Under the pieces are notes generated by a model that saw nothing but the letters and a program-made list of their open reading frames with translations, ran no database searches and had not been told where the DNA came from. This document shows positions 1 to 64,000 of a stretch of DNA of 64,000 nucleotides, piece after piece. The stretch lies in IMG/VR virus record IMGVR_UViG_3300036795_000108, positions 23,222-87,221 of that record; one strand, 5' to 3'. Source of the stretch: a virus. The translations under genes and the position numbers were made by a program. Every line of letters starts with the position of its first letter. Within the stretch, counting starts at the first letter, position 1.

Positions 1-297
1 CGCGCGACGCTAGGCTGCCCCGCGCCCATCCGCTCTCGTGCTGCTGGAATAGATGCCCGACAAACCCGCCGCCGAGAAGCTGAAAGCTGCCGACGTACGC
101 GCGACCATCATCCGGGACCGGATGGCCGGTCCCATGAACATGAACCGCCGCACCACAGACGCCTCCCCCGGATCGACCAGCACCCACATGAACGGCTCGT
201 CATGCTGCACATCCACGCACAGGACGCGCGCACCACCAGGCATCGCCACCTCGAAGGTGTCAGCCGCCTCGACCGCGTACTTCCAGATCGCGTTCAT
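1..297 (-). pseudogene. DUF7352-like small phage protein, frameshifted and cut by the window edge
   Basis: The reading frame from ATG 297 gives MNAIWKYAVEAADTFEVAMP and then a VQHDEPFMWVLVDPG stretch, which resembles the DUF7352 family of small phage proteins (family recalled, not searched). After RRFMFMG at about position 131 the frame turns into a poor Arg/Met/Ser-rich sequence. In the neighbouring frame the expected continuation is present: GHPVPDDGRAYVGSFQLLGG, open to the window edge. One missing base near 130-132 would restore the whole protein. The start is set by an ATGA overlap with the gene ending at 294. This is either a real frameshift or a sequencing/assembly error. Confidence 0.6.
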
Positions 298-458
298 GAG
301 ACGAGCAGGACGATGCCGTAACACGCGCCCGCGACCAGCAGCAGGTAAACCACCACACCCACCGCAAGCGCCACGTCCAGCCCGCGGTCACCAGCCCCAT
401 CCATGTCCTCCAGGTAGCGCCGGCGCATCTCCTCGGCATAACGAATCGGATCAGTCAC
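294..458 (-). CDS. small single-pass membrane protein
   Basis: A 54-aa frame starting at GTG 458, which overlaps the stop of the upstream nuclease gene (GTGA), with GGAGAG just upstream. A charged N-terminus (about 25 residues, Arg/Glu/Asp-rich) is followed by one hydrophobic segment (VALAVGVVVYLLLVAGACYG). Its stop overlaps the start of the next gene as ATGA, so it lies in a coupled chain. Function unknown; an N-in membrane anchor is the only inference. Confidence 0.6.
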   Translation of the reverse strand: MTDPIRYAEEMRRRYLEDMDGAGDRGLDVALAVGVVVYLLLVAGACYGIVLLVS

Positions 459-1576
459 AACACACTCTCCTCAGCTAGTACGCCAGCATCCCTCGCGGCC
501 CGCTCCAACAACTCGTCAAACGGAGACGGATCCGCAGACTCCGGCTCAAACAAGCCGAAGGTCCGTTTACCGTCGAGCTTCACATCCCAGCCGACCATCC
601 GGCGGCCACGCGAATGCGGAACCTCGATAGGACCAAACTCAGACACCCAGCCCTTCAGGAACGGAGCACGCTCCTCCCGGATACGACCGGCCACGATCCA
701 CTCCTGAGCAAGCCTCCGTGCCTCATTAGGGTCAGCAGGGATCCCAACCTGATCGCGGATGGGACAATCGCGCGGACGTGAGCACAGCGCGCAGTGCGGA
801 CCAGCGCTCGCGATCCACCGTGGGGAATCCTCGCCTTCCGTTACGGCTTGGTGCAACAGCGACACCTGCGCGGAGACGACATCCCGCAAACGCTCGATCT
901 GCTCCCTAGTGATCCACACCTCGCGAGCTTCGCCCCAGAACACGTGCCATTCGCGAAACCAAAAGCGGTGGATGAACGGGTAGTTATCAAAGACCAGCAG
1001 GGCGTAGATGACACTTTGTGTCCAGCCCAGCTCCGTCATCCCCCTACCGTCCTCCTTGGCCGCCTCCTCGTCGCGTGGTTGTTTCGGGCGGGCATAACCG
1101 GTCTTCGCGTCGATAGACCCAGCCGTCAGCCCATCGGGATCAGCAAAGAGCGTGTCAAGCTGCCCTGAGATCCTCACCGCCTCCCCATTGTCGAGGGTGA
1201 TCTCAGAGTAGAGCCGAATCTCGGTATCCACGATCTGCTCGATGGATAACTCCATGCCGGCGCACCACTTCACGACGAGGATGCGCAGGCGCGTCATTCC
1301 GCGCATCGTGACCGGAACTACCTCATCTGACGGGATGTCGCGCTGGGCGATCACGTCCACTAACCGCTCTAGGCCTTGCTCGACCGACATCGTGCGTTCA
1401 GCATGCACGCGCATCTCGGTGATCGTAAGATGCTTCCAGCGGTGAAACAGTGTGCCGACTGCGGCGAACTCGCTAGGCGTCCGCCGCCGATCCGTCATCG
1501 CGAACAGCGCCCGTAAAGCACAAGAGTCGAACGTCGCGATGATACTCTGCCGATAGTAGGGCGGAGCGGTAAGCAT
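455..1576 (-). CDS. Cas4/AddB-like PD-(D/E)XK exonuclease with Fe-S cysteine cluster
   Basis: The 373-aa protein (start chosen at the TAATG overlap with the upstream gene, shorter than the longest frame) carries the RecB/Cas4 nuclease layout: GTLFHRW (H45), GQLDTLF (D141), SIDAKTGY (D156, K158) and the QSVIYALL motif (Q187). One cysteine near the N-terminus (C19, FDSCALR) plus C262, C265 and C271 in HCALCSRPRDCP form the AddB/Cas4 four-Cys arrangement expected to bind an Fe-S cluster. The RecT-like annealing protein is four genes upstream. Phage pairs of this kind act in 5' end resection followed by single-strand annealing recombination. Family assignment is strong; the pairing is inferred. 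Confidence 0.85.
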   Translation of the reverse strand: MLTAPPYYRQSIIATFDSCALRALFAMTDRRRTPSEFAAVGTLFHRWKHLTITEMRVHAERTMSVEQGLERLVDVIAQRDIPSDEVVPVTMRGMTRLRILVVKWCAGMELSIEQIVDTEIRLYSEITLDNGEAVRISGQLDTLFADPDGLTAGSIDAKTGYARPKQPRDEEAAKEDGRGMTELGWTQSVIYALLVFDNYPFIHRFWFREWHVFWGEAREVWITREQIERLRDVVSAQVSLLHQAVTEGEDSPRWIASAGPHCALCSRPRDCPIRDQVGIPADPNEARRLAQEWIVAGRIREERAPFLKGWVSEFGPIEVPHSRGRRMVGWDVKLDGKRTFGLFEPESADPSPFDELLERAARDAGVLAEESVL

Positions 1577-2466
1577 TAGCGCCTGAACTCGAACGCGCGT
1601 TGCTTGACGACCAGCGGCTTGTCCTTCGGTCCCTTGACGGAATCGGGGATCCATATAGGTAAATGTCGATTCTGACTCGGATACCACTGATTCCGCCAAT
1701 GGGCCCGGGAGATCCACCTATGAGTCCAATTGACGTTTCGCCTGTCATCCGTGTCCGCGTAGATCTTGCGTCGCAAAACCATGACGATGACGGTCTTGAC
1801 CTGTCGGGCTTTGGCACGCCGTCGAACCGGCCGGCTGACATCTCCCTTGTTCAAAACGAACAGGCGTTGCTGGGCGAGAAACCAGAAGGAGACAAGCAGC
1901 TTCGCGATCGGGAACTGGTAGCTGGCCACACTCCCGTCGCCGGGAAACGCGACCTCTGATACAAGCGGCGCGAGCGTCCCGAATGCGTCCGAGTAGCCGA
2001 TCACAACGGCGAGGTTTGAGTCGGGCCTCTTGACCGTCACCCACGCGAACGCGACCAGTGAAGCATCCTCCCAGAAGTTAGGGATCGACTCGGCTAGCCA
2101 GACAAACCCGTTGGGGATCAGCAGATCGCTTTCTCGTAGCTCGAAAGGGTCCATAGGATCGCGGAAGCCCGCTGCGATAATCGCCGAAACCTCCGCGGAG
2201 GCGTAAATGGCTTCGCAGTCGGACAGGCCCATCTTGGTCGCCGTATAGAGGGGAGGCATGTCCATCTCTGCAAACAGATCCGCCTTATCGGGCAGCAGCG
2301 TTGGGCCAATATGGGTCATGGCGGCCGAGATCGTCTTCGCCCAGTCATCTCCGCGTTGACTTCTGACGAACGCGATGGCGTCCGTCAGCTTGTCCATCGC
2401 GATCTCGTAGCCGCGATCCGTCGGCTGTCCGTAACCGTGGACTCCTGGTATACGCTTTTCCTGCAT
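1576..2466 (-). CDS. conserved hypothetical protein with C-terminal HWRNQWYP motif
   Basis: A 296-aa protein if started at ATG 2466, which has GAGG five bases upstream; a GTG at 2565 overlapping the previous stop is possible but the extra 33 residues look non-coding. The C-terminus contains HWRNQWYPSQNRHLPIWIPD followed by KGPKDKPL, a pattern I associate with uncharacterised actinobacterial and phage proteins. The middle is a mixed alpha/beta sequence without recognised motifs. It sits between a DNA-binding protein and the exonuclease. Function unknown. Confidence 0.6.
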   Translation of the reverse strand: MQEKRIPGVHGYGQPTDRGYEIAMDKLTDAIAFVRSQRGDDWAKTISAAMTHIGPTLLPDKADLFAEMDMPPLYTATKMGLSDCEAIYASAEVSAIIAAGFRDPMDPFELRESDLLIPNGFVWLAESIPNFWEDASLVAFAWVTVKRPDSNLAVVIGYSDAFGTLAPLVSEVAFPGDGSVASYQFPIAKLLVSFWFLAQQRLFVLNKGDVSRPVRRRAKARQVKTVIVMVLRRKIYADTDDRRNVNWTHRWISRAHWRNQWYPSQNRHLPIWIPDSVKGPKDKPLVVKQRAFEFRR

Positions 2467-2561
2467 CGGACCTCGATTCCGGTGTCGGCCCCGGAGCGTT
2501 CCTGCGCTGCCGGGGCATTCTTTACGGGCGTCTAATCCTACAGCCGATCCCGGCTCGCGGG

Positions 2562-2933
2562 TCACGCAGTCTCTTTCGCCCAGCGGTTCTGCTCGTCCTT
2601 GACCAGCCCCGTCCGGGGCATCACGCGGTACAGGTAGTTCGCCGTGATGCCGAGCTTCTGAGCGATCTCCGGGATCGTCAACGGCCCGTTCTGCTCGACC
2701 GCCCCTACGGCCTGCTGAAGCCGCGAGCCGCCCTTCTGAGACCCCGGAGGGCGCCCGCGACGACGACGAGTCGGGCGCGACTTGACGACGGTGTCCTCCA
2801 ACTTGGCTGTCGAGGCGGGCGGCTGGCCATTCTCGCCGAGCGCTCCGAGCGCGGCCCGCAGCTTCTCGGCCTGGACCTCATGAAAGACAAGGCCCTCCCG
2901 GATCTTCTCCGCCACTGCTTCTACGTGCTGCAT
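2562..2933 (-). CDS. HTH / AT-hook-like DNA-binding protein
   Basis: A 123-aa protein with AGGAGG five bases before ATG 2933 (a GTG one codon earlier is also open). The N-terminal half is helical, the middle is a basic AT-hook-like segment (RRRRGRPPG), and the C-terminal 50 residues contain a helix-turn-helix-like unit (LTIPEIAQKLGITANYLYRV). This fits a small transcriptional regulator or DNA-binding accessory of the recombination block. Target unknown. Confidence 0.6.
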   Translation of the reverse strand: MQHVEAVAEKIREGLVFHEVQAEKLRAALGALGENGQPPASTAKLEDTVVKSRPTRRRRGRPPGSQKGGSRLQQAVGAVEQNGPLTIPEIAQKLGITANYLYRVMPRTGLVKDEQNRWAKETA

Positions 2934-2954
2934 CACTTCCTCCTCTGGTTGACT

Positions 2955-3218
2955 CTAGGTAATCGGGGCGTCTACCGTCCGCGGAGTCAAGGCATCGAGC
3001 GCTTCTTGTAACTCGCGACGATGAAACCCCGGGACTACCTGCGCATGTTCGGCGAGAAGATGCTCAACCGCGTGGATAAGTTCGCTCATGGGCGCAACCG
3101 ACGCGACCTCGACATCCTCGCCGAGCGCCAATGACGGACCTCGTTTAGCGACGATGTCGAGTGGCATCAGCGACCGGGCGTCGGAGCCAGTGAGCACCCA
3201 ATGTCGTCGGTCAGGCAC
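2955..3218 (-). CDS. hypothetical protein
   Basis: An 87-aa protein beginning at GTG 3218, inside the last codons of the annealase gene, with GAGGA six bases upstream. The sequence is acidic and helical (SELIHAVEHLLAEHAQVV). No motif recognised. It lies between the RecT-like gene and the HTH gene and is probably co-translated with them. Confidence 0.5.
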   Translation of the reverse strand: MPDRRHWVLTGSDARSLMPLDIVAKRGPSLALGEDVEVASVAPMSELIHAVEHLLAEHAQVVPGFHRRELQEALDALTPRTVDAPIT

Positions 3219-4332
3219 CGCGTTCCTCCTCCGGGAGCTGGGAGCGCAGGTAGGCGATCTCCTCATCCATCTCCGCTACCTGCTCAAGCGTGACGCCTAA
3301 CGCGGTCTGCTTGTCCTCCAACTCCGCGATGCGAGCGCGCGCGACCTCCGGAGCGATCTCCACCCCGCCATCCCCGCCATCCCCGCCATCCTCCGGTACC
3401 ACCACCGCGTCGGTGACCAACTCCTCGCTCGCATCCTCAGCCCGGCGGTTTAGCTCCTCGGCCTGCCGAAGCCACACCTCGATCGCCGCGCCATCCTGGC
3501 CACCCAACGCCATCTGCGCCGCCGCTGGCGACAACGTGCCCGGACGCACCTCCTGAGCCCGATCGTAGATCGCCCGGAAGCGCTCACGGAACGCCTCGGG
3601 CAGATCATTCGTGATGCTGACGACCATCTCCTCGACCGTCTCCGCGCTCGGCGCCGGCCGCGACGGCTCATCGCTCCACGTCGGGATCTCGCCCTCGGTG
3701 TAGACCGCGATCCCGCCAGTCGCCTTCGGGCAGTACCACTTCACCCCATTCGACATCGCCCGGTTGAACTTCATGTTGCGGGGATAGGTGACGTGATTCG
3801 GGTCCGCCCCCTTGCTCGTCTTATCGAGCAGGTGAGCACGCCCGGCGTCCTCGTCATCGAAGCGCGACTCTCCCGCGTACTCCTCGCCCGGGCGCTGACG
3901 CGAGGGCTGGCAGTGATCGCAATGGCGCTCCTGCACTCCGGCGTTCGGGCAACCCTTGGCGTGACGCAGATAGCCGACCTCGTCGGGATCGGCGAACTCG
4001 GTGCGCTCGAAGAAGTGGATCTCGCACGCCGCGTTCGTATGCTCGACGATCGCGTAGCGGTAGTCGGGCAGCTCCTGTACGAACGTCGCCAGCAGGTTGG
4101 CACCCACAACCGGGTTGCCCTTGACCATGTAAATCCCGGTCATTGACTGCTGCGCCGTCAGCCCCAGGCTGCGACCCATCTGGATCTTCGTTACCGCCTG
4201 GTAGAAGTTGCGGACGTCCGGGAACATCCCCGACTCCGCGAAGCCCTTAGACAGGCGGATGTCGAAGTCGAGTTGCTTGTGGGGATTGAGGGTCGCTACC
4301 TCGCTGCCCGGCTTCTGTTCAGTCTCCGGCAT
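3211..4332 (-). CDS. RecT-like single-strand annealing protein
   Basis: A 373-aa protein started at ATG 4332, with GAGGAGCAGG directly upstream inside the previous gene. The core (about residues 25-110: MFPDVRNFYQAVTKIQMGRS, LGLTAQQSMTGIYMVKGNPV, VGANLLATFV) matches the phage RecT-type annealase pattern. A Cys/His cluster follows (C128, C138, H140, C141), which could bind zinc. The C-terminal third has a Gly/Asp repeat (GGDGGDGG) and an acidic coiled-coil-like tail. Expected to pair complementary strands with the Cas4-like exonuclease downstream. Subfamily uncertain. Confidence 0.75.
   Translation of the reverse strand: MPETEQKPGSEVATLNPHKQLDFDIRLSKGFAESGMFPDVRNFYQAVTKIQMGRSLGLTAQQSMTGIYMVKGNPVVGANLLATFVQELPDYRYAIVEHTNAACEIHFFERTEFADPDEVGYLRHAKGCPNAGVQERHCDHCQPSRQRPGEEYAGESRFDDEDAGRAHLLDKTSKGADPNHVTYPRNMKFNRAMSNGVKWYCPKATGGIAVYTEGEIPTWSDEPSRPAPSAETVEEMVVSITNDLPEAFRERFRAIYDRAQEVRPGTLSPAAAQMALGGQDGAAIEVWLRQAEELNRRAEDASEELVTDAVVVPEDGGDGGDGGVEIAPEVARARIAELEDKQTALGVTLEQVAEMDEEIAYLRSQLPEEERGA
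3363..3389. repeat. three perfect 9-bp tandem repeats
   Basis: CCCCGCCAT is repeated three times in a row inside the annealase gene and encodes the GGDGGDGG run. The unit is a multiple of three, so copy-number change would keep the frame. Confidence 0.8.
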
Positions 4333-4555
4333 CCTGCTCCTCTCCGTTGTACGGCTGCTCATGTCGATGTCTCATCCCTAACGCGAACTCGGCGTCGGCG
4401 CGGACGGAGAACGGACCGTCGATCAAACGCTCGTCCGGACCGACCGCGAAGAACACCCCGTCAGCCTCCTCCACATACGGCTGCGGGAGCGCCTCATAGT
4501 CCGGATGCTCGCGCAGATAGCGCGACGGAAACAGCATCCCTTCGACCATCGGCAT
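4319..4555 (-). CDS. hypothetical protein, first gene of the recombination operon
   Basis: A 78-aa protein starting MPMVEGMLFPSRYLREHPDY, with AGAGGTGG upstream of ATG 4555. It is acidic and contains no recognised motif. It lies 42 bp downstream of a conserved TATACT promoter-like motif and overlaps the start of the annealase, so it probably heads the early recombination operon. Confidence 0.6.
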   Translation of the reverse strand: MPMVEGMLFPSRYLREHPDYEALPQPYVEEADGVFFAVGPDERLIDGPFSVRADAEFALGMRHRHEQPYNGEEQDAGD

Positions 4556-4596
4556 GACGCCACCTCTTTCATAGGAACCTCTGCTCGGGAGCACAG

Positions 4597-4605
4597 AGTA
4601 TAACG
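4597..4605 (-). promoter_or_regulatory. recurrent CGTTATACT promoter-like motif (copy 1)
   Basis: Minus-strand CGTTATACTCTG, 42 bp before the start at 4555; TATACT resembles a sigma70 -10 box and TTCACA lies 16 bp upstream. One of five copies in the window. The 228-bp gap 4556-4783 is divergent: it also precedes the plus-strand glycosyltransferases, for which no clear promoter was seen. Confidence 0.6.
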
Positions 4606-4783
4606 CAGCGCCAAGAGGTGTGAAGATCGAGACGCCGGACCGCGATCTGTTTTCTCGCTCCGAAGATGGCCCAGAACGAGCCCGAACAAGAACGGCTGGG
4701 TGGCCGCTCCGCCTACGAAAGGACATCGCGGTCCGGCAGTCTCAATCGCCGGGGAGGATACACGCTCCCGTACGATCCCCCGC

Positions 4784-5548
4784 ATGGACAGCGATCCGCG
4801 ACTCGGATTCGTGATCGTCGACTGGAAGACCCCACGGCTCGCCGCGGCCTGCTCAGAGTCGATCCGGACGCTGCGCCCCCGCTCCGAGATCCTCACCGTC
4901 AACGCCGCCGGCGCGAGCCTCGGATACGCCCAAGCTCTCAACGCCGGGATCGGCGCGTTGTGCTCCGAGGCGGACGTCATCGTCTGCCTGAACGCCGACA
5001 CGCGGATGCTCGAAGCAGACGACGCGATCCTCGACCTGTTCGACCGCGACCCGGACCTCGCGATCATCGGCCCGCGGCAGATCAACGCCCGGCGCCAGAT
5101 CGTGCATGGCGGGATCGTTCAATGGCCCGACGGCACCCCCTGGGATCTGGACCTGAGGCACCGCTGCTGGCATCAGCTCGTCGACCAGCCGCACGTCGAC
5201 GCGCTTACCCGCATGACGTTCGAGGTCCCGACCGTCGCCGGCAGCGTCATCTACTGCCGGCGCCGTACCCTGAGCGCGCTCGGCGGCTGGCCGGAGTTCA
5301 GCCGCTACTACTACGAAGACACCGGCCTCTGCCTGCTGGCGCGCCACCACCAGCGCCGGGTCCTCTACACCGGCAGCGTCACCTGGGAGCACCTGCACGA
5401 GGGATCGCCGTTGCGTCGCAGCGTGCGGACGCACTTCATCACCAAGGCGACCGGCCAGTTCATCGCATGGAGCGCCGAGCAGGGCATCCCGCTCAACATC
5501 GAACCGGACGCGCAGAGAGTCCTCGCCCGGGATGCGGGAGTGCTGTGA
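4784..5548 (+). CDS. GT2-family glycosyltransferase
   Basis: A 254-aa protein read from ATG 4784 (MDSDPRLGFVIVDWKT). GT-A fold features: N-terminal VIVDW strand, NADTRM as the DXD-like metal motif near residue 75, a GGWPEFSRYYYEDTGLCLLA segment (acceptor/base region with ED), and WEHLHEGS near the end. The family transfers sugars from nucleotide-sugar donors. It is plus-strand, opposite to almost all other genes, and overlaps the next glycosyltransferase by GTGA. The ribosome site is weak. Substrate unknown: phage structural protein, host surface glycan or DNA are all possible. Confidence 0.8.
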   Translation: MDSDPRLGFVIVDWKTPRLAAACSESIRTLRPRSEILTVNAAGASLGYAQALNAGIGALCSEADVIVCLNADTRMLEADDAILDLFDRDPDLAIIGPRQINARRQIVHGGIVQWPDGTPWDLDLRHRCWHQLVDQPHVDALTRMTFEVPTVAGSVIYCRRRTLSALGGWPEFSRYYYEDTGLCLLARHHQRRVLYTGSVTWEHLHEGSPLRRSVRTHFITKATGQFIAWSAEQGIPLNIEPDAQRVLARDAGVL

Positions 5549-6324
5549 GCGTCGGCGCGGAGGGCCTGAACCTCGTCGCGTCCGTCATCGCGCGAGACGA
5601 GCTGGCGAGATATCAACCCGCGCTCGTCCACCACCTGAGCGGCTGGGTTGACGAGGTCAGGGTCCTCGATGACTGCAGCACCGACGGGACCTACCAGGCC
5701 CTCGAAGCGCTCGGGCCTAAGGTCCACGTCCAGCACATCCTCGGCGCGAGCGCGTGGGACATGTTCGGCGAAGGAGCCGCCCGGCAGCAGGCCCTCGAAT
5801 GGGCGATGCAAGCCCGCCCGACACACGTCCTCCACGTCGACGCCGACGAGGTCATCCCGGACGGCAAGCTGCTGCGCCGCGCGATCCTGCGCAACCCCGA
5901 CTGTGACGTGTTCACCCTGACGATGCGGGAGATCTGGAAGCGCGACGGGATCCCGTGGCAGGAACGCGTCGACGGGCAGTGGGGGCCGCGGGAATGCCCG
6001 ATCCTATGGCGGGTGCCCGACTCTGCGCGGCGGACCGGGGAGCTACCCGATGGCTACAACATCCGGCCGGTGAAGCTCGCCAGCGGCCGGGAACCAGAGA
6101 TCGTCGCGACGCTCGGCGCGTTCGGGGATGCGGTCCGCACCGGCGTGGACATTCTGCACTTGGGTTGGAGTGACCCGGCGGAGCGCCGGCCCCGGTATGA
6201 CCGGTACATGCAGATCGACGGGGGTGAGCATCACGCGTCCGAGCATCTGCTGTCCATCATCGAGCCGCCCGAGCTTGAGCCCTACCCGGCGCATCACGGC
6301 GTGCTGGGGTCTTCTACCTCATAG
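5545..6324 (+). CDS. GT2-family glycosyltransferase
   Basis: A 259-aa protein from GTG 5545 (GTGA overlap with the upstream glycosyltransferase). It opens with LVASVIARDE and contains the GT2 donor motif VLDDCSTDGTYQAL and the metal-binding HVDADEV, then QWGPRECPILWRV and HLGWSDPAERRPRYDRY towards the C-terminus, which resembles the pattern of glycosyl transferase 2-like/SPBc2-type enzymes. Its 3' end overlaps the convergent minus-strand gene by 31 bp. Likely works with its partner on one substrate; the substrate is not evident. Confidence 0.8.
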   Translation: MSVGAEGLNLVASVIARDELARYQPALVHHLSGWVDEVRVLDDCSTDGTYQALEALGPKVHVQHILGASAWDMFGEGAARQQALEWAMQARPTHVLHVDADEVIPDGKLLRRAILRNPDCDVFTLTMREIWKRDGIPWQERVDGQWGPRECPILWRVPDSARRTGELPDGYNIRPVKLASGREPEIVATLGAFGDAVRTGVDILHLGWSDPAERRPRYDRYMQIDGGEHHASEHLLSIIEPPELEPYPAHHGVLGSSTS

Positions 6325-6590
6325 GCCGCGCCGCGTGCGACATGCTCGCCGCCGGCTGGAAGTTGGGACTCTCCGACCTTGCGGTACGCCACCGTGTCGG
6401 CGACATCCTCGTCCGCCTGCCTCGCATCCCACATCGCGAGAGCCTCCCCGTCGACCCCTTGGAGGACCAGCAGGTGATCTGGCAAGGGCCACGCGCGTTC
6501 CTCGCTTGGGATGGAGATCGTCTTCCCCGCGAACGGGTCGTCTTGGAAGCGGAGCAGAAACCCGCGCGGATCCAAAGCAGTCATCGTCAT
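6294..6590 (-). CDS. hypothetical protein
   Basis: A 98-aa protein with AAAAGGA upstream of ATG 6590. The sequence has a short beta-rich stretch (FAGKTISIPSEE, HLLVLQGVDGEALAMWDA) and no recognised motif. It is the last gene of the run starting at 8238 and converges on the second glycosyltransferase. Confidence 0.5.
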   Translation of the reverse strand: MTMTALDPRGFLLRFQDDPFAGKTISIPSEERAWPLPDHLLVLQGVDGEALAMWDARQADEDVADTVAYRKVGESQLPAGGEHVARGAAYEVEDPSTP

Positions 6591-6592
6591 CG

Positions 6593-7408
6593 TTATTCCT
6601 TTTCTGTTTGTTGCTTCACACCGTTGACGTAGTCAAGGGCATGCTGGCCACTGCCGAAGTAGAAATCGCGCCAGCCATCCTCACTCCATCGCAGGCCCCC
6701 GATGCCCGTGCGGAGCGCGTCGACTGCCAAGTCCCACCGCTCCTGATCGCTGAGGTCGTACCAGACATCCCAGTCCCGCGCGTCGGGGTCGTCGCCCTCA
6801 ACGCGATCGGCAGGATCGCGGACGCCGATCAGCGGCGGTATCCACGTCTTGCCCTCGAACGCGACGTAGGCGTTCGGGAACGACTCGCAGACGCTGTAGC
6901 TGGTGACGACGATCTCGCCGGCGCGGAGCACGCGACACGCCTCGCGCCAGCCGGACGGGTAGTCGCCGTGGCCCTCGCGGAACACGCTGGTCTTGAACCC
7001 ATCCTCGATCAGGCCGGCGATGAACTCGCCGTCCTCGGGCTCGACGTAGCCGTGGATCTCGCACTGGCCGTGGACGCGGGCGGCGAGCGCCATAGGCGCC
7101 GAGCCGACGCGCAGACAGGTATTGAGAACTGTCGCGAAGATCTCCTCACCATCGGCAAAGTGCTGCGGCCCGCAGCTCTGGAGAAACATCTCGAACTCGT
7201 GGTCAATCTGGTTTCCCCAGCCGGAGTGCTGCTGGTGAGCAGTGTCGTGGATGTAGTGGTCTGACGGGACCAGCGCCACCTTCTCCTCGCTGCGGAGTAT
7301 CCCGAAGATCCCGGCCGCGAAGTGGTTGCAGAGCTGCCCCATGTAGGCGCGTTCAGTCCCGTAGACCTCGACAGTCTCGGTGGGGGTGTGGAAGTAGATC
7401 CGGCTCAT
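6593..7408 (-). CDS. conserved hypothetical phage protein
   Basis: A 271-aa protein starting MSRIYFHTPTETVEVYGTER at ATG 7408, overlapping the upstream stop (ATGA). It contains HYIHDTAHQQH and several Cys and His residues, then an acidic C-terminal part rich in Trp and Asp. It looks like a soluble enzyme-sized protein, but no catalytic motif can be named with confidence. Confidence 0.6.
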   Translation of the reverse strand: MSRIYFHTPTETVEVYGTERAYMGQLCNHFAAGIFGILRSEEKVALVPSDHYIHDTAHQQHSGWGNQIDHEFEMFLQSCGPQHFADGEEIFATVLNTCLRVGSAPMALAARVHGQCEIHGYVEPEDGEFIAGLIEDGFKTSVFREGHGDYPSGWREACRVLRAGEIVVTSYSVCESFPNAYVAFEGKTWIPPLIGVRDPADRVEGDDPDARDWDVWYDLSDQERWDLAVDALRTGIGGLRWSEDGWRDFYFGSGQHALDYVNGVKQQTEKE

Positions 7409-7554
7409 GAATTAGATGACGGCGGCGGCGACTTCTTCTCGTAGATCGGCACCCACGTCAACCCCGGTCCCGCAGGTGGCTGGCCGAACTTCGCAGGCCA
7501 CCACTTACCGGTCCCAACAAGCCGCCACCCCTTCAGATACCTGGGAGTGGTCAT
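7405..7554 (-). CDS. small hypothetical protein
   Basis: A 49-aa frame (MTTPRYLKGWRLVGTGKWWP) bracketed by ATGA overlaps on both sides, which is the main support. Trp- and Pro-rich; ends in a polar Ser/Asn tail. Function unknown. Confidence 0.55.
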   Translation of the reverse strand: MTTPRYLKGWRLVGTGKWWPAKFGQPPAGPGLTWVPIYEKKSPPPSSNS

Positions 7555-7796
7555 TGGCAACCGTGCGACTCGGCAAGTCGCGCTCGGGCGAACTCGCGGT
7601 TACGCTCACCCTCCAAGGCGTCGCGAGCAGGCTCCTCCGACTCGGCGGCCGCCAACACCTGCTCCGCGAGCATCAACGCCGCCTCGCGCTGATTGACCGG
7701 GGATCTGCTATTCAGCACCCGCTCGGCCAGCAGCGACCAGACCGACGGGATCAGGACACGCCCATCGCGTGTCACCTCCGGACGAAACGACTTCAT
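7551..7796 (-). CDS. small helical hypothetical protein
   Basis: An 81-aa protein, ATGA-overlapped on both sides. The sequence after residue 20 is a long amphipathic helix (LAERVLNSRSPVNQREAALM, LAEQVLAAAE). No motif recognised. Confidence 0.55.
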   Translation of the reverse strand: MKSFRPEVTRDGRVLIPSVWSLLAERVLNSRSPVNQREAALMLAEQVLAAAESEEPARDALEGERNREFARARLAESHGCQ

Positions 7797-8023
7797 AGTC
7801 CCATCTCCATCGGGTCGAGTTGGCAGGCGGTCGACGCGCAGTCGAACACCCCATGCGTCCGGCAGGGCGGGGTGCCTTGGTCATCGTAGGAGCACACCGA
7901 GCCGTCCGGGCAGATGATCGTGATGGAGCCGTCCGGGCTTGGGATGATCCGTAGGGACGCGCCTGTATAGGCCAGCGATGTCTCCTCGATCCGGGCGTCC
8001 TGCTCATGGGTCGTAAGGCTCAT
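7793..8023 (-). CDS. small Cys-containing hypothetical protein
   Basis: A 76-aa protein starting MSLTTHEQDARIEETSLAYT at ATG 8023 (TGATG overlap, AAGGAT upstream). A beta-rich core (ASLRIIPSPDGSITIICPDG) is followed by four cysteines (VCSYDD, PCRTHGVFDC, TACQ), possibly a small metal site. Function unknown. Confidence 0.55.
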   Translation of the reverse strand: MSLTTHEQDARIEETSLAYTGASLRIIPSPDGSITIICPDGSVCSYDDQGTPPCRTHGVFDCASTACQLDPMEMGL

Positions 8024-8238
8024 CAGGAATCCTTCGTCTGCGTTGGATACGCGCAGAAGTCGCCGGTCGGATCGACCCGCACATAGATCCCCGCGGCCGT
8101 GGACTCTCCGCAGTGGCAACACCGTCCGGTCGGGGGGGCGAGGATGCCTATTGGCTCGCGTCCGGGTTCGTTGATGAACTCGGGCCAGCACCTAGTGCAG
8201 AGAGGCTGCGTCCAGCTAAAGCGTTGCTCAGGGGCCAT
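8023..8238 (-). CDS. zinc-ribbon-like small protein
   Basis: A 71-aa protein at ATG 8238 with AGAGGA upstream. Two Cys pairs (CTRCWPEF and RCCHCGES) about 25 residues apart make a zinc ribbon likely. It is the first gene after the second copy of the TATACT motif and probably heads this operon. Role unknown. Confidence 0.6.
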   Translation of the reverse strand: MAPEQRFSWTQPLCTRCWPEFINEPGREPIGILAPPTGRCCHCGESTAAGIYVRVDPTGDFCAYPTQTKDS

Positions 8239-8285
8239 CAAATCCTCTTTTCGTAGGGGCGCCTGTTCGGGAAGCGCTCCGCCTA

Positions 8286-8294
8286 AGTATAACG
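8286..8294 (-). promoter_or_regulatory. recurrent CGTTATACT promoter-like motif (copy 2)
   Basis: Minus-strand TTGACGCTCCGTTATACTTA, 48 bp upstream of the start at 8238. The short gap 8239-8327 separates divergent gene sets; the plus-strand genes begin at 8328. Confidence 0.6.
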
Positions 8295-8327
8295 GAGCGT
8301 CAAGCGGATGTGATGTAGGCTCCCGCC

Positions 8328-8564
8328 ATGCCGAAACTCTGGACCCCACCAGCGGAGCCCGAACTCGAGCTAGGGCGCCGGCCCGGCATCCGCTTCAACG
8401 TGCCCGAAGCGCAGTTGCGCGCCGCGGTCCGGCAGCAGGCTGCGGCCGAGCAGATCCGCGCCGCCGAAGAGATCACCCGCGCTACCCGCCGTGCAGCCAA
8501 AGCCGCGAAGCGTAAGGCGCACGCGGTCGCTCGCAAACGCGCCCAGCTTGAGCGGCAGCGGTGA
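8328..8564 (+). CDS. small basic helical protein
   Basis: A 78-aa protein (MPKLWTPPAEPELELGRRPG) whose second half is an Ala/Arg/Lys helix (EEITRATRRAAKAAKRKAHA). It overlaps the next gene by GTGA. Likely a nucleic-acid-binding or structural helix; no family recognised. Confidence 0.55.
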   Translation: MPKLWTPPAEPELELGRRPGIRFNVPEAQLRAAVRQQAAAEQIRAAEEITRATRRAAKAAKRKAHAVARKRAQLERQR

Positions 8565-8773
8565 TGCGCCCCCGAGCTGCCCGGTCGATCGTGCGGTGGA
8601 TCTCCGCCGCGATGGACCGCAGCTACGCCGCCTACCTCGACAACCACGAGGAGCTGTCGCAGTCCTGGGCTGCTGTCTTCCGCTGGCGCCAGCGAGTTGG
8701 TCTGAAGCTCGCGGTCGTGATTGACCGTGACGCGGCGTTGGATCAGATGGCGAACGAAGGGTGGTGGGGATGA
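8561..8773 (+). CDS. small hypothetical protein (terminase-small/HTH-like fold possible)
   Basis: A 70-aa protein started at GTG 8561 (GTGATG; the ATG three bases later is equally possible). Contains MDRSYAAYLDNHEELSQSWA and a Trp-rich end. Overlaps both neighbours by four bases. Function unknown. Confidence 0.5.
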   Translation: MMRPRAARSIVRWISAAMDRSYAAYLDNHEELSQSWAAVFRWRQRVGLKLAVVIDRDAALDQMANEGWWG

Positions 8774-8994
8774 GACAGATCCCGCCGATGCCCAAGATCC
8801 CGGCCGACTACACGGCCCTCATCACCACGCACGACGGCTGGTGGTTCCGCTACACCGTCACCCGCCACCACGGCATGTTCAACCTGGAGCGCACGCACAG
8901 CCATCACCGCACACTACGCGGCGCACGGCGAAGCGCCCGACGGTGGACGGCTCGCAATGAGACATCCGAGCCGCAGGTCGTGGAGTGGACGTGA
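8770..8994 (+). CDS. small hypothetical protein
   Basis: A 74-aa protein from ATG 8770 (ATGA overlap), starting MRQIPPMPKIPADYTALITT. Basic and His-rich in the C-terminal half. Coupled to the glycosyltransferase-like gene that follows. Confidence 0.5.
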   Translation: MRQIPPMPKIPADYTALITTHDGWWFRYTVTRHHGMFNLERTHSHHRTLRGARRSARRWTARNETSEPQVVEWT

Positions 8995-9728
8995 CGGTCC
9001 CGCTCGTCATCGCCTGCCCCGCGTACCGTCGAGCTTGGATTCTCCCGAGGTGGTTTGACTCGGTCCAGGCCCAGCACCCGCCGGACGGAACGCGCTACGT
9101 GTTCGCGCTCAGCTACGACGAAGACGGCCGGGATCCCGACGGGACCGCCGCGGTGATTCAACAACGATGCCCCGCCGCGGAGATCCTCGACGTGCCCGGC
9201 ATCGGCTTCGAGGACTCCGAACGCGACAGCGAGCACCGCTACGCCTACCTAGCCGACATCCGCAACCGGCTGCTGCGGATCGTCGCGGCCATCGGACCGG
9301 CCTACTACCTGAGCCTCGACAGCGACATCCTCATGCGCCCAGACGCGCTCTCCGCCCTCCTGCGGGCCGCAGACGGCAGGGGCGCAGTCGGCGGCCTTAT
9401 CGACATGGGAGGCGCCCAGATGCCCGGACACTGGTCCTGGATGCACCTCGACGGCGACGACGCCTACCGCTCCAACCAGAGGGTCCCGCTCGCGACTGAC
9501 TGGCCCGGACCGATCGGCGAGAACGAGGCGATGCCGCAACTCCCCAGTCGCCTGCGGGTCGGCGTCATCATGGGCTGCAAGCTGATGAGCCCCAACGCCT
9601 ACCGCAACGCCCGCTACGCCGACCACGTCGACGGCGAAGACGTCGGCTGGGCAATCCAAGCCCGTGCGATGAACGTGCCGCTCTGGCTCGTCCCGGCCGC
9701 CCGAGGCGAGCACATCCTGCGCTACTAG
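8991..9728 (+). CDS. GT-A glycosyltransferase-like protein
   Basis: A 245-aa protein from GTG 8991 (GGAG five bases upstream, GTGA overlap). It opens with VPLVIACPAYRRAWILPRWF and carries LSLDSDILMRPDALSAL, a DXD metal motif typical of GT-A enzymes, plus DHVDGEDVGWAIQARA (acidic acceptor-site region) and a His near the C-terminus (GEHILRY). It is the third glycosyltransferase-like gene and is likewise plus-strand. Its stop overlaps the convergent minus gene by four bases. Donor and acceptor unknown. Confidence 0.65.
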   Translation: MTVPLVIACPAYRRAWILPRWFDSVQAQHPPDGTRYVFALSYDEDGRDPDGTAAVIQQRCPAAEILDVPGIGFEDSERDSEHRYAYLADIRNRLLRIVAAIGPAYYLSLDSDILMRPDALSALLRAADGRGAVGGLIDMGGAQMPGHWSWMHLDGDDAYRSNQRVPLATDWPGPIGENEAMPQLPSRLRVGVIMGCKLMSPNAYRNARYADHVDGEDVGWAIQARAMNVPLWLVPAARGEHILRY

Positions 9729-10072
9729 GCCACGCGGCTGTCGGCATGCTCAGCCAGCGCCCGCAGACGCTCGGCCAGTAGCAGCGCCTGACGTCTGGTC
9801 AACTCGCCGCAACGCTTGTCCTCCGACCACGGCGGCGCCGCCAACCCCAGCCACAGCGACCGGGCCGACACCAATCCCATCCGCCTCGGCCACGACATCA
9901 CGTCGAGCGCGCGGACGTTACGCAGCTCCGCGGGGGCCTGCTCTAGCAACTCCGCGACCATCCGCAGTCCCGCCGGCCGCGACGCCGCACGGACACGATG
10001 GTGATGGCGGGCCTGCAGCTTGCGCGCCCGCGTCGCCTTATCGAACGACGGGACTCTCCTCAAGTCGACCAT
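9725..10072 (-). CDS. basic DNA-binding protein, possibly mIHF-like
   Basis: A 115-aa protein with GGAGGAGG upstream of ATG 10072. A basic N-terminal helix (KATRARKLQARHHHRVRAAS) is followed by ELLEQAPAELRNVRALDVMS and GELTRRQALLLAERLRALAE. This order (helical arm, L..AP..V/A..VM, LT.RQ..LL..L) resembles the H2TH-type mycobacterial integration host factor. The match is by eye only. It stands alone behind its own TATACT motif. Confidence 0.4.
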   Translation of the reverse strand: MVDLRRVPSFDKATRARKLQARHHHRVRAASRPAGLRMVAELLEQAPAELRNVRALDVMSWPRRMGLVSARSLWLGLAAPPWSEDKRCGELTRRQALLLAERLRALAEHADSRVA

Positions 10073-10106
10073 TTCCTCCTCCTCCGCAGGGAGATCATAG
10101 GCCGAG

Positions 10107-10115
10107 GAGTATAAC
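10107..10115 (-). promoter_or_regulatory. recurrent CGTTATACT promoter-like motif (copy 3)
   Basis: Minus-strand AGCGTTATACTCCTC, 35 bp upstream of the start at 10072. It lies immediately downstream of a strong hairpin that may end transcription of the lysis genes. Confidence 0.6.
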
Positions 10116-10123
10116 GCTGAACA

Positions 10124-10159
10124 GGAGCCCCCGGCGCGAGACGCGGAACGCCGAGGGCT
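10124..10159 (-). terminator. GC-rich hairpin, possible terminator of the lysis operon
   Basis: On the minus strand GAGCCC(T)CGGCG pairs with CGCCG(G)GGGCTC around a 12-base loop, about 30 bp after the last lysis-region gene. There is no U-tract, so intrinsic termination is not certain. Confidence 0.45.
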
Positions 10160-10187
10160 CTACCGTCCAGGCTACGCAACCGGAAGG

Positions 10188-10430
10188 CTACTCCGTTGCC
10201 TGGGCCTCCAGGAACTGCTTGACCTGCTCGGTGCTGAACACCTCCACGTTCGTCACCGCGTCGTCGCAGACGATCACGCTGACATCCCGCGGCAGGCGAC
10301 CATGCAGAAGGCCCTTCGCGCGCTCCATCGCCTCCCGGGTCGCGTTCTTCATCCGGACGACCACCACATCCCCCGACTTGGGCGTGAACGCCTTCATCTC
10401 CTCGATCTCCGATGGCTGCTCGACGGTCAT
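10188..10430 (-). CDS. hypothetical protein of the lysis region
   Basis: An 80-aa protein (MTVEQPSEIEEMKAFTPKSG) overlapping the stop of the holin-like gene by ATGA. Alternating beta/alpha pattern (DVVVVRMKNATREAMERAKG, VSVIVCDDAVTNVEVF). No transmembrane segment. Function unknown; its place suggests a role tied to lysis timing or simply co-expression. Confidence 0.55.
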   Translation of the reverse strand: MTVEQPSEIEEMKAFTPKSGDVVVVRMKNATREAMERAKGLLHGRLPRDVSVIVCDDAVTNVEVFSTEQVKQFLEAQATE

Positions 10431-10891
10431 GCCGGGCTCGCATCGTTGCTGATCGCCGGGCGAGCGTTCGTGCCGCCACCCAGTTTGACTGAGATCCCCG
10501 ACGGCTTCCACACCACGACATGGGTCAGGAACGCCGCGATGACCGCCGAAATCACGAGCTGGTAGGTCGTGTTGTTGAACCCGATCACGTTGGTCGACAG
10601 CGCCGTGTAAAGAGCCGACGCGCCGGCCGCGACTAACGCTAGGACGATCCCCTTGATCGGCTCTGACACCCACGGCGCGTAGTGATTCAGGACGTAGGTC
10701 ACCAGCGGAACCAGCGAGCCGATCACCAGCGTCCAAAGCTGGGTCTGGGGCAGCACCAGATAGGTCGGCGTCTTGACCGGCACGTCCGCGAGCGCGTTGC
10801 CAGCCACCGCGAGCATGACCAGCAGGAACACGAACGTCGCCCCCAGTAGCAGCAGCCATCGCCGCGACTGCCGTCTTGCGACTCCCTGCAT
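10427..10891 (-). CDS. holin-like membrane protein
   Basis: A 154-aa protein with AAAGGAGGA before ATG 10891. A basic N-terminus (GVARRQSRRW) precedes four hydrophobic segments at about residues 12-33, 47-66, 73-93 and 105-127. It follows two lysin-like genes. Holins make the membrane lesion that releases or activates endolysins; holin identity here rests on topology and position, not on a family match. Confidence 0.55.
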   Translation of the reverse strand: MQGVARRQSRRWLLLLGATFVFLLVMLAVAGNALADVPVKTPTYLVLPQTQLWTLVIGSLVPLVTYVLNHYAPWVSEPIKGIVLALVAAGASALYTALSTNVIGFNNTTYQLVISAVIAAFLTHVVVWKPSGISVKLGGGTNARPAISNDASPA

Positions 10892-10904
10892 AGAGATTCC
10901 TCCT

Positions 10905-11432
10905 TTAGAGCAGCCCGCCGACGGCGAGCAGGGTTGGGTAGTGACCGCGCGCCACGTGGTACGCGGTCTCATCCTTGTAGCGGACGTAGTTAGACGAGAA
11001 CGCCAAACCGTGTGAGCAAAGCAAGGGGTTATCGCCATCGGGCTGCATCACCATCGTGACGTGAACGCTGCCGCTGGGCCCGTAGGTGATGATCGTCCCG
11101 GCGCGTACATTCGCGATGCCCTCGAAGTGCGGGAGTACCTGCCACATGTCCTCGCTGTCGGCCTCAAAGCCAAAGCGGCCGAAGCCCTTCCAGCCCGACC
11201 ACTTAGTAGTCCAATTGATCGTGGCACGACAATCGGCAGGCCACTTATCGCCAGCCTTGAAACGCTGCTCGGCCACCGCCATGCTGTACGGCAGCCAGTT
11301 CAAGCCACCCCCGAACTCATAGCTGATCGACTTCGGGCCGTGAGCGACGAGAAACGCGCAGTGAGCAACCGCTCCCGTCCGCCGCTTCTCAGCACTGACC
11401 TTCTTCGCGCCCGGCGTCCACAGCGATGTCAC
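10905..11432 (-). CDS. NlpC/P60-like (C40) cysteine peptidase, putative endolysin
   Basis: A 175-aa protein from GTG 11432 (GTGA overlap with the upstream lysin). Segment ADCRATINWTTKWSG carries the candidate nucleophile Cys (about residue 68), and SVHVTMVMQPDG the candidate His (about residue 123), in the order seen in NlpC/P60 and related phage peptidases. GTIITYGPSG between them is the usual strand before the His. No signal peptide. Likely cleaves peptide bonds in peptidoglycan together with the DUF1906 protein. Confidence 0.65.
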   Translation of the reverse strand: MTSLWTPGAKKVSAEKRRTGAVAHCAFLVAHGPKSISYEFGGGLNWLPYSMAVAEQRFKAGDKWPADCRATINWTTKWSGWKGFGRFGFEADSEDMWQVLPHFEGIANVRAGTIITYGPSGSVHVTMVMQPDGDNPLLCSHGLAFSSNYVRYKDETAYHVARGHYPTLLAVGGLL

Positions 11433-12619
11433 GAATACGCCTTCTCGATCTTCGCTACCACCGTCTGCCGATGGCGATACTCGCGGTTCAGCGACAGGCA
11501 GCGACGATGAGTCACCACACGGTTGATCGGCTTCAGCGCCTTCGTGGTGGCATGCAACGCCTTCTCGCGCTTGGCTCGCTTGGTATGGGGATGCTGGTGC
11601 AGTTGCTTGCGGAAGTAGGTCCGGCGAGCCACCAGCGTCGAATAGACCTTGACCTCCTTCACGCAGCCGCGCGACCGGTACAGGTGACGGTTGTGCTGCT
11701 CGCTGAGCAGATCGCCCGCGACCTCCTTATGGATCGTCCGGCACGTCTTCGAGCCCGCCGCGTGCTTACCGAAGCAGATCGGCCGGGCCGGCTTCTGCTT
11801 ATACGGGACCTGGCCGTAATCCGCGCAGCTCGCATAGTCATAGTCGACGCTGTAGCCCGACAGGTAGTGATTGATCGACGCCTGATACAGGCACGCCCGG
11901 GAGCGGTGCCCGTAGCTCCAGGCGACCGTCTGCCAGTCGTTACGAGCCGTCGTCAGACCATCGGCCTCCAACCCCGCGACGACCGCATCGGAGCCGTAGA
12001 CACCCGTCCGGGATCCCAGCACCGACTTGACCCCGGTGAAGTAGCTGCGCACCGCCGCGGCCGACGTTTCGGTATCCACCGCGAAATGGATCGGAACGTA
12101 GGTCGGGAAGCCGACCTCCGCGGCCTCGTGTCGCGCCGCCTCCGCATCCCTCACGCCACTGGAATAGCCGGTCAGGGCTCTAGCCGCCGACGTCTCCCAG
12201 ACGACGCACGCGGCGCCGTGGGCCTCCCAGGCCCGCAAGCCCGCCGCCGTCCAGTCCTTACCGCCCGGATAGCCGCTCAGGTACGTGCAGTCGAACTTGG
12301 CGTAGGCGATCCTCGTGCTGACCGCCCCGTAGCTGTCAACACCGAACGTCGACGCTGACGCCTTCGGGGCCGGCAGGGTCGGAAGCTGAGCCTGGCCCGG
12401 CGCGGCCGCAGCGCACTGCATGTAGTAGCCCGGTGCCTGCGGATCAGCCGGGCACGGCTTGCCCTTCACCGGCGTCACGACCGGCGGGGTCGCGACCGCC
12501 CGGATCGTCGTTGAGGATCCCGGGCCGATCACCCCGACCGACAACAGCACAACCGCGGCGATCAGCAGGACCAGTGCAACGGCCCCCATGACGACGCGCA
12601 CCAGCGTCTGCCTGTTCAT
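11429..12619 (-). CDS. membrane-anchored DUF1906 (glycoside hydrolase-like) lysin
   Basis: A 396-aa protein with GAGGAGCGAGG before ATG 12619. Residues 7-30 form an N-terminal transmembrane or signal anchor (VVMGAVALVLLIAAVVLLSV). From about residue 92 (FGVDSYGAVSTRIAYAKFDC) to residue 270 the sequence follows the DUF1906/Rv2525c-like TIM-barrel pattern, including HFAVDTE and SVDYDYASC. The C-terminal 120 residues are Lys/Arg/His-rich and may bind cell-wall polymers. Probable muralytic enzyme of the lysis module. Confidence 0.7.
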   Translation of the reverse strand: MNRQTLVRVVMGAVALVLLIAAVVLLSVGVIGPGSSTTIRAVATPPVVTPVKGKPCPADPQAPGYYMQCAAAAPGQAQLPTLPAPKASASTFGVDSYGAVSTRIAYAKFDCTYLSGYPGGKDWTAAGLRAWEAHGAACVVWETSAARALTGYSSGVRDAEAARHEAAEVGFPTYVPIHFAVDTETSAAAVRSYFTGVKSVLGSRTGVYGSDAVVAGLEADGLTTARNDWQTVAWSYGHRSRACLYQASINHYLSGYSVDYDYASCADYGQVPYKQKPARPICFGKHAAGSKTCRTIHKEVAGDLLSEQHNRHLYRSRGCVKEVKVYSTLVARRTYFRKQLHQHPHTKRAKREKALHATTKALKPINRVVTHRRCLSLNREYRHRQTVVAKIEKAYS

Positions 12620-12672
12620 CCTCGCTCCTCGTCCGTTCGCGTGCCGAGGATGCTAGGGAAGTCCGCAGGCGC

Positions 12673-12996
12673 CTACTTCGAGCGTGACCGGCGCCCCCGG
12701 GGCTTCGACGCGGGCTTCTCGTCCTCGCCGGACATCGCCTCCGCCACGACCCCGTCGACCTCGGTCAACTCCACGATGCGTCCCAGACCCCGCAGGAACC
12801 CCACAGCGGCCGTCATCCGATCCGGCCCGATGTCCTTGCCCTCCCCCCAGTTGCGAAGCTGAGATTCGTCGCAGCCGGGCTGCCGGTGGACGTAGTTATA
12901 GACCGCGTTCGCGTCCTGGATGAGCTGATCGAGATCATCGCCATTCACGTCGGCATGGAGCCGCGCGTGGATGGTCTTGTCGGAGAAGAACGCCAC
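12673..12996 (-). CDS. hypothetical protein (winged-helix-like)
   Basis: A 107-aa protein from GTG 12996 with TTAGGA upstream. Contains YNYVHRQPGCDESQLRNWGE and AAVGFLRGLGRIVELTEVDG, a spacing compatible with a winged helix, and ends in a Lys/Arg tail (KPRGRRSRSK). It lies between the tail and lysis genes. Regulatory role possible but unproven. Confidence 0.5.
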   Translation of the reverse strand: MAFFSDKTIHARLHADVNGDDLDQLIQDANAVYNYVHRQPGCDESQLRNWGEGKDIGPDRMTAAVGFLRGLGRIVELTEVDGVVAEAMSGEDEKPASKPRGRRSRSK

Positions 12997-13017
12997 GGGC
13001 GAATCCTAACCGACCGA

Positions 13018-16000
13018 TCAGCCCGATCCGACAAGGACCAGCAGCGACACCACGTAGCCCACCGTGCAGGTCACCGAGCTGCTCGTCGTCAACCGGACCA
13101 CCATCTGAGGCTCGACCGCGTTGTTGCGCCCAACCGCGTTAGAGATATCCAGCACGCCCGTCGTCAGCACGGTCTGCCCCGTGTCCTGGCCGTTGACCTC
13201 CACCGCGAACGACGTCACCTGATCGGACTTCGACAAGATCGTCAACGTCGCCTGGCGCACCGTCGCGAGATCCACCGGCAACGGGACCGTCGAATACGCC
13301 GGAGCCAGCACCTGGGTGCCCGTACGCTCCACGAGCTGCCCCTGGAACTGCCGGCGGTCGCTCGTGAACTGCCGGATGAACCGGCGCATCGCGAACTCGA
13401 AGTTGCGTTGGCGATCGCGAAACGACACCGACGTCTGCCCGATCCCGTCCCGATACCAGATGCGGGTCAGCGACATGAGCTGCCGCGGGGTGATGTCCTT
13501 GATGAAGATCTCGGGCATCTGCACCCGCAGACCGTCACCTGGCTGCCAGTCGAACTCCGCCAACTGTTGACTCAACGGCCATGTGTCCTGCATCGACCGG
13601 GGCGCCGACGCGTCCGAGGTGATCTGCTGCCACGCCTCCGAACGAAACTCAAGCAGCGTCTCAAGCTGCAACACGAGCAGCGACATCTCCGTCGTGGCCG
13701 GCAGCGACTCCGACTCCGACAGCACATAGGAGTGCGCTTTGAGGATGTCGAAGTCGAACGCCTCGGCCGTCAACGATCCCGTGTTACTCCCACCGAGGCC
13801 CTGTGCCGATGCGAGATCGGTCATGGCGTTGTCCTCGGCCGTGCTCGTCTCCTGCGGGTTCGCGGCATTCGTCCCATCCAGGATGTAGTCCGTGTCGCGA
13901 CCAACCCGCGCCTGCGGGATCACCGCGCCCGGGAAGTAGCCCGACTCCAACGCCATCGGTACCGACTTCCACTGGTAGGCGAAGCTCTCCCCAATCGTTG
14001 ACTGCAACGTGTCGAAGTAGGAGTCCTGCGGCGTCACCTGCTGGGTGAAGCACCCGTACGGCGCGAGCGACGTCGATGAGCAGACATCACCCGAGGAGTC
14101 GGTGAACCCGACCGTCGTGGACAGACCCGAGTCCTGGGAATGGTAGATGTACTCGAACACCAGCGGGTACCAGCCGTCGGTGTCGCCGAGCGCCGTGCGT
14201 AGATCCGGCGAGGTCCCCCGGAGCGTCTCGCTCGTATAGTCCCCGATGGTCTCGTGCGCGGCGTTGTAATGGTGGGAGATCTGCGCTACTGAAAGCAAAT
14301 ACGGGTATATCGCGACCTCACCGAGGTCCCCGGCGAACGACTGGATCACAGTGGACGGCTCCCCTGTAGCGAACCCAAGTGACTGTGCCGCTACGTCAAC
14401 AACGCCGAGCGTCCCGGTCCACGCAAGTGCCCCATCGATATACAGCGACGAGCCGTTAGTTACCCCACTATCGAACCGCAGGACGACATGATGAAATGTC
14501 TCATAGCCCGGAGCGGCACTGGTGTTGTACTGCGTGTTCGTCGCGAAGTCATAGACGCAGAACGTCGTGTCATTGAGGAACACGCCCCAGGCGTCCTGCT
14601 TCACGACTATGCCCGATAGGTCCCCCGTGTCGGGGAAACCATTGACCGACGCCCAGAACTCGACCGAGCATGTTGTGAACGCCGCCTCGGCCGCCGATCC
14701 GAGATATGCGTAGGCGTTCGCCGTCTCGCCCGGTGGCGTGTTCCCGAAGCCGATGCAGGTCGCCGTATCACCGGTGATCGACTCGGTAAGCGACAGGACA
14801 TGCGTTCCGGAGCCGTTCACCGCCCCGGAGTAGACGGCGTCCTCGACGTTCCCCGCCCTGTCGAACATGCTCGTGCCGCTCGTCTCGCCCATCTGGAAGT
14901 AGCAGTAGGGGTTATCAGCAAGCACCGTCGTGGAATACGCAGGTAGTGTCGCCGAGGAGCAGAGGATCGACTCGCCCACCCGGGTCTTGCCGACCCACAT
15001 CGCCTGCGAAACGTTCAACGCCGCGAGTTTCAACACTACAGGCGAACCGCTACTGAGGTTCAGGTAGATGGCGCCCGTCCATCGCACATACGCTGACAGC
15101 GCGTTGCCGAGCGCGTTCGGCAGCCAGCCGGGAGCGCCCGCTGCCGCCGTCGCCGTGTTCGTCCCCGGCGGACTTGCCGACGTGGTGCTGGAAACGTTCC
15201 TGTCCGTGAAGGTCGCAGACGGCTGATCCGTCAGGTACTTCTCAGATCCCGACGTCGTGCTGCGATAGATCTTGTATCCGATCGCGCCGCTGACCGCACC
15301 CCACGTCAGAGTCGGGATGAAGTTGCCCGTCGTGTTCGCCGTCGGCGCGGGACTGCTCGTGATCTGCTCGCCGTAGCCGCCGATCTCCACCGACGTCTGG
15401 GACGCGAAGACCGAATCGCAGAGGTAGTACGGGTTGGTCGGCGAGTCATAGGCTAGATAGATGTTGTACCCCACAGCACCTGGCACCGCCGACCAGCTCA
15501 ACAGCACTACGGTATTCGCGATGTTGTTCGAGCCCTCGGCGTTGCTGACCGTCGTTTCGCCGCCGCCGGCGACATAGGCCGTGACGACCCAGAAGCACAG
15601 TCGCGACGAACCCGTGTTCCCTGCCGCGGGATAGCTCACCACGGCCTGGGTCGGTGCAGAAAGCGGACCCGGTGACGCGACCTCGACCTCCGTTGACGCC
15701 GTCGTCTCACCGTTGCTGTTGAAAGCGGTCAGCTTGTAGTAGACCGTCTCGCCGTCCGTGAAGCCAGACCCATAGTTCGAGGAACTGATCGATATGCCAC
15801 TCGGCACCGGCAGCGTCCCCGCAGCGGAATCGAATAGAAGCCCCGTATCGACGCGCACCGCTGACGGGTTCAAGGTCGGCGGCACCGCACCGTACTGCCC
15901 CGACGCAACGCCCGTGTCCGGCGTCCCGACCGAAGCGAGTGACGTGTCGTAATACTCGCCCTGAAGCCCACCGCTTGACGGTGGCGACGGCAGGAAGTAA

Positions 16001-17244
16001 TCCCCCGACTGGCCACCGTTCAACGGCGGGGTCGTGCGGCGCACCACGATGTAGTCGACGCTCACCGAATCGCCCGGCGAACCGCCGACGTAGACGAACG
16101 GACGCGCGTCGTGATGCGTCGTCGGGAACGACACGCGCGGCGATACCGCTATGAGCTGCCCGTCGAGGTAGTAGTAGACCCATCGTTCGCGCGCCTCGAT
16201 CGCCAACGTGTACGGCGGCGCGAACTGGTTGGCCGCATCAAGCAGCGCCGTCGCGTTCGCCGGCCACGACCGCCACAGGGCGAGTGACGGATCAATCGCG
16301 CCCGGATCGATCGTGACCGCATAGACATCGCCCGTCTCGGGCACAAGCTGGATCGTGTAGACGCCGAGGCCCGCGTTCGCGAGCGTCCCAGGGATCGCCG
16401 AGGTCGCGTCACCCACACCGAAACAGACGGTCGGGGCCGCGGCTAGGAAGCTCGCCGCGGAGATCGAGCACTCCATCCTCCAGCATGAGTGATCGGCCAT
16501 GCCCGCATCCGTCAACGGCCAGCTCGACGTGCTCCCATCGTAGGCGTACAGGTAGGCGCCGGTCGCGCCGGTCGGGATCGTCAGCACCACGTTGCTGTTG
16601 CCGTCCAGCGCCGCGCCGCCATACCACGCCCACGCACCATCCGACGTCGAATAGACGCCCGAACCCAGGTACGGCTGGTGCGCCCACGGCGCCGAATCAT
16701 CAAAGTCGTCGGAGACGATCCCCTGCCAAGCCCGGGTGTAGAACTCGAACACGTCGCGTGGCGCGTGATTCCAGAAACCGCTCGCCGTCTCGCGCGTCTT
16801 CTTGAAGATCTCCGTCACATCCCGGCAGACGATCGACAGGGCGTCCTGGGTCGTCGTCTCCGACACCGGGGTGCCCGTCTGCACCAGTTCGTTCTGCCCG
16901 CGGATCACCTCGATGTACTCATCGCCCGGCATGTAGCCGAAGACCTGACCGCTGCCATCCGGATCCGGCGTGTCGGAGTAGTAGTAGAGCCGGTCGACGT
17001 TGTTACGGCCGTCCGAACCGACCGGTGGAAGCTGGACGGTCATCTCGGAGCTGTCGTTCAGGACCGGGTCCTGCTCGACCTGCTGGAAGCCGCCCGTGCC
17101 GTTCAGACCCTTGCTTGCCGACGTGATCCACGAATAGCCGAAGATCGGATCGACATACGCCCCCGGCGTCCCCGCAGGCACCATCTGAACGAGACGCAAC
17201 CGGACCCTCTCCGGGAACTGAAGCGCGGACTTGCGGTTCGCCAT
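13018..17244 (-). CDS. large minor tail protein with FN3-like repeats and a LamG domain
   Basis: A 1408-aa protein coupled to the upstream tail gene by TGATG. The N-terminal 250 residues (VRLRLVQMVPAGTPGAYVDP, then acidic/Tyr-rich) look like a baseplate-attachment part. Residues about 480-700 hold fibronectin III-like segments (GETVYYKLTAFNSNGETTAS, VPGAVGYNIYLAYDSPTNPY, VSGAIGYKIYRSTTSGSEKY). Residues about 770-995 form a laminin-G/concanavalin-like domain (CYFQMGETSGTSMFDRAGN, SVEFWASVNG, SSLYIDGALAWTG, AGDLGEVAIY). The tail is distal; such modules bind host glycans. No catalytic site seen. Confidence 0.75.
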   Translation of the reverse strand: MANRKSALQFPERVRLRLVQMVPAGTPGAYVDPIFGYSWITSASKGLNGTGGFQQVEQDPVLNDSSEMTVQLPPVGSDGRNNVDRLYYYSDTPDPDGSGQVFGYMPGDEYIEVIRGQNELVQTGTPVSETTTQDALSIVCRDVTEIFKKTRETASGFWNHAPRDVFEFYTRAWQGIVSDDFDDSAPWAHQPYLGSGVYSTSDGAWAWYGGAALDGNSNVVLTIPTGATGAYLYAYDGSTSSWPLTDAGMADHSCWRMECSISAASFLAAAPTVCFGVGDATSAIPGTLANAGLGVYTIQLVPETGDVYAVTIDPGAIDPSLALWRSWPANATALLDAANQFAPPYTLAIEARERWVYYYLDGQLIAVSPRVSFPTTHHDARPFVYVGGSPGDSVSVDYIVVRRTTPPLNGGQSGDYFLPSPPSSGGLQGEYYDTSLASVGTPDTGVASGQYGAVPPTLNPSAVRVDTGLLFDSAAGTLPVPSGISISSSNYGSGFTDGETVYYKLTAFNSNGETTASTEVEVASPGPLSAPTQAVVSYPAAGNTGSSRLCFWVVTAYVAGGGETTVSNAEGSNNIANTVVLLSWSAVPGAVGYNIYLAYDSPTNPYYLCDSVFASQTSVEIGGYGEQITSSPAPTANTTGNFIPTLTWGAVSGAIGYKIYRSTTSGSEKYLTDQPSATFTDRNVSSTTSASPPGTNTATAAAGAPGWLPNALGNALSAYVRWTGAIYLNLSSGSPVVLKLAALNVSQAMWVGKTRVGESILCSSATLPAYSTTVLADNPYCYFQMGETSGTSMFDRAGNVEDAVYSGAVNGSGTHVLSLTESITGDTATCIGFGNTPPGETANAYAYLGSAAEAAFTTCSVEFWASVNGFPDTGDLSGIVVKQDAWGVFLNDTTFCVYDFATNTQYNTSAAPGYETFHHVVLRFDSGVTNGSSLYIDGALAWTGTLGVVDVAAQSLGFATGEPSTVIQSFAGDLGEVAIYPYLLSVAQISHHYNAAHETIGDYTSETLRGTSPDLRTALGDTDGWYPLVFEYIYHSQDSGLSTTVGFTDSSGDVCSSTSLAPYGCFTQQVTPQDSYFDTLQSTIGESFAYQWKSVPMALESGYFPGAVIPQARVGRDTDYILDGTNAANPQETSTAEDNAMTDLASAQGLGGSNTGSLTAEAFDFDILKAHSYVLSESESLPATTEMSLLVLQLETLLEFRSEAWQQITSDASAPRSMQDTWPLSQQLAEFDWQPGDGLRVQMPEIFIKDITPRQLMSLTRIWYRDGIGQTSVSFRDRQRNFEFAMRRFIRQFTSDRRQFQGQLVERTGTQVLAPAYSTVPLPVDLATVRQATLTILSKSDQVTSFAVEVNGQDTGQTVLTTGVLDISNAVGRNNAVEPQMVVRLTTSSSVTCTVGYVVSLLVLVGSG

Positions 17245-19325
17245 CAGCCCCGAGTGACCTTCCGGATCTCCACGCGCTGATCCAGCAGCGCAACGGACCC
17301 AACGTCACGGGAGCCCTGATGCCCCACGTAGTCGCGGACCAGCGCAGCCTCGATCCGGTCGATCTGGATGTTGCCCGACCCGGCCGAACGGTACCCCGTC
17401 ACCGTCAACGTCGGGTTGACAGCCGAGGCGGTGACCTCGCCAAGATCGATCCAGGTCCATGCCGTTGCCGTGCTCGTCAGAATGCTCGACGCGTTCGTGC
17501 CGAGATGCCACAGAAACGAGCCGGTCGCGCCCGAGGTGCCGACCTTCACACGCGCGGCCAGCCGGTACGTTCTCTGCGCGAGGAAAGTCGTCGCCTGGGT
17601 CAGCGTGACGTTCGTCGCAGCTGTCTGCGTGTCGGAAACCGCGAACCCGTTGGATGCGGTCGCGTCCGTCGTCTGGGCCGTCGTCCCCGACGCGTTACGG
17701 ATCGACTCGGCCTCCGCGACCTGCCCCGTCTGCAGCAGCGCGAAGTTCAAATGCGCGCTGAGATAGTCCGCCGGGTTATTGGTGCTGGCGGTCGCCTCGA
17801 TGAGGATCTCGTTTCCGGCCGAGGCGTAGAGCGGATATGCCTGCGACACGGCCGTGTAGGCGTTCGTCAGGACCGCGAGGTTGAGCTGATGGGTTCCGCC
17901 CTGCGGGATGACCGCCAGCCAGTTCTCGCCCGGGAAGTAGCCCGTCGCGCCGAGCACGGTGCCCGTCACAAACGGAGAGGTGCTCGACCCCGACGCGCTC
18001 GACAGGAACGCCACGCCGCCCGTCGTGGAGGTGCCCTCGTTCTTCATGGCGCTGGTGTTCGTCGCGCCGGCGGCCATCTGGACGATCAGCCACGTAGCAC
18101 TCGTCGCGTTGGAGTACACCTCGAAGCGTGGCCCCAGCCAGCCGCGCTGCAAGGTGATGTAAACCCGGTCGCGTGTCCCGGTCGCCGGGATTCCCAGCAC
18201 CACTTGGATGACCGCCCGGTCCGGCGTGTACTCCGCGACCGTCGCTGAGATCAACGTCGTATCGGCACCCGCCGCCAGCGTGTTGCGCACACCCACCTTG
18301 CACTGCTCTACGTACGCGGAGGTCGCTGCGTCCCACGCATCCACGATCAGCCCGGCAGCCGCGGTCCCCGACGTGTCATAGCGGACTCGGCACACGCCGT
18401 TTGCGATCACCGGAGCGTCCATCGCCTGACCCGCCGTCAGCCAGTTATAGGGGTAGTCCGAGCCGTAGATCTCCTCCCAGCCATAGGAGGTCTGAAGCGC
18501 ACTCGTCCCCGGGAACGGCGCCACGTCATACGCGCCGCCCGTGCCGAACGGCCCGAACTGCCCGCGGCGATCCCAGATCACCACATCCCCAAGGTTGAAG
18601 TTCGCCTCCGCGCGCTCCCAGCTCACAACATCGCCGTTGACGACGTTAGCCGAGCCGCTGCCGAACGGCTGACCGTAGCTCGACCGTGCGTTGCCGATCG
18701 GGATCAACCCATCCGCGCTCGGCCGCGGCGTCACGCTCACTGACATCGGCACATCCAGTATCGACGGGTCCGTCGCGCCAACCGGCAGGGCGATCAGCGG
18801 GACGGCCGTCAAGCCGGCGAACAGCGCAGCCGTGTTGACCTGCTGGCCGAGATAGTCAATCGGGGAGGTCGTCAACCGCAGGTCGGTGATATCGATCCGA
18901 TAGGCGTCACGGTGCGTGTTGAGCGCCGCGACCCGGTAGGCGCTATCCAGGGTCAACGTGAACTCCCCCAGTGTCGGACCGCCGTCAGCATCCGCCAACG
19001 TGCCGGTACCGATCACCATCCACCCGTTGCGCTCCGGATCGAAGATGAACCGGACGTAGAGCCCGTTCAGCCGGTAGGTCGCGTTCTGCATCATCGACCG
19101 CATCTGCCGGCGCATCCTCATCCCCGTCGTGTACGGGTTCGCGTCACCCGTCGTCCCGTGGATCGGGAACGTCAGCGTGAAGCCCTTCACTTTGCGCATC
19201 CCGACAGCGGTCGAATCGCCCGTCGTCGTAACATCCGAGCCGAGCGCCTCCGAGATGTTTGTCTCCACGGTCGGCAGCCCGAGCCGACCAATCCAAAGGT
19301 CACGTATGGGTGTGTACGGACTCAT
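17244..19325 (-). CDS. minor tail protein (distal tail-like)
   Basis: A 693-aa protein starting MSPYTPIRDLWIGRLGLPTV, ATGA-coupled to the tape measure. It is rich in beta-strand patterns with Thr/Ala/Gly and contains MRRQMRSMMQNATYRLNGLY and VRFIFDPERNGWMVIGTGT, reminiscent of distal-tail or adsorption-apparatus proteins that follow the tape measure. The rest looks like carbohydrate-binding beta-sandwiches (AGLIVDAWDAATSAYVEQCK). No enzymatic motif recognised. Confidence 0.6.
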   Translation of the reverse strand: MSPYTPIRDLWIGRLGLPTVETNISEALGSDVTTTGDSTAVGMRKVKGFTLTFPIHGTTGDANPYTTGMRMRRQMRSMMQNATYRLNGLYVRFIFDPERNGWMVIGTGTLADADGGPTLGEFTLTLDSAYRVAALNTHRDAYRIDITDLRLTTSPIDYLGQQVNTAALFAGLTAVPLIALPVGATDPSILDVPMSVSVTPRPSADGLIPIGNARSSYGQPFGSGSANVVNGDVVSWERAEANFNLGDVVIWDRRGQFGPFGTGGAYDVAPFPGTSALQTSYGWEEIYGSDYPYNWLTAGQAMDAPVIANGVCRVRYDTSGTAAAGLIVDAWDAATSAYVEQCKVGVRNTLAAGADTTLISATVAEYTPDRAVIQVVLGIPATGTRDRVYITLQRGWLGPRFEVYSNATSATWLIVQMAAGATNTSAMKNEGTSTTGGVAFLSSASGSSTSPFVTGTVLGATGYFPGENWLAVIPQGGTHQLNLAVLTNAYTAVSQAYPLYASAGNEILIEATASTNNPADYLSAHLNFALLQTGQVAEAESIRNASGTTAQTTDATASNGFAVSDTQTAATNVTLTQATTFLAQRTYRLAARVKVGTSGATGSFLWHLGTNASSILTSTATAWTWIDLGEVTASAVNPTLTVTGYRSAGSGNIQIDRIEAALVRDYVGHQGSRDVGSVALLDQRVEIRKVTRG

Positions 19326-22300
19326 GTGCCGTTCAAGAGCCCGGCGAGATCGGTGTACGTGTCACTCTCGAAGCTCACACCCAACTGTCCTGAGAGTGCC
19401 GAAGTGTTCTCTGCGGTGCTCTGCGTATTCGCCTGGATCGCCTGCTGGGCGTCAAGCTGAGCGGAAAGGATATCGTTTTGCTGCCCTCCGATCGCCTCCG
19501 CGATCTGCGTCGCGAGATCGGTGTCGCCGACGGACTCCGCGGCCTTCTGCTGGTTTTGCAATGCGACAAGCTGGGCCTGTAGCGCCGGGATGACCGTCTG
19601 ATTGATGTAGTCCGCGTACTGCGCCTCCGCGCCCGGGGTGTTCTGCGTATTCGCGAGCTGCTGCTGCAGTTGGATCGTCTGCTCGCCGGTGGCCGCCATC
19701 GTCGAAGCGTGCGTCGCCGCGTCCAATGCCGTCTGGGCCTGGCCCTCCACGCCGGTGCGGATCGCCTGCAGAGCCTCAAGAGAATCCTGCTGGTAGGTCC
19801 CCTGCGCGCCCTGGATCGACTCTGCGATCTGATCCGCGAGGGTTTGATCGCCGACCGATAGGGCCGCCTGCTGCTGGGACTGCAACGCCGAGATGAGCCC
19901 CGCCTGCTGGCTCGCTTGGTTCTGATAGCTCGCGGCGAGCTGCTGCCCACCCGCGACCGTCTGCGTGAGATCCTGAGCGCCGCCGAGGCCCTGTAGCTGC
20001 TGCTGAAGGTTGCTCGTCGCCCCCGACGCCATGTTCACGCCGTGCTGCGCCATGTCGGTCAACGCCTGGGCCTGACCCTCGACCCCGGCCTTGATCGCCT
20101 CCGTCGCGCTGAGCAACGCCTGCTGATAGTCGCCTTGGGCTGACTGGATCGACTCCGCGATCTGCTGCGCCAACGGCTGATCTCCGACCTTCTGAGCGGT
20201 CGCCTCCTGGCTGGTCAGGGCTGCGATCTGTCCTTGGATCGCGCCGGCCTGCTGCTGGTAGCTGGCCGCCAGCGCCTGCCCGCCCGCGACCGTCTGATCC
20301 GCCGTCGTGCGCCCACCCAGCGCTGCGGTGCCCTGCAACTGGGTTTGGAGCATCGACGTGGCGCCGGCCGCCATCGTCGCACCGTGCGTCGCGGTGTCCG
20401 CGGCCTGCTGAGCGGCTGTCTCAAGCGCCGTGACTCTCGCCTGCGCCGCGTTGCCCAACGCCGTGTCGAGGCCCTGCATCGCCGTCTGAAGCTGGCCCTT
20501 GAGTTCCTTCGCGCTGCTCTTGTCACCCGCCTTCACCGCGGCCTTATACGCCGTCTCGAGCTTCGAGACGACATCCCGCATCGTCTTCACCGACGCGTCG
20601 GCGTACCCCTCCAGCATCTTGGTGCCCTTCGCGGACTCCGCCGAGATGTCCTTGCGGTTCATCAGGTTCGTCAACGCCGTCTGGCCGTTCTGGACCGCCT
20701 GGGTCTCGTTCTGCGCCGCCATGACGATCGCGCCGACCCGGGCGCCCATCGCCGCGCTGGTGAGCTTCAGCGCCTGCTGGAGCCGGTCGACCTCCTGCTT
20801 ATCCGACGCGGACTCCTTGCCCTTCTGCAACAGCGTGATCTCGCTCTGGATCTGCTGGCGAGTCGCGAGCAGCCGCCCGTAGCTGATCGTGCCCGCACTG
20901 TTCAGCGCCGCCGACAGGCTCGTCATCGCCTTCGCGATGTTCCGGTTCTTCCCGCCGGCCGCGAGTCCCTTCAGCGCTGTCTGGACCTGCTCGGTCGTCT
21001 GAGCGACCGCCTGCCTGGTCGCGTTGATCCCCAACGTGACGATCGTCGTCTCCATCGACTGCACGACCGCCGCGAGGCTCTGAGTGCCGCTCGTGGATGT
21101 CGGCATCTGGAAGTTCGCTGGGGTGATCGCGAACTGCGAGCGCTGCTGCTTGGGGAGCCCGGTCAGATAACGGTTGCCCGAGAGCAGGCCCGTCCCGGAT
21201 GTGCGCCTGACCGGACCGCCCGTCCGGTAGCCCATCGCCCGCAGTTTCGGTGAACTCGGCTCGCGATAGCCCGGCTGGCCCTTCCCCCACGAACCCGTAT
21301 CCCACTGCGTCTGACCGTTCGCCATCCGCGTGCCCGCCGCCACAAAGCCACCGCCGCGGAACCCCGCCGGGTGACGCCTGATCGGGAAGCTCTCTGACCA
21401 GTTTGAGTCAAAGTGCGGGCCCTTGCCCGGGTAGGACGACTCCATGTACTTCTGGAAGAAGTGCATCATCGTGTGAGCAGCCTGGCCCTGATAGCCCGCG
21501 GGGCGCGTGCCGACCGTGATGTACTTGCCATCGCCGGGCACCCCGTAGGTCGCTGTCTGGCTGGTCGTCCACGGCGACGCGACCGGCGGCAGGACACCCC
21601 GGCCCCCCACGTTGATCAGGTCGCTGACCGTCGCCGAACAGTCCAACGCTCGCGACGCGGCGTTCGGCGGACGACCGTCCGCAGATCCCCCCGCCTTCAC
21701 ATACGGCAGGCCGTTGATCCGGTTCGCCTCCCGGTACATGCTTGCCCGCAACGCCCCCAACTTCGACGCCGCCGGAGTGCTGCCGCGCACGCCCACCCCC
21801 ACGCCACCCGAACGCGCGTTCTCGCTGATCGTTTTCGTAACCGTCTCGAGCTGCGCGCCCTGGATCGCCTCGCGTAGAAGCTGCCCGGTCGACAGGCCCG
21901 ACCCGGCGATCGCATAGTCCATCGCCTGCTGAAACGCATCCCCGCTGATCCCCGGACCGCGCGGCACCTGATGCGACACCGTGCGCTCGCCGCTGCCACC
22001 CGACTTCGACGCGACCTGCACCGCACCCGCCGAATAGCCGATCGCGCGCGCTAACGCCGGATGCAACCCCACCTTCACCGACTTATTGCCCTTCACGCCC
22101 GAGCCGATATCGGACTTATAGCCCTCCGCGTAGTGCGTGCCGCCGCCCGGCTTGCGGAAGTACAGATCCGAGCCGTAGCGCATCCCCGTCTGTGTCGCCG
22201 ACACGCCCAGCACGCCCGACAGGTCCGGCCGCAAGCCCTTGTTCGCGCCCGCCTCCAGGTACTCCGAGAACGACATGCCCGCGTGGTAGTTCGCGGCGCC

Positions 22301-25300
22301 GCCCGCCTGCGCAGCCAAACCATGCTGGTCGATCGCCGCGCCGACCGACAGCCACGTCAGACCACTGATCGAACGCCGCGCCTCCTGACGCTTGGTCTTG
22401 GCCTTGCGTGCCGCCTCGTCATGCTTGGTCTTCGAGGTCTTCCCGGCCTCGTAGTTGGCCTCCTGCGCCTTGTACGCCTGATAGCTGACCACCGGGTATG
22501 TCCTGCCGTTGAACGTGTAGGACTTCGCGCCCTGATAGCCCGGGCCCCAGTACATCTCATAGGTCGACGTCGACCCGGGGATCAGCACCGGCCCTTCCAA
22601 ACCCGTCGGCTTGCTAGACGCCGACGACGAGGATGTCTTGTCATGGTGGGTGTAGCTCTGCTGCGCCTGCTTGACACCCGTGATCGCGTCCCCAAGAGCA
22701 CCGCCGTTCTGGAAACGCCGGATGAAGCCACCCCCGCGGTAGCCCTGCGCAAACGCGGCCTCTGCGCCCGCCACCCGGTTCGCCGCCGCTGGGATCCCCG
22801 GCTTCTCGAAGTTGTTCATCAACCACAACGCCGCCGCGCTCGGGGTCCGCTGACTGTTCATCTCCGACACGCCCACACGGCCGATGTCCGCCGTCAGCAG
22901 CGACGCCTGCGTCGGGATCGCCTGCCACGGAACGTGATGCTGCTGCGCATAGCTGAACAGCTTCGAGCCCGGCGTCCACTGCCACAAGCCGGCCGCCCCG
23001 CCGCCACTGATCGCCGGATGAAGCGAAGACTCCTGCACCGCATTGCCGATCGCGCCCGCAATCGCGACCTTGTCCCACCCACCGGCATGCAAGGACTGGG
23101 CGATCTGATCCGACACCGGACCCTTGACCGACACGCCTAGGATCGACGCGCCCGCCTTGCCGTTCCGCATCCCCTCGAGCTGCGCGATCATCCGGTTCGC
23201 GGCCTTCGTCTCGGTATTCAACGCCGCCTGCCCCTCGCGCACAATCGTCCCGCTCGCCTCGATCACCGGCGCCTTGATCCTGTCCACAAACCCACCGTCG
23301 GCGAAGTGCGGCATCTGCTGGGAGGCGATCGCGCCGAGCAGCCCCGGCGCGGCGTGCTCCATCATCTGCTGGCCGTGCCCGGTCATGACGAACTCGTTAC
23401 CGGCCGCGAGAATCGGTGTGCTGTCGCTATACGGGTCGCCCGGCACCCAGCCACCGAAGTTCTTCGCGATCCCACGGATCGTCGCCTTGTTCTGCCCGCC
23501 CCCCGTAGCGACCGTCGGCTGGCCGATCAGCTTCGTAGAGCCGAACGCCTTCAGCGTCGCATTCAACTCCTGGGTGAGCAGCTTGTTGCCCTGCTGAACG
23601 GAGATGACGCCCGAACTCATCGCCTTGCTGACATTCGCGGCATACTGCGACCAGTTCTGGTTGGCGTCCTGCATCGCCGAGAGACTGCCGCTCTGGATCG
23701 CCTTGGTCTGTGACTGCTGCTGGCTCGTCACAGCCGTCGTCATCTGCTGGAAGTAGTTCTGGGTCAGCGTCTGAAGCTGGCCGTACTGGGTAGACGCGAT
23801 CTGCTTTTGCTTGGCGGTGCCATCCGACATCACGTCCTTGAGCTGGCTCATCGCCGCGCTGAGGTCACTCACCATGCCGCCGCCCGTCTTCTTGGCGATC
23901 ACGCGGATCGACGGGAACTCCGTCTCCAGGTTCCCGACGGCGGTGCCCAGGTTCTTCTGGGCCGACTGCAATCTGAACGAGGACGCGAGATCGCTCGCCG
24001 TGTCCTCCCCCTGCTTGCGCAGATAGTTGTGCAGGCCCGGGAACTGCTTCTCCATCGAAGCGATCATGCTCGACACCGCGCCCGCCGGGAGCTTGCCCTT
24101 GGCCTCCAAGCCGGCCGAGAGTTGCAGCATCGCCTGGCCCGCAGCGTCGCGCAGTGACGGCGCCGAGTTGTTGAACTGCGCGACCCAGTCCGTGACCATG
24201 CCCTTCGCGTCGGGCAACTGGATCTGAGAGAGCTGCTGCGTGAACTTCGACACGTCCGCGCCCTGCAGATCACCCGCCGCCTTGCTCGCCGCCGAAGACA
24301 TCGCCTGCAGTTGCCCGATCTGCTTCGAGAAGTCCGGGCCCTTCTCCGTAACCGCACCGAAACGACCCATGACCGTCGTCGTCGTCTGGCCCATCTTGGT
24401 GAAATGCGACGCGACGTCGTCAGCCTGCTTGCTGAGCTTCTGCAACGCCGCGACATTCCCCGAACTGGCGGCCTGCTTGATCTGGTTCTGAAGACCCGCG
24501 ACCTGCTTGTCCTGCGCGGACGGCTGGTTCAACAGCGACTCGATTCCCTTCGCCGCCGCACCCACGCCGGCGCCGACCGCCGCCCCGACGCCCGTGCCGA
24601 GCACCGGCACGACCGAGCCGATACCAGCACCAATGCCGGCGCCCGTCCCGATCGCCTTGCCCCAGCTCTTGCCCTGCTGGCCGAACAGACCGCCAACCGC
24701 TCCACCCCCCATGTTGCCGAGCAGACCACCCACGCCCGCCGCCATCCCACCGGAGAGCAATGTCGTGCCCATCGACGCGGCGCCCTCCGCGCCGAACAAC
24801 GCGCCCAGCAGACCATCCGAGGACGCCGCGGTCTGCGTGCTGCGCGCCAACGTATCCGCGTCCGTCGCGTCGCCCATCACCCCAGCCGTCCCAGCCTCCA
24901 GATTCGATGCGGTCTTCGCAGCCGCGCTCTCCCCAGAAAGACGCAGCCGGGGGGGCCCACCCCCCAATGCCGCCGCGTCGCCCTCAGCGCCCGCTACGGC
25001 GCCCTCAGCGCCACTTGCGCCCTCCACCGCGTCAAGGCGGCCGTACTGGTCGATCAGCTTGTTCAGCGCCGCGGTCTGCGCCTCGATCTGAGTGGTCTGC
25101 AACTTCATGGCGTCCGCCGCCTTCTCAGACTCCGACGGCTGCTCGGTAAACAGCTTGTTCACCGACGCCAACGGCGTCCTCAGACCCTTTAGCGCCTCCT
25201 GGATCACCACCCAGTCGGACTTGGCGCCACGCACCGCACTACCGATCCCACGCAGCGTCTTGGAGAGCAGGATCAGCCCGGTGACCGCACCCGCGCCGAT

Positions 25301-26947
25301 CAGCAGCGCATGCAACGCCGTCCTGTTCTGCTTGAAGAAATCGATCGTGTCATGCGCCGCGCTCGCCGCGCCCTTCAACGCCGGGATGATGTACTTCATC
25401 AGCGCCGCGCCCGTCGTCAACGCGCCACTCGCGAACTTCAGCAGCGTCGGCGCCATCTGCTCAGAGAACTGAAACTCAAGCCCCTGGGTTTGGAGTGACA
25501 GATTCTCCTGCTGCTTCTGCAGCTTCGCCGTGGCCGCGGCCGCCGGACCGCTCATCGTCAACCCGTAGGACTGAGCCTTCTTCGCAGCGCCATCGAACTC
25601 CTTCGAGCCACCCGCCAAGATCTCCGAGAGGGAACTGTAGGACCGGCCGAACAGCGTGCTCTCAATCGTCGTCTTCTCCGTACCCGCGCGCATCTTGTCG
25701 AGCTTGTCGCTCACAGTGTCAAACAGCGCGCCGGTGTTATGCGCGTCGGCCTGAACCGTCTTCTGAGAGATGCCGAGTTCCTGATACGCCTTCGAGGCAG
25801 TCAGCGTCGAGGATGTCGACTTATCCAGCAGGTCGCTGCTGATCGTCACCGCCGCCGTGCTGCCCGTCGGCAGCCGCGACACGCGAGACTGGACGACACC
25901 CTCCAACGACGGCAGGTTCTGCGCGCCCTTCTTGAGCTGCTGATAGGTGATCCCCAGCCGGGCGAAATCCTGCTGCGCGGACTTCGTGCCATCCAACGCC
26001 GACTTCACCCGACCGCCCAGCTTCGACAATGCCGCCTTAGAAGACGAGTCGATCGTGCCCATCGACTTGCTCGACGCCACCCCAAGATCACGCATCGCGG
26101 TCGTCAACTGCTCCGCAGACACCCCGCGCGACTGCGCGACCGCGATCCAAGACGCAGCCTGCTTCTGATCCAAGCCCGTGATCGCCGTAAGCTGCTGAGT
26201 CTCCTCGGTCAACTGCTTAGTGCTACTCAGCGCCGCCTTGATCCCCTCCGTCGAGATGAACCCAAGCGCCGCGCCAGCGATGCCGCTGCCCGCATAGCCG
26301 ACCACGCTCCGCGCGCGACCGCCGAGCCCCGCCGCGAGGCCGCGCTCAAGACCGTGGCCCTCCTCCTCCGCCTTAGACCCACCACGGCGCCCCGTACTCG
26401 TCGCCGACAAACCCACCGCCCGGCGCAGCCGGTTCCGTGCCTCGACCTGACGGTCGATCGCCGCGACCTCGTCATCCTGCTGCTTGACGATCACCGCACC
26501 CGCCTCCTGCGCCGTGATCTTCGTCTTCTCCATGATGTCGATGATCGACTGGTAGGACACATGCTGTTTACGCAGCGCCTCGATCACCTCCAACGTCGTC
26601 TTGGAGACCTGCGCACCCATCTCCGCCTGGGCCTTGTCGACCTTCATAGCCGCCGACGTCGCCAGCCTCTCGTTCTCCTGCCACGCCGCGCTGACCCTCG
26701 CTACCGCCACGCGGGTCTTCGCCGCAGAATCCGCGACCCTCGCCTGCGACGTCGAAACCGTCGTCGCTGCCTTAGTCGCCGCCGCGCCCTGGCCAGTCAA
26801 CGCCGTCGCGGTCTGCTTGACGCTGTCGCGGAACTTCTGATCCAACGCGACCGCCTGCGTCAAACCCTGATCTGAGAACGTCAGCGCATAGTCAGCCCGG
26901 ACGACCGGGCCAGCAATCCCCCCCGCGCCCGGAGCGCCGATACTCAC
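19322..26947 (-). CDS. tape measure protein with tail lysozyme and NlpC/P60-like domains
   Basis: A 2541-aa protein from GTG 26947, overlapping the chaperone frameshift product (GTGA). N-terminal 500 residues are helical (TMP core); about residues 716-810 form a Gly-zipper hydrophobic stretch (GVGGLLGNMGGGAVGGLFGQ). About residues 1282-1402 match phage tail lysozyme (AIAGAIGNAVQESSLHP, AAGLWQWTPGSKL). About residues 1730-1830 carry a C40-like peptidase (LDCSATVSDLINVGG, later HTMMHFF). Three imperfect 110-residue repeats end the protein. At roughly 0.15 nm per residue the tail would be near 380 nm, though the enzyme domains make this an upper estimate. Confidence 0.9.
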   Translation of the reverse strand: MSIGAPGAGGIAGPVVRADYALTFSDQGLTQAVALDQKFRDSVKQTATALTGQGAAATKAATTVSTSQARVADSAAKTRVAVARVSAAWQENERLATSAAMKVDKAQAEMGAQVSKTTLEVIEALRKQHVSYQSIIDIMEKTKITAQEAGAVIVKQQDDEVAAIDRQVEARNRLRRAVGLSATSTGRRGGSKAEEEGHGLERGLAAGLGGRARSVVGYAGSGIAGAALGFISTEGIKAALSSTKQLTEETQQLTAITGLDQKQAASWIAVAQSRGVSAEQLTTAMRDLGVASSKSMGTIDSSSKAALSKLGGRVKSALDGTKSAQQDFARLGITYQQLKKGAQNLPSLEGVVQSRVSRLPTGSTAAVTISSDLLDKSTSSTLTASKAYQELGISQKTVQADAHNTGALFDTVSDKLDKMRAGTEKTTIESTLFGRSYSSLSEILAGGSKEFDGAAKKAQSYGLTMSGPAAAATAKLQKQQENLSLQTQGLEFQFSEQMAPTLLKFASGALTTGAALMKYIIPALKGAASAAHDTIDFFKQNRTALHALLIGAGAVTGLILLSKTLRGIGSAVRGAKSDWVVIQEALKGLRTPLASVNKLFTEQPSESEKAADAMKLQTTQIEAQTAALNKLIDQYGRLDAVEGASGAEGAVAGAEGDAAALGGGPPRLRLSGESAAAKTASNLEAGTAGVMGDATDADTLARSTQTAASSDGLLGALFGAEGAASMGTTLLSGGMAAGVGGLLGNMGGGAVGGLFGQQGKSWGKAIGTGAGIGAGIGSVVPVLGTGVGAAVGAGVGAAAKGIESLLNQPSAQDKQVAGLQNQIKQAASSGNVAALQKLSKQADDVASHFTKMGQTTTTVMGRFGAVTEKGPDFSKQIGQLQAMSSAASKAAGDLQGADVSKFTQQLSQIQLPDAKGMVTDWVAQFNNSAPSLRDAAGQAMLQLSAGLEAKGKLPAGAVSSMIASMEKQFPGLHNYLRKQGEDTASDLASSFRLQSAQKNLGTAVGNLETEFPSIRVIAKKTGGGMVSDLSAAMSQLKDVMSDGTAKQKQIASTQYGQLQTLTQNYFQQMTTAVTSQQQSQTKAIQSGSLSAMQDANQNWSQYAANVSKAMSSGVISVQQGNKLLTQELNATLKAFGSTKLIGQPTVATGGGQNKATIRGIAKNFGGWVPGDPYSDSTPILAAGNEFVMTGHGQQMMEHAAPGLLGAIASQQMPHFADGGFVDRIKAPVIEASGTIVREGQAALNTETKAANRMIAQLEGMRNGKAGASILGVSVKGPVSDQIAQSLHAGGWDKVAIAGAIGNAVQESSLHPAISGGGAAGLWQWTPGSKLFSYAQQHHVPWQAIPTQASLLTADIGRVGVSEMNSQRTPSAAALWLMNNFEKPGIPAAANRVAGAEAAFAQGYRGGGFIRRFQNGGALGDAITGVKQAQQSYTHHDKTSSSSASSKPTGLEGPVLIPGSTSTYEMYWGPGYQGAKSYTFNGRTYPVVSYQAYKAQEANYEAGKTSKTKHDEAARKAKTKRQEARRSISGLTWLSVGAAIDQHGLAAQAGGAANYHAGMSFSEYLEAGANKGLRPDLSGVLGVSATQTGMRYGSDLYFRKPGGGTHYAEGYKSDIGSGVKGNKSVKVGLHPALARAIGYSAGAVQVASKSGGSGERTVSHQVPRGPGISGDAFQQAMDYAIAGSGLSTGQLLREAIQGAQLETVTKTISENARSGGVGVGVRGSTPAASKLGALRASMYREANRINGLPYVKAGGSADGRPPNAASRALDCSATVSDLINVGGRGVLPPVASPWTTSQTATYGVPGDGKYITVGTRPAGYQGQAAHTMMHFFQKYMESSYPGKGPHFDSNWSESFPIRRHPAGFRGGGFVAAGTRMANGQTQWDTGSWGKGQPGYREPSSPKLRAMGYRTGGPVRRTSGTGLLSGNRYLTGLPKQQRSQFAITPANFQMPTSTSGTQSLAAVVQSMETTIVTLGINATRQAVAQTTEQVQTALKGLAAGGKNRNIAKAMTSLSAALNSAGTISYGRLLATRQQIQSEITLLQKGKESASDKQEVDRLQQALKLTSAAMGARVGAIVMAAQNETQAVQNGQTALTNLMNRKDISAESAKGTKMLEGYADASVKTMRDVVSKLETAYKAAVKAGDKSSAKELKGQLQTAMQGLDTALGNAAQARVTALETAAQQAADTATHGATMAAGATSMLQTQLQGTAALGGRTTADQTVAGGQALAASYQQQAGAIQGQIAALTSQEATAQKVGDQPLAQQIAESIQSAQGDYQQALLSATEAIKAGVEGQAQALTDMAQHGVNMASGATSNLQQQLQGLGGAQDLTQTVAGGQQLAASYQNQASQQAGLISALQSQQQAALSVGDQTLADQIAESIQGAQGTYQQDSLEALQAIRTGVEGQAQTALDAATHASTMAATGEQTIQLQQQLANTQNTPGAEAQYADYINQTVIPALQAQLVALQNQQKAAESVGDTDLATQIAEAIGGQQNDILSAQLDAQQAIQANTQSTAENTSALSGQLGVSFESDTYTDLAGLLNGT
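19400..20407 (-). repeat. three imperfect ~112-codon tandem repeats in the tape measure C-terminus
   Basis: Copies begin near 20407, 20073 and 19737. Shared features: H-(G/A)-x-(T/N)-M-A, LQxQLQ, AVAGG/TVAGGQxLAASYQ, QxxAxxVGDxxLAxQIAE(S/A)I, and EAIxxGVEGQA. The third copy is the most diverged. The spacing is close to 336 bp, a multiple of three. Confidence 0.75.
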
Positions 26948-27611
26948 AACCCAACGCCCTTCTGCAAGCTCACGCCCGCCTGCACCTTCGCGAGCGTGAT
27001 CCGCAACTCGCGCTCACCCTCGACGATGCGGCCCAGTTCCTTCGCGAGCTTGGCTGTCTCCAACGGGCCCATCTCCTCAAACTCCGCGTAGCTCATCCCG
27101 CCGTAGAACGCCAGGAACGCCGCTAGGGCGTAGTGGACTCGGTCGAAGTCGTCGTCGACGGGGGCGACGTAGGGTCCTCATTGGACAGCACGTAGTTCAT
27201 CAGCCCCTCGATATCACGGGCGTCGATGTCCTCCGCGAGATGCTTGAGCAGCGCCGCCTCAACGACCGGCTGCTGATTGTCGTCGACGAGCATGATCGAA
27301 AGCTGCTTGGCCAACGACGCGTTGTTGACCTCCGCGACCTCATCCGAACCCTCGCCGGCCTCGCGGGCCAGCCGCTTGGCCTCCTCCTCCTCCACGCCGT
27401 TCTCAATCGCCTCGTCATACGCGTCCCGGTAGTCCTGGGACTCCATTCCGACCCGCCGGCCGTCCGCCGCCGCCTGACGGCTGAGTGCCCGGACCTTGCG
27501 CATCTTCGCGTTCGTCAAACGCGCCGGGTGATACGTCTGCTCTCCGAGGACGACCGGGCCGCTCTCGCGCTCTGAGGCTCGCTGGTTGGCGTCGAATCCT
27601 GTTCGTGACAT
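26944..27611 (-). CDS. frameshifted tail assembly chaperone (gpGT-like)
   Basis: A -1 shift near the CCCCC run at 27160-27164 would fuse the first chaperone to a second frame reading VDDDFDRVHYALAAFLAFYG then MSYAEFEEMGPLETAKLAKE and ending at 26944. That second frame has a stop (TGA) just upstream at 27180-27178, so the shift must occur within 27123-27177. The extension has no start codon of its own with a ribosome site and ends by GTGA overlap with the tape measure, exactly as expected for the gpGT product. Shift efficiency and exact codon are unknown. Confidence 0.7.
27123..27611 (-). CDS. tail assembly chaperone (gpG-like)
   Basis: A 162-aa protein starting MSRTGFDANQRASERESGPV. Contains VVLGEQTYHPARLTNAKMRK, the strand-turn-helix pattern of gpG-type chaperones in actinophages, an acidic middle and a Thr/Ser/Pro-rich end (DPTSPPSTTTSTESTTP). 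It directly precedes the tape measure. Its first ~97 bp overlap the end of the previous gene. Chaperones of this kind coat the tape measure before tail tube assembly. Confidence 0.8.
   Translation of the reverse strand: MSRTGFDANQRASERESGPVVLGEQTYHPARLTNAKMRKVRALSRQAAADGRRVGMESQDYRDAYDEAIENGVEEEEAKRLAREAGEGSDEVAEVNNASLAKQLSIMLVDDNQQPVVEAALLKHLAEDIDARDIEGLMNYVLSNEDPTSPPSTTTSTESTTP
27159..27166 (-). other. candidate -1 ribosomal slippage site
   Basis: On the minus strand TCG CCC CCG TCG; the five-C run lets a tRNA on CCG re-pair with CCC in the -1 frame. It is not a perfect X_XXY_YYZ heptamer (G_CCC_CCG), so P-site slippage is assumed. Confidence 0.5.
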
Positions 27612-27919
27612 GTGTCGCTGCTCCTATCCGCCAGATCGGCGGTATGGGTGTCCGTCGTGGAGATCACAAAGACCTCAACGACTCGGGATCGCCCAGCTTC
27701 CCTCCTGGCCTGGGCGACGATGTCAAGGACATCCGCGGCGTAATCCGCCTCGACGTCCCCGGCGGCGATCCGCACATAGCCGATCGCGTCCTCGGCCGCG
27801 TCCTGCAGCCGATCCAGCTCAGCCAGCACCCGAACCAGCGGCCGCAGCGAAGCCAAGGCATCCTTCGCCTTGCGCTTGACCGCGAGCCGCTTCGCCCGGA
27901 TGTTCGGCCGATCCGACAT
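27515..27919 (-). CDS. hypothetical protein upstream of the chaperones
   Basis: A 134-aa protein (MSDRPNIRAKRLAVKRKAKD). The first 85 residues form a basic helix followed by a coiled-coil-like segment (PLVRVLAELDRLQDAAEDAI). The last ~35 residues overlap the chaperone gene and are low in quality (Ser/Thr/Arg), so the C-terminus may be tolerated rather than functional. Small helical proteins of this size are common between the major tail protein and the chaperones. No clear ribosome site. Confidence 0.55.
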   Translation of the reverse strand: MSDRPNIRAKRLAVKRKAKDALASLRPLVRVLAELDRLQDAAEDAIGYVRIAAGDVEADYAADVLDIVAQARREAGRSRVVEVFVISTTDTHTADLADRSSDTCHEQDSTPTSEPQSARAARSSSESRRITRRV

Positions 27920-27921
27920 GG

Positions 27922-28077
27922 TCAGTACCAGCGTCGACCGCCGACCGCATGGCCGACCGCGCCGAGCGCGAACAGCACCAGCCCGACCACCAGCACGATG
28001 ATCCCGATCGTGAACAGCACCGCGACCTTCGGGATCAGCAGGCCCAGCACGATGAGGATGACGCCCAGAACGATCAT
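27922..28077 (-). CDS. DUF6131-like small membrane protein
   Basis: A 51-aa protein: two hydrophobic helices (MIVLGVILIVLGLLIPKVAV and IIVLVVGLVLFALGAV) ending in GHAVGGRRWY. The two-helix layout with a terminal VGGRR-aromatic motif matches what I know of the actinobacterial DUF6131 family. It sits between a tail gene and the chaperone region with gaps of 2-4 bp. Function unknown; possibly a stray membrane gene inside the structural operon. Confidence 0.7.
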   Translation of the reverse strand: MIVLGVILIVLGLLIPKVAVLFTIGIIVLVVGLVLFALGAVGHAVGGRRWY

Positions 28078-28081
28078 CGCG

Positions 28082-28480
28082 TCAGAACTCGGTGCGGACC
28101 TGATGGTCGATGTTCCACGTGATCGACGGGGAGGTCCCCGCGATCGTCGCGACCCACCGGCACTTCACGCCCAGCCCGACGAACGTCATCTGCGCCGAGC
28201 CGTCCGCGGTGATCGCCCCGAACGCCCCGTTGGGGACATCCGTCCATGTGGTGCCGTCCATCGAGTTCTGCAGCTTGACGGTGATCGACGCGCCCGAACC
28301 CGAGATCGCGGTCACGTTGACCTGCGCGTCGAGCTGGTAGGCGTCCTCGGTCGCGAACGCCGACCCGGTGAATGTCGCCGTGCTCGTCTTCGAGGCGATG
28401 TCCGCGCCGGCCAGCTTGCGGGTCGGACGGTACCGACGATCAAGGCTCGCGCCCGCCGTCGCCCTTGATGCCACTGTCAT
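28082..28480 (-). CDS. small structural protein (beta-sandwich, tail or decoration)
   Basis: A 132-aa protein with AAAGGAGA before ATG 28480. Thr/Ala/Gly-rich strands (ASITVKLQNSMDGTTWTDVP, GVKCRWVATIAGTSPSITWN) resemble the F5/8- or discoidin-like beta-sandwiches found in phage head and tail accessory proteins. It follows the major tail protein. Exact role unknown. Confidence 0.55.
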   Translation of the reverse strand: MTVASRATAGASLDRRYRPTRKLAGADIASKTSTATFTGSAFATEDAYQLDAQVNVTAISGSGASITVKLQNSMDGTTWTDVPNGAFGAITADGSAQMTFVGLGVKCRWVATIAGTSPSITWNIDHQVRTEF

Positions 28481-28502
28481 CTGATTCTCCTTTTGACGCG
28501 AC

Positions 28503-29582
28503 CTAGATCAGTGCCGTCGAGATGCCGTTGATGGACTGGAACTGGACGTCGGCGTCGTCATACGGCGAGTAGTAGCCGCCGAAGTTCACCGCGTAGGTGA
28601 TGTCGCCGTTGGCCTGCAGGTCGCCCGGGCCCGCCGAGTCTGCGGTCAACTCAACCGCGTTGATCGTGACCTGCACCGCCTCATACTGCGGCCCGGTCGA
28701 ACCCGAGATCGCACCCCCGACGAAGTTGAAGGCGAACTTCTGGACCTGCGCGAAGTCCAGCGCGACGTCCTGCGCGCTGTTGACATTGCCGAACGTCAAG
28801 GTGCCCGTGATGTCAAGCTGAGCCCCGAGCTTGTACTGCGACGGGAACCACAGCTTCCGGGTCAGCGGCGACGCGCCCAACGTCTGAGCGACGATGTTGT
28901 GCCCCGCATACCACTTCCGGGTGATGTTGTTGTTGAACGTCAGATCGACGCCCTGCAGATCCGGGATCGTCGTCGAAGACCCATCGATATACGCCGAAGC
29001 GTCGCGCAGCAGCAGGATCTGATCGACGTCGGTGTAGGTCGGCGTCGGCATGTCCGTCGCATACGGCCCGTAGTACAGGCCCTGGATCTCCGCCGAAAGC
29101 GTCCCCTCGCTGTCCAGTGGGAAGCTCGCCGTCAGCGAGTTCACGAACCCGCCCGACATCTTCTGGTTCAGGTCGTCGCGAACGAGCTGGCAGTGCATCG
29201 ACGGAAGCTGTGTCGCCCCGAAACCCAGCTCCGTGAACGAGTGGGTGTACCCGGTGTCCGCGGACCCCGTGACGGTGTCCGTTGCGCCGAGCAGCTTGCG
29301 CATCAGCTTCTCCCACACCGACCGGTACGCCGGCACGGGGATCGTCATCGTGGGGCCGGCCATCAACGGGTCGGGGGTCGCGATCGAACGCCGCCCCCGG
29401 ACCTCGTTCGACTTGTCGATCCGAGTCAGGCCACGATCCAGCGACCCGCCGGTGACCGGCCAGAACACGGTCGCGTCCGGCACGGTGCCGTCCGTGAGGT
29501 TCTCGTATGAGGTCCCGCCGATGACGTCGTCCGTGATACCGAACAGGCGGCGAATTGCGGGACTCGGATAGGTGACGGGCAC
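28503..29582 (-). CDS. major tail protein (tail tube)
   Basis: A 359-aa protein from GTG 29582 with AAGGAG upstream. It starts MPVTYPSPAIRRLFGITDD and contains long beta-strand stretches with Thr/Ser, YYGPYATDMPTPTYTDVDQ and LTFGNVNSAQDVALDFAQVQ, followed by a repeated strand pattern. Position (after connectors, before chaperones and tape measure) and composition point to the tube protein. A C-terminal Ig-like domain is not obvious. Confidence 0.7.
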   Translation of the reverse strand: MPVTYPSPAIRRLFGITDDVIGGTSYENLTDGTVPDATVFWPVTGGSLDRGLTRIDKSNEVRGRRSIATPDPLMAGPTMTIPVPAYRSVWEKLMRKLLGATDTVTGSADTGYTHSFTELGFGATQLPSMHCQLVRDDLNQKMSGGFVNSLTASFPLDSEGTLSAEIQGLYYGPYATDMPTPTYTDVDQILLLRDASAYIDGSSTTIPDLQGVDLTFNNNITRKWYAGHNIVAQTLGASPLTRKLWFPSQYKLGAQLDITGTLTFGNVNSAQDVALDFAQVQKFAFNFVGGAISGSTGPQYEAVQVTINAVELTADSAGPGDLQANGDITYAVNFGGYYSPYDDADVQFQSINGISTALI

Positions 29583-29585
29583 TGG

Positions 29586-30011
29586 CTATCGCTCCTTGGG
29601 CTTGTCGATGGGCTGCGGCAGGACGGTCGTCTCAGACGGCGGGAAGTCCTCCGCTGTCCTCGCGGTCTGATCGGCCTCCCAGAACGCCGCGTCACGCGCC
29701 GCCGCCTTGGAGGCGATCTCCTCGATCGTCGGGCCGCGAGGGAAGCCGCCCGCGGCGATGGTCAGCGCCTCCTCGTCGATCTCCTTGACCGAACGGCAAG
29801 CGAGGCCACGCGCATCCGCGAACCGCTTCGCGGCCGCCGTGAGTTGACTGCCCGACAGCGGGTCGCCGTTGTCGTCCTGCAGCTCCGGTATCCGCTGCGC
29901 GGCCCGCTCGACGGGGATCCCGCCCTTGCCGGAGCCACCGATGACGCCGACGCCGGCCAGCTCGACGCTATACGGCGCGTCGTCATTGGTGACGAAGATG
30001 GTCGGTGACAT
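29586..30011 (-). CDS. hypothetical structural-region protein
   Basis: A 141-aa protein (MSPTIFVTNDDAPYSVELAG). The N-terminal 40 residues are beta-like, followed by helical PLSGSQLTAAAKRFADARGL and an acidic C-terminus. It lies between the connector genes and the major tail protein. AGGAGG occurs 12 bases before the start, slightly far. No family recognised. Confidence 0.55.
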   Translation of the reverse strand: MSPTIFVTNDDAPYSVELAGVGVIGGSGKGGIPVERAAQRIPELQDDNGDPLSGSQLTAAAKRFADARGLACRSVKEIDEEALTIAAGGFPRGPTIEEIASKAAARDAAFWEADQTARTAEDFPPSETTVLPQPIDKPKER

Positions 30012-30044
30012 GAGTGGTTGGTGCCTCCTGGGTCGATGGGTGGG

Positions 30045-30554
30045 CTACTGGACCTGCCGGTCCGAAATGAAGGTCTGGATGAACTCGATCCCGCTCACGG
30101 TGCTCGAACCGAAGCTGTCCATGAACGAGTTCAGCGACGTGCGCATCGCCCACGTGATCGCGCCCTGGATCGCGGGGGGCTGACCGCTGCCGCTCCAGAA
30201 GTTCGCGTCCACCAAGGCCCGGTAGGCGTCCGCGTACATCTCGACCGCCGACATCAACTGGTCGCTGTCAGACGGCCCCTGCCCGATCCGCGATGAGATC
30301 ACGAACGTGTCGCGCCGGCGGATCAGGTCCATCTGCTGCGACGTGCTCGGCAGCAGCGTGTTCCACAGGCACGGCGGGTCGGGCGTGTCAGGCCGCCAGC
30401 GGTACGTACGCAACGTCACGTCGCCCGGAAGGTCCGCGAGCGCCGGCAAGCCCGGCAGGAGCGCCTGGAGAGCCGTCAGACGGTCCATGAGCGCCGTCAG
30501 CGACCCCGGGGAGCCGATCGGGACGTCGGTGATGAAGTCGATCGTGGCGCTCAC
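30045..30554 (-). CDS. tail terminator/neck-like protein
   Basis: A 169-aa protein from GTG 30554 (GTGA overlap). It starts MSATIDFITDVPIGSPGSLT and has a two-layer alpha/beta pattern (TLRTYRWRPDTPDPPCLWNT, RRDTFVISSRIGQGPSDSDQ). In order it occupies the slot of the tail terminator after the HK97 gp10-like gene. Assignment rests mainly on synteny. Confidence 0.5.
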   Translation of the reverse strand: MSATIDFITDVPIGSPGSLTALMDRLTALQALLPGLPALADLPGDVTLRTYRWRPDTPDPPCLWNTLLPSTSQQMDLIRRRDTFVISSRIGQGPSDSDQLMSAVEMYADAYRALVDANFWSGSGQPPAIQGAITWAMRTSLNSFMDSFGSSTVSGIEFIQTFISDRQVQ

Positions 30555-31108
30555 AGCGATGTCCTGTACTCGATCTGCTGCACCTTGCGGGCCCGGCCGA
30601 GCAGGCCCTGAGCAACCTCGGGGATCTTCGCCAACTCCTGCTGCCAGCGATCCATCGTCCCGTCAACCGCGCGCTGGACGAAATGCTGCGCCGGGGTGCC
30701 CCTGATGCTCCGCGCGAACACATACCGGGCGTTCGCGCCCGCGTTGCCCTTGCGCTGGCGACCCGCCAACGTGAAGCTCGCGTTGCCGGGCTCCGGGAAA
30801 CGAAATGCCTTCGCGCGCGTCGGATAGATCCGGCTGCGTCGCGGCCCGTAGATGCCGGTCCCCTGGTCGACGTAGATGCCGTAGAAGGCCGAGGTGCCGA
30901 CCTGCCCCTGGATCGTGTTGTCACCCACCGTCCGCACGATGTGCGTCATCCGGCGCCGCAGGTCACCCGTCCGCGACGGCGCGAGCGTCCGCATCGAATC
31001 CTCGACGTACTGCATCGCGGACTCCATCTGCAAGCGGGCCGCCTCAAAGTACGCGTCGCGGACCGCCTGCGGCGTCTGGTTGCTCAGGTCAAGGACGACG
31101 GACGGCAT
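30551..31108 (-). CDS. HK97 gp10-like tail component
   Basis: A 185-aa protein. The middle (APSRTGDLRRRMTHIVRTVG, QVGTSAFYGIYVDQGTGIYG, then PAQHFVQRAVDG) follows the gp10 family pattern: a TG.L..S-like turn, the Y..Y...G strand pair and a PA..F...A helix. It is coupled to the connector upstream and the tail-terminator-like gene downstream. Part of the head-tail interface or tail completion. Confidence 0.75.
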   Translation of the reverse strand: MPSVVLDLSNQTPQAVRDAYFEAARLQMESAMQYVEDSMRTLAPSRTGDLRRRMTHIVRTVGDNTIQGQVGTSAFYGIYVDQGTGIYGPRRSRIYPTRAKAFRFPEPGNASFTLAGRQRKGNAGANARYVFARSIRGTPAQHFVQRAVDGTMDRWQQELAKIPEVAQGLLGRARKVQQIEYRTSL

Positions 31109-31109
31109 C

Positions 31110-32153
31110 TCAAATGAACGCGCCGTTGGGCACGATGTACGTGCTCAACGCCGCCTGGGTTGAGGAAGGCAGCGTCTTGAAGAACTGCCAGATCACGCCG
31201 TCCGCGGTGATCATCTGATCGCTGAACGCGGCGTTGCGCTCCATGTAGAGCCGGCCCGCGACCTGATAGACGGCATCGACCACGTCCGGGGGCGGCACGA
31301 GCCATCCCCACCGACCGACGATCTGCAGGTCCTGGGTCATCCACGGCCCGTAGCCGAGCATCACCCCGAACGCCGCAGCGTCCGGCAGGAACGGGATCAA
31401 CTCGATGCTGGTGACCGGCTCGGCGTCCGCGTCACCCAACCCGAACTGCCCATCCGGCCCATAGCCGCCATAGCCGAGGTCGTACTGGTTGGCCTGAAGG
31501 CGCTGGCCACGCAGGCTCAGGCCCTGAAACTGCGGCATCCGCGGATCCGGCGCCGAATCGATGACCCGCAGGTCAGGGACGCGCACCGTCGTCTTGCCGC
31601 GCGTCGAGAACGCTTTGAGCACCGGCGGCGCCGAGTCAAACCCACAGTCGGTCACCACCACCGCAGCGGAAACCCCGAGCGCGCCCGCGTCCGTGGTGAC
31701 CGCCGGCTGAACACCCACCAGCGACCCGCCGAACGTGATCGACACCGAATAGGTCGGCAGCGGGCCGCCGGACACCAGCACCTCGCCGGCGCCCAAACCC
31801 CATGCGCCGTCCAGCGCCGTCTGGATCTCCGCTGCCGTCCAGTCCGCGTCGATCTCCGCCGTCTCACCATCAAACGTCAACGGGAACGAGCCCGACACGG
31901 CCGCGATCGGCTGGACTGACATGATGCTGACGAGCCTGCGCTGAAAGCCCGTATCAGGGTCATCCAACGCAGGCTCGGGAGCGAAACGCCTACGGGTGAA
32001 ACGCTCCACGAACCGCTCCGCCGCGCACAACTTCGACGTCAGGACGGTCAGCTTCAGCGTCGAGTTCGCCTCAACGTTGATCTGGTCCTGCGCGATCAGC
32101 ACATCCGAGAATCTCGGCTGCGCCGGCGCGGGGATATTCACGGTCACGGACAC
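31110..32153 (-). CDS. head-tail connector (gp6-like) with an inserted domain
   Basis: A 347-aa protein from GTG 32153. N-terminal residues 20-60 are helical (LTVLTSKLCAAERFVERFTR) as in gp6-like connectors; residues about 65-175 look like an inserted beta domain (SVSITFGGSLVGVQPAVTTD); the C-terminal 80 residues return to helical connector sequence (VVDAVYQVAGRLYMERNAAF). Longer than usual for the family. It follows the major capsid gene in the usual neck order. Its TGA lies one base before the next ATG. Confidence 0.6.
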   Translation of the reverse strand: MSVTVNIPAPAQPRFSDVLIAQDQINVEANSTLKLTVLTSKLCAAERFVERFTRRRFAPEPALDDPDTGFQRRLVSIMSVQPIAAVSGSFPLTFDGETAEIDADWTAAEIQTALDGAWGLGAGEVLVSGGPLPTYSVSITFGGSLVGVQPAVTTDAGALGVSAAVVVTDCGFDSAPPVLKAFSTRGKTTVRVPDLRVIDSAPDPRMPQFQGLSLRGQRLQANQYDLGYGGYGPDGQFGLGDADAEPVTSIELIPFLPDAAAFGVMLGYGPWMTQDLQIVGRWGWLVPPPDVVDAVYQVAGRLYMERNAAFSDQMITADGVIWQFFKTLPSSTQAALSTYIVPNGAFI

Positions 32154-32178
32154 GAGCTAACCCGAACGGCGAGGACGG

Positions 32179-32577
32179 TCAGTCCTTGCTCTTGGCCGAG
32201 GACTTCGCGCGTGACGCCGCCGCCTCGACCCCTCCCTCCTCGGCGGGATTCTCCTTCGCGGCCGCCTTGGCCTTGGCGCCTGTCGCCTGCTTGGCGGACT
32301 CGTCATGCGTCGCGTCGATGTCGCGCTCCTTCTCCTCCGACATCGAATCCGCGAGCGCGCGATCCTGCGGATGGGTGAGCGGATCGCCACGCAGATCCGC
32401 GTCCGCGACCTCGACCTCGCGACGCTGCGGGTTCGGCGGACCGGTCTGCCCGACCAGATCCACCGGCTCGCCCACGCCCTCCTTGATGATCTTCTCGATC
32501 GTGACCGTGTCACCGTCGGGAATGTCGAACGGCTGGCCCTCCACGAACCGGCCCTTGCCAGTGCCCTTGAACTGCAT
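32179..32577 (-). CDS. small acidic head-associated protein
   Basis: A 132-aa protein with GAAAGGAGC before ATG 32577. MQFKGTGKGRFVEGQPFDIP opens the sequence, followed by a beta stretch and a Lys/Ala/Glu/Asp-rich tail (GAKAKAAAKENPAEEGGVEA). It lies directly after the capsid gene; a decoration or connector accessory role is possible but not shown. Confidence 0.55.
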   Translation of the reverse strand: MQFKGTGKGRFVEGQPFDIPDGDTVTIEKIIKEGVGEPVDLVGQTGPPNPQRREVEVADADLRGDPLTHPQDRALADSMSEEKERDIDATHDESAKQATGAKAKAAAKENPAEEGGVEAAASRAKSSAKSKD

Positions 32578-32611
32578 CAGAAATGCTCCTTTCGGTGCCG
32601 CTCTCTCCGGC

Positions 32612-34207
32612 TTAGGAGACGAGCACGCCCTCCTGCTGGATGATCTGGCTGGGGTACAGCGAGTTGATGTCGTGACGCAGCGTCGACTTGAACAGCGTCT
32701 GGTTGTTCTGGAACGACGAGACCCAGGTCGTGCCGCCATCCGGCGTGTAGGACGCGTCGGTGGACACCTCGACGACCATCTCCTGGTTCAGGCCGACGAC
32801 CAACTGGGCCATGTCGACCAGCAGCAGCCACGTCGCGTTGTTCGACGAACCCTGCGTCAGGTTCGTCGGGATCTGCTGGGAGCAGTAGAACGGGACGCTG
32901 TCCAGCACGCCCGAGATCCCGACGCCCGCGCCGGTGATCGCACCCGAAGCCGACGGGTCGACCTGATTCTCGGTGTAGCGCAGCAGCGACGTGTCCGCGA
33001 GGAACCGCCCGAGCGAGTCGGTCAGACCCTCGACGTAGGTCAGGAACATCGGATTGAAGAACCACGTCCACCGCGGGTTGGGCACGTTGAAGCGCCGCAC
33101 GTAGTTGCGGATCGCGCGGAGCTGAGGCAACGTCGGCTGGAAGCCGTCCGTCGCCGGCGTGATCGGGTTGGTGACGATCCCCGAGATGTTCACGATGCCC
33201 GTCGGGGAGCCCGTCTCCGTGCCCGGATCGCCCATCAGGAAGTTCTTGTCCTCCTTCAGAGCGATGACCGTCGCGAGATCCTGCCGGATCGCCATCTCGG
33301 CGTCGGTCTGCACCTGGTTGGGCACGTCGGTACGCCGACTGTCGTTCAGCAGGTAGGTCGAGACGGGAACCAGACCGGTGAGGTTCTTCGGGGTCAGCAG
33401 CGTAACCTGAGCGAACGTCTCCTGCGACGGAGTGATCGCCGCGTTCTCCGGCGTGTAGTACGCCGTCGCGCCCGTGGAAAGCTGCACCTGATTCATCTGC
33501 GCCGAGAACGGCACGATCCGCGGACCCGCGCGACGCACGACCGTCACCCCGCGGAACAGCGGCAGAATGTCAGGCATCCAGTCCGCCGGGATCAGATAGC
33601 CACCCGCCGAGCCGGTGCCCTCCGCCAGCGCCTTCTGCTCCATCATGAACTGCCGCTCGGCATCCGACGCGAAACCCTTCGCCATCGCGTCCATCGCCGA
33701 GAAGAACCGCATGAACGACTTGGCCTCCTTCAGCGCCTTCACGCCGACATGCGCGCCCGCGGACGCCGCCTCCAAGCCGCTACCGGCAAGGATCAGCCCG
33801 CCCTGCTGGGTTGAGCCGCCACCCGCGAGATGCTTGATGACATCGTCGCTGGCGCCATCACCCGCGAAGCGGTTGCCGCCGTGCTGCTTGAGCGTCTCAA
33901 CGGCCGTCGAAACCGTCTGAGCCTGCCGAGCGAGCGTGTCGCCGGCCTGCTTCAGCGTGGCCTCGCGTGCGTCCAACTCCGCAATGCGATCCTCAAGCGA
34001 CTTCTCGCCGGTCGTCGCGGCCGCCGGGGCGCCGTTGCCGTCTCCCTCACCATCACCGTCTCCGGCGGACGGCTTGATGCCCTTGACCTGGGTCTCCAGG
34101 GTGCTCAGCAACTCCGCGAGATCCGGCCCGTCATCGGCGCCCACAATCGGCGCGAAGCGAGCCCGGAACTCCTCGGGGCTGAGATCTCGAATGCGGGTCG
34201 TATGCAC
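32612..34207 (-). CDS. HK97-fold major capsid protein with N-terminal scaffold-like region
   Basis: A 531-aa protein from GTG 34207 with AAAGGAGC upstream. Residues 1-200 are helical and coiled-coil-like (KSLEDRIAELDAREATLKQA), matching the scaffolding delta domain that the prohead protease removes. After TGSAGGYLIPADWMPDILPL the HK97 pattern begins: GPRIVPFSAQMNQVQLSTGA, AEMAIRQDLATVIALKEDKN, FLMGDPGTETGSPTGIVNIS and NPRWTWFFNPMFLTYVEGLT. The 150-bp gap upstream (34208-34357) has a weak CCCCACTTGGGG hairpin and no clear promoter. Confidence 0.9.
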   Translation of the reverse strand: MHTTRIRDLSPEEFRARFAPIVGADDGPDLAELLSTLETQVKGIKPSAGDGDGEGDGNGAPAAATTGEKSLEDRIAELDAREATLKQAGDTLARQAQTVSTAVETLKQHGGNRFAGDGASDDVIKHLAGGGSTQQGGLILAGSGLEAASAGAHVGVKALKEAKSFMRFFSAMDAMAKGFASDAERQFMMEQKALAEGTGSAGGYLIPADWMPDILPLFRGVTVVRRAGPRIVPFSAQMNQVQLSTGATAYYTPENAAITPSQETFAQVTLLTPKNLTGLVPVSTYLLNDSRRTDVPNQVQTDAEMAIRQDLATVIALKEDKNFLMGDPGTETGSPTGIVNISGIVTNPITPATDGFQPTLPQLRAIRNYVRRFNVPNPRWTWFFNPMFLTYVEGLTDSLGRFLADTSLLRYTENQVDPSASGAITGAGVGISGVLDSVPFYCSQQIPTNLTQGSSNNATWLLLVDMAQLVVGLNQEMVVEVSTDASYTPDGGTTWVSSFQNNQTLFKSTLRHDINSLYPSQIIQQEGVLVS

Positions 34208-34357
34208 TGCGGTGGCTCCTTTGGAACGGGTTGGTCACGCTCGCGCGCGACGGTATGAACCCGAACCGTGTGACTGACCGGCTAACGCCAGCATTGCCCC
34301 AAGTGGGGAGTCAGGAGCCCGATGCGAAGAAAAGGCTACAGAAGCGCGCAGGCGTGC

Positions 34358-34774
34358 TCAGAAGCCACGACGCGCCTGGATGAACGAGTGCGCCACCCGC
34401 GTCCCCTCGACCAGAAACGCGAAACGATGCACACCCGGACGGCTAAGCACCACCACCGCCTCAAAGGTCCCGTCGGGCTGCTGCGACACCGCGACCGCCT
34501 TCGGCTCAGACGTGCCCGCCGCCAACAGCTCGCAGGTCACCCGCCCCGATGGCTGCACCGACCCCCCAGCACCCGGGAACATCGCCCGGAGCGCGACCGC
34601 GTCGCCCCTGCTGAACACCGCGCCCTGTCGAGGCGCGACCACCAAGCATGCCACCGGTCTCGCAGGCCCCGGCTGGCGCTCCCGGCGACGCACGTTGCTC
34701 GGACCGCGAGCATCCGCGAACACCGGACCCGGCAGATCCCCACGCCGACGAGAGCCATCCCCACGCTCGCTCAT
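34358..34774 (-). CDS. Ig-like fold hypothetical protein
   Basis: A 138-aa protein (MSERGDGSRRRGDLPGPVFA), ATGA-coupled. The basic N-terminal 50 residues are followed by an Ig-like strand pattern (GRVTCELLAAGTSEPKAVAV, DGTFEAVVVLSRPGVHRFAF). This could be a virion-surface or fibre-associated domain in the cassette between protease and capsid genes. Confidence 0.5.
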   Translation of the reverse strand: MSERGDGSRRRGDLPGPVFADARGPSNVRRRERQPGPARPVACLVVAPRQGAVFSRGDAVALRAMFPGAGGSVQPSGRVTCELLAAGTSEPKAVAVSQQPDGTFEAVVVLSRPGVHRFAFLVEGTRVAHSFIQARRGF

Positions 34775-35103
34775 GGCAGCGCCAGCACCGTCAGCCGGTC
34801 CCCCGTCGCGAACGTCTCGATCTCCTCCGAGGACCACGTGACGACGATGAACGGCTGATAGACATCCGCGTTCGCCGTGTCGCCCGACGCGAACTCATAG
34901 GTCAGATTCCAGAAGTGCAGGCCATCGGGATCCGCGGTCGCGGGCCAAACCGCAGAGCCATCCCCGGAGAACTGGTAGGCCTTGCCGATGAACTCGACGA
35001 GGATGCTCTCCGCCGAGGAGAGGTTCAGCACGCCCGTCTCGTCAGACACCTGAAAGCGAGCGTCGGGGTAGCTGTCCCCGACATACATGCTGCGGCTGCT
35101 CAC
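34771..35103 (-). CDS. hypothetical beta-rich protein (BppU N-terminal-like)
   Basis: A 110-aa protein from GTG 35103. Contains ARFQVSDETGVLNLSSAESI and TYEFASGDTANADVYQPFIV, a strand pattern reminiscent of baseplate upper protein N-terminal domains. Short and coupled to the Ig-like gene. Assignment is tentative. Confidence 0.5.
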   Translation of the reverse strand: MSSRSMYVGDSYPDARFQVSDETGVLNLSSAESILVEFIGKAYQFSGDGSAVWPATADPDGLHFWNLTYEFASGDTANADVYQPFIVVTWSSEEIETFATGDRLTVLALP

Positions 35104-35109
35104 GGCGTC

Positions 35110-35289
35110 TCAGCCCTCCAGTGCGATGCTCGTCGTGTTCCCGTCAAGACTGGCCGACGGCGCCGGATTCTGTACCAACAGCGCCGGCCCGGGATTTCGC
35201 ATCGCCAGCGCGGGCCCGGGGTTCTGCATCGTCGCCGAGGTCGGCAGCCACACCGCGATCCCGGAGCCAGTCAATTCGATCCACGGCAT
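35110..35289 (-). CDS. small Asn-Pro-Gly repeat protein
   Basis: A 59-aa protein (MPWIELTGSGIAVWLPTSAT). The middle repeats a 10-residue unit: QNPGPALAMR, then NPGPALLVQ, then NPAPSAS. A beta-turn repeat is likely. It lies next to fibre-type genes and just downstream of the recombinase gene in transcription order. Function unknown. Confidence 0.5.
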   Translation of the reverse strand: MPWIELTGSGIAVWLPTSATMQNPGPALAMRNPGPALLVQNPAPSASLDGNTTSIALEG

Positions 35290-35323
35290 CTCTGCCGCAT
35301 GCTACGTCAGCGTGCAGGCGACC

Positions 35324-36007
35324 TCAGCGACGTACGTCGTGCGGCAATTCGATCATCGGCGCGCGTCGGGCAATAACGGGCGCTAGGCGCTCCATTGGAT
35401 TGATCGACTCTAGGTAAACGGCGGTAGTCGTCAGATCGGCGTGTCCAAGAACAGCTTGGATCGTCAGTAGGTCAGCACCCTCGCGACGTAACTCCACGGA
35501 GAGCCCGTGGCGCAGAGCGTGGGGATGGGCCCGTTTACCAAGATGCGCACGCTGACCCGCGTCTCGCATCTGCCGCCGCAGATCGCAGTCCCACCACTTC
35601 GCGCCAGCAGTCAACCCCATCACAACCGGCAACAGGTATCCAGGCGCGAGGTCGCGACGAACGCGGAGCCACTGCTCAAGCTCGTCCCAGCCCCACGCGT
35701 CCATCCCGACAAGACGGCTGCGGTCACCCTTCCCATGCCGGATCAGGATGGTGCCCTGTTCAGGATCAAGATCGCGTTCGGTGAGATCCAGCAGCTCGCT
35801 GACACGCATCCCGGTCCGGTACATGACGATGATTGCAGCGCGAAGACGCGCGGCCATCACCTCGTAGGTCGCACCGGGTTTCTGCGGCACGCACTCGCTA
35901 AGAAGCGCGACGACATCGGTGAGCAGCAGCGGCTCTAGGGGATACTTGCGACGGTGAGCGCGGTCTCGTCGTGAGCCACGCATACGAGTAGGCTGCGTTC
36001 TGTCCAT
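35324..36007 (-). CDS. tyrosine recombinase (integrase family)
   Basis: A 227-aa protein with GGAGTCTCTC before ATG 36007. Catalytic pattern: Arg in YRTGMRVSELLDL, Lys in HGKGDRSRL, HALRHGLSVEL (H-x-x-R-H), GHADLTTTAVYLE (His and Tyr). It lacks a long N-terminal core-binding domain, so it is close to a minimal catalytic domain with a short helical lead. It lies inside the structural region between tailspike and capsid genes. It could act as integrase, excise a cassette, or invert or resolve DNA; no xis or repressor was recognised nearby. Confidence 0.85.
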   Translation of the reverse strand: MDRTQPTRMRGSRRDRAHRRKYPLEPLLLTDVVALLSECVPQKPGATYEVMAARLRAAIIVMYRTGMRVSELLDLTERDLDPEQGTILIRHGKGDRSRLVGMDAWGWDELEQWLRVRRDLAPGYLLPVVMGLTAGAKWWDCDLRRQMRDAGQRAHLGKRAHPHALRHGLSVELRREGADLLTIQAVLGHADLTTTAVYLESINPMERLAPVIARRAPMIELPHDVRR

Positions 36008-36090
36008 GAGAGACTCCGTTCTCGTGGGCCATGACCCTGGGCGGTTCCTGCCGCGCCGGGGTCGCTTATTGAGGTCTTTCAGGCTAGGGA

Positions 36091-36169
36091 ACGCAAGGGT
36101 GAATCGGTACTAGACCTTCGTCTAGTCCTCTACCGGTTCTCACGCAAGCTGGGACGAGACTTACTTGCG
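36091..36169. other. attP-like site: palindromic core between CGCAAG repeats
   Basis: Upstream of the recombinase. A 7-bp inverted repeat with a 4-base centre (ACTAGAC cttc GTCTAGT, 36109-36126) is bracketed by GGTA and TACC and flanked by direct ACGCAAG copies (36091-36097 and 36142-36148), with an inverted CTTGCG at 36164-36169. Core plus arm layout suits a tyrosine recombinase. It could instead be an operator or a terminator hairpin, but it has no U-tract. Confidence 0.45.
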
Positions 36170-38788
36170 CGCTGGCGCGAAGGTGATCGTGGGCGCAGCC
36201 GTGTAGGTGATCGCATACCAGTCCCCGGCCTCAATGTCGATCACGGTGCCGGGGAACGTGCCCGAAGACTGGGTGAGGATGTTGAAGATGTGGGAGTCGT
36301 CGCGGCTGAAGTTGATCGCGGTACCGGTGCCCCCGCTGATGTAAAGCTTGCCGGGCAAGCCCTCCGCATGCTGCTGGTAGGTCGTAGAGGCTGGCGCGGT
36401 GATCGTGTACGGGGCGATCGGATAGACGCCGCCCTGGGGGATGAAACCGCCATCGTGGAAGATCTTGCCGATGTAGTTAGCTGCGTTCACATACGCTGGC
36501 GAGCTGCTGCCCTCGATCTCTGAGAAGTTCGCATTGGAGATCCGGAGGCGAAGCGAAATGACCGTGAAGCTGTTGCTGAGATGCCACGCATACGGCCCCG
36601 TCTCGCCGTAGAGGCTTGGCTTGAAGCTGTCGATCTCACCCTCGGTGATCGTGTTGCTCGCCGTGGAGAAGTCGATCCCGGAGATGGAATGCGTCGAGGC
36701 GCCGCGCAGGTTGAATCCGGGCCGGATGTCCTTCCAGCCATCGAGGTGAAAGGTGCCGGTCCCGAGCCCGATGCCCGCGATACCCGCCGTGGTGTTCCCG
36801 TTTGTGTCGCCGGTGATCGTGGTGCGCACGTTCTTGAAGCACAGGCGGCTGACGACCGAGGACTCGCCGGCGTTCATGCTCGCGCCGATGTAGATCGCGC
36901 GGATGGTGGTCGCGGCCGCGGACAGGCTGATCGCAGGCGCCTCGACCTCGAAGTCGTCGATCTCCAGGCGGTGAACCGCGGTGGTCAGCACGCTGATCGC
37001 CCGGATCGAGTTCAGGTCGGGGCAGAGGCTCGTATGGGTGGACTGCGCGATCCGTACTCGGTGAAGCGGACAGCCGCCACCCTCGCCGGACAGCTTGATG
37101 CCGACCGGTGTGCTGGTGAGCGTGCCCTGGTAGGTGTAGCGGGTGCGGTGCTTCTCGATGCGCGTGTACTGGGGCGCTATCGGCCAGGAGAATGAGTTGA
37201 TGTAAACGCCGCAGTCGTTGATCGCGTCCACAGAGTCGCAGCCGTAGATGAGACCGTAGGAGTGCCCGTCGAGCTCGTACGCGTCATCGACAGCGCCGTG
37301 GGGGACACGGCAGCGGATGCACCCCATGCGACCGCCGTAGCCGCGCGCGCCGAACTGGAAGCCCGCGCCGCGCGCGTAGCTGGTGGGAATGTTGGCATGC
37401 TGCGGGTCGACGTCATGCTCGCAGTCGATCGCCCAGATCTTGTCGCAGAAGCAGTTGATCGCGAACGCTGGACCTTGAAGACCACCGGCGGTCCAACCGG
37501 TGCCCGCGTCCGTGAAGGTAGTCGCCGTGGACGCCACGGCCTGGTTCTCGGTGTACCAACCGGGTGTCGCGCCCTTGTAGATGATGATGCTCGAGATGCT
37601 CGACCCACCGGGGATCGCCCATGAGAGGCTGGCCTGCAGGTTGGAGCCGCTCATGAGACAGAACGCCTCGGCAGACGGGTAGCAAGGATGGCCGGTGCTG
37701 TCGAGCGCGACGAGGCGGTAGTAGGCGTAGCCGACCGAGTTGCCAGTCCCGGACGACGCACTCGCCGCGAGGCTCGTGAGCTGGTTGGTAGTTCCCGTCT
37801 GGATGGCCTGGCCGCCGCCGGCTGAGACGAGCATCCCGGTATCGCCGCCGCCGAAATTGCAGTGCTGCGCGTTGATGTTCGTCAGGATCGAGCGGAGCGC
37901 CTCGCCGTAGTTGTGGTGGCGACAGACGATCGAGATGGCGGCGCGTGCAGAGTTGGCCTGCGTGTAGTCGCCGGTTGAAACGACCGAGGGAGTGTTCTCA
38001 GTGATGACATCGTTGAACGTGATCCGGTCGCCGTTGACGTAGTAGCGCTGCGTGCCGCCCTCGCTGGCGCCCAGGACGACTGCGTCCTTACTCTGCACGT
38101 TGTTAGCGTCGACGGTGAAGCCCCGGAATGCGAGACGCGAGAACAGGTCCGAGCAGGTCAGCGTCGCGCCGGTGACCGAGGTCGTCGCAGGCGCAGAGAG
38201 CGTCCAGGAGGTCGTCCCGGCACCGGAGAGGAGCGTCGTGCCGAGCGGGATATCCGGATGGGTGACGAGCATCCCGTTCTGAAAGTTCGTCTGTGAGCCC
38301 GCGGTGACGGTTACCGCGGTCGAGCCCGCTGCGGTCGTCGCGGTGACAGAGCTGCTCTGGATCTGCTGGGCGCTGAAATCGAATGCGCGCGGTGTGTTGG
38401 TCGAGAGCTTGATCCGGGTGGCGTGGCTCCCCTTGCCTTCGACCGTGAGCGGACAGTTGCGCGGCACCTGCAGGCCACCGGCCGTACTGCTATTCAGGTA
38501 GCAGATGCCTTGCGACAGCTCGATGCCCTGCGGCATTCCATTGCTGGCGTAGTTCGTTGCGGCCTGGTTGATCGCGGCCTGGACTGCGGCGGTGTCGTCG
38601 GTGGTGTTGTCGAACTTCGCGCCCCATGCCTTCGTGCTGATGAGCGGCATGTCGGCATAGCCGGCGGTGCCATCGGATCGGATGACCTTGGCCTGATTCG
38701 CGACAGCGCTGTATACGCTCCCGGCTCCCCCCACGAGATCCACCGAATCCGGTAGGTTTCCTCCGCCTGTTGCAACCCTGACGGTCAT
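36161..38788 (-). CDS. right-handed beta-helix tailspike (pectate-lyase-3-like)
   Basis: An 875-aa protein with GGGGGAG before ATG 38788. AWGAKFDNTTDDTAAVQAAI at residues 53-72 is the classic entry motif of phage pectate-lyase-3-type spikes, followed by turns of Val/Ile/Asn-rich repeats (AFRGFTVDANNVQSKDAVVL, FEVEAPAISLSAAATTIRAI). The last 90 residues form a separate beta domain. Such spikes cleave or bind host surface polysaccharide. No catalytic pair can be assigned by eye. Confidence 0.75.
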   Translation of the reverse strand: MTVRVATGGGNLPDSVDLVGGAGSVYSAVANQAKVIRSDGTAGYADMPLISTKAWGAKFDNTTDDTAAVQAAINQAATNYASNGMPQGIELSQGICYLNSSTAGGLQVPRNCPLTVEGKGSHATRIKLSTNTPRAFDFSAQQIQSSSVTATTAAGSTAVTVTAGSQTNFQNGMLVTHPDIPLGTTLLSGAGTTSWTLSAPATTSVTGATLTCSDLFSRLAFRGFTVDANNVQSKDAVVLGASEGGTQRYYVNGDRITFNDVITENTPSVVSTGDYTQANSARAAISIVCRHHNYGEALRSILTNINAQHCNFGGGDTGMLVSAGGGQAIQTGTTNQLTSLAASASSGTGNSVGYAYYRLVALDSTGHPCYPSAEAFCLMSGSNLQASLSWAIPGGSSISSIIIYKGATPGWYTENQAVASTATTFTDAGTGWTAGGLQGPAFAINCFCDKIWAIDCEHDVDPQHANIPTSYARGAGFQFGARGYGGRMGCIRCRVPHGAVDDAYELDGHSYGLIYGCDSVDAINDCGVYINSFSWPIAPQYTRIEKHRTRYTYQGTLTSTPVGIKLSGEGGGCPLHRVRIAQSTHTSLCPDLNSIRAISVLTTAVHRLEIDDFEVEAPAISLSAAATTIRAIYIGASMNAGESSVVSRLCFKNVRTTITGDTNGNTTAGIAGIGLGTGTFHLDGWKDIRPGFNLRGASTHSISGIDFSTASNTITEGEIDSFKPSLYGETGPYAWHLSNSFTVISLRLRISNANFSEIEGSSSPAYVNAANYIGKIFHDGGFIPQGGVYPIAPYTITAPASTTYQQHAEGLPGKLYISGGTGTAINFSRDDSHIFNILTQSSGTFPGTVIDIEAGDWYAITYTAAPTITFAPARK

Positions 38789-38811
38789 CTAACTCCCCCA
38801 GTACGCATTCA

Positions 38812-41019
38812 TCAGTAGGTGCTCAGGGCGGGCATTTCCACCTTCGTGGCCGTGACGGGCAGCGTGACCGATGACGCTGGGGTCAGCGACGGCGCCGACA
38901 CACCGCCGGCGCCGGGCACGTTCTCCATGATGTACGTCCCGGTCGCCGAGGACGAAACGATCCCGATGTAGTAGAGCCCCGACGAGAGGGCCTGTGAAGC
39001 GGAGAACGCGACGAACTGGGCGCCGTACGTGCCCGCCTGAGCTGTGCTGGCGCTGGACCCGAGCAGGTTGCCGCCCGCGTCACGGATCGTCACCACGATG
39101 TTCCCGTTGACGGTGCCCTCGTTATAGAAGCACAGCCCGGTGAGCGTGAGCCTTAGCGGGATCTGGAGAGGCGCGAGATACTCCTCGTTCGCCGCCAGGA
39201 TGGTCGACCCGTACGGCCCGAAGCCCACGGGCTTGAACAGGGTGGTCGACGTAGCCGGGACGGGCACGTAGTTGAACGAGTCCCGGAAGACGGCGGCCGC
39301 GGGCTTGGCGGTGACCTGGTCGTTGTGGTAGAGGCCCCAGTTATCGGCCGTGACGGTGGTGTCCGTGCCGCTGTCGTACTCGCAGAAGACGAAGGCGCGC
39401 TCGACGTAGGGGATCTCGCGCATCCGCTGGAAGGCGTGGCTGATGTAGGCGGCCTGCAGCGCCTCGGTGACGGCAGCGGTGCCAGTTCCCGTGGCCTGCC
39501 CCCACTCGTTGAGCCATATCGGCTTGTCGCCGTCCCCGTTGGTGGCCATGAGCGCCTGGATCGCCGAGATGCGAGTCCAGCCGTTCGTCAAGGTCTCCGA
39601 TCCGGCGAGCGGGTCGTTCCCGTTGCCGTAGGAGTGATAGGCCAGCACGTCGAAGTAGCCCTGCGCGCCGGCGGCGTACACCTCCGTCAGCCAGTACGTG
39701 TCGAGGTTGATGCCGCTGGTGTTGCCCTCGGTTCCCCCCGGCGCGATGCCGCCCAGGAGCACGAGCGCGGTCGAGTCCGCAGCCTTGATCACCGGGTAGG
39801 CGGCCTGGAGCAGCGACACGTACGTCGCATAGCCCGTGTTGTCGGAGAACATGACCGAGTTGTTCGGCTCGTTCTCGATCTCCCACCAGTGACAGCCGTA
39901 CTTGCCGCGGTCCTTGTAGCGGCCCACGCAGGCGCTCGCAAAGCTGGCGTAGTCCGCGGGGTCCGTCGGCGGCACGTTCCAAGACTCGCTGCCGTTCGCC
40001 CAGCCGGGGCAGAAGCACAAGAGGAACTGCACGCGAAGGCCCTGGGCGTCGGCCGCGTCGTAGATCGCGTCGGCCTGCGTCCAGGTGAAGGAGCTGCCGT
40101 TGGTTGGCTGCACCTGATCCCACTTCAACGCCACACGGACCGCGTCCGCGCCGAGACTCGCGATCAACGCCATGTCGGTCGCAAGCTCCTCCGTCGTCAT
40201 CGTCCACTGGGAGGAGTCGGTGGCGATCCCGAGCCCCTGCCTATGGATGGGAAGTAGCGACGAGACCGAGGCGGTGCTCAGAGCCGATGCGGCGAGGCCG
40301 CCAAGATCGGTGGCTTCGACGCCCGTGTCGATGATCGCGTCCTTGGTAACCGAGTCGTCGTCGGCGCCACCGAGGCCACCCAGCGCCTGGACGTCAATAT
40401 TCGTCCCGTCGGTGCATGCGATCAGCACCTGAGTCGTCGTCCCGGCCATCGTCGGGATCGCCACGGCCTCTGAGTCCGTGCCGTCCGACACCGTCAACGT
40501 GCGGCCACCCGTGCTGTCCTGCGTCAACGTGAACAGCGCCTGATACCCGGCGGCGATCGGGTCGACGGTGATCGTGAGGTCCGCGTCCAGCGTCCCGTGG
40601 ATCATCTGCTGTTTCGCACCGGAGAACTCAAGCGTGTACGCCGACCCCATGTTCCCCGGCGTGGCCTGGGACCCGGTGAGTATCGAAGCCGGGATCTCAC
40701 CCGGACCCCCAGCGCCCGGCAATGTGATATCCGCTGCTGCGACCGGATCCGCGGGCTGGCGCTGACTCGCGGTCGAGTCATACAGGTCGATGACCTGGCC
40801 GCTCGCGACATAGCCCGGGATACCACCCGGGTTCGCGCCGTTCGCGCCCGTCGTCAGCGGCTGAGACAGGGGTGTCGTCATCGCCGCCGACGTGTAGACC
40901 GAAACCTGCGTCGTCGTCCCGCGCTCATAGACGTACACCGAGTGGTTGTTCAGCGCGTTGCCGTTGGAATCCCAGAGCGTCCCGTTACCGAGACCCTGAA
41001 GCAGAACCGCGGACGCCAC
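38812..41019 (-). CDS. tail protein with a GH-A clan (GH39/GH5-like) glycosidase domain
   Basis: A 735-aa protein from GTG 41019 (GAGG upstream; longer frames lack a ribosome site). Residues 1-250 are fibre-like beta sequence (LWDSNGNALNNHSVYVYERG, TLTVSDGTDSEAVAIPTMAG). Residues ~255-560 form a TIM-barrel glycosidase: GADAVRVALKWDQVQPTNGS, WWEIENEPNN with general acid E384, LAYHSYGNGNDP, and WLNEWGQ with nucleophile E505. The C-terminal 150 residues form a beta-sandwich (LTLTGLCFYNEGTVNGNIVV). Probably degrades host capsule or wall polysaccharide during adsorption. Confidence 0.75.
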   Translation of the reverse strand: MASAVLLQGLGNGTLWDSNGNALNNHSVYVYERGTTTQVSVYTSAAMTTPLSQPLTTGANGANPGGIPGYVASGQVIDLYDSTASQRQPADPVAAADITLPGAGGPGEIPASILTGSQATPGNMGSAYTLEFSGAKQQMIHGTLDADLTITVDPIAAGYQALFTLTQDSTGGRTLTVSDGTDSEAVAIPTMAGTTTQVLIACTDGTNIDVQALGGLGGADDDSVTKDAIIDTGVEATDLGGLAASALSTASVSSLLPIHRQGLGIATDSSQWTMTTEELATDMALIASLGADAVRVALKWDQVQPTNGSSFTWTQADAIYDAADAQGLRVQFLLCFCPGWANGSESWNVPPTDPADYASFASACVGRYKDRGKYGCHWWEIENEPNNSVMFSDNTGYATYVSLLQAAYPVIKAADSTALVLLGGIAPGGTEGNTSGINLDTYWLTEVYAAGAQGYFDVLAYHSYGNGNDPLAGSETLTNGWTRISAIQALMATNGDGDKPIWLNEWGQATGTGTAAVTEALQAAYISHAFQRMREIPYVERAFVFCEYDSGTDTTVTADNWGLYHNDQVTAKPAAAVFRDSFNYVPVPATSTTLFKPVGFGPYGSTILAANEEYLAPLQIPLRLTLTGLCFYNEGTVNGNIVVTIRDAGGNLLGSSASTAQAGTYGAQFVAFSASQALSSGLYYIGIVSSSATGTYIMENVPGAGGVSAPSLTPASSVTLPVTATKVEMPALSTY

Positions 41020-41021
41020 GG

Positions 41022-41249
41022 CTAGTTCCTCACCCGGACCGGCGTGTAGCTGGCGAGATCCCCGTCGAAGACCTCGAAGTGCCCCGCCGTCGGCACCAGC
41101 GCCGCGTGACCACGCGCGTTGACCCACTGCACCAGCAGGCCATCGGCAACGTAGTGCGGGCGGTCCAGCAGGTCGCCCTCCACGACACGCTCGCCGAGAT
41201 GCCCGCCGACATACCGGACCGTCGCCGGATCCACGGAACGCACCCTCAT
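41022..41249 (-). CDS. small hypothetical protein
   Basis: A 75-aa protein (MRVRSVDPATVRYVGGHLGE), ATGA-coupled to the preceding small beta protein. Short strands, no motif recognised. It lies directly before the glycosidase tail protein. Confidence 0.55.
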   Translation of the reverse strand: MRVRSVDPATVRYVGGHLGERVVEGDLLDRPHYVADGLLVQWVNARGHAALVPTAGHFEVFDGDLASYTPVRVRN

Positions 41250-41560
41250 GCCGCACCCAGCCTCAGGACGTCCACGCGGACCGAGCCGGCAGCCGCCGCG
41301 GCCCACATATCGCTCTGTACGGGCACCAGCAGCGGTCCGGGGCTCGTGCCGGCCTTCACCTCAAACCCGGTCGAGGAGGAGACGCCTGCGGGCCCCAGGA
41401 AGATCGAGGTCGACGGATCGCGGTTGACGATCAGCACCGTCTCACCCAGCGACGAGTCGGGCGCCAGCAGCGTCGGGTCGACGGTGACGATCACCTGCTC
41501 GCTCGGAGCCGAGACGGGCGTCGGGATCGGTGCGTAGGGAAGCTCGACCCACGGCGGCAC
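41246..41560 (-). CDS. small beta protein, paralogue of the next gene upstream
   Basis: A 104-aa protein from GTG 41560. It shares with its neighbour the pattern VIVNRxxSxSxFxGPxGVSSS, TGxEVxAGT, and RVDVLxxxA, so the two genes are tandem paralogues. Ser/Thr/Val-rich beta fold; likely virion surface or decoration protein. Confidence 0.6.
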   Translation of the reverse strand: MPPWVELPYAPIPTPVSAPSEQVIVTVDPTLLAPDSSLGETVLIVNRDPSTSIFLGPAGVSSSTGFEVKAGTSPGPLLVPVQSDMWAAAAAGSVRVDVLRLGAA

Positions 41561-41561
41561 G

Positions 41562-41837
41562 CTACAGAGCCTCCACCTGCAGCACGTCAACCCGGGCCGT
41601 CCCCGAAGCCGAGACCGCCCAGACCTCTGTCTCGGGCGGCAGGGCCACCGCAGAGCCCGACAGGGGCGTTCCGGCGGTGACCTCAAGGCCCGTGGAGGAC
41701 GACACGCCCCGCGGTCCGACGAACACCGACGCGCTCGCCGCCCGGTTGACGATGACCGCGCTCTGCCCGTTAGGGATGGGGGCGATGAGCCTTGCGCCGG
41801 CCGTGGTGACAGCCACCTGGGCGGATGCGACAGCCAC
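41562..41837 (-). CDS. small beta protein, paralogue of the next gene downstream
   Basis: A 91-aa protein from GTG 41837. It contains SAVIVNRAASASVFVGPRGV and the shared SSSTG(L/F)EV(T/K)AGT motif. One base separates its stop from the paralogue's start region. Function unknown; probable structural accessory. Confidence 0.6.
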   Translation of the reverse strand: MAVASAQVAVTTAGARLIAPIPNGQSAVIVNRAASASVFVGPRGVSSSTGLEVTAGTPLSGSAVALPPETEVWAVSASGTARVDVLQVEAL

Positions 41838-41840
41838 AAC

Positions 41841-42077
41841 CTACGCCGTCCCCCGCGGGATGAGCGCCCCGCCCGTACGGAGGTCGCTTTCGGACATCGC
41901 CGCGTAGCAGTAGTCCCACACGTCGCTCCACAGCACCCCGTCGAACAGCCTCGGCTCGCCGTCATCGCCGAGAGCTTGCCGTGGGATCCGATACTCGCCC
42001 GGGTTGGCCTTGACCCGCTCGCCAGCCTCGGTGAGGCGGTTGGCGTACTCGACCGACCCCCTGACCAGAACCGTCAC
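41841..42077 (-). CDS. hypothetical head-region protein
   Basis: A 78-aa protein from GTG 42077 (GTGA overlap). MTVLVRGSVEYANRLTEAGE then GEPRLFDGVLWSDVWDYCYA. Mixed alpha/beta, no motif recognised. Confidence 0.5.
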   Translation of the reverse strand: MTVLVRGSVEYANRLTEAGERVKANPGEYRIPRQALGDDGEPRLFDGVLWSDVWDYCYAAMSESDLRTGGALIPRGTA

Positions 42078-42262
42078 GCCGCCGCCTCAGACCGATGCTC
42101 ATACAGCCAGTCGACGCCGTGCTCGACCATCACCCGGACGCACTGATCGTCGCTCATCGTGGTCGGCCGCTTGCCCGTCGCCTTGCGCCAGTCGTCGATC
42201 TCGCGCCGCGCGAGCTGCGCGTCGGTCTCGACCGGGCGCGTCGGGACGCTCGTCTCAGTCAT
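42074..42262 (-). CDS. small hypothetical head-region protein
   Basis: A 62-aa helical protein (MTETSVPTRPVETDAQLARR) whose start lies inside the end of the protease gene. Contains REIDDWRKATGKRPTTMSDD. Function unknown. Confidence 0.5.
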   Translation of the reverse strand: MTETSVPTRPVETDAQLARREIDDWRKATGKRPTTMSDDQCVRVMVEHGVDWLYEHRSEAAA

Positions 42263-44144
42263 CGGCCCACGGCGGTTTGAGATCGGAGTCGGAGAACTGT
42301 TTCGCGGCCCGGTTATAGAGGGTCGTGAGAGGCGCCTTCAACTCCGTGAGGTTGTTCGTGTTCGCACGGCTCGCGGCCGCTGAGATAGCAGCGAGCACGC
42401 ACTTGGGCTCACCATCGACGACCGAACCGATCGGGTACTTGTAATCGCCGAAGTTGTCCGACGAACCCCCCCCCTCGCACCACAAGAATCCCTGGGCGTA
42501 CTTCGCGTTCGGGGTGTCACCATCGCCGTCGCAGCCCGCCCACTTCGCCAGTGCCTTACGCGCCGCCGCGCCATCCCAACTCGTGTCGCGGTCCGCGAAG
42601 CTCCACGACGGGACCGACAGGACACCCTTGCCGTCCATGAACTGCAGGCCCTTCGGCACGTAGGTCGTCTGCTGCACCACCGGCGTCGCCTCGCCATCCA
42701 AGCTCACCTTGTCGCCCGCGACCGTGTACGGCACCGCGACAAACCGGTCCTCCGCCGCCGGCCCGTAGCAGCAGAAGTAGGCGATGTGGTTATCCAGGTC
42801 GATGTCGTCGAGATAGACCCACACCTCATCCACGTAGGACGGGGGCGTGCCGACCGTGCCGAGCATCTCCGCGCCCTGCTCTGAGAGCTGCATCGAGACG
42901 TCCGAGAGCATCGCCTTTAGCCCCGAGGCAGCCTTCCCATCCGAGGGCTTGGCCACCACGCCGGAACCCTCGCAGTCCGGGCACTCCATGTGACCCTCTC
43001 GGATCGTGCCCTTGCCGTCACACGTCGAGCAGACCACCTCACCGTCGCCTGGGTCACGCGGCTTCGCGGACTTCTTCGGGCTGTTCGGCTCCTCGTCGGC
43101 GTCCGAGTCATCGTCGCTGGTTCCGTCATCAGTCCCCTCGTCGGTGATGCCGAGGACATCCTCAAGCGCGGCCTTCGAGTCGGCGTGCGCCTTCGCCGCC
43201 GCGATCATCGACTGTGCCGCGTCCGTCAGGTGATCCTCCATCTGATCGTGCGCGGACAACGCCGACTCGATCTTCGAGCGGTTCGTCTGCGAGATCATCC
43301 GGCCGGCCTTCTCGTCCGAGACCTGCGGCGCGAGGAACTGCGTCAGGACCGCATGCTTGGCGAACGTCACATCGTCCCGATCGGCGCCGTGTTGCTCGGC
43401 CCGCTCGATCCGCAGCCACGCACCCGCCGGCGGAGGCTCCGCGCCGTCATGCGCACGCTTGAACAGGGTCGTCAACTCCTCATAGCGCCCCACCCGCGAC
43501 TCGCCGCTCATCGCCGTCAACTCCGGATCGGTCAGCGGCCACACGCCCAGAAGCTGCGCCATCTGCGAATGCGCCTTCTGGGACATCGCGATCGGCGCCC
43601 CGGTGAATGACTTCATCACCGTCTCGAAGATCGAATCGGGGTTCGCGGGAATCGACACGCACGACACCTCGAACAGCTCGACCTCCTCGATCGTGAACGT
43701 CGGACCGTCCGGGCCCATCTCCACATCACGGGTGAAGTAGCCGCCGATCGAGAACGTCTTCACGAGCCCCAAGCGGATCGCGTTGTACGCCGCCTTCTGA
43801 TAGTCCGCGGCGTCCGGCCCGGGGTTCGGGATCGTGACCGAGACGTAAAGCCCGGTCGCGTCGGTCCTAGCGGACGTGACCGTCCCGATCGGACAGTTCA
43901 TGTCGTGCTGCCACAGGCAGATTGGATTGCTGCTCAAGTAGCCCGGCAGCGACGCGTCGAACGCTCCCTTGGCGACGGATTCTCCATCGCGATCAACGCC
44001 CCACGAGCTGGCATACCCACTCAAAACCAGGTCACCCGAACCCCCACCGTCCAGTTCTACCGACGGCGCCTTGGTAAACGCGACATCCAGAAAGAGCTTC
44101 TCCCGGGTGCGGTTCCGAGCCGGGGCAGACCTCGTGGCGCTCAC
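42255..44144 (-). CDS. multidomain prohead protease with DnaJ-type zinc motif
   Basis: A 629-aa protein from GTG 44144. Residues ~15-185 are the HK97 prohead protease (S78): SGYASSWGVDRDGESVAKGA, LWQHD (His), VKTFSIGGYF (Ser) and FEVSCVSIPANPDS. Two CxxCxGxG units (CSTCDGKG, CPDCEGSG) near residue 365-390 match DnaJ-type zinc centres. The C-terminal 120 residues (SWDGAAARKALAKWAGC, NAKYAQGFLWCEG, GDYKYPIGSVVDGEP) follow a region often appended to phage proteases. Cleaves the capsid delta domain during maturation; roles of the extra domains are unknown. Confidence 0.85.
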   Translation of the reverse strand: MSATRSAPARNRTREKLFLDVAFTKAPSVELDGGGSGDLVLSGYASSWGVDRDGESVAKGAFDASLPGYLSSNPICLWQHDMNCPIGTVTSARTDATGLYVSVTIPNPGPDAADYQKAAYNAIRLGLVKTFSIGGYFTRDVEMGPDGPTFTIEEVELFEVSCVSIPANPDSIFETVMKSFTGAPIAMSQKAHSQMAQLLGVWPLTDPELTAMSGESRVGRYEELTTLFKRAHDGAEPPPAGAWLRIERAEQHGADRDDVTFAKHAVLTQFLAPQVSDEKAGRMISQTNRSKIESALSAHDQMEDHLTDAAQSMIAAAKAHADSKAALEDVLGITDEGTDDGTSDDDSDADEEPNSPKKSAKPRDPGDGEVVCSTCDGKGTIREGHMECPDCEGSGVVAKPSDGKAASGLKAMLSDVSMQLSEQGAEMLGTVGTPPSYVDEVWVYLDDIDLDNHIAYFCCYGPAAEDRFVAVPYTVAGDKVSLDGEATPVVQQTTYVPKGLQFMDGKGVLSVPSWSFADRDTSWDGAAARKALAKWAGCDGDGDTPNAKYAQGFLWCEGGGSSDNFGDYKYPIGSVVDGEPKCVLAAISAAASRANTNNLTELKAPLTTLYNRAAKQFSDSDLKPPWADD

Positions 44145-44181
44145 CCGCGAAACGCTACATGAGCGTGCAGGCGCCGCTGGA

Positions 44182-44796
44182 TCAGCCGCACAGCAACACG
44201 ATGTGCTTCACCGAGCACAGCGCCGCGAGGATCTGCTCACCAGTCATCATCACCGCCGTGCCGGCCGGTCCGATAGGCCCCTGCGGACCAGTCAGACCAC
44301 GCAGTCCCGGCAGGCCGCGAATCCCCGGCAAGCCACGAGGTCCCGCCGGACCGCGAGGCCCCTTCTCAATGACGGTGGTCGTCGTGTCGTGCGCGATCGT
44401 CGTGGTGACGTGCTCCGCGATGGTCGTGATCCCACCGTTGGCGCTCGTCGTCGCCGGCGCGGTCGAGGTGGCGGTGCTCGTGACCGTCGAGATCGTCGGA
44501 TGCGACCCGGGTTGCGTGACGGTCGTGGTGGTTCCCGCAGGTCCCGGACGCCCCGGAGGGCCAGCAGGGCCGCGGGCGCCGCGCAACCCCGGCTTGTGCT
44601 TGACCACCACCCGCAGCCGGTTGATCTGCCGCTGCTGCCGAGCGATCATCCGCTGCGCCGACTCGACCGCGACGTGACGGGTGGGCTCCAAGGTGCGAGT
44701 GGCGACGACCGACCCGGCGATCGAAGCGGCAAACAGGACCGCCACGTACACCTTCGACGCGGGCGCGAGGAATGCTCGGGCCGCCTTGCGGATCAC
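44182..44796 (-). CDS. membrane-anchored collagen-like protein
   Basis: A 204-aa protein from GTG 44796 (GTGA overlap). One hydrophobic segment (KVYVAVLFAASIAGSVVATR) near the N-terminus, a coiled-coil-like part (RMIARQQRQINRLRVVVKHK), then two Gly-X-Y runs (GLRGARGPAGPPGRPGPAG and GPRGPAGPRGLPGIRGLPGL plus extension) separated by a Thr-rich linker. The Gly-X-Y runs would form short collagen triple helices. It may be a virion fibre or a host-surface protein expressed late. Confidence 0.7.
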   Translation of the reverse strand: MIRKAARAFLAPASKVYVAVLFAASIAGSVVATRTLEPTRHVAVESAQRMIARQQRQINRLRVVVKHKPGLRGARGPAGPPGRPGPAGTTTTVTQPGSHPTISTVTSTATSTAPATTSANGGITTIAEHVTTTIAHDTTTTVIEKGPRGPAGPRGLPGIRGLPGLRGLTGPQGPIGPAGTAVMMTGEQILAALCSVKHIVLLCG

Positions 44797-45131
44797 GGCC
44801 CTGACGGCGGCAGACCCCGTGCCGGTTTCGCAGTCACCTGAGGGATAGCGTCGCAGGACAATCTGCGCTCCTGAGCCCACGCAAGCAGATCCCGAGCATG
44901 AGCCCGCTTGTCCGCGAGCAGCAGGGCCCCCTGGTCAACCCGCTCGCGAATCACGGCACCGACAGCCGCCCCCCGGAAGTAGGTCGCCAAGCCATCCCGT
45001 GTGTTGTTGGTCCGAATGCAGGACCGCTTGTCCGTCCCCCATCCCACGGCGATACAGGCGAGGATCGCTGCGGCAAATAACACCGGGCTCCCGGGACGAC
45101 GTGTGACCAGAGAATCAGGCCAACGCTTCAT
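44793..45131 (-). CDS. small membrane protein
   Basis: A 112-aa protein (MKRWPDSLVTRRPGSPVLFA). One transmembrane helix (PVLFAAAILACIAVGWGT), then a helical, basic external or periplasmic part with two Cys. GTGA-coupled to the collagen-like gene. Function unknown. Confidence 0.55.
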   Translation of the reverse strand: MKRWPDSLVTRRPGSPVLFAAAILACIAVGWGTDKRSCIRTNNTRDGLATYFRGAAVGAVIRERVDQGALLLADKRAHARDLLAWAQERRLSCDAIPQVTAKPARGLPPSGP

Positions 45132-45133
45132 GA

Positions 45134-45601
45134 CTACGGCTTCAGCGCGGTGCAGTCCGTCAACGTCAGCGACGCCGCCTCCTGCTTCGCGGCCGCCAGT
45201 CGAACGCTATACGGCGGAAGCCCGAGCTTGACCAGCTCCTCGCTGAACGGCCGGCTGCCTTCGGTCGCTTGGATCAGGAGGGTCTTGAGCTTCCCGACGA
45301 GCTTGTCGGACTCCCTGCACACCTGGAAGGTCGTGTTCTGCCGCGCCCGCCTGCCCTGCAGGACAAGCGCTTGGGTGGACTGTGCGATCCCGTGAGCCTC
45401 GGAGGCGAGACGGTGATTGGCGTGGTTGAGCACGGTGACGCGCCACAGACCCAACCCGGCGACGACGATGACGCAGGCGTACAGGATGTAGTTCGACAAC
45501 CGAATGGCGCGCTGCTCAACTCGGAGTTGGACGACCTCCGTGCTCAGATCCGCGTGCGATGCGAAATCGTCGGGCTCCTGCGGTGCGAGATCGTCAGTCA
45601 T
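45134..45601 (-). CDS. single-pass membrane protein
   Basis: A 155-aa protein from ATG 45601 (ATGA overlap). Acidic N-terminus, a helical segment (STEVVQLRVEQRAIRLSN), one transmembrane helix (YILYACVIVVAGLGLWRVTV) and a helical C-terminal domain (TTFQVCRESDKLVGKLKTLL) with two Cys. It could be a spanin- or holin-like accessory, but no family is recognised. Confidence 0.55.
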   Translation of the reverse strand: MTDDLAPQEPDDFASHADLSTEVVQLRVEQRAIRLSNYILYACVIVVAGLGLWRVTVLNHANHRLASEAHGIAQSTQALVLQGRRARQNTTFQVCRESDKLVGKLKTLLIQATEGSRPFSEELVKLGLPPYSVRLAAAKQEAASLTLTDCTALKP

Positions 45602-45759
45602 AGATGATGGGTGGTCGCGAGTTGCAGCAGGGCAGCCATCGGCACGCACCGAACCACGATCTTGCCGACCAAGCACTCCCACCGCGACAGCGTCAGCCTG
45701 AGATGGCGGTACAGCCAATCGTTGAAATCGGAGTCCGGACAGTTGACGGTGGGCGTCAT
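45598..45759 (-). CDS. small hypothetical protein
   Basis: A 53-aa protein (MTPTVNCPDSDFNDWLYRHL) bounded by ATGA overlaps on both sides, which is the main support. Basic and helical with a hydrophobic end (GKIVVRCVPMAALLQLATTH). Function unknown. Confidence 0.55.
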   Translation of the reverse strand: MTPTVNCPDSDFNDWLYRHLRLTLSRWECLVGKIVVRCVPMAALLQLATTHHL

Positions 45760-45995
45760 GATCCCTCCTCTGGTTGCTTCTCCGGCAGGCGGCTCGCCGG
45801 TCCCTGACCGGTGAACTTACCGAGAACGTCCTCCGCGGCGCGCGCCACCGGCAGGCCCATCAAACCGATCGCGGCCGCGTACAGCCAAGGCCGATCGCTC
45901 TTATCCGCAAGCGTCTCATAGGCCATGATGGCGACCCCCAGAAGGAACGACACGACTCGCGTGACCATCCCCCAAATCACGTCGAAACGGGTCAT
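45756..45995 (-). CDS. small two-helix membrane protein
   Basis: A 79-aa protein with two hydrophobic helices (VVSFLLGVAIMAYETL and WLYAAAIGLMGLPVA) and a charged C-terminus. First gene after the portal; sizes and topology suit a holin-like or virion-associated membrane protein. The 94-bp gap to the portal (45996-46089) holds no supported gene. Confidence 0.55.
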   Translation of the reverse strand: MTRFDVIWGMVTRVVSFLLGVAIMAYETLADKSDRPWLYAAAIGLMGLPVARAAEDVLGKFTGQGPASRLPEKQPEEGS

Positions 45996-46089
45996 TCATG
46001 CGATCCCTCAAACGGGGTGCTCATCACCTTCTCGACCGATGGCGCTGCACACCCCAGACGCTACACCGCAGCGCAGGCGACCCCAGCGG

Positions 46090-49000
46090 CTAGGAGAGCG
46101 CCGAGGCCAACTCGGCCGTAGCAGCATCATCCACCGGCGCCTCGGCGCGAACCGCCGTCCGCGAGCACTGGGGATGCTGGATCGGATTCTCGCGATATTC
46201 GCTAAGAGCCCAGACCTGACCGTTGGCCTCTCTACAATTGTGCACGATGATTCCTTCTGCGAGGTACCACCGTTGCCGCGTGGCAAGATTGTAGGTACGC
46301 CCAATAAACGCACGCTTGCGCACCTGGAAGACATTCTGCGCATGCATGAGACGGGCCATTCGATCCGCCAGATCGCTGAGCACACGGGTCTCAGTCGAGT
46401 CACCATCAGCAACCGCCTCGTCCTCGCGGGACGAGACACGCGCCATCCCCGCTCTGTTCGTGAGGAGGCCCGGGCGATCGACCTCTACCTTGACGGCGCC
46501 TCCGCCAGTGAGGTCGCCACCACCCTTGAGGTCGGCAGAGATGCCGTGGAGAACCTCATGCGACGGAAGGGTGTTCTCCGTAGCCCGAAGCAGGCCGGTA
46601 TTGTCTCCGCTGCGCGTAGCACCCCCGAGCGTCGTCTCGCTCGCGTCAGGGCCGCCCAGCATGCTTGGCGTGGTTCCCGCCAGACAGACGCCGCCCTGGC
46701 CGCCAGCGCCCGCGGACGCGAGCGGCTTGGTACGCATGGCAGCGAGCAGGAGAGCCTTCTCGCAAAGCTGTGCTACCAGCGCGGGCTCGACCTTCGCCCC
46801 CAAGTCGCCGCAGGTCGCTACAACGTGGACCTCGCTACCGACTCCATCGCCGTGGAAGTCGCCAGTACGAGTCGCCTTGCATACGAGCCCGCCCGAAGCC
46901 GCAACCTCCGCAAGATTCACTATCTCCTCGATAGCGGTTGGCACGTCATGGTCGTCTGGACGGTCTGGACTACCGGCCCGAAGACCCGCCAGCCCGTGAG
47001 CATCGCGGCAGCCGACCAGGTCGTCGCCTTCGACGAGTTCGCTCGCTCGCACCCATCCTCGCCGCGTGAGTATCGGGTGGTTTGGAGTGCAGGTGATCTC
47101 ATTGCCGTCCGACGTGGCGACTTCGACGACCTCCCCTTCGTACCACCGGGAGTAAGTCGCTCGAAGCTCCGGCGCAACAACTAGCGTCGAGCCAACGAAG
47201 CACGCCTCGTCGGACTCGGTCCCGTCGAGGATCTGCACGTGCGTCGCCCCGAGTCGCTCCAACGAATCCGTCTGCGCGCCGTTGAACGCCAGCGCCGACT
47301 CTGTGCGCGCAATCACCTCAGCGCGAGCTGCGTCGGCCTGGTCGAACACCCCCATGATCCCCGGGTAGCCCTCATCCGGGTAGCCGTTCGCGATCTGAGG
47401 GATGCTGTAGGAGCGCCTCAGGCCCTCCACGACCACATCGTCGATCGCCTGGCGAGTCGTATCGTTGACCCGGGTGACGAGCCCCGAAAGATGCTTGGCG
47501 ACCGCATCGGCGACGCTGCCCATCTCCTCCGACGTGAAGTCCGCGTTGATCGCCGCGTCGACGCCCTGCGCTGACTGGTACGCCGCCTCGCGCGCCGTTG
47601 GCTGATAGACGCCCTTCAGCGCGTCGTTCTCCTCGCCGGCGGGGAACAGATCCTTGATCGTCAGGTCATCCTTCTTCTTCTTCGGGGAGTGACGCAGCCG
47701 GGCCGCCCGGCCATTGACGTCCCCGAAGTCGCTCAGGCGGTCGATGACGCGGCCGCGCTGCTCCCGGAAGAACGAGCGGAACATCGGCTCGTACAGGTCG
47801 ACCGCCTGGCGCAGCGACACCGCCTGGGTGTCGCGCATCGACTGATGCTCGACCGGCATGTCGGCGGTCTTCAGGATCGGCTCAAAACCGCGTGGCAGCG
47901 CTGGCGGCTGCCACTCCTTCCGGGCCAGCGCCCGCGGGCTCGCCCACACCCGCGCCAGCCCCACAGCCGCATGCTTCAAACCCGGTCGGGTCGGCTCAAC
48001 CGGGGTCAACGAAACCGCCTTGCCGTCCGCTGGATCCGACGGCTCGTCATCCGAGCCGCCCCCATCACCACCATTCGCTCTCGCGAGCGCCCGCAACGCC
48101 GCGACGACCTCCAGCTGGGACTTACCCGACGCCGCAGCGATCGCGGCCGGCAGACCCGCGAGATGTTCTTCGAGCGTCGGCGTCCTGCCCGTGTTCGGAT
48201 CCGGTCCCGGCGGCAGAGCCCCAGTCCCGGTCGAACCGATCGGCGCCGCGCCACGCTCGGGGTTCGCGTCCATCGGCATCGATGTCGCCGGCCGCGGAGG
48301 CTGCCCCGCGATCTCGATCGGGATCAGGTTGTTCGGGATCAAGATCGTGTCCTGCTGGTCATAGCCGCGATCCCCGGGCTGCAACGGCGCGAGGCTCATC
48401 GCTTTGCGCGACTCGCGCATACTCGCACCCGCCCCCAGCATGTCCTTCGCATAGCCGATCCGGACCGACATCGGCTCGTTCGCCTCAGGCTCCTGGCGGA
48501 ACACCACGTCCCACAAGCTCGCCAAGCCGAGCGTCAGTCGCTCCGACGTCCGGCGGGCGCGCGGGATCATCGCCCGCAGAAAGATGACCTGGGCGTCCTC
48601 CATCTTGTAGTTCGCGTTCTCCATCAAGCCGCCCAGCATCGGCGCGGGAACCCCCCACGCCGCGAGCGTCTCATCCTTCGTGACGCCCATCAGATCCACG
48701 ACGCCCGCCGCGGCCGGCCCCTGCGTGATCGGCTTGTAATCCGTCGAACCGCCAGCGCCCGCCTCCGCGATCAGCATCTTGTACGCCGCGGAATCCCCCG
48801 CGAACTGCGACTCGTAGGTGGCCTTGAGCCGCTCGAACTGGATGTCGGACATCGTGCCCGAGATCGTCAAGACCCCCGAGATCCGCGCGCCGTTCTGAAA
48901 GAACCCCGTGATATGGCCGCCCTGCGCGACCGCGCGATCCGCGACCGACGCGATCGCCTCGACCGTCCCCATCCCGTAGTTCGGGTCCATCGGATTGGGA

Positions 49001-49638
49001 TACTTGAAGTGGATCACCTCATCCGCGTCATACGGGATCTGCAAGCCGTTCGGCATCGAGTAGACGTAGCCGCTGACCGTCCCGTCCGGGGTCAACGCGA
49101 TCTGCACCCGCTCCGGACGCAGCCGAAACAGCGACTTGGGCTGACCGATCCCGTTGCGCTCATTCTTGAGCAGGTAGTGGTTGCCGACCATCTCCAGGTC
49201 GGTCAGGATCGCCTCGATCATGTCGAAGTACGTCCACCGCGGGTTGGGCTGGTGAAGCAGCGACACGAGATCCGCGGGCGGGGCTTCGATCACCTCGCCC
49301 GTGTCGTTTACCAGCGCCCACGGGTACGCCGCAGCGGTGCTCGCGACAAGTGAGACGCACTGAAAGATCCAGGATGGCGACTGCTCCGTGCCGCCGTAGG
49401 CGCTCAGCAGCTTCGCGAGCCGCGCCGGCCCTGTGCGATACCCCGTCGCGAAGCTGTTCTCATACGACAGGAAGCCGCCTGAGAGCCCGCCTGCGGCCGG
49501 TGTGGGGGCTCCGATGCCCTTGCGGAACATCTCCATCATCTCCGGCCCGTCCAGCGTCTTGAGCGGCACGTGGCTGGGGTAGGAGCCATCCGCGCGCGGC
49601 TCGACCTGCCGACCCCGGATGCGAGACAGCCGCGCCAC
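46090..49638 (-). CDS. portal protein fused to a MuF-like domain, interrupted by an intein
   Basis: A 1182-aa precursor from GTG 49638 (TAGTG overlap). Residues ~45-450 are an HK97-type portal: PSWIFQCVSLVASTAAAYPW, YLLKNERNGIGQPKSLFRLR, IPYDADEVIHFKYPNPMDPN, WGVPAPMLGGLMENANYKME. A Gly/Pro linker (450-560) joins a MuF-like domain: VIARTESALAFNGAQTDSLE, LDGTESDEA-C-REANGQVW and HPQCSRTAV. Residues 813-1134 are an intein; after splicing the MuF Cys motif DEAC-REANGQVW is restored, giving about 860 aa. MuF proteins act in the capsid interior or as injected proteins; a portal-MuF fusion places both functions in one chain. Confidence 0.85.
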   Translation of the reverse strand: MARLSRIRGRQVEPRADGSYPSHVPLKTLDGPEMMEMFRKGIGAPTPAAGGLSGGFLSYENSFATGYRTGPARLAKLLSAYGGTEQSPSWIFQCVSLVASTAAAYPWALVNDTGEVIEAPPADLVSLLHQPNPRWTYFDMIEAILTDLEMVGNHYLLKNERNGIGQPKSLFRLRPERVQIALTPDGTVSGYVYSMPNGLQIPYDADEVIHFKYPNPMDPNYGMGTVEAIASVADRAVAQGGHITGFFQNGARISGVLTISGTMSDIQFERLKATYESQFAGDSAAYKMLIAEAGAGGSTDYKPITQGPAAAGVVDLMGVTKDETLAAWGVPAPMLGGLMENANYKMEDAQVIFLRAMIPRARRTSERLTLGLASLWDVVFRQEPEANEPMSVRIGYAKDMLGAGASMRESRKAMSLAPLQPGDRGYDQQDTILIPNNLIPIEIAGQPPRPATSMPMDANPERGAAPIGSTGTGALPPGPDPNTGRTPTLEEHLAGLPAAIAAASGKSQLEVVAALRALARANGGDGGGSDDEPSDPADGKAVSLTPVEPTRPGLKHAAVGLARVWASPRALARKEWQPPALPRGFEPILKTADMPVEHQSMRDTQAVSLRQAVDLYEPMFRSFFREQRGRVIDRLSDFGDVNGRAARLRHSPKKKKDDLTIKDLFPAGEENDALKGVYQPTAREAAYQSAQGVDAAINADFTSEEMGSVADAVAKHLSGLVTRVNDTTRQAIDDVVVEGLRRSYSIPQIANGYPDEGYPGIMGVFDQADAARAEVIARTESALAFNGAQTDSLERLGATHVQILDGTESDEACFVGSTLVVAPELRATYSRWYEGEVVEVATSDGNEITCTPNHPILTRRGWVRASELVEGDDLVGCRDAHGLAGLRAGSPDRPDDHDVPTAIEEIVNLAEVAASGGLVCKATRTGDFHGDGVGSEVHVVATCGDLGAKVEPALVAQLCEKALLLAAMRTKPLASAGAGGQGGVCLAGTTPSMLGGPDASETTLGGATRSGDNTGLLRATENTLPSHEVLHGISADLKGGGDLTGGGAVKVEVDRPGLLTNRAGMARVSSREDEAVADGDSTETRVLSDLADRMARLMHAQNVFQVRKRAFIGRTYNLATRQRWYLAEGIIVHNCREANGQVWALSEYRENPIQHPQCSRTAVRAEAPVDDAATAELASALS
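46237..47202 (-). mobile_element. intein in portal-MuF (322 aa), class 1, with antisense endonuclease gene inside
   Basis: Codons 813-1134 of the precursor. Block A CFVGSTLVVAPE with Cys1; block B EITCTPNHPILTRRGWVRAS with the T-x-x-H (T851, H854); ELVEGDDLV; blocks F and G FIGRTYNLATRQRWYLAEGI and IIVHN followed by Cys+1. Between B and F the minus-strand product is Gly/Ala/Leu-rich filler without LAGLIDADG or HNH motifs. The filler's complement is a full endonuclease gene on the plus strand (46273-47184), so the two strands share the same DNA codon for codon. Confidence 0.85.
46273..47184 (+). CDS. HTH + Vsr/EDxHD-like homing endonuclease, antisense inside the portal intein
   Basis: A 303-aa protein from TTG 46273 with CGAGGT eight bases upstream; longer frames run into the portal 3' end without a ribosome site. 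Order: basic start (PRGKIVGTPNKRTLAHLEDI), HTH 1 (HSIRQIAEHTGLSRVTISNR), HTH 2 (SASEVATTLEVGRDAVENLM), basic linker, then GSEQESLLAKLCYQRGL (Glu), QVAAGRYNVDLATDSIAVEV (Asp and Glu-Val) and YLLDSGWHVMVVWTVW (His). This layout fits the Vsr-like/EDxHD nucleases used by mobile introns and inteins. Plus-strand codons look well used. Expression from inside an opposing late operon is not explained; the alternative is a chance antisense frame. Confidence 0.75.
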   Translation: MPRGKIVGTPNKRTLAHLEDILRMHETGHSIRQIAEHTGLSRVTISNRLVLAGRDTRHPRSVREEARAIDLYLDGASASEVATTLEVGRDAVENLMRRKGVLRSPKQAGIVSAARSTPERRLARVRAAQHAWRGSRQTDAALAASARGRERLGTHGSEQESLLAKLCYQRGLDLRPQVAAGRYNVDLATDSIAVEVASTSRLAYEPARSRNLRKIHYLLDSGWHVMVVWTVWTTGPKTRQPVSIAAADQVVAFDEFARSHPSSPREYRVVWSAGDLIAVRRGDFDDLPFVPPGVSRSKLRRNN

Positions 49639-49808
49639 TAGACGCCCTTCGTCTCAAACCGTGTCGTGTGCGCCGGCGGTAGGCACCGGGCGTGCGCGGC
49701 ACCGTCGCGGAACGGACGGATCGGCTCGCTTGGCTTGATCGTCTGGTTGCAGATCAGGCAGCGACGACCGAGCAACCCGGAGACGTGCCCGATCAGACGG
49801 GAGAACAC
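49638..49808 (-). CDS. small zinc-ribbon-like protein
   Basis: A 56-aa protein from GTG 49808, coupled to the portal start by TAGTG. CLICNQTIKPSEPIRPF and AHARCLPPAHTTRFETKG give a C-x-x-C ... H-x-x-C zinc pattern. Preceded by a hydrophobic stretch (LIGHVSGLLG). Function unknown. Confidence 0.55.
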   Translation of the reverse strand: MFSRLIGHVSGLLGRRCLICNQTIKPSEPIRPFRDGAAHARCLPPAHTTRFETKGV

Positions 49809-49852
49809 CCGGTGAAAGCTACCGATCCGCGCAAGCGGACCCGCACCAACGC

Positions 49853-50092
49853 CTACCGGAAGTCGTCGCCGTCGATCCGCGACTCGCGCTGCGGCGGAAC
49901 CGGCAGCCTCCCAGCCGGCGCCGGAACGAGATCCTCAACGACTGCCTGCATCGCCGGGACGATCCGGATCTGATTACCGAGCACCCGCAACTCCACGCGC
50001 TGCAAACGCTCCTCGTTCTCCGCATCCGCGACATAGCCCGTAATCGGGACGCTGCCCTGCGCGTCCGCGAACAAGGTGCCGTGCAGTCTCAT
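49853..50092 (-). CDS. hypothetical protein
   Basis: A 79-aa protein (MRLHGTLFADAQGSVPITGY), ATGA-coupled. Beta-rich first half (RVELRVLGNQIRIVPAMQAV) and Pro-rich end. No motif recognised. Confidence 0.5.
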   Translation of the reverse strand: MRLHGTLFADAQGSVPITGYVADAENEERLQRVELRVLGNQIRIVPAMQAVVEDLVPAPAGRLPVPPQRESRIDGDDFR

Positions 50093-50301
50093 GCGCTCAG
50101 CGTACCGGATGCGAGCTGGCTGAGTTGGAAGTCCGCGTAGCCCTGCAGCATCCCGATCGCGTAGATCGTCTGCTGCTCCAAGGGGGCATCCTCGGACAGG
50201 ATCCACGGCACATCGTTGATCCTCGCCAAACTCCGGGCCGTCGCGATGAGTTCGCCGGCGCCCTTCGCCGACATGCGCACGCTGATCTCCTCGGCGCTCA
50301 C
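50089..50301 (-). CDS. hypothetical helical protein
   Basis: A 70-aa protein from GTG 50301 (GTGA overlap). Helical (GAGELIATARSLARINDVPW, TIYAIGMLQGYADFQLSQLA). No motif recognised. Confidence 0.5.
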   Translation of the reverse strand: MSAEEISVRMSAKGAGELIATARSLARINDVPWILSEDAPLEQQTIYAIGMLQGYADFQLSQLASGTLSA

Positions 50302-50585
50302 GACTCCGGCACCGGAGCCTCGGGCGCGGTCTTGGGCTTCCCGTCCACGGCCGCCCGCGACTGGCGCGGCTTCGGCCTGCTCGGCGCCACCGCAGCGCTC
50401 AGAGTCGCGATCGCCTGCTGTAGCTCCTCGACGCTGACATCGAACACCGCCCGCGGGATCCGCTTGCGGCCACCCTGCTCGCCGCCCGGTAGATCGAACT
50501 CAAGTCTGCCGTCCTCATCCATCGCGACGGACGTGTGGATCTCAACCCCGTGGCGTCTCGCGGCGACCTGCGCGCTGAGCCTCAT
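50298..50585 (-). CDS. hypothetical protein heading the pre-portal operon
   Basis: A 95-aa protein with GAGGAGGGGAG before ATG 50585 and a TATACT motif 36 bp upstream. N-terminus MRLSAQVAARRHGVEIHTSV; basic Pro/Ala tail. Function unknown. Confidence 0.55.
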   Translation of the reverse strand: MRLSAQVAARRHGVEIHTSVAMDEDGRLEFDLPGGEQGGRKRIPRAVFDVSVEELQQAIATLSAAVAPSRPKPRQSRAAVDGKPKTAPEAPVPES

Positions 50586-50603
50586 TTGGTGCTCCCCTCC
50601 TCG

Positions 50604-50717
50604 TCAGATGTGATCTGCGGAGTATAACGACGCGACAGCGAAAACGCGGGCGTAGCCGATCAGGTTCAGGGTCGGGATGCCCAACGTGCTTTGACTCAAA
50701 TTGGACGAAGCAGTCAT
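50604..50717 (-). CDS. micro-gene with TLGIPTLNLIG motif
   Basis: A 37-aa frame from ATG 50717, ATGA-coupled to the methyltransferase gene. It contains STLGIPTLNLIGYARV, almost identical to the 16-aa micro-gene at 63051. It also spans the TATACT motif at 50621, so it could be tolerated rather than selected. Coding status uncertain. Confidence 0.4.
   Translation of the reverse strand: MTASSNLSQSTLGIPTLNLIGYARVFAVASLYSADHI
50621..50629 (-). promoter_or_regulatory. recurrent CGTTATACT promoter-like motif (copy 4)
   Basis: Minus-strand GTCGTTATACTCCGC, 36 bp upstream of the start at 50585. Likely drives the block running into the portal gene. Confidence 0.6.
50656..50689. repeat. 34-bp dispersed repeat (copy A)
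   Basis: Matches 63063-63096 at 32 of 34 positions. Encodes TLGIPTLNLIG on the minus strand. Lies just downstream of the DPPY methyltransferase gene. Confidence 0.75.
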
Positions 50718-51253
50718 CCGACCAGCGTCCCCTGTGCATCGAAGCGATCCCATGCATCACTCACGGCTCGCGACCCCGGAAATAGGTCCTCGAAGTCGTC
50801 GCCAATCCGAGCGCCGAGCCAACGGAACAGCCATGAACAGAACGCCGGGGGCTTGCTGCCGGTCACGTAGCCCTTGGGCTTCGAGCGAAAGGTGTACTGC
50901 TCGGGCGAACAGACGAGCGTGTCTCGTAGGTCGCTTGCGGGCGGACGAGCCCACTTCACGATCACTGGCTCCCAGCCGAAGACGCCGTGACCGCTCATCG
51001 GAGGCGCAATTGGCTTGTGCCACGATAAGACGCGCACCTCCGGCGGGCAGTAGCTGAGCACCTCTTGCAGAGCCCGGTTCGACGTGGACAGCGCCCAGCC
51101 GTCGAAGTGGCCGAGAGTATCGACTAGCTCAAGATGGTCGACCTCGCCGGCGTAGTCGGGATGCTCGCCGTAGTGGCGCTTCGCCTGGCCTGGGTAAGGC
51201 GGGTCGGCGTAGGCAAGCATCTTCCCCTCCTTGACGATCTCGGGGTCTGTCAT
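50714..51253 (-). CDS. DPPY-motif DNA adenine methyltransferase-like protein
   Basis: A 179-aa protein with GGGGAG before ATG 51253. The catalytic motif DPPYPGQAKRHYG occurs at residues 17-29, followed by HLELVDTL, YCPPEVRVLSWHKP and a C-terminal SWLFRWLGARIGDDFEDLFP. Small for a complete MTase; the SAM-binding FxGxG motif is not clear, and the DLFPG segment near the C-terminus may serve that part. Could methylate phage DNA for protection; could also be a nucleotide-modifying relative. Confidence 0.65.
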   Translation of the reverse strand: MTDPEIVKEGKMLAYADPPYPGQAKRHYGEHPDYAGEVDHLELVDTLGHFDGWALSTSNRALQEVLSYCPPEVRVLSWHKPIAPPMSGHGVFGWEPVIVKWARPPASDLRDTLVCSPEQYTFRSKPKGYVTGSKPPAFCSWLFRWLGARIGDDFEDLFPGSRAVSDAWDRFDAQGTLVG

Positions 51254-51265
51254 CGAAATCTCCCC

Positions 51266-52132
51266 TCACCCTCCGTTTGTACGCTCGCTCTCCGGCGGGA
51301 TCAACGGCCAAAACCGCGCCTCGACCTGCCGGATCTCCTGCGCCCGCTCATACAACTCCGTCACGACACCATCATCCTCGACCGACTGGCGCTCCAGATA
51401 CTCCGCGTAGCTGACCGCCCGCGCGTTCGCCCAACCCCGCTGAGCAGCATGCAACGCCCGCCCATCAAACCGCACCCGCTCCCACTCCTCCCGCAGCCCG
51501 AGCGCATGACGACGCCGCGCCTCCGTATCGACCCTGCGGATCACACGCCCGCTCTCCGCCAAACGCCACGCCAACCGCGCAGCCGCCAGCGCATCCACCT
51601 CCGCGTCATGCGCGTCCTCCAGGTCGATCCCACGCCACGTCTTGCACGCCCCCGCGAGATTATGCCGGGCGACACTCGCCGGACGATACATGTCCAGGTG
51701 ACGGTCAATCACCAGCGGGTCGATCACCGGCGCCTTGACCTGCTGGAAGACCGCCAGCAGCTTCCCGTCCTCATGGCGCCGGCACTCGCGGTCCATGATC
51801 GTCAAGTCAAACCGGGCGTTGAAGACGACCAGCGCCCGAGAGAAATCCGTCAGGACCCCCACCAGCACCGTCAACAGGAATCCGAGCGCTGCGCCCGGCG
51901 CCATGCCCTCCTCCCGGGCCCGCTCGGTCGAGATGCCGTGAACGTCGGTGGCCTCCTTCGGGATCTCAACGCCCGGATCTACGATCAGCGACGTGACATC
52001 CGTCGGCTGGCCGCCCCCGGTGACCGCGACCGTCGCGGACACGATCCGGGCGACCTCCGGGTCCGTCGAGGTCGTTTCGAGGTCCAGGGAGACGATCTGG
52101 CGGTGATGCCAGCTCTCGATCACCGAGGTCAT
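51266..52132 (-). CDS. DEDDh 3'-5' exonuclease (DnaQ-like)
   Basis: A 288-aa protein from ATG 52132 (ATGA overlap). Exo I VSLDLETTSTDP (D, E), EATDVHGISTERA, exo II VVFNARFDLTIMDREC (D), exo III HDAEVDALAAARL (H and D) complete the DEDDh set within residues 1-200. The C-terminal 90 residues are helical and basic. Functions may include proofreading, end trimming or host DNA degradation. It sits in the early block next to the methyltransferase. Confidence 0.85.
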   Translation of the reverse strand: MTSVIESWHHRQIVSLDLETTSTDPEVARIVSATVAVTGGGQPTDVTSLIVDPGVEIPKEATDVHGISTERAREEGMAPGAALGFLLTVLVGVLTDFSRALVVFNARFDLTIMDRECRRHEDGKLLAVFQQVKAPVIDPLVIDRHLDMYRPASVARHNLAGACKTWRGIDLEDAHDAEVDALAAARLAWRLAESGRVIRRVDTEARRRHALGLREEWERVRFDGRALHAAQRGWANARAVSYAEYLERQSVEDDGVVTELYERAQEIRQVEARFWPLIPPESERTNGG

Positions 52133-52467
52133 TGCTCCTCGTCTCCCCAGTAGGTCTGCAGTCGGAAGTCGCCACCCGTCGTCGTGCAGTCTTCGCAGTA
52201 GACGATCTTGCCTCCCGTGCTGCCGTCGAGGGCGCTGTTGCCGCCAAAGATGTCCGCCAGCAAGCCGCCGATCACAGGATCGACCTTCCGGCCGAGATAG
52301 TCATCGGCTGACCCTTCGATGTACTGATCGCCGATCTTCAACTCGTGACGACAGCCCGCGCAGATCATGGTCGTTTCCCTATCCTGTGCAGCAGTTTTGG
52401 GTTTGCGTATGTAGTGGCCGTCTGCGTAGAAATCACAAGGAGGTCGCCTCGCCGACCCCTGCTTCAT
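52129..52467 (-). CDS. zinc-binding hypothetical protein
   Basis: A 112-aa protein from ATG 52467 (ATGA overlap, GAGG upstream); an internal ATG at 52368 would give 79 aa and has AGGG upstream. C-x-x-C in MICAGCRHELKIGDQYIEGS pairs with CEDC near the end, a split zinc ribbon. Function unknown. Confidence 0.55.
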   Translation of the reverse strand: MKQGSARRPPCDFYADGHYIRKPKTAAQDRETTMICAGCRHELKIGDQYIEGSADDYLGRKVDPVIGGLLADIFGGNSALDGSTGGKIVYCEDCTTTGGDFRLQTYWGDEEQ

Positions 52468-52592
52468 CGAAGCGCCTCGGCGATCAAACGCAGCTCCTTG
52501 CACGCCCAGAGCAGATCCGGCGCATCCTTCATCGCCGATGGCTTGTCGACATCGACGTTGAGCAGCGCGATTCGCTTTCGCACGGCCGCCAC
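52464..52592 (-). CDS. small helical protein
   Basis: A 42-aa frame from GTG 52592 (AAVRKRIALLNVDVDKPSAM). The open frame extends further upstream (VEVSREQVQLVRQIECSTL) without a standard start codon, so the N-terminus is uncertain. Ends by ATGA overlap with the zinc protein. Confidence 0.4.
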   Translation of the reverse strand: MAAVRKRIALLNVDVDKPSAMKDAPDLLWACKELRLIAEALR

Positions 52593-52648
52593 ACGATCCG
52601 CCAGAGTCGAGCACTCGATTTGACGTACAAGCTGGACCTGTTCGCGGC

Positions 52649-52834
52649 TTACCTCGACGGGATCAACGACGTACGGGGAAGTCGCTCATGAGTCAGATCA
52701 TCCGGCGCAACGATTCCGGCCAGACGCCTGAAATCGTCGCGCGTCAACTGGGTGATCGTCTGGCCGTTCGCGGTGTTGACCAGCCTGATCGCTCTCTCGC
52801 TGACGCCTTGCTCGGAACGCGGCTGCTCGCTCAT
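52649..52834 (-). CDS. small hypothetical protein
   Basis: A 61-aa protein (MSEQPRSEQGVSERAIRLVN), ATGA-coupled. GQTITQLTRDDFRRLAGIVA suggests a short helix-turn-helix-like unit, but it is too short to call. Confidence 0.5.
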   Translation of the reverse strand: MSEQPRSEQGVSERAIRLVNTANGQTITQLTRDDFRRLAGIVAPDDLTHERLPRTSLIPSR

Positions 52835-53061
52835 CCCGCACCGCCGTCCGCGTCCGCCAGTTTCCAGGTCATCCCGACATAGGCATGTTCGTCGCGCTCG
52901 ACCCTTCCTTCGCGTTCCAACGCGAGCAGCTCCACAGCGGCCTCTCCGAGCGAACACCGAGCAGCAGAGCTGAAGTGCTCAGTCGGGTGAGCGGCGTGCT
53001 CAGCAGCCGCGAAAATCCTGTCGCGCCGGCGACACCGACCGGCGCTCAATGCCTGCGTCAT
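52831..53061 (-). CDS. small hypothetical protein (winged-helix-like)
   Basis: A 76-aa protein from ATG 53061 (ATGA overlap). SLGEAAVELLALEREGRVER and a Tyr/Trp ending resemble the end of a winged helix. Regulatory role possible. Confidence 0.5.
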   Translation of the reverse strand: MTQALSAGRCRRRDRIFAAAEHAAHPTEHFSSAARCSLGEAAVELLALEREGRVERDEHAYVGMTWKLADADGGAG

Positions 53062-53234
53062 CCTGGGATCACCTCGGGCCAGTACATAGCGATGTCGACC
53101 TGATCGCGCTCGAAACGGTCGCCCGGCGCGGTCCGCTGTGGTTCGTCCCCGGCCAGCGCACAGAGGTCATTGACCGATGGGAGCGGATCGCGGTCGTCGG
53201 CCTCGGCCCACGCCTCGATGACGGTTTGCCTCAT
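53058..53234 (-). CDS. small hypothetical protein
   Basis: A 58-aa protein (MRQTVIEAWAEADDRDPLPS) with AGGAGG ahead of ATG 53234. Acidic; no motif recognised. Confidence 0.5.
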   Translation of the reverse strand: MRQTVIEAWAEADDRDPLPSVNDLCALAGDEPQRTAPGDRFERDQVDIAMYWPEVIPG

Positions 53235-53476
53235 GAGCGCCCCCTCCTGGCAGCGATGCACTCCGGGCACGACACCGGATTCCGCGACTGCCCACCCGGA
53301 AGCGAAATGCCGCCGCCGCACGCAATCGGCGTCCACCACGCATCGTCGTCGTTCGGGACTAGTGGCAGGTGCCGAACGCCCTCACGATCAAGCAAGCTCC
53401 AGCGCCGGCGATAGCTCGCCGGATCAGAGCGGATCTCCTCATCGGTGCGCGCGCGGATAGACGTATATTTGCTCAT
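53231..53476 (-). CDS. small hypothetical protein with C-terminal Cys pair
   Basis: An 81-aa protein (MSKYTSIRARTDEEIRSDPA). WSLLDREGVRHLPLVPNDDD in the middle and SCPECIAARRG at the end, a half zinc motif. Weak ribosome site. Confidence 0.5.
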   Translation of the reverse strand: MSKYTSIRARTDEEIRSDPASYRRRWSLLDREGVRHLPLVPNDDDAWWTPIACGGGISLPGGQSRNPVSCPECIAARRGRS

Positions 53477-53517
53477 GGTCGGTTCGCTCTCTGCGCGCTG
53501 ACATAGCCCGCGCACAT

Positions 53518-54036
53518 CTAGGCAACCTCGCCAGTATGGATGTCGGTTCCGAGTGCACCGTCGATGATCTGCAGCCAACCGTCCGAGTCGAGATGGCTCA
53601 AGATCGACGACGTATCCGTCATGGCCATATGCTCGGCCATCTCCCGCCGGCCGACGGCGGAATCCTCAAAGACCGGAGAGATCGGCGTGCCCTCACTGAC
53701 CGTCTGCCAAAGCTGAATGCCGTACGGGCACTCCTCGCTCTCGGGCGGCAGCGGATGACGCAGATAGAGAGCCGGATCCGGCGGGCCGCCGTCGTACTCC
53801 TCGAACGTGTACGGATCGCCGTCGCGCTCCTCAAGCCATTCCGGGCGCTCGCCGCGCTGCCACGCCTCACGATCATCCCACCACTCGCGGATCGCCTCGT
53901 CATAGGTTCTGAGATACAGCGGATGAAGCGAATCGTCAGATGGGCCTCGGGAAGCCCCGAAGCGCTCAGCCTGCTCCCGGCACGTCGGATGCTTGTAGTC
54001 AAGGGGGACGCGATAGACCTCCCGCCCGCTCGCCAT
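53518..54036 (-). CDS. hypothetical protein
   Basis: A 172-aa acidic protein started at ATG 54036 (GAGG six bases upstream; GTG 54048 is the alternative). MASGREVYRVPLDYKHPTC opens, followed by Trp/Glu-rich DEAIREWWDDREAWQRGERP. No family recognised. Confidence 0.55.
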   Translation of the reverse strand: MASGREVYRVPLDYKHPTCREQAERFGASRGPSDDSLHPLYLRTYDEAIREWWDDREAWQRGERPEWLEERDGDPYTFEEYDGGPPDPALYLRHPLPPESEECPYGIQLWQTVSEGTPISPVFEDSAVGRREMAEHMAMTDTSSILSHLDSDGWLQIIDGALGTDIHTGEVA

Positions 54037-54044
54037 GATCATCC

Positions 54045-54722
54045 TCACGCTGGCACCAGACCCATCGCGCGGTCCACATACCGGTCAAGCTCCCGGACCG
54101 CCCGGACGCCCTCCTGCTCAGCCAGTTCCCGCAACGACGGCAACCCCGTCGACATCGAATGCAGGATCTCCTCCCGCGACGCCAGACGCCCCTCGGCCCA
54201 CCACGAGACGTGCAGCGGCTCTCCCATGTCGAACAGGACCCCGCGCCCGTCCGGCACCTCAAACGGCTTATAGCGCCCCTGCTTCGTCGTCCACACGACG
54301 ATCACGCCCGGGTTGCGTTTGATCGCGATCCCCGGCGCTTCCTCAACGACCGGCAGGCCAGCCTCGCGCCGACGCATATGCGGCCGGCTGAGGAACGGGC
54401 AGTTACGCGCCGACCATTCCGCACAGTCCCGGTGCGACGGCGGCTCAGCACTCGTCCGGTTGACCGCGCACATCGGCCCCGCGACGAATGAGACATGCGC
54501 GCCGAGCTTATCGCCGCACACCCAGCAGCGACGCTGGCGCAACGCGAGTGCGTAGCGGTCTTGGGACATGATCCGAAACTCGGGCTCACCGGACCCCATC
54601 GGGCACGCTCTCTCGTCCTGTATCCACTCCACGAACCACGGGACGGGATAGCCGCGGTGAACGGGCAGAGCCCGCATCCGTCGTGGTAGCTGCTCGAGTT
54701 CTGGGCGCATAGTCTCGATCAT
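54045..54722 (-). CDS. conserved phage zinc-binding protein
   Basis: A 225-aa protein, first gene after the fifth TATACT motif. It contains RRCWVCGDKLGAHVSFVAGP, MCAVNRTSAEPPSHRDCAEW and SARNCPFLSRPHMRRREAG, a Cys/His set likely to bind two zinc ions, followed by GVIVVWTTKQGRYKPFEVPD. I know this pattern from uncharacterised phage proteins. Function unknown. Confidence 0.65.
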   Translation of the reverse strand: MIETMRPELEQLPRRMRALPVHRGYPVPWFVEWIQDERACPMGSGEPEFRIMSQDRYALALRQRRCWVCGDKLGAHVSFVAGPMCAVNRTSAEPPSHRDCAEWSARNCPFLSRPHMRRREAGLPVVEEAPGIAIKRNPGVIVVWTTKQGRYKPFEVPDGRGVLFDMGEPLHVSWWAEGRLASREEILHSMSTGLPSLRELAEQEGVRAVRELDRYVDRAMGLVPA

Positions 54723-54773
54723 CGCCTGCCTGCCTTTCCGTAGGACCCCGTCCGGGGCGGGTCGATCAGCCGG

Positions 54774-54782
54774 AGTATAACG
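54774..54782 (-). promoter_or_regulatory. recurrent CGTTATACT promoter-like motif (copy 5)
   Basis: Minus-strand GCGCTGCGTTATACTCCGGC, 52 bp upstream of the start at 54722 and just after the terminase stop. Near-identical to copy 1 over the upstream GCGCTG part. Confidence 0.6.
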
Positions 54783-54800
54783 CAGCGCCGAGCAGACCGA

Positions 54801-57317
54801 TCAGCCGAGCACCCTGAGTCTCGCGCCCCCATCCGGCGCGGAAACATTGAAAGCATGGACCGCCGCATCATTCAAATCGTCGCGCGGGCCCGTCGGAAAG
54901 GCAAGCAGCTCCGCCTCAAACGCGCGAGTCCAACGCTCCCCCGACGGATGCCACACCCGGCCCGCGCGATACGCGTTCGAGAACGAAATCGCCCGAAACG
55001 CCTTATCGCCCCGCGGCTTGACCGGAATGATCGGCAGGCGGTGAGACACGTTGAGATGCTGGATGATCGCGCCGCCCTCATTCACATCCTCAATCGCGAT
55101 CGCCTCCGGCATCCACCCCATGTCACGCCACGTCTCGAACTTCTCCACGATCGCGTCCTCCTGTCGCGGCGCCGGCAGACGATCACGGTACGCGTCAATC
55201 ACCCACACCTGATCGCCCCGAAAGCCGAGCGTCACGATCGCCGTGTAATCCCCCCTCGCGGCATCACGCCCACCAGCCGTATCCACGCCCATGATGACGC
55301 GATCAAAGCTCGACGGCAGCTCGCCGCGCTGAATCCAGTTCGGGTCATAGATGTTGCCCTTCAGGACCGACGTGTCACCCTGGTAGATGAGCTGGAAAAC
55401 CAGCTCGTCGTTCTCGCGGAGCTTGACCAGATCCTCCCGAGACTGCGCGCTCGGCCATAACGCCATCTCGCCCCACTCAACCTCCATGTTGCGCTGATCA
55501 TGCGAACACGGGTTACGGCCCTGCGCCGACTGACCACACTGCGTGCATTTCACGATCCGATCCCAGTAACCCAACGCCGGCATGTGCAGCACATGGAAGT
55601 TCAAGTCGTCGACGAACAGCGGGAACAGGTCACGCTCGCCGAACCGGGTCATCAACACCACCATCCGCGTGCGCCGGTCGCCGCCCGGGGGACGCGAGCT
55701 GGCCGGGAAACGCTGGATGATCGTGTTCGTCACCTTCGCGCGCTGGCCCTCCATCGTAACCTCAGACCGCGCCTGATCCCACGTCGACGGGTCATCCAGG
55801 ATGATTTCGTCAAAGCGCCGGCCGAGGATCGGGCCGTCCATCCCCATCGCCGTCAAACCCGGGTTCGGGCCCGACGGCGTGTTGGTGAAGAACATCTCCT
55901 TCGTCGTCCAACGCCGATTCGGGTCCGGTGTCACATCGCCGAACGTGTTGGCGTAAGTTTCGCTCATCACCGTCTGCTGAACAGCCCGGCTGAAGCCCTC
56001 CGCCTGGGTCGCCGTATTAGAGATCAGGCCGATACGCAGATTGCCGTGACGGTGCCCCAACTTCCACGCCGGGTAGATCCACGACCCCAACGTCGAATTA
56101 TGCGTGGCGACTAGCTGCTCGCCGGCGAGATAGACGCCGCCCTGCACCTGGATGCACTGGCCGGGATATTCGCCGACGTGCTGGACGTCGACGACGAACC
56201 TCCGCCTTGCCCGTTCAGTGATGGTCGCCCGTAGCCGCGACGCCTTATACGGGACCGTGCAGCACTCACTCGCACTATCGGCCGTGAACAGCAGCCGCCA
56301 ATAAGGTCCGTGGTCGACGCCGTTGAGCATCGCCCGCGACTCGCATACGGTCGGCTTGAACCCGAGCGACGCCAACAGCAGACGCACGCCGTCTCGCAAC
56401 TCCGGGAGCGTTGTCGCGTAGGCACACTGGCCGCTGGTGATATGAACGTCGCCGTCCGTGTCGATGAGGCCCTGCAGCAGACGTCGGCGCTGATTCACGC
56501 TCGCGATCTGATAGATCGCAGGGATGTGCTTATGCCCGAGCAGCCCCGCGGCACGCAGATCCCCCACGAGCCCCCTTACGGTGATCGACGCGGTGCCGCG
56601 ATGCGGACGCTCGCGCATATTCCCGTCCAGCCAACGGTAATGCTCGACGTCGCGGATATTGAACGTAATCCGCCCCGACTTGGTCGTGCCGTTCCCCAGC
56701 CAAAGCCCCAAGATGTACGGGTCGATCGGAAGATCGGCATCTGGAAATTGGACTGGCTGAGCGACGGGGATCGCCGGCGGACGACGTTGCCCTACCAACA
56801 GGTCCCGCGTCTCAAGGCGCTCCCAGATCCGCTTGGTTGAACGCTGCATCTTGCCGTCCACGTAGCCGTCATAGCGGTATCGCTCCCGGTCGCAGAGGAC
56901 ATCCCACTCGTGGTTGGCATCAGCCACGATCGACGTGCCGTCATCAAAAACGACCCGTTCTCGCTCTCGCGTGGGCCACGGGATCGTCGCCTGAACCTTG
57001 ACCGGCGTCCCGTCCGGCGCGAACACCTCATCGCCAACCCGAAGGCGCCCATGCGTCGTCCAGCCGCAGGTCGTCAGCATCGGCGTGTCGTCACTCAGAA
57101 GCTTTGAGTAGCCCGGCGGCATCACGCAGATCAGGTACGGAAACCGGGCCTGATCCTGCAAGTGCGCGGCGAGCACCTGGTGATGCGGCGCCATGCTGAT
57201 CCGCCGCTCCCGATCATCGCGATGGGTCAGCCACGCGTACGGCGCGATGTCCGTCGGGCTCAGCCGACGCGCCTGGAGCAGCTTCTGCTCAAGGCTTGGC
57301 TGGTCAGCTACGGCCAC
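54801..57317 (-). CDS. terminase large subunit interrupted by a class 3 intein
   Basis: An 838-aa precursor from GTG 57317. Walker A is MPPGYSK (67-72) joined after splicing to STLGSW; Walker B FDEIILDDPS; RNase H-like nuclease motifs IMGVDTAGGRD, AIAIEDVNEGG and DLNDAAVHAF; a zinc-ribbon-like insert CTQCGQSAQGRNPCSHD. The mature protein would be about 503 aa, normal for TerL. It cuts and pumps DNA through the portal. No small terminase was recognised, but short genes just upstream are candidates. Confidence 0.9.
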   Translation of the reverse strand: MAVADQPSLEQKLLQARRLSPTDIAPYAWLTHRDDRERRISMAPHHQVLAAHLQDQARFPYLICVMPPGYSKLLSDDTPMLTTCGWTTHGRLRVGDEVFAPDGTPVKVQATIPWPTRERERVVFDDGTSIVADANHEWDVLCDRERYRYDGYVDGKMQRSTKRIWERLETRDLLVGQRRPPAIPVAQPVQFPDADLPIDPYILGLWLGNGTTKSGRITFNIRDVEHYRWLDGNMRERPHRGTASITVRGLVGDLRAAGLLGHKHIPAIYQIASVNQRRRLLQGLIDTDGDVHITSGQCAYATTLPELRDGVRLLLASLGFKPTVCESRAMLNGVDHGPYWRLLFTADSASECCTVPYKASRLRATITERARRRFVVDVQHVGEYPGQCIQVQGGVYLAGEQLVATHNSTLGSWIYPAWKLGHRHGNLRIGLISNTATQAEGFSRAVQQTVMSETYANTFGDVTPDPNRRWTTKEMFFTNTPSGPNPGLTAMGMDGPILGRRFDEIILDDPSTWDQARSEVTMEGQRAKVTNTIIQRFPASSRPPGGDRRTRMVVLMTRFGERDLFPLFVDDLNFHVLHMPALGYWDRIVKCTQCGQSAQGRNPCSHDQRNMEVEWGEMALWPSAQSREDLVKLRENDELVFQLIYQGDTSVLKGNIYDPNWIQRGELPSSFDRVIMGVDTAGGRDAARGDYTAIVTLGFRGDQVWVIDAYRDRLPAPRQEDAIVEKFETWRDMGWMPEAIAIEDVNEGGAIIQHLNVSHRLPIIPVKPRGDKAFRAISFSNAYRAGRVWHPSGERWTRAFEAELLAFPTGPRDDLNDAAVHAFNVSAPDGGARLRVLG
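56097..57101 (-). mobile_element. class 3 intein with LAGLIDADG domain in TerL P-loop (335 aa)
   Basis: Residues 73-407. It begins LLSDDTPMLTTCGWTTHGRL with no Cys/Ser at position 1; block B is DGTSIVADANHEW (W138); block F PGQCIQV (C388); block G VATHN then Ser+1 (T405). This W-C-T set marks class 3 inteins, which use the block F Cys for branching. Two LAGLIDADG motifs flank the endonuclease: YILGLWLGNG (200s, with Asn in place of the catalytic Asp) and LLQGLIDTDG (280s, Asp intact). The insertion is between Lys and Ser/Thr of the P-loop. Confidence 0.85.
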
Positions 57318-57537
57318 TAGACGATGCGGTGACCCACTGATCCAGACGCTCGCGTGCCGTGCCGGCCACCTGGTCGGTCAGCCGGTCGATGGTCGCCGAC
57401 GCGACCGCTGCCTGAGCCTCGATCCCTGCTGCGTCCTGTGTCGGCCTCGGGTTGATGGCCGTGTCGGTCTGTTGGAGTTTGATCAGCGGATCCGACGGAT
57501 CGCCAACCAGCACCATGACCGTCACCTCGATCGCCAT
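57304..57537 (-). CDS. hypothetical protein upstream of terminase
   Basis: A 77-aa protein from ATG 57537 (GGGAGG upstream; GTG one codon earlier also open). MAIEVTVMVLVGDPSDPLIK then helical AAVASATIDRLTDQVAGTAR. Overlaps TerL by 14 bp. Function unknown. Confidence 0.5.
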   Translation of the reverse strand: MAIEVTVMVLVGDPSDPLIKLQQTDTAINPRPTQDAAGIEAQAAVASATIDRLTDQVAGTARERLDQWVTASSSGRS

Positions 57538-57788
57538 CACCGCCTCCCGTTCATGGCTTCGATGGCCTCCGCGAGCTGCTGGTTGACCGTCAACTGAACC
57601 TCTGCCAGCTCGTACATGGTGGCCTGCTTCGTCTTCAGGTCGATGAGGATGTCCGGGCGCAGCAGCTTCAGGTCATCCGGCGTCTTGACGTCCTTGAGCG
57701 TCAGCGCGCGGTTGGCTGCGCGCTCCTGGCGTTCCTCCTCGGCCGTCTGGTTGCGTTCCCGTGCGGCACGCAACGCCTCGTAGGTCAC
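57537..57788 (-). CDS. coiled-coil protein, small-terminase candidate by position
   Basis: An 83-aa protein from GTG 57788 (GTGA overlap). Long basic/acidic helix (ARERNQTAEEERQERAANRA) and a second helix (MYELAEVQLTVNQQLAEAIE). Its helical nature and place two genes ahead of TerL fit a small terminase or scaffold, but there is no sequence proof. Confidence 0.45.
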   Translation of the reverse strand: MTYEALRAARERNQTAEEERQERAANRALTLKDVKTPDDLKLLRPDILIDLKTKQATMYELAEVQLTVNQQLAEAIEAMNGRR

Positions 57789-57928
57789 TTCGCATCCTCC
57801 CGCTGCGGCTTGATGACCTTCGTCTGACGATCCGCCGCGGGCAGGTCGGTCGCCTTGCGGACCCGCCGCGGCGGCTTGGGCTCCGGCGTCGGGGTCTCGG
57901 GCCTTAGATCCGGCGTCTGCTCCTGCAC
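57785..57928 (-). CDS. small Pro/Arg-rich protein
   Basis: A 47-aa protein from GTG 57928 with GGGGAG upstream (MQEQTPDLRPETPTPEPKPP). Disordered and basic; ends with GTGA overlap. Function unknown. Confidence 0.5.
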   Translation of the reverse strand: MQEQTPDLRPETPTPEPKPPRRVRKATDLPAADRQTKVIKPQREDAK

Positions 57929-57951
57929 TTGGTCTCCCCGGTCGATCAACT

Positions 57952-58143
57952 CTAGGCGTCCGCGCGGTTGATGACGACCGCACTCATCGAGATCCCCAGC
58001 TTCAGCACGCCCGTCTCCATCGCACTCGCCGTGATCGCCGCCGTCGTCGTTTGGAGGTGACCGCCGGTCACCTCGACGTCCCGCAGGTCACCATCCGGGC
58101 CGAACGTCACCGTCACCCGCGCCTGCGTTGGGTCGGCGCTCAC
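57952..58143 (-). CDS. small hypothetical protein
   Basis: A 63-aa protein from GTG 58143 (GTGA overlap; MSADPTQARVTVTFGPDGDL). Two beta-hairpin-like stretches. No motif recognised. Confidence 0.5.
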   Translation of the reverse strand: MSADPTQARVTVTFGPDGDLRDVEVTGGHLQTTTAAITASAMETGVLKLGISMSAVVINRADA

Positions 58144-58331
58144 AACGCCAAACCCTCGATCTGCATCGCGAACCCACGCAGGTTGCTGTTCTGTTTGAGG
58201 ATCGCGGCCAACTCACCCTCAGCCTCGGCCTTACTCCACGACGCCTCGCCTGGGACGCCGCTCACGATGTGCCGGTCGATCTTGCCATCGACCAGCCGCT
58301 CCTCCGTGTAGATGACGTAGTTCTCAGCCAT
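58140..58331 (-). CDS. small hypothetical protein
   Basis: A 63-aa protein (MAENYVIYTEERLVDGKIDR) with GTGAGGA upstream of ATG 58331. WSKAEAEGELAAILKQNSNL forms a helix. No motif recognised. Confidence 0.5.
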   Translation of the reverse strand: MAENYVIYTEERLVDGKIDRHIVSGVPGEASWSKAEAEGELAAILKQNSNLRGFAMQIEGLAL

Positions 58332-58355
58332 TCGGTCAGTCCTCACGAGAGCCGC

Positions 58356-58517
58356 TCATGACTTCACGACCTTGATCGGCGGCGGCCAGAACCTCAGATG
58401 ACCGTGCTTCGCGCCGAGCCACAGGTGCAAGCCTGGGTAGACGTGGCTTTCGCCAGCACGGAAGATCTTGACCCGCTTCCCCTGGTAGACAGGGTCCATC
58501 GGCGACGACGCGCCCAT
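58356..58517 (-). CDS. small basic hypothetical protein
   Basis: A 53-aa protein (MGASSPMDPVYQGKRVKIFR), TGATG-coupled to the papain-like protease. HLWLGAKHGHLRFWPPPIKV at the end. Function unknown. Confidence 0.5.
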   Translation of the reverse strand: MGASSPMDPVYQGKRVKIFRAGESHVYPGLHLWLGAKHGHLRFWPPPIKVVKS

Positions 58518-59374
58518 CAGAGCGGGCGGGCGATCGTGCGCAGGTCGCTGACCAGCGACTTATCGAGCATGTACCGCCACTTCATGAGGAAGAACCCGAG
58601 CCCGTCAAGCCCCCACGGCGACTGGACCGAGCCGGCCGCCTCGGACTCCTTACCGTCCCACGAGTTCGCGCACAGGCAGTAGTCCGGATACTTGCTCAGG
58701 TAGCCGCAGGCGAGCACCTCATGCCCACCGAGGATCTGCTCCGTGCGGCCCGGCATCGGGACGATCCCCGTCTTGGTGACCTCGGCCGACTCGAACGACT
58801 CGTAGACCGTGAACCCGTAGGTCATGAGCTGGTCGTTCGACAGGACCGCCTTGATCGACGCTTCGGTCTGCGGCACCGTGACGACCTGCTTGGTCAGCTT
58901 GTAGGCAACCTCCGCGTCGAGGTACTTGCTTGGCTCCTTAGCCGGATCGAAGTAGCTCTCCGGCGGCGCGCCGTCCTGCTCCATCCCCTTCCAGGTGTAC
59001 GGCCACGCCGTCTCAAGCGGGATGCCGCCCTTCGCGACCGTGTAGGCGTCGTGACCCTCAGCGCCGGTGTCGCCCTGACCGATCGAGCCCTCGATCTTGC
59101 GCTCGCCCCAGTACACGCCGAGCCGGCACAGCGGGCCGGGATCTTCGCCATCGAGATACGCGTCATAGCGGAACTTCTGGGTCGTCGCGTTCGCGGTACA
59201 TGACCCCATCGCCCACTGATTCCAGATCCACTTCGCGAGGAACTCCCGCGGGTCGACCTGCTGCTTGATGGTGATGCCACCCACGTTCGCGGTTGGCTCC
59301 TCGAAACCCCCGAGGGAACGCTTGAAGCCATAGCGGGCGATCTGCCGTTCGGATGGGACGATGATCTCAGGCAC
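58517..59374 (-). CDS. papain-like (C1A) cysteine protease
   Basis: A 285-aa protein from GTG 59374 with GGAGACT upstream. Catalytic set: IWNQWAMGSCTANATTQKFR (Gln of the oxyanion hole and Cys59), ILGGHEVLACGYL (His) and CLCANSWDGKESEA (Asn), then WGLDGLGFFLMKW as in papain-like enzymes. No signal peptide or propeptide is visible; the N-terminal 40 residues (MPEIIVPSERQIARYGFKRS) could be a short pro-region. Role unclear: processing of a phage protein, attack on host proteins, or cell-wall-related. Rare in phages as far as I know. Confidence 0.8.
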   Translation of the reverse strand: MPEIIVPSERQIARYGFKRSLGGFEEPTANVGGITIKQQVDPREFLAKWIWNQWAMGSCTANATTQKFRYDAYLDGEDPGPLCRLGVYWGERKIEGSIGQGDTGAEGHDAYTVAKGGIPLETAWPYTWKGMEQDGAPPESYFDPAKEPSKYLDAEVAYKLTKQVVTVPQTEASIKAVLSNDQLMTYGFTVYESFESAEVTKTGIVPMPGRTEQILGGHEVLACGYLSKYPDYCLCANSWDGKESEAAGSVQSPWGLDGLGFFLMKWRYMLDKSLVSDLRTIARPL

Positions 59375-59400
59375 TGAAAGTCTCCGTTCTCTGATTCGGG

Positions 59401-59871
59401 TCAGGCAGCCTTGCGGCGACCCGGGGTTTTAGATCCCGCGGGACTCGCCGTACGGGCCGTACGCGGGTCCCTCTGCGCTTCGCCCTGAGCGTCGCGGTCG
59501 CGCTCTAACTCCGCGACGCGCAGCTCCGCGGCATCCGCGCGCTGACGGTCAGCCTCGGCGACCTGCATCAACGCCGCATGATCCTGCTGCAACTCCGCGA
59601 AACGCACCGCCTCGGCCTCCGCCGCATCCTGATAGGAGGCCGCCAACGCCAACTGCATCTGGCGTAGACGGTCCGCCATCCCGTCCGCGACCTGGCCGAA
59701 CTTCTCGCGCATCAGCCGAAACGTCGGCTCGGTCACCTCCTGAAACACCGCCATCCCCCCACCGGGATGCACCGTATGGACGCGGTAGCGCAACGTCCCG
59801 TCCTCCGCTCGGGTCGCGCGGATCTCCGGCAGCCCCGTCTCTGGATCCAGCACGATCTCACGAACAGCCAT
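59401..59871 (-). CDS. coiled-coil hypothetical protein
   Basis: A 156-aa protein with GAGGGGAACGCG before ATG 59871. The N-terminal 50 residues are beta-like (YRVHTVHPGGGMAVFQEVTE), then a long heptad region (EADRQRADAAELRVAELERD) and a basic tail. Possibly a scaffold- or terminase-associated protein; no family named. Confidence 0.5.
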   Translation of the reverse strand: MAVREIVLDPETGLPEIRATRAEDGTLRYRVHTVHPGGGMAVFQEVTEPTFRLMREKFGQVADGMADRLRQMQLALAASYQDAAEAEAVRFAELQQDHAALMQVAEADRQRADAAELRVAELERDRDAQGEAQRDPRTARTASPAGSKTPGRRKAA

Positions 59872-59883
59872 CGCGTTCCCCTC

Positions 59884-60300
59884 CTACGTCGTAACCGAGT
59901 TGTCTTCTTCGGGAAGCAGAACGTCGTCGGACGGCTCGGGGTCGGCCGGCTCGCGGATCACGCCGATCTGCTGGACCTTCCACGCCGTCCCCATCGGCAA
60001 CTCGCCCATGATCGGACCCGTCCGGACCGTGTCGTTCTGCATCGCCGGCCCCAGACTGTAGGCGTCGGACTGAACGAACGCCGCCAATGTCGGATCGCCG
60101 ATCGAGACTGTCACCCACACCTGCTCCTCGACGCGCTGGACGGCCGTGACCTCGCCGATCGCCTCGCCCTGGAAGTTCATGCGGACCGGCTTGCCGATCA
60201 GCGAAGCGCACATCGCAGCGATCGCCTCCTCGGTCAGATACCACTGCGGTTCCGAAAGGGGATGCGCCCGCGTCGCGAGCAGGCTGGTCACCTCAGGCAT
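59884..60300 (-). CDS. hypothetical protein
   Basis: A 138-aa protein (MPEVTSLLATRAHPLSEPQW). Beta-rich middle (RMNFQGEAIGEVTAVQRVEE, QVWVTVSIGDPTLAAFVQSD) and acidic tail. Its start lies inside the zinc-protein gene. The GEAIGEV pattern resembles small barrel folds; no family named. Confidence 0.5.
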   Translation of the reverse strand: MPEVTSLLATRAHPLSEPQWYLTEEAIAAMCASLIGKPVRMNFQGEAIGEVTAVQRVEEQVWVTVSIGDPTLAAFVQSDAYSLGPAMQNDTVRTGPIMGELPMGTAWKVQQIGVIREPADPEPSDDVLLPEEDNSVTT

Positions 60301-60469
60301 GCGTCAGCGGCTTAGATCCGCGGTACGGGGTGTTCGGCTGCGGGGTGAGCTTGCTGCCATGCGCCGGGCAGCGCGGCACCGGATCGTACTCCCCGACGAA
60401 GTAGCGAAACTGCCGGCGGGCACCCTTATCATCATCCCGGCATTTTTCGCAGATGAATCCCCGGCGCAT
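60293..60469 (-). CDS. small zinc-ribbon-like protein
   Basis: A 58-aa protein (MRRGFICEKCRDDDKGARRQ), TGATG-coupled. CEKC pairs with CPAH. Typical small phage zinc protein of unknown role. Confidence 0.55.
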   Translation of the reverse strand: MRRGFICEKCRDDDKGARRQFRYFVGEYDPVPRCPAHGSKLTPQPNTPYRGSKPLTHA

Positions 60470-60831
60470 CAGCCCTCCCGTGTCCTCGCTTGCCGAGGAT
60501 CAGCATACCCGCTGGAGTGCTGGATGATGATCTGCCCGCAGGACACGTTGACGACCGTCACATCCACCGGCGCCATGAACACCGCCCCAGGCGCCGCGTA
60601 GCCGCCGTACACCGTGCTCTCGCCCGGCGGCGCGCGATTCGGCCGGGGCTCCTCAGCCGTACCCGCCGCGACCTCCGCGAACGTCAGCCGATGACGTTCG
60701 ATCAGACGTCGCGCCCTGCCGGTCGCCGCGGCCTGCTCAGGCTCGGTGCAGCCGTTCTCGACAGTCATCTCCGCAAGGCTCCGAACCCGGTCAATCGCAC
60801 GCTGTCGCTCGCTTGGCACCCATGTCATCAT
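60469..60831 (-). CDS. DUF2786-like protein
   Basis: A 120-aa protein. RQRAIDRVRSLAEMTVENGC then EPEQAAATGRARRLIERHRL match the DUF2786 helical pair. The start is uncertain: ATG 60831 has no good ribosome site, and a 27-codon frame upstream (60828-60911) overlaps it as ATGA. The 90-bp stretch to 60922 otherwise holds nothing recognised. Confidence 0.6.
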   Translation of the reverse strand: MMTWVPSERQRAIDRVRSLAEMTVENGCTEPEQAAATGRARRLIERHRLTFAEVAAGTAEEPRPNRAPPGESTVYGGYAAPGAVFMAPVDVTVVNVSCGQIIIQHSSGYADPRQARTREG

Positions 60832-60922
60832 CGCAGGGCCAGCGGGCGACGGCTCGCGCCGGGGCACGCGCCCCCGCGTCCCAGCGCCCCATCGCCGCCG
60901 TCTGCTGGCATATCGCTTCAGA

Positions 60923-61498
60923 TCACCGGACGAGCCTCCAACTGACCTCGGCGACCCCGGCCTGCTGGATGCCCAGCCATCCGGCGAGATCCTGACCCAG
61001 GTCATATCCGCGCGACGGGATGTACGGCCCGGAGTCGTCGCGGACGCCGACGATGCAATGCGACGACCCCGCCGGATAGCAGAACTCGACGCGGGCGCCC
61101 ATCGGGACGCACAACCCCATCCCGCACGCCGCGAACCCCATCGTCGCATGCACCCCCGACGCGGTCTGGCCGGCGTCGTCATACCACGACACGGCCGTGC
61201 TGTGCATCGGGTGATCGCGCCGGTGTCGCCACCTCGACCGGTGCGCCGAGAGCATCCGGTGCAGTTGGGGTCGATGCTGCGTGTTCCACTGGCAGCGGAT
61301 GTACCAGCCGATCTTGCGGGCCCGGTGCGCTGAGACGCCGCCTAAGCCCCCGTACGCGGCGTCGACGGCCCGCCGGGCCATCCTGATGGTGAAGTGGTGG
61401 CTACAGCCCTCCGGGACGTGCTGGAAGCGCTGAGGGGGTTCGTGTTGCGGCACGGCCATAGAGAAGGCGACCATGAAGGTCGCCGCGAGAGACTGCAT
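60923..61498 (-). CDS. secreted RlpA-like double-psi beta-barrel protein
   Basis: A 191-aa protein with AGGAGGAA before ATG 61498. Residues 1-17 look like a signal peptide (MQSLAATFMVAFSMAVPQ). Residues ~100-190 follow the RlpA-like/DPBB pattern: TAVSWYDDAGQTASGVHATM, LCVPMGARVEFCYP, CIVGVRDDSGPYIPSRGYDL. DPBB enzymes act on peptidoglycan or bind it; here it could aid lysis or exclude other phages. It lies far from the main lysis module. Confidence 0.7.
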   Translation of the reverse strand: MQSLAATFMVAFSMAVPQHEPPQRFQHVPEGCSHHFTIRMARRAVDAAYGGLGGVSAHRARKIGWYIRCQWNTQHRPQLHRMLSAHRSRWRHRRDHPMHSTAVSWYDDAGQTASGVHATMGFAACGMGLCVPMGARVEFCYPAGSSHCIVGVRDDSGPYIPSRGYDLGQDLAGWLGIQQAGVAEVSWRLVR

Positions 61499-61601
61499 AG
61501 GTTCCTCCTGCGGTTGGTTTCGTTCCTTGGGTCAGCAGACGCGCGGGATCCCTACACCGCTCACCAGGGGCGAGCTACTTCGGGCGCGCGTAGGTGTTGG
61601 C

Positions 61602-62069
61602 CTAGTGGACTTCCTCCTCTCGTTCGGGCTGACGTGCCCGCCGCCGAGCGCGCTTCTGCAACAGATCAGCGATCTGTCGCTCGGCTCGATCATCCGGCGC
61701 GTCGATGTTCTCACGACCATGAGCCGCAGCCTCGGCGCCAGACGCGAACAACGCCACCGGGGTCTCGTAGTCAAGGACGGCATCCAACGTCTCGCCGGAC
61801 AGCTCCCCGGTCATCGCGGCGAGTCGAACCGCGAGCGAGTGATCCATGTCGTGGCACCCTACCCAGCCGGCGCACAGACGGCCGTTCTGCTGATGGCAAA
61901 GGAACAGGCCCCGGGACTGCGACCCGGTCTCGCAGTCATAGTGCTCAAGTTGGTCGTACTCCTCCTCATGCCAGACCCCGCTGGGCACGTCACAGCGATA
62001 GGGACAGGATCCGCACGGGTTGGCGGCTGGCGCGTGGACCTCGCTGCGTTGCTCGGAACCGGGGTTCAT
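61602..62069 (-). CDS. DUF6283-like protein
   Basis: A 155-aa protein with AAGGAGCG before ATG 62069. PCGSCPYRCDVPSGVWHEEE, YDQLEHYD, FLCHQQNGRLCAGWVGCHD form a Cys-rich module matching DUF6283 as I know it. The C-terminus is basic. Probably metal-binding; function unknown. The 100-bp gap to the RlpA-like gene holds no supported gene. Confidence 0.7.
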   Translation of the reverse strand: MNPGSEQRSEVHAPAANPCGSCPYRCDVPSGVWHEEEYDQLEHYDCETGSQSRGLFLCHQQNGRLCAGWVGCHDMDHSLAVRLAAMTGELSGETLDAVLDYETPVALFASGAEAAAHGRENIDAPDDRAERQIADLLQKRARRRARQPEREEEVH

Positions 62070-62335
62070 GCCGCGCTCCTTCTGAGCAGGCTCGTCAAAT
62101 GCCACGCCCCGCAGGTCGCGCACCGGTAGGTGGAGCGTTCCCCACCGCCCTTCGCCCGCAACGTCTCCAAGACCACGAGGGCCTTGTGCTGGGTGCGGTA
62201 GCCGACCTTCCGGTAGCCGACCTTCCCCGTGGGGCAGGATCTGCGGTCGGCGCGGTGAGTGATCCGCCGGACCTGCCTGGGGAACGTCTCCGGGCTCTCC
62301 ATGACGATGGGGCGTGGGGTGGTGCGATATCTCAT
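62066..62335 (-). CDS. small zinc-finger-like protein with internal duplication
   Basis: An 89-aa protein. SCPTGKVGYRKVGYRTQHKA, then YRCATCGAWHLTS, give a C...C-x-x-C-x-x-x-H zinc pattern common in phage proteins. The KVGYR doublet comes from a perfect 15-bp tandem repeat. ATGA overlaps on both sides. Confidence 0.6.
   Translation of the reverse strand: MRYRTTPRPIVMESPETFPRQVRRITHRADRRSCPTGKVGYRKVGYRTQHKALVVLETLRAKGGGERSTYRCATCGAWHLTSLLRRSAA
62197..62226. repeat. perfect 15-bp tandem duplication
   Basis: GGTAGCCGACCTTCC twice in a row inside the zinc-finger gene, keeping frame. Looks like a recent slippage event. Confidence 0.75.
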
Positions 62336-63054
62336 GCCGCCTCCTGTCGTGAGCTGATCTCAGCCATGAGGTAGCCGCCGATGTGCTCGGTGTACGCCGG
62401 CGGGATCGCGTCCGTGAGGCCCTTGCGCTTGGTGACCCATGGCATCCGCATGACCTCGCGCGCCTCCTCAGTTGTCGCCTGACGCGGCCCACGGCGGGTG
62501 CCGGGATGCTTGAAGCCCGGCTCGTGGATGCCGTCGCTGGAGCCGTAGACACCGACGACGTCCTCAACGGCCGCGTGCTGACAGTGGAGCGCGGGCACGA
62601 ACACGTTGGACGCGAACCACCGATGCCGGTAGAGCCGTAGGCCAAACGAGGTGCCGCAGAGCTGGAACCGGTAGATGTCAGTTGGGAAGTCACGTCGAGC
62701 GCCGCCGACGTTCTCGACGACCCACGGGATGTCCACGGAGCGAAGCAAGTCAATGGTCGGCACGAGCAGCTTCGGATGGTCTTGCTTGGCAGTCGGCATC
62801 ACCTTGAGGTTCGAGTACGCCTGACAGGGCGGGGACGCGTGGATCGCGTCGAAGTCCTCCAGGCGCCAGCCTGAGCCGCGCTGTTGGAAGTCATAATCCT
62901 GACGCAGGACGCCGAGGGCGTCGGCCTGCTCGAACTCGAACGGGTAGTCCGGTTGGTCGTGAATGTCGACGCCGACCACGTCGAACCCCGCACGGTGGTA
63001 GCCCATCGCAGCACCGCCGGCCCCGCAGAACAGATCAAGCAGCCGAGGCCTCAT
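62332..63054 (-). CDS. C5 cytosine-specific DNA methyltransferase
   Basis: A 240-aa protein from ATG 63054. Motif I LDLFCGAGGAAMGYHRAGFD, motif II VVGVDIHDQPDYPF, motif IV DAIHASPPCQAYS with catalytic Cys, motif VI WVVENVGGA, and a C-terminal TEHIGGYLMAEIS. Short target recognition region (about residues 140-200). Expected to protect phage DNA from restriction or act as a solitary methylase; no partner restriction gene seen. Translation appears coupled to a 16-aa micro-gene (ATGA). Confidence 0.85.
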   Translation of the reverse strand: MRPRLLDLFCGAGGAAMGYHRAGFDVVGVDIHDQPDYPFEFEQADALGVLRQDYDFQQRGSGWRLEDFDAIHASPPCQAYSNLKVMPTAKQDHPKLLVPTIDLLRSVDIPWVVENVGGARRDFPTDIYRFQLCGTSFGLRLYRHRWFASNVFVPALHCQHAAVEDVVGVYGSSDGIHEPGFKHPGTRRGPRQATTEEAREVMRMPWVTKRKGLTDAIPPAYTEHIGGYLMAEISSRQEAA

Positions 63055-63101
63055 GCGGTGGCGCCGATCAGGTTGAGGGTCGGGATGTCCAACGTGTTCA
63101 T
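63051..63101 (-). CDS. 16-aa micro-gene (leader-like) before the cytosine methyltransferase
   Basis: ATG 63101 overlaps the previous stop (ATGA) and the micro-gene's stop overlaps the methyltransferase start (ATGA). Product MNTLDIPTLNLIGATA. Its core is repeated at 50604-50717. It may be a coupling peptide or leader rather than a functional protein. Confidence 0.45.
   Translation of the reverse strand: MNTLDIPTLNLIGATA
63063..63096. repeat. 34-bp dispersed repeat (copy B)
   Basis: 32 of 34 positions match 50656-50689. Codes for TLDIPTLNLIG on the minus strand and ends at the cytosine methyltransferase start region. Confidence 0.75.
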
Positions 63102-63280
63102 CGCCCACCCTTCCACGCTTGCTCGTTCAGCCGCTCGATCATGTCGTTGATCTCAAGCCGCACCCGCAAAATCTCTAGTCCCGATGCGGGCTTGCTAGCT
63201 AGCTCGGCGTAATCGTGAGGATGCAGGCGATCAAGATCGCGCGCTGACTTGACCTGATGTATGCGCAGCCAATCGGTCAT
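63098..63280 (-). CDS. small helical hypothetical protein
   Basis: A 60-aa protein (MTDWLRIHQVKSARDLDRLH), ATGA-coupled on both sides. EILRVRLEINDMIERLNEQA is a coiled-coil-like helix. Function unknown. Confidence 0.5.
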   Translation of the reverse strand: MTDWLRIHQVKSARDLDRLHPHDYAELASKPASGLEILRVRLEINDMIERLNEQAWKGGR

Positions 63281-63531
63281 CGCTCGTCCTCAGCGTCAAT
63301 CGCGCAACAGGCAGCGAACGTCGCCAGCGATCGATCGTGTTCGTCGAGCCGGATGCCTAAATCCAGCTCGACGGACTGAACCACTAGATCCACGCGCATA
63401 TGGAACTCGGCGTCGTTGAGATAGCGCCACTCGATAGGCACCTTGACTCGCTCGTGGTGCCCAAGACCAGGACCGAAGGCGCCGTCATCCTTGAGTTCCC
63501 AGTGACGCGGTTCGCCGCTCTGCTCGGTCAT
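63277..63531 (-). CDS. small hypothetical protein
   Basis: An 84-aa protein from ATG 63531 (GGAGG seven bases upstream; a GTG nine codons earlier lacks one). MTEQSGEPRHWELKDDGAFG and VVQSVELDLGIRLDEHDRSL. Function unknown. Confidence 0.5.
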   Translation of the reverse strand: MTEQSGEPRHWELKDDGAFGPGLGHHERVKVPIEWRYLNDAEFHMRVDLVVQSVELDLGIRLDEHDRSLATFAACCAIDAEDER

Positions 63532-63566
63532 CCGGTCGCCTCCGTGTTCGATCGACACTTGTCATC

Positions 63567-63758
63567 TCAGAGAGCATGACCGACGCCCTCGCGGTTAGCC
63601 CAAAAGTCATCATGCGCCTCACGCAACGCCACGTCAAGGCGAAGCGCCTCGCGGTGGGGATCGCGGCGGTGGCTCTCCGGCGAGCTGGACGTCGGACACC
63701 TCGAGGACGACGGGTCGATCTCAAGCGCGCCACCGGCTTCCACCGGCCGGCCGCTCAC
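63567..63758 (-). CDS. possible small protein near the right edge
   Basis: A 63-aa frame from GTG 63758. The second half (EALRLDVALREAHDDFWANR) looks coding; the first half is Ser/Pro-rich and doubtful. The opposite strand is also open across this stretch, so strand and frame are uncertain. Confidence 0.3.
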   Translation of the reverse strand: MSGRPVEAGGALEIDPSSSRCPTSSSPESHRRDPHREALRLDVALREAHDDFWANREGVGHAL

Positions 63759-63896
63759 CGCGGCCTACGACCCTGCTCCAAGTCGCGCCGAGCCGCCAGT
63801 ATCTGTTCGGCACCGAGGACGCCAAGTCCGCTGGCAACCAGCACGGGCTCATCAGCGCTGAGTGGCGCCCGGAGGGCGCCGACGATGAGGAAGGCG

Positions 63897-64000
63897 TCAG
63901 CCGGCAGTCGCGGCGCGGCCTTCCTCGAGCGTTGGCGGCGCCGCGGCGCCCAGCCGCTCGGCCATCACGTCGCAGAACGTAGCGCTGAGATCGACTCCAA
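63897..64000 (-). CDS. possible 3' end of a gene continuing past the window
   Basis: Minus frame open from the edge to TGA 63897: GVDLSATFCDVMAERLGAAA then PPTLEEGRAATAG. Plausible C-terminus but short. Between it and 63758 (63759-63896) several frames are open on both strands, including a plus-strand TTLLQVAPSRQYLFGTEDAK stretch; no call is safe there. Confidence 0.3.
   Translation of the reverse strand, partial: GVDLSATFCDVMAERLGAAAPPTLEEGRAATAG

Follow-up and report, generated by a model that had tools for sequence, protein, structure and literature searches.

Does a single stretch of phage DNA specify, codon opposite codon, both an intein and a homing endonuclease, or is one of the two reading frames merely the reflection of the other? 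The question is raised by a locus in a 64,000-nt stretch of an 87,221-bp virus record (IMG/VR IMGVR_UViG_3300036795_000108), referred to here as the window, in which a long plus-strand frame lies entirely within an intein encoded on the minus strand. Mobile inteins are generally thought to carry their endonuclease in frame. A first-pass annotation, made from sequence alone, had proposed that this intein and an antisense nuclease gene form a distinct mobile unit; the analysis presented here supports that proposal, with nuclease activity and homing remaining inferences.

Architecture of the Locus

The host gene (46090–49638, minus strand) encodes an intein-interrupted precursor of 1182 aa that combines an HK97-type portal protein (PF04860, E = 8e-47) with a MuF-type head morphogenesis protein, assignments supported by PHROG portal and head morphogenesis matches. 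The two proteins apparently form one fused frame, and about 10 related loci are similar. Between structural genes of the window lies an ORF of 232 aa (44182–44880, minus strand) that contains a long stretch of collagen-like Gly-Pro-x repeats and possibly encodes a fibre or decoration protein.

The intein is 322 aa in length (46237–47202, minus strand) and consists of Hint halves at both ends and a disordered middle. Its match to PF14890 (E = 3e-8) falls slightly under the curated cut-off. In the AF2 model, the Hint halves have pLDDT values of about 90–98, residues 163–264 are below 50 and predicted to be disordered, and a Foldseek search with this model returns the RecA, RadA, and DnaB mini-inteins with a probability of 1.00. 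The class 1 features, namely Cys1, a block B TxxH motif, a C-terminal Asn, and a +1 nucleophile, are present in the window and in 64 nonredundant inteins with resolved ends; counts that depend on intein boundaries are limited to these 64, which have block B at +36 to +40 and include a few C termini that are still misread. On the minus strand of the window, the splicing nucleophile Cys1 is encoded at 47200–47202, block B (TPNH, residues 39–42) at 47077–47088, and the terminal His321-Asn322 with Cys+1 at 46234–46242. Across 50 aligned inteins, Cys1, Thr39, and His42 are invariant and Asn322 is nearly so. By its sequence blocks and Hint fold, the element is a class 1-type intein; its splicing activity is inferred. 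A domain search found no in-frame nuclease domain within the window intein.

On the complementary strand, a plus frame of 303 open codons runs from a TTG start to a TAG stop (46273–47184), nested 36 bp and 18 bp inside the two intein ends. The ORF, the AF2 model, family alignments, and the pattern of selection identify it as a gene for a 303-aa HTH-HTH-PD-(D/E)xK nuclease. The codon-opposite register is exact in the window, with antisense residue j lying opposite sense residue 311-j. A Shine-Dalgarno sequence, GAGGT (46261–46265, plus strand), is located 7 nt upstream of the TTG start, and a Shine-Dalgarno sequence at the start is kept in most family members. The window copy is atypical of its family in that it starts with TTG, lacks TATAAT at the usual position, and has Lys where the family usually has Arg214, and it could therefore be less active.

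The Antisense Protein

The AF2 model of the antisense protein (mean pLDDT of 88) folds into two three-helix HTH units, a helical linker, and a helix-strand-strand-strand-helix-strand nuclease core. HTH unit 1 (residues 12–51; 46306–46425, plus strand) comprises helices 12–26, 31–38, and 42–51 and matches Pfam HTH_7 (E = 3e-9), and HTH unit 2 (residues 65–98; 46465–46566, plus strand) comprises helices 65–73, 78–85, and 89–98. The nuclease core (residues 158–230; 46744–46962, plus strand) carries the candidate catalytic residues Glu160, Asp186, and Glu195. In family alignments, Tyr183, Asp186, and Glu195 are invariant and Glu160 is nearly so.

The window protein matches PF18741 only weakly (E = 2.5e-4), and 41 of 65 family members match this entry. 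The family profile matches the catalytic domain of I-Bth0305I (3R3P, E = 6e-6 and 1e-3) and the endonuclease-like 3HRL, and its HTH part matches the Cbp1-like 2LVS. A phmmer search of solved structures with the window protein alone gave no usable match, and a Foldseek comparison of the whole model with the PDB is weak (best E = 0.03; for 3R3P, E = 0.16 with a probability of 0.80). Among viral models, the best match is a 297-aa protein (E = 2e-13), followed by phage endonucleases; this protein has the same length as the stand-alone gene described below, and the identity of the record was not checked. With the acidic residues Glu160, Asp186, and Glu195 on the expected core, the antisense protein belongs to the PD-(D/E)xK/Vsr-like superfamily; its activity is inferred. 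Homology to the I-Bth0305I catalytic domain is supported by the profile matches, the structural match being weak.

These results bear directly on the first-pass annotation. The coordinates, intein blocks, 303-aa plus frame, ribosome site, TTG start, and nesting distances that it gave were all exact, and the codon-opposite register and the assignment of two HTH motifs and a Vsr-like nuclease also held. It had further labelled the nuclease core EDxHD-like; of the E-D-x-H-D motif, only E and D are clear, and many members have GGxWH after VAVE(I/V).

The register also places a conserved intein motif across from the active site. The motif DFHGDG (46843–46860, minus strand), which is conserved in sense alignments, is codon-opposite to antisense residues 191–196 (S-I-A-V-E-V). 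DFHGD faces V-E-V-A-I of the nuclease, including the catalytic-type Glu195, from which we infer that the intein motif is largely the nuclease's shadow.

Extent of the Family

A tblastn search of annotated phages with the plus-strand product matched 103 records, in most cases antisense to a head gene, in phages of Gordonia, Salmonella, Pseudomonas, Vibrio, Escherichia, and others. The loci that were fetched, AT-rich phages included, have an unbroken antisense ORF in the identical codon-opposite register, mostly with an M[APST] start. The family was gathered by scanning IMG/VR and GTDB with subfamily alignments; the window protein on its own retrieved nothing from viral contigs, and small subfamily alignments were required.

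The family totals 244 loci and 194 distinct sequences, with GC contents of 38–71%, elements of ∼0.8–1 kb, and 0–2 HTH units per member. All but two of the distinct sequences (192/194) lie opposite a through-open sense frame, in every case codon-opposite inside an intein, and these 192 embedded elements form 170, 138, and 50 clusters at 90, 60, and 40% identity, respectively. The two exceptions (L011 and L127) represent one stand-alone gene. Counts refer to sequences rather than independent events, except where stated. Because the frame, the register, and the domain order recur across 192 distinct elements, chance is excluded.

So that the search was not limited to the expected arrangement, intein-only queries were also used. 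With the whole intein as query, the antisense gene is present in 80/80 of the best loci, and with only the first 75 aa of the intein, it is present in 79/79 new loci. These are the top-ranked loci only, and more distant inteins without the antisense gene may exist. In one of the 79 (L288), the antisense frame is split in two by a frameshift; it is the sole such copy seen and reflects either decay or a sequencing error. Among the GenBank records inspected, only two mark the antisense frame in the intein, both as "hypothetical protein"; they are XRA40086 of PK1 (L248:499–1308, plus strand) and BBO65996 of vB_StyS-sam (L247:785–1186, plus strand).

Coding and Selection on the Two Strands

Since the codon-opposite register leaks the conservation of one protein to the other strand, each overlap was recoded synonymously (60 recodings per locus and direction, 80 nonredundant loci) and scored with profiles lacking relatives of >40% identity. 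When the intein is preserved, the antisense score has a median of 271 bits for the real sequence vs. 83 bits for the recodings; when the nuclease is preserved, the intein score has a median of 221 bits vs. 116 bits. The real sequence lies above all recodings in 80/80 loci in both directions, which indicates that both proteins are independently specified. Mirror-image similarity as the sole cause of the conservation is ruled out by this control.

The first-pass annotation had reasoned that a GC-rich gene rarely makes stops on the opposite strand, and this rationale failed. The antisense frame is equally open in phages of 38–48% GC, in which sense-preserving recodings average ∼3 to 22 antisense stops, which indicates that selection keeps the frame open. 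A GC-driven scarcity of stops is ruled out as the cause of the open frame by these low-GC members and the recodings.

Substitution patterns provide further evidence of selection. In close pairs, changes at sense positions 1, 2, and 3 number 1272, 350, and 788 in the overlap vs. 1498, 1168, and 3246 in the exteins of the same genes; the overlap changes are thus concentrated at sense position 1, which is the antisense wobble base. This reversed pattern is observed in 27/27 pairs in the overlap and in 0/27 in the extein. Per site and relative to doubly silent changes, sense-silent, nuclease-changing substitutions occur at a rate of 0.27 in the overlap vs. 1.23 in the extein, and nuclease-silent, intein-changing substitutions at 0.65 vs. 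0.14. Regional rates, obtained from 27 independent pairs and scaled to extein silent changes, show that both strands of the N-terminal Hint half are under constraint (sense 0.35, antisense 0.52) and that the central filler of the intein is near-neutral on the sense strand (0.93) and tightly constrained on the antisense strand (0.20). Purifying selection is therefore strong on the nuclease frame and weaker on the intein frame, and the filler is constrained on the nuclease frame only. The suppression of silent changes cannot be put down to incomplete divergence, as the exteins of the same genes have a normal third-position pattern.

The first-pass annotation had named three outcomes that would refute it: the lack of a nuclease fold or homologues for the plus-strand product, homologous inteins without the antisense frame, and the absence of purifying selection on the plus frame. 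A confident fold and homologues were both found (3R3P, 3HRL, and a stand-alone relative beside MuF), the top-ranked loci contain no intein without the frame, which is split in the one frameshifted copy, and selection on the plus frame is strong, with no such constraint in the extein.

Expression Signals Within the Intein

Sense-silent codon choices in the intein build the start codon and Shine-Dalgarno sequence of the nuclease gene and often a TATAAT box; transcription and expression from these signals are inferred. Opposite block F (HVYNLQ), His is encoded by CAT, which reads as an antisense ATG, in 55/63 vs. 0.35 expected (p = 1e-17), and Leu by CTC, which provides the GAG of the Shine-Dalgarno sequence TTGGAGGT, in 53/63 vs. 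0.27 expected (p = 4e-21). Opposite block G (GII-x-HN), an exact TATAAT occurs 28 times vs. 3.0 expected (p = 4e-18), and TATAAT with at most one mismatch occurs 84 times vs. 28.8 expected. Most of these boxes sit at one shared offset, ∼45 nt upstream of the antisense start, and the excess over expectation is greatest in GC-rich phages.

The window has two mismatches at the family's usual TATAAT position. A TACAAT sequence at the intein/extein junction (46233–46238, plus strand) could conceivably act as a substitute −10 box; it is weak and window-specific, and its assignment is inferred. At the other end of the gene, the antisense stop codon falls inside the intein in 63/64 nonredundant inteins with resolved ends, and the element is thus self-contained.

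Insertion Sites and Mobility

The element occupies several positions in MuF, mostly directly after HPxC, between INC and RC, or after TCxC, and two insertion sites are found within one phage subfamily (KMB36 vs. Snoke/BPS11Q3). The MuF region is uninterrupted in ∼770 phage records, one of which is 99% identical to the KMB36 extein, and the difference between KMB36 and Schulenburg is exactly the 894-bp intein. Snoke and Schulenburg are essentially identical until the last few bases before the insertion and different beyond it. Between Snoke and Salmonella phage BPS11Q3, the element is 93–98% identical in most of the windows compared, vs. 47–87% for the 5′ flank. The pattern of identity among Snoke, Schulenburg, and BPS11Q3 fits homing with co-conversion. 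In some cases, the discordance between element and host divergence may instead arise from slower evolution of the doubly constrained sequence rather than from transfer. An intein-less relative of the window's own allele was sought in the phage collection and not found. Together, the intein-less alleles, the several sites, and the discordant divergence of element and host are indirect indications of mobility, and homing is inferred from them.

A few antisense-type inteins reside in hosts without a MuF match, one terminase-like (L091) and one metallopeptidase-like (L121), both with weak scores, and two with no identified match (L075 and L096), which suggests that the element reaches other genes. 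At a further locus (L048:3417–7607, minus strand), a portal-MuF ORF contains a Hint/LAGLIDADG_3 region after the portal part and an antisense-type intein in the MuF part.

The stand-alone homologue (L011:455–1348 and L127:3509–4256, both plus strand) is found in Acinetobacter Obolenskvirus-type phages, immediately beyond an intein-less MuF gene and in the same orientation relative to MuF. In a midpoint-rooted tree, it is nested among the antisense-in-intein forms and may thus be an escaped endonuclease, with the caveats that its branch is long and the tree was a quick one. It offers a natural comparison without double coding. In Escherichia phage Schulenburg, a free-standing HNH endonuclease gene directly follows the intein-less MuF gene (L246:2147–2716, plus strand) and might be another homing gene at the MuF target.

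Discussion

We consider it very likely, with a probability of about 0.88, that the element is a self-contained mobile intein with an antisense-encoded homing endonuclease. The two frames, their conservation, the selection on them, the embedded signals, and the mobility pattern on which this reading rests are shown; transcription, expression, splicing, and cleavage of MuF enter it by inference. In the proposed mechanism, the sense strand would supply a class 1-type intein whose excision from MuF or portal-MuF head proteins protects the insertion, and the antisense strand would supply a site-specific homing endonuclease in which a PD-(D/E)xK/Vsr-like nuclease, a relative of I-Bth0305I, is joined to 0–2 HTH units. 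This enzyme would be expressed from signals within the intein (start codon, Shine-Dalgarno sequence, and in many copies a −10 box) and, when a second phage with an intein-less MuF allele infects the same cell, would cut that allele, with repair copying the element in. The middle of the intein would be foldless as the translation of the nuclease's complementary strand. As a speculation, antisense coding may separate the timing of the nuclease from late head-gene expression.

Three alternatives were considered. The best surviving, which we regard as unlikely, accepts a real antisense protein under selection but gives it a task other than homing of the intein in which it happens to reside, either regulation or the cutting of other DNA, such as that of competing phages. 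In its favor, the N-terminal half is mostly HTH units, many phage HTH proteins are regulators, and the nuclease part is weakly matched to solved structures. Against it, the PD-(D/E)xK-type acidic residues are invariant or nearly so, the family profile matches a homing endonuclease, the nuclease is nearly always found in inteins of one target gene type, its only stand-alone relative adjoins a MuF gene, and the intein contains no other endonuclease.

A second alternative, that only the nuclease matters and that the intein has decayed, its frame staying open merely so that the head protein is not truncated, is very unlikely. The near-neutral and disordered filler would fit this scenario; however, sense-strand constraint is evident in the N-terminal Hint half, the splicing residues Cys1, Thr39, and His42 are invariant and Asn322 nearly so, and antisense-preserving recodings cost sense score in all 80 loci. 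In addition, because the insertion falls within the conserved CxC/HPxC motif of MuF, we infer that an unspliced product would probably be non-functional. The third alternative, a mirror artefact in which the intein is the sole coding frame and passes its conservation to the other strand, draws on a real mirror similarity (the 83 bits retained by sense-preserving recodings) but is all but excluded by the higher score of the real sequence at every locus, by low-GC members whose antisense frame is unbroken where recoding introduces as many as about 22 stops, by suppression of sense-silent changes in the overlap and not in the extein, and by the stand-alone homologue outside any intein.

Beyond the antisense-encoded homing endonuclease, a bolder reading appears likely as a joint claim: that mobile inteins of this kind make up a class of their own, old and widespread, in which one DNA stretch forms two complete genes for unrelated enzymes, and that they represent living, long-lived sense/antisense coding in codon register, the intein linker being a by-product of the nuclease. 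If confirmed, this would be a new architecture for a selfish element, would account for the many MuF inteins that look endonuclease-less and carry an odd conserved DFHGDG motif, and would offer many natural replicates in which to study the maintenance of two folded proteins on opposite strands. Gene finders that bar long antisense overlaps miss real genes, and the nuclease has been hidden from annotation.

Comparison with Known Systems

The open-access literature that was searched, which did not cover subscription journals, yielded no account of an intein with an endonuclease encoded on its opposite strand. Within that literature, the homing logic is already known and the genetic architecture appears to be new. 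With inteins that carry an in-frame LAGLIDADG or HNH endonuclease, the element shares the Hint blocks, splicing that preserves the host protein, a nuclease as driver, and polymorphic presence in essential genes; it differs in encoding the nuclease on the opposite strand, under signals of its own, and in having disordered filler as the middle of the sense product.

Endonucleases of the I-Bth0305I type (EDxHD/Vsr-like; Dassa et al. 2009 and Taylor et al. 2011, via PMC3943268) are located either in a group I intron or between the fragments of a split intein. The core profile similarity to 3R3P, the PD-(D/E)xK-like active site, the phage origin, and the joined DNA-binding units are shared; the present element differs in having two HTH units ahead of the nuclease and in encoding it antisense to an intact intein. 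The arrangement of fractured genes, a split intein with a separate homing gene, is not met, as the sense frame is through-open in 192/192 embedded elements; fractured genes and I-Bth0305I supply relatives of the nuclease, not the arrangement.

The nearest published case found is the ShiLan domain (PMC11855218), an out-of-frame HNH gene inserted in a phage methylase. Both are mobile endonuclease genes overlapping a frame that continues the host gene, but the ShiLan domain uses the same strand, a shifted frame, and an HNH nuclease without a splicing domain, whereas the present element uses the opposite strand, codon register, a Vsr-like nuclease, and a full intein. Some group I introns are also known to carry homing genes antisense to the host gene; intron DNA is protein-non-coding, so no double coding is needed there.

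Opposite-strand coding of two folded proteins has so far been approached by design studies (PMC5696523, PMC8665328) and by the hypothesis of Rodin and Ohno, who proposed codon-register sense/antisense coding for the aminoacyl-tRNA synthetases (PMC4082485). Two unrelated catalytic proteins encoded codon opposite codon are common to that proposal and to the element described here; theirs is an ancestral arrangement, whereas the present one is living and under selection.
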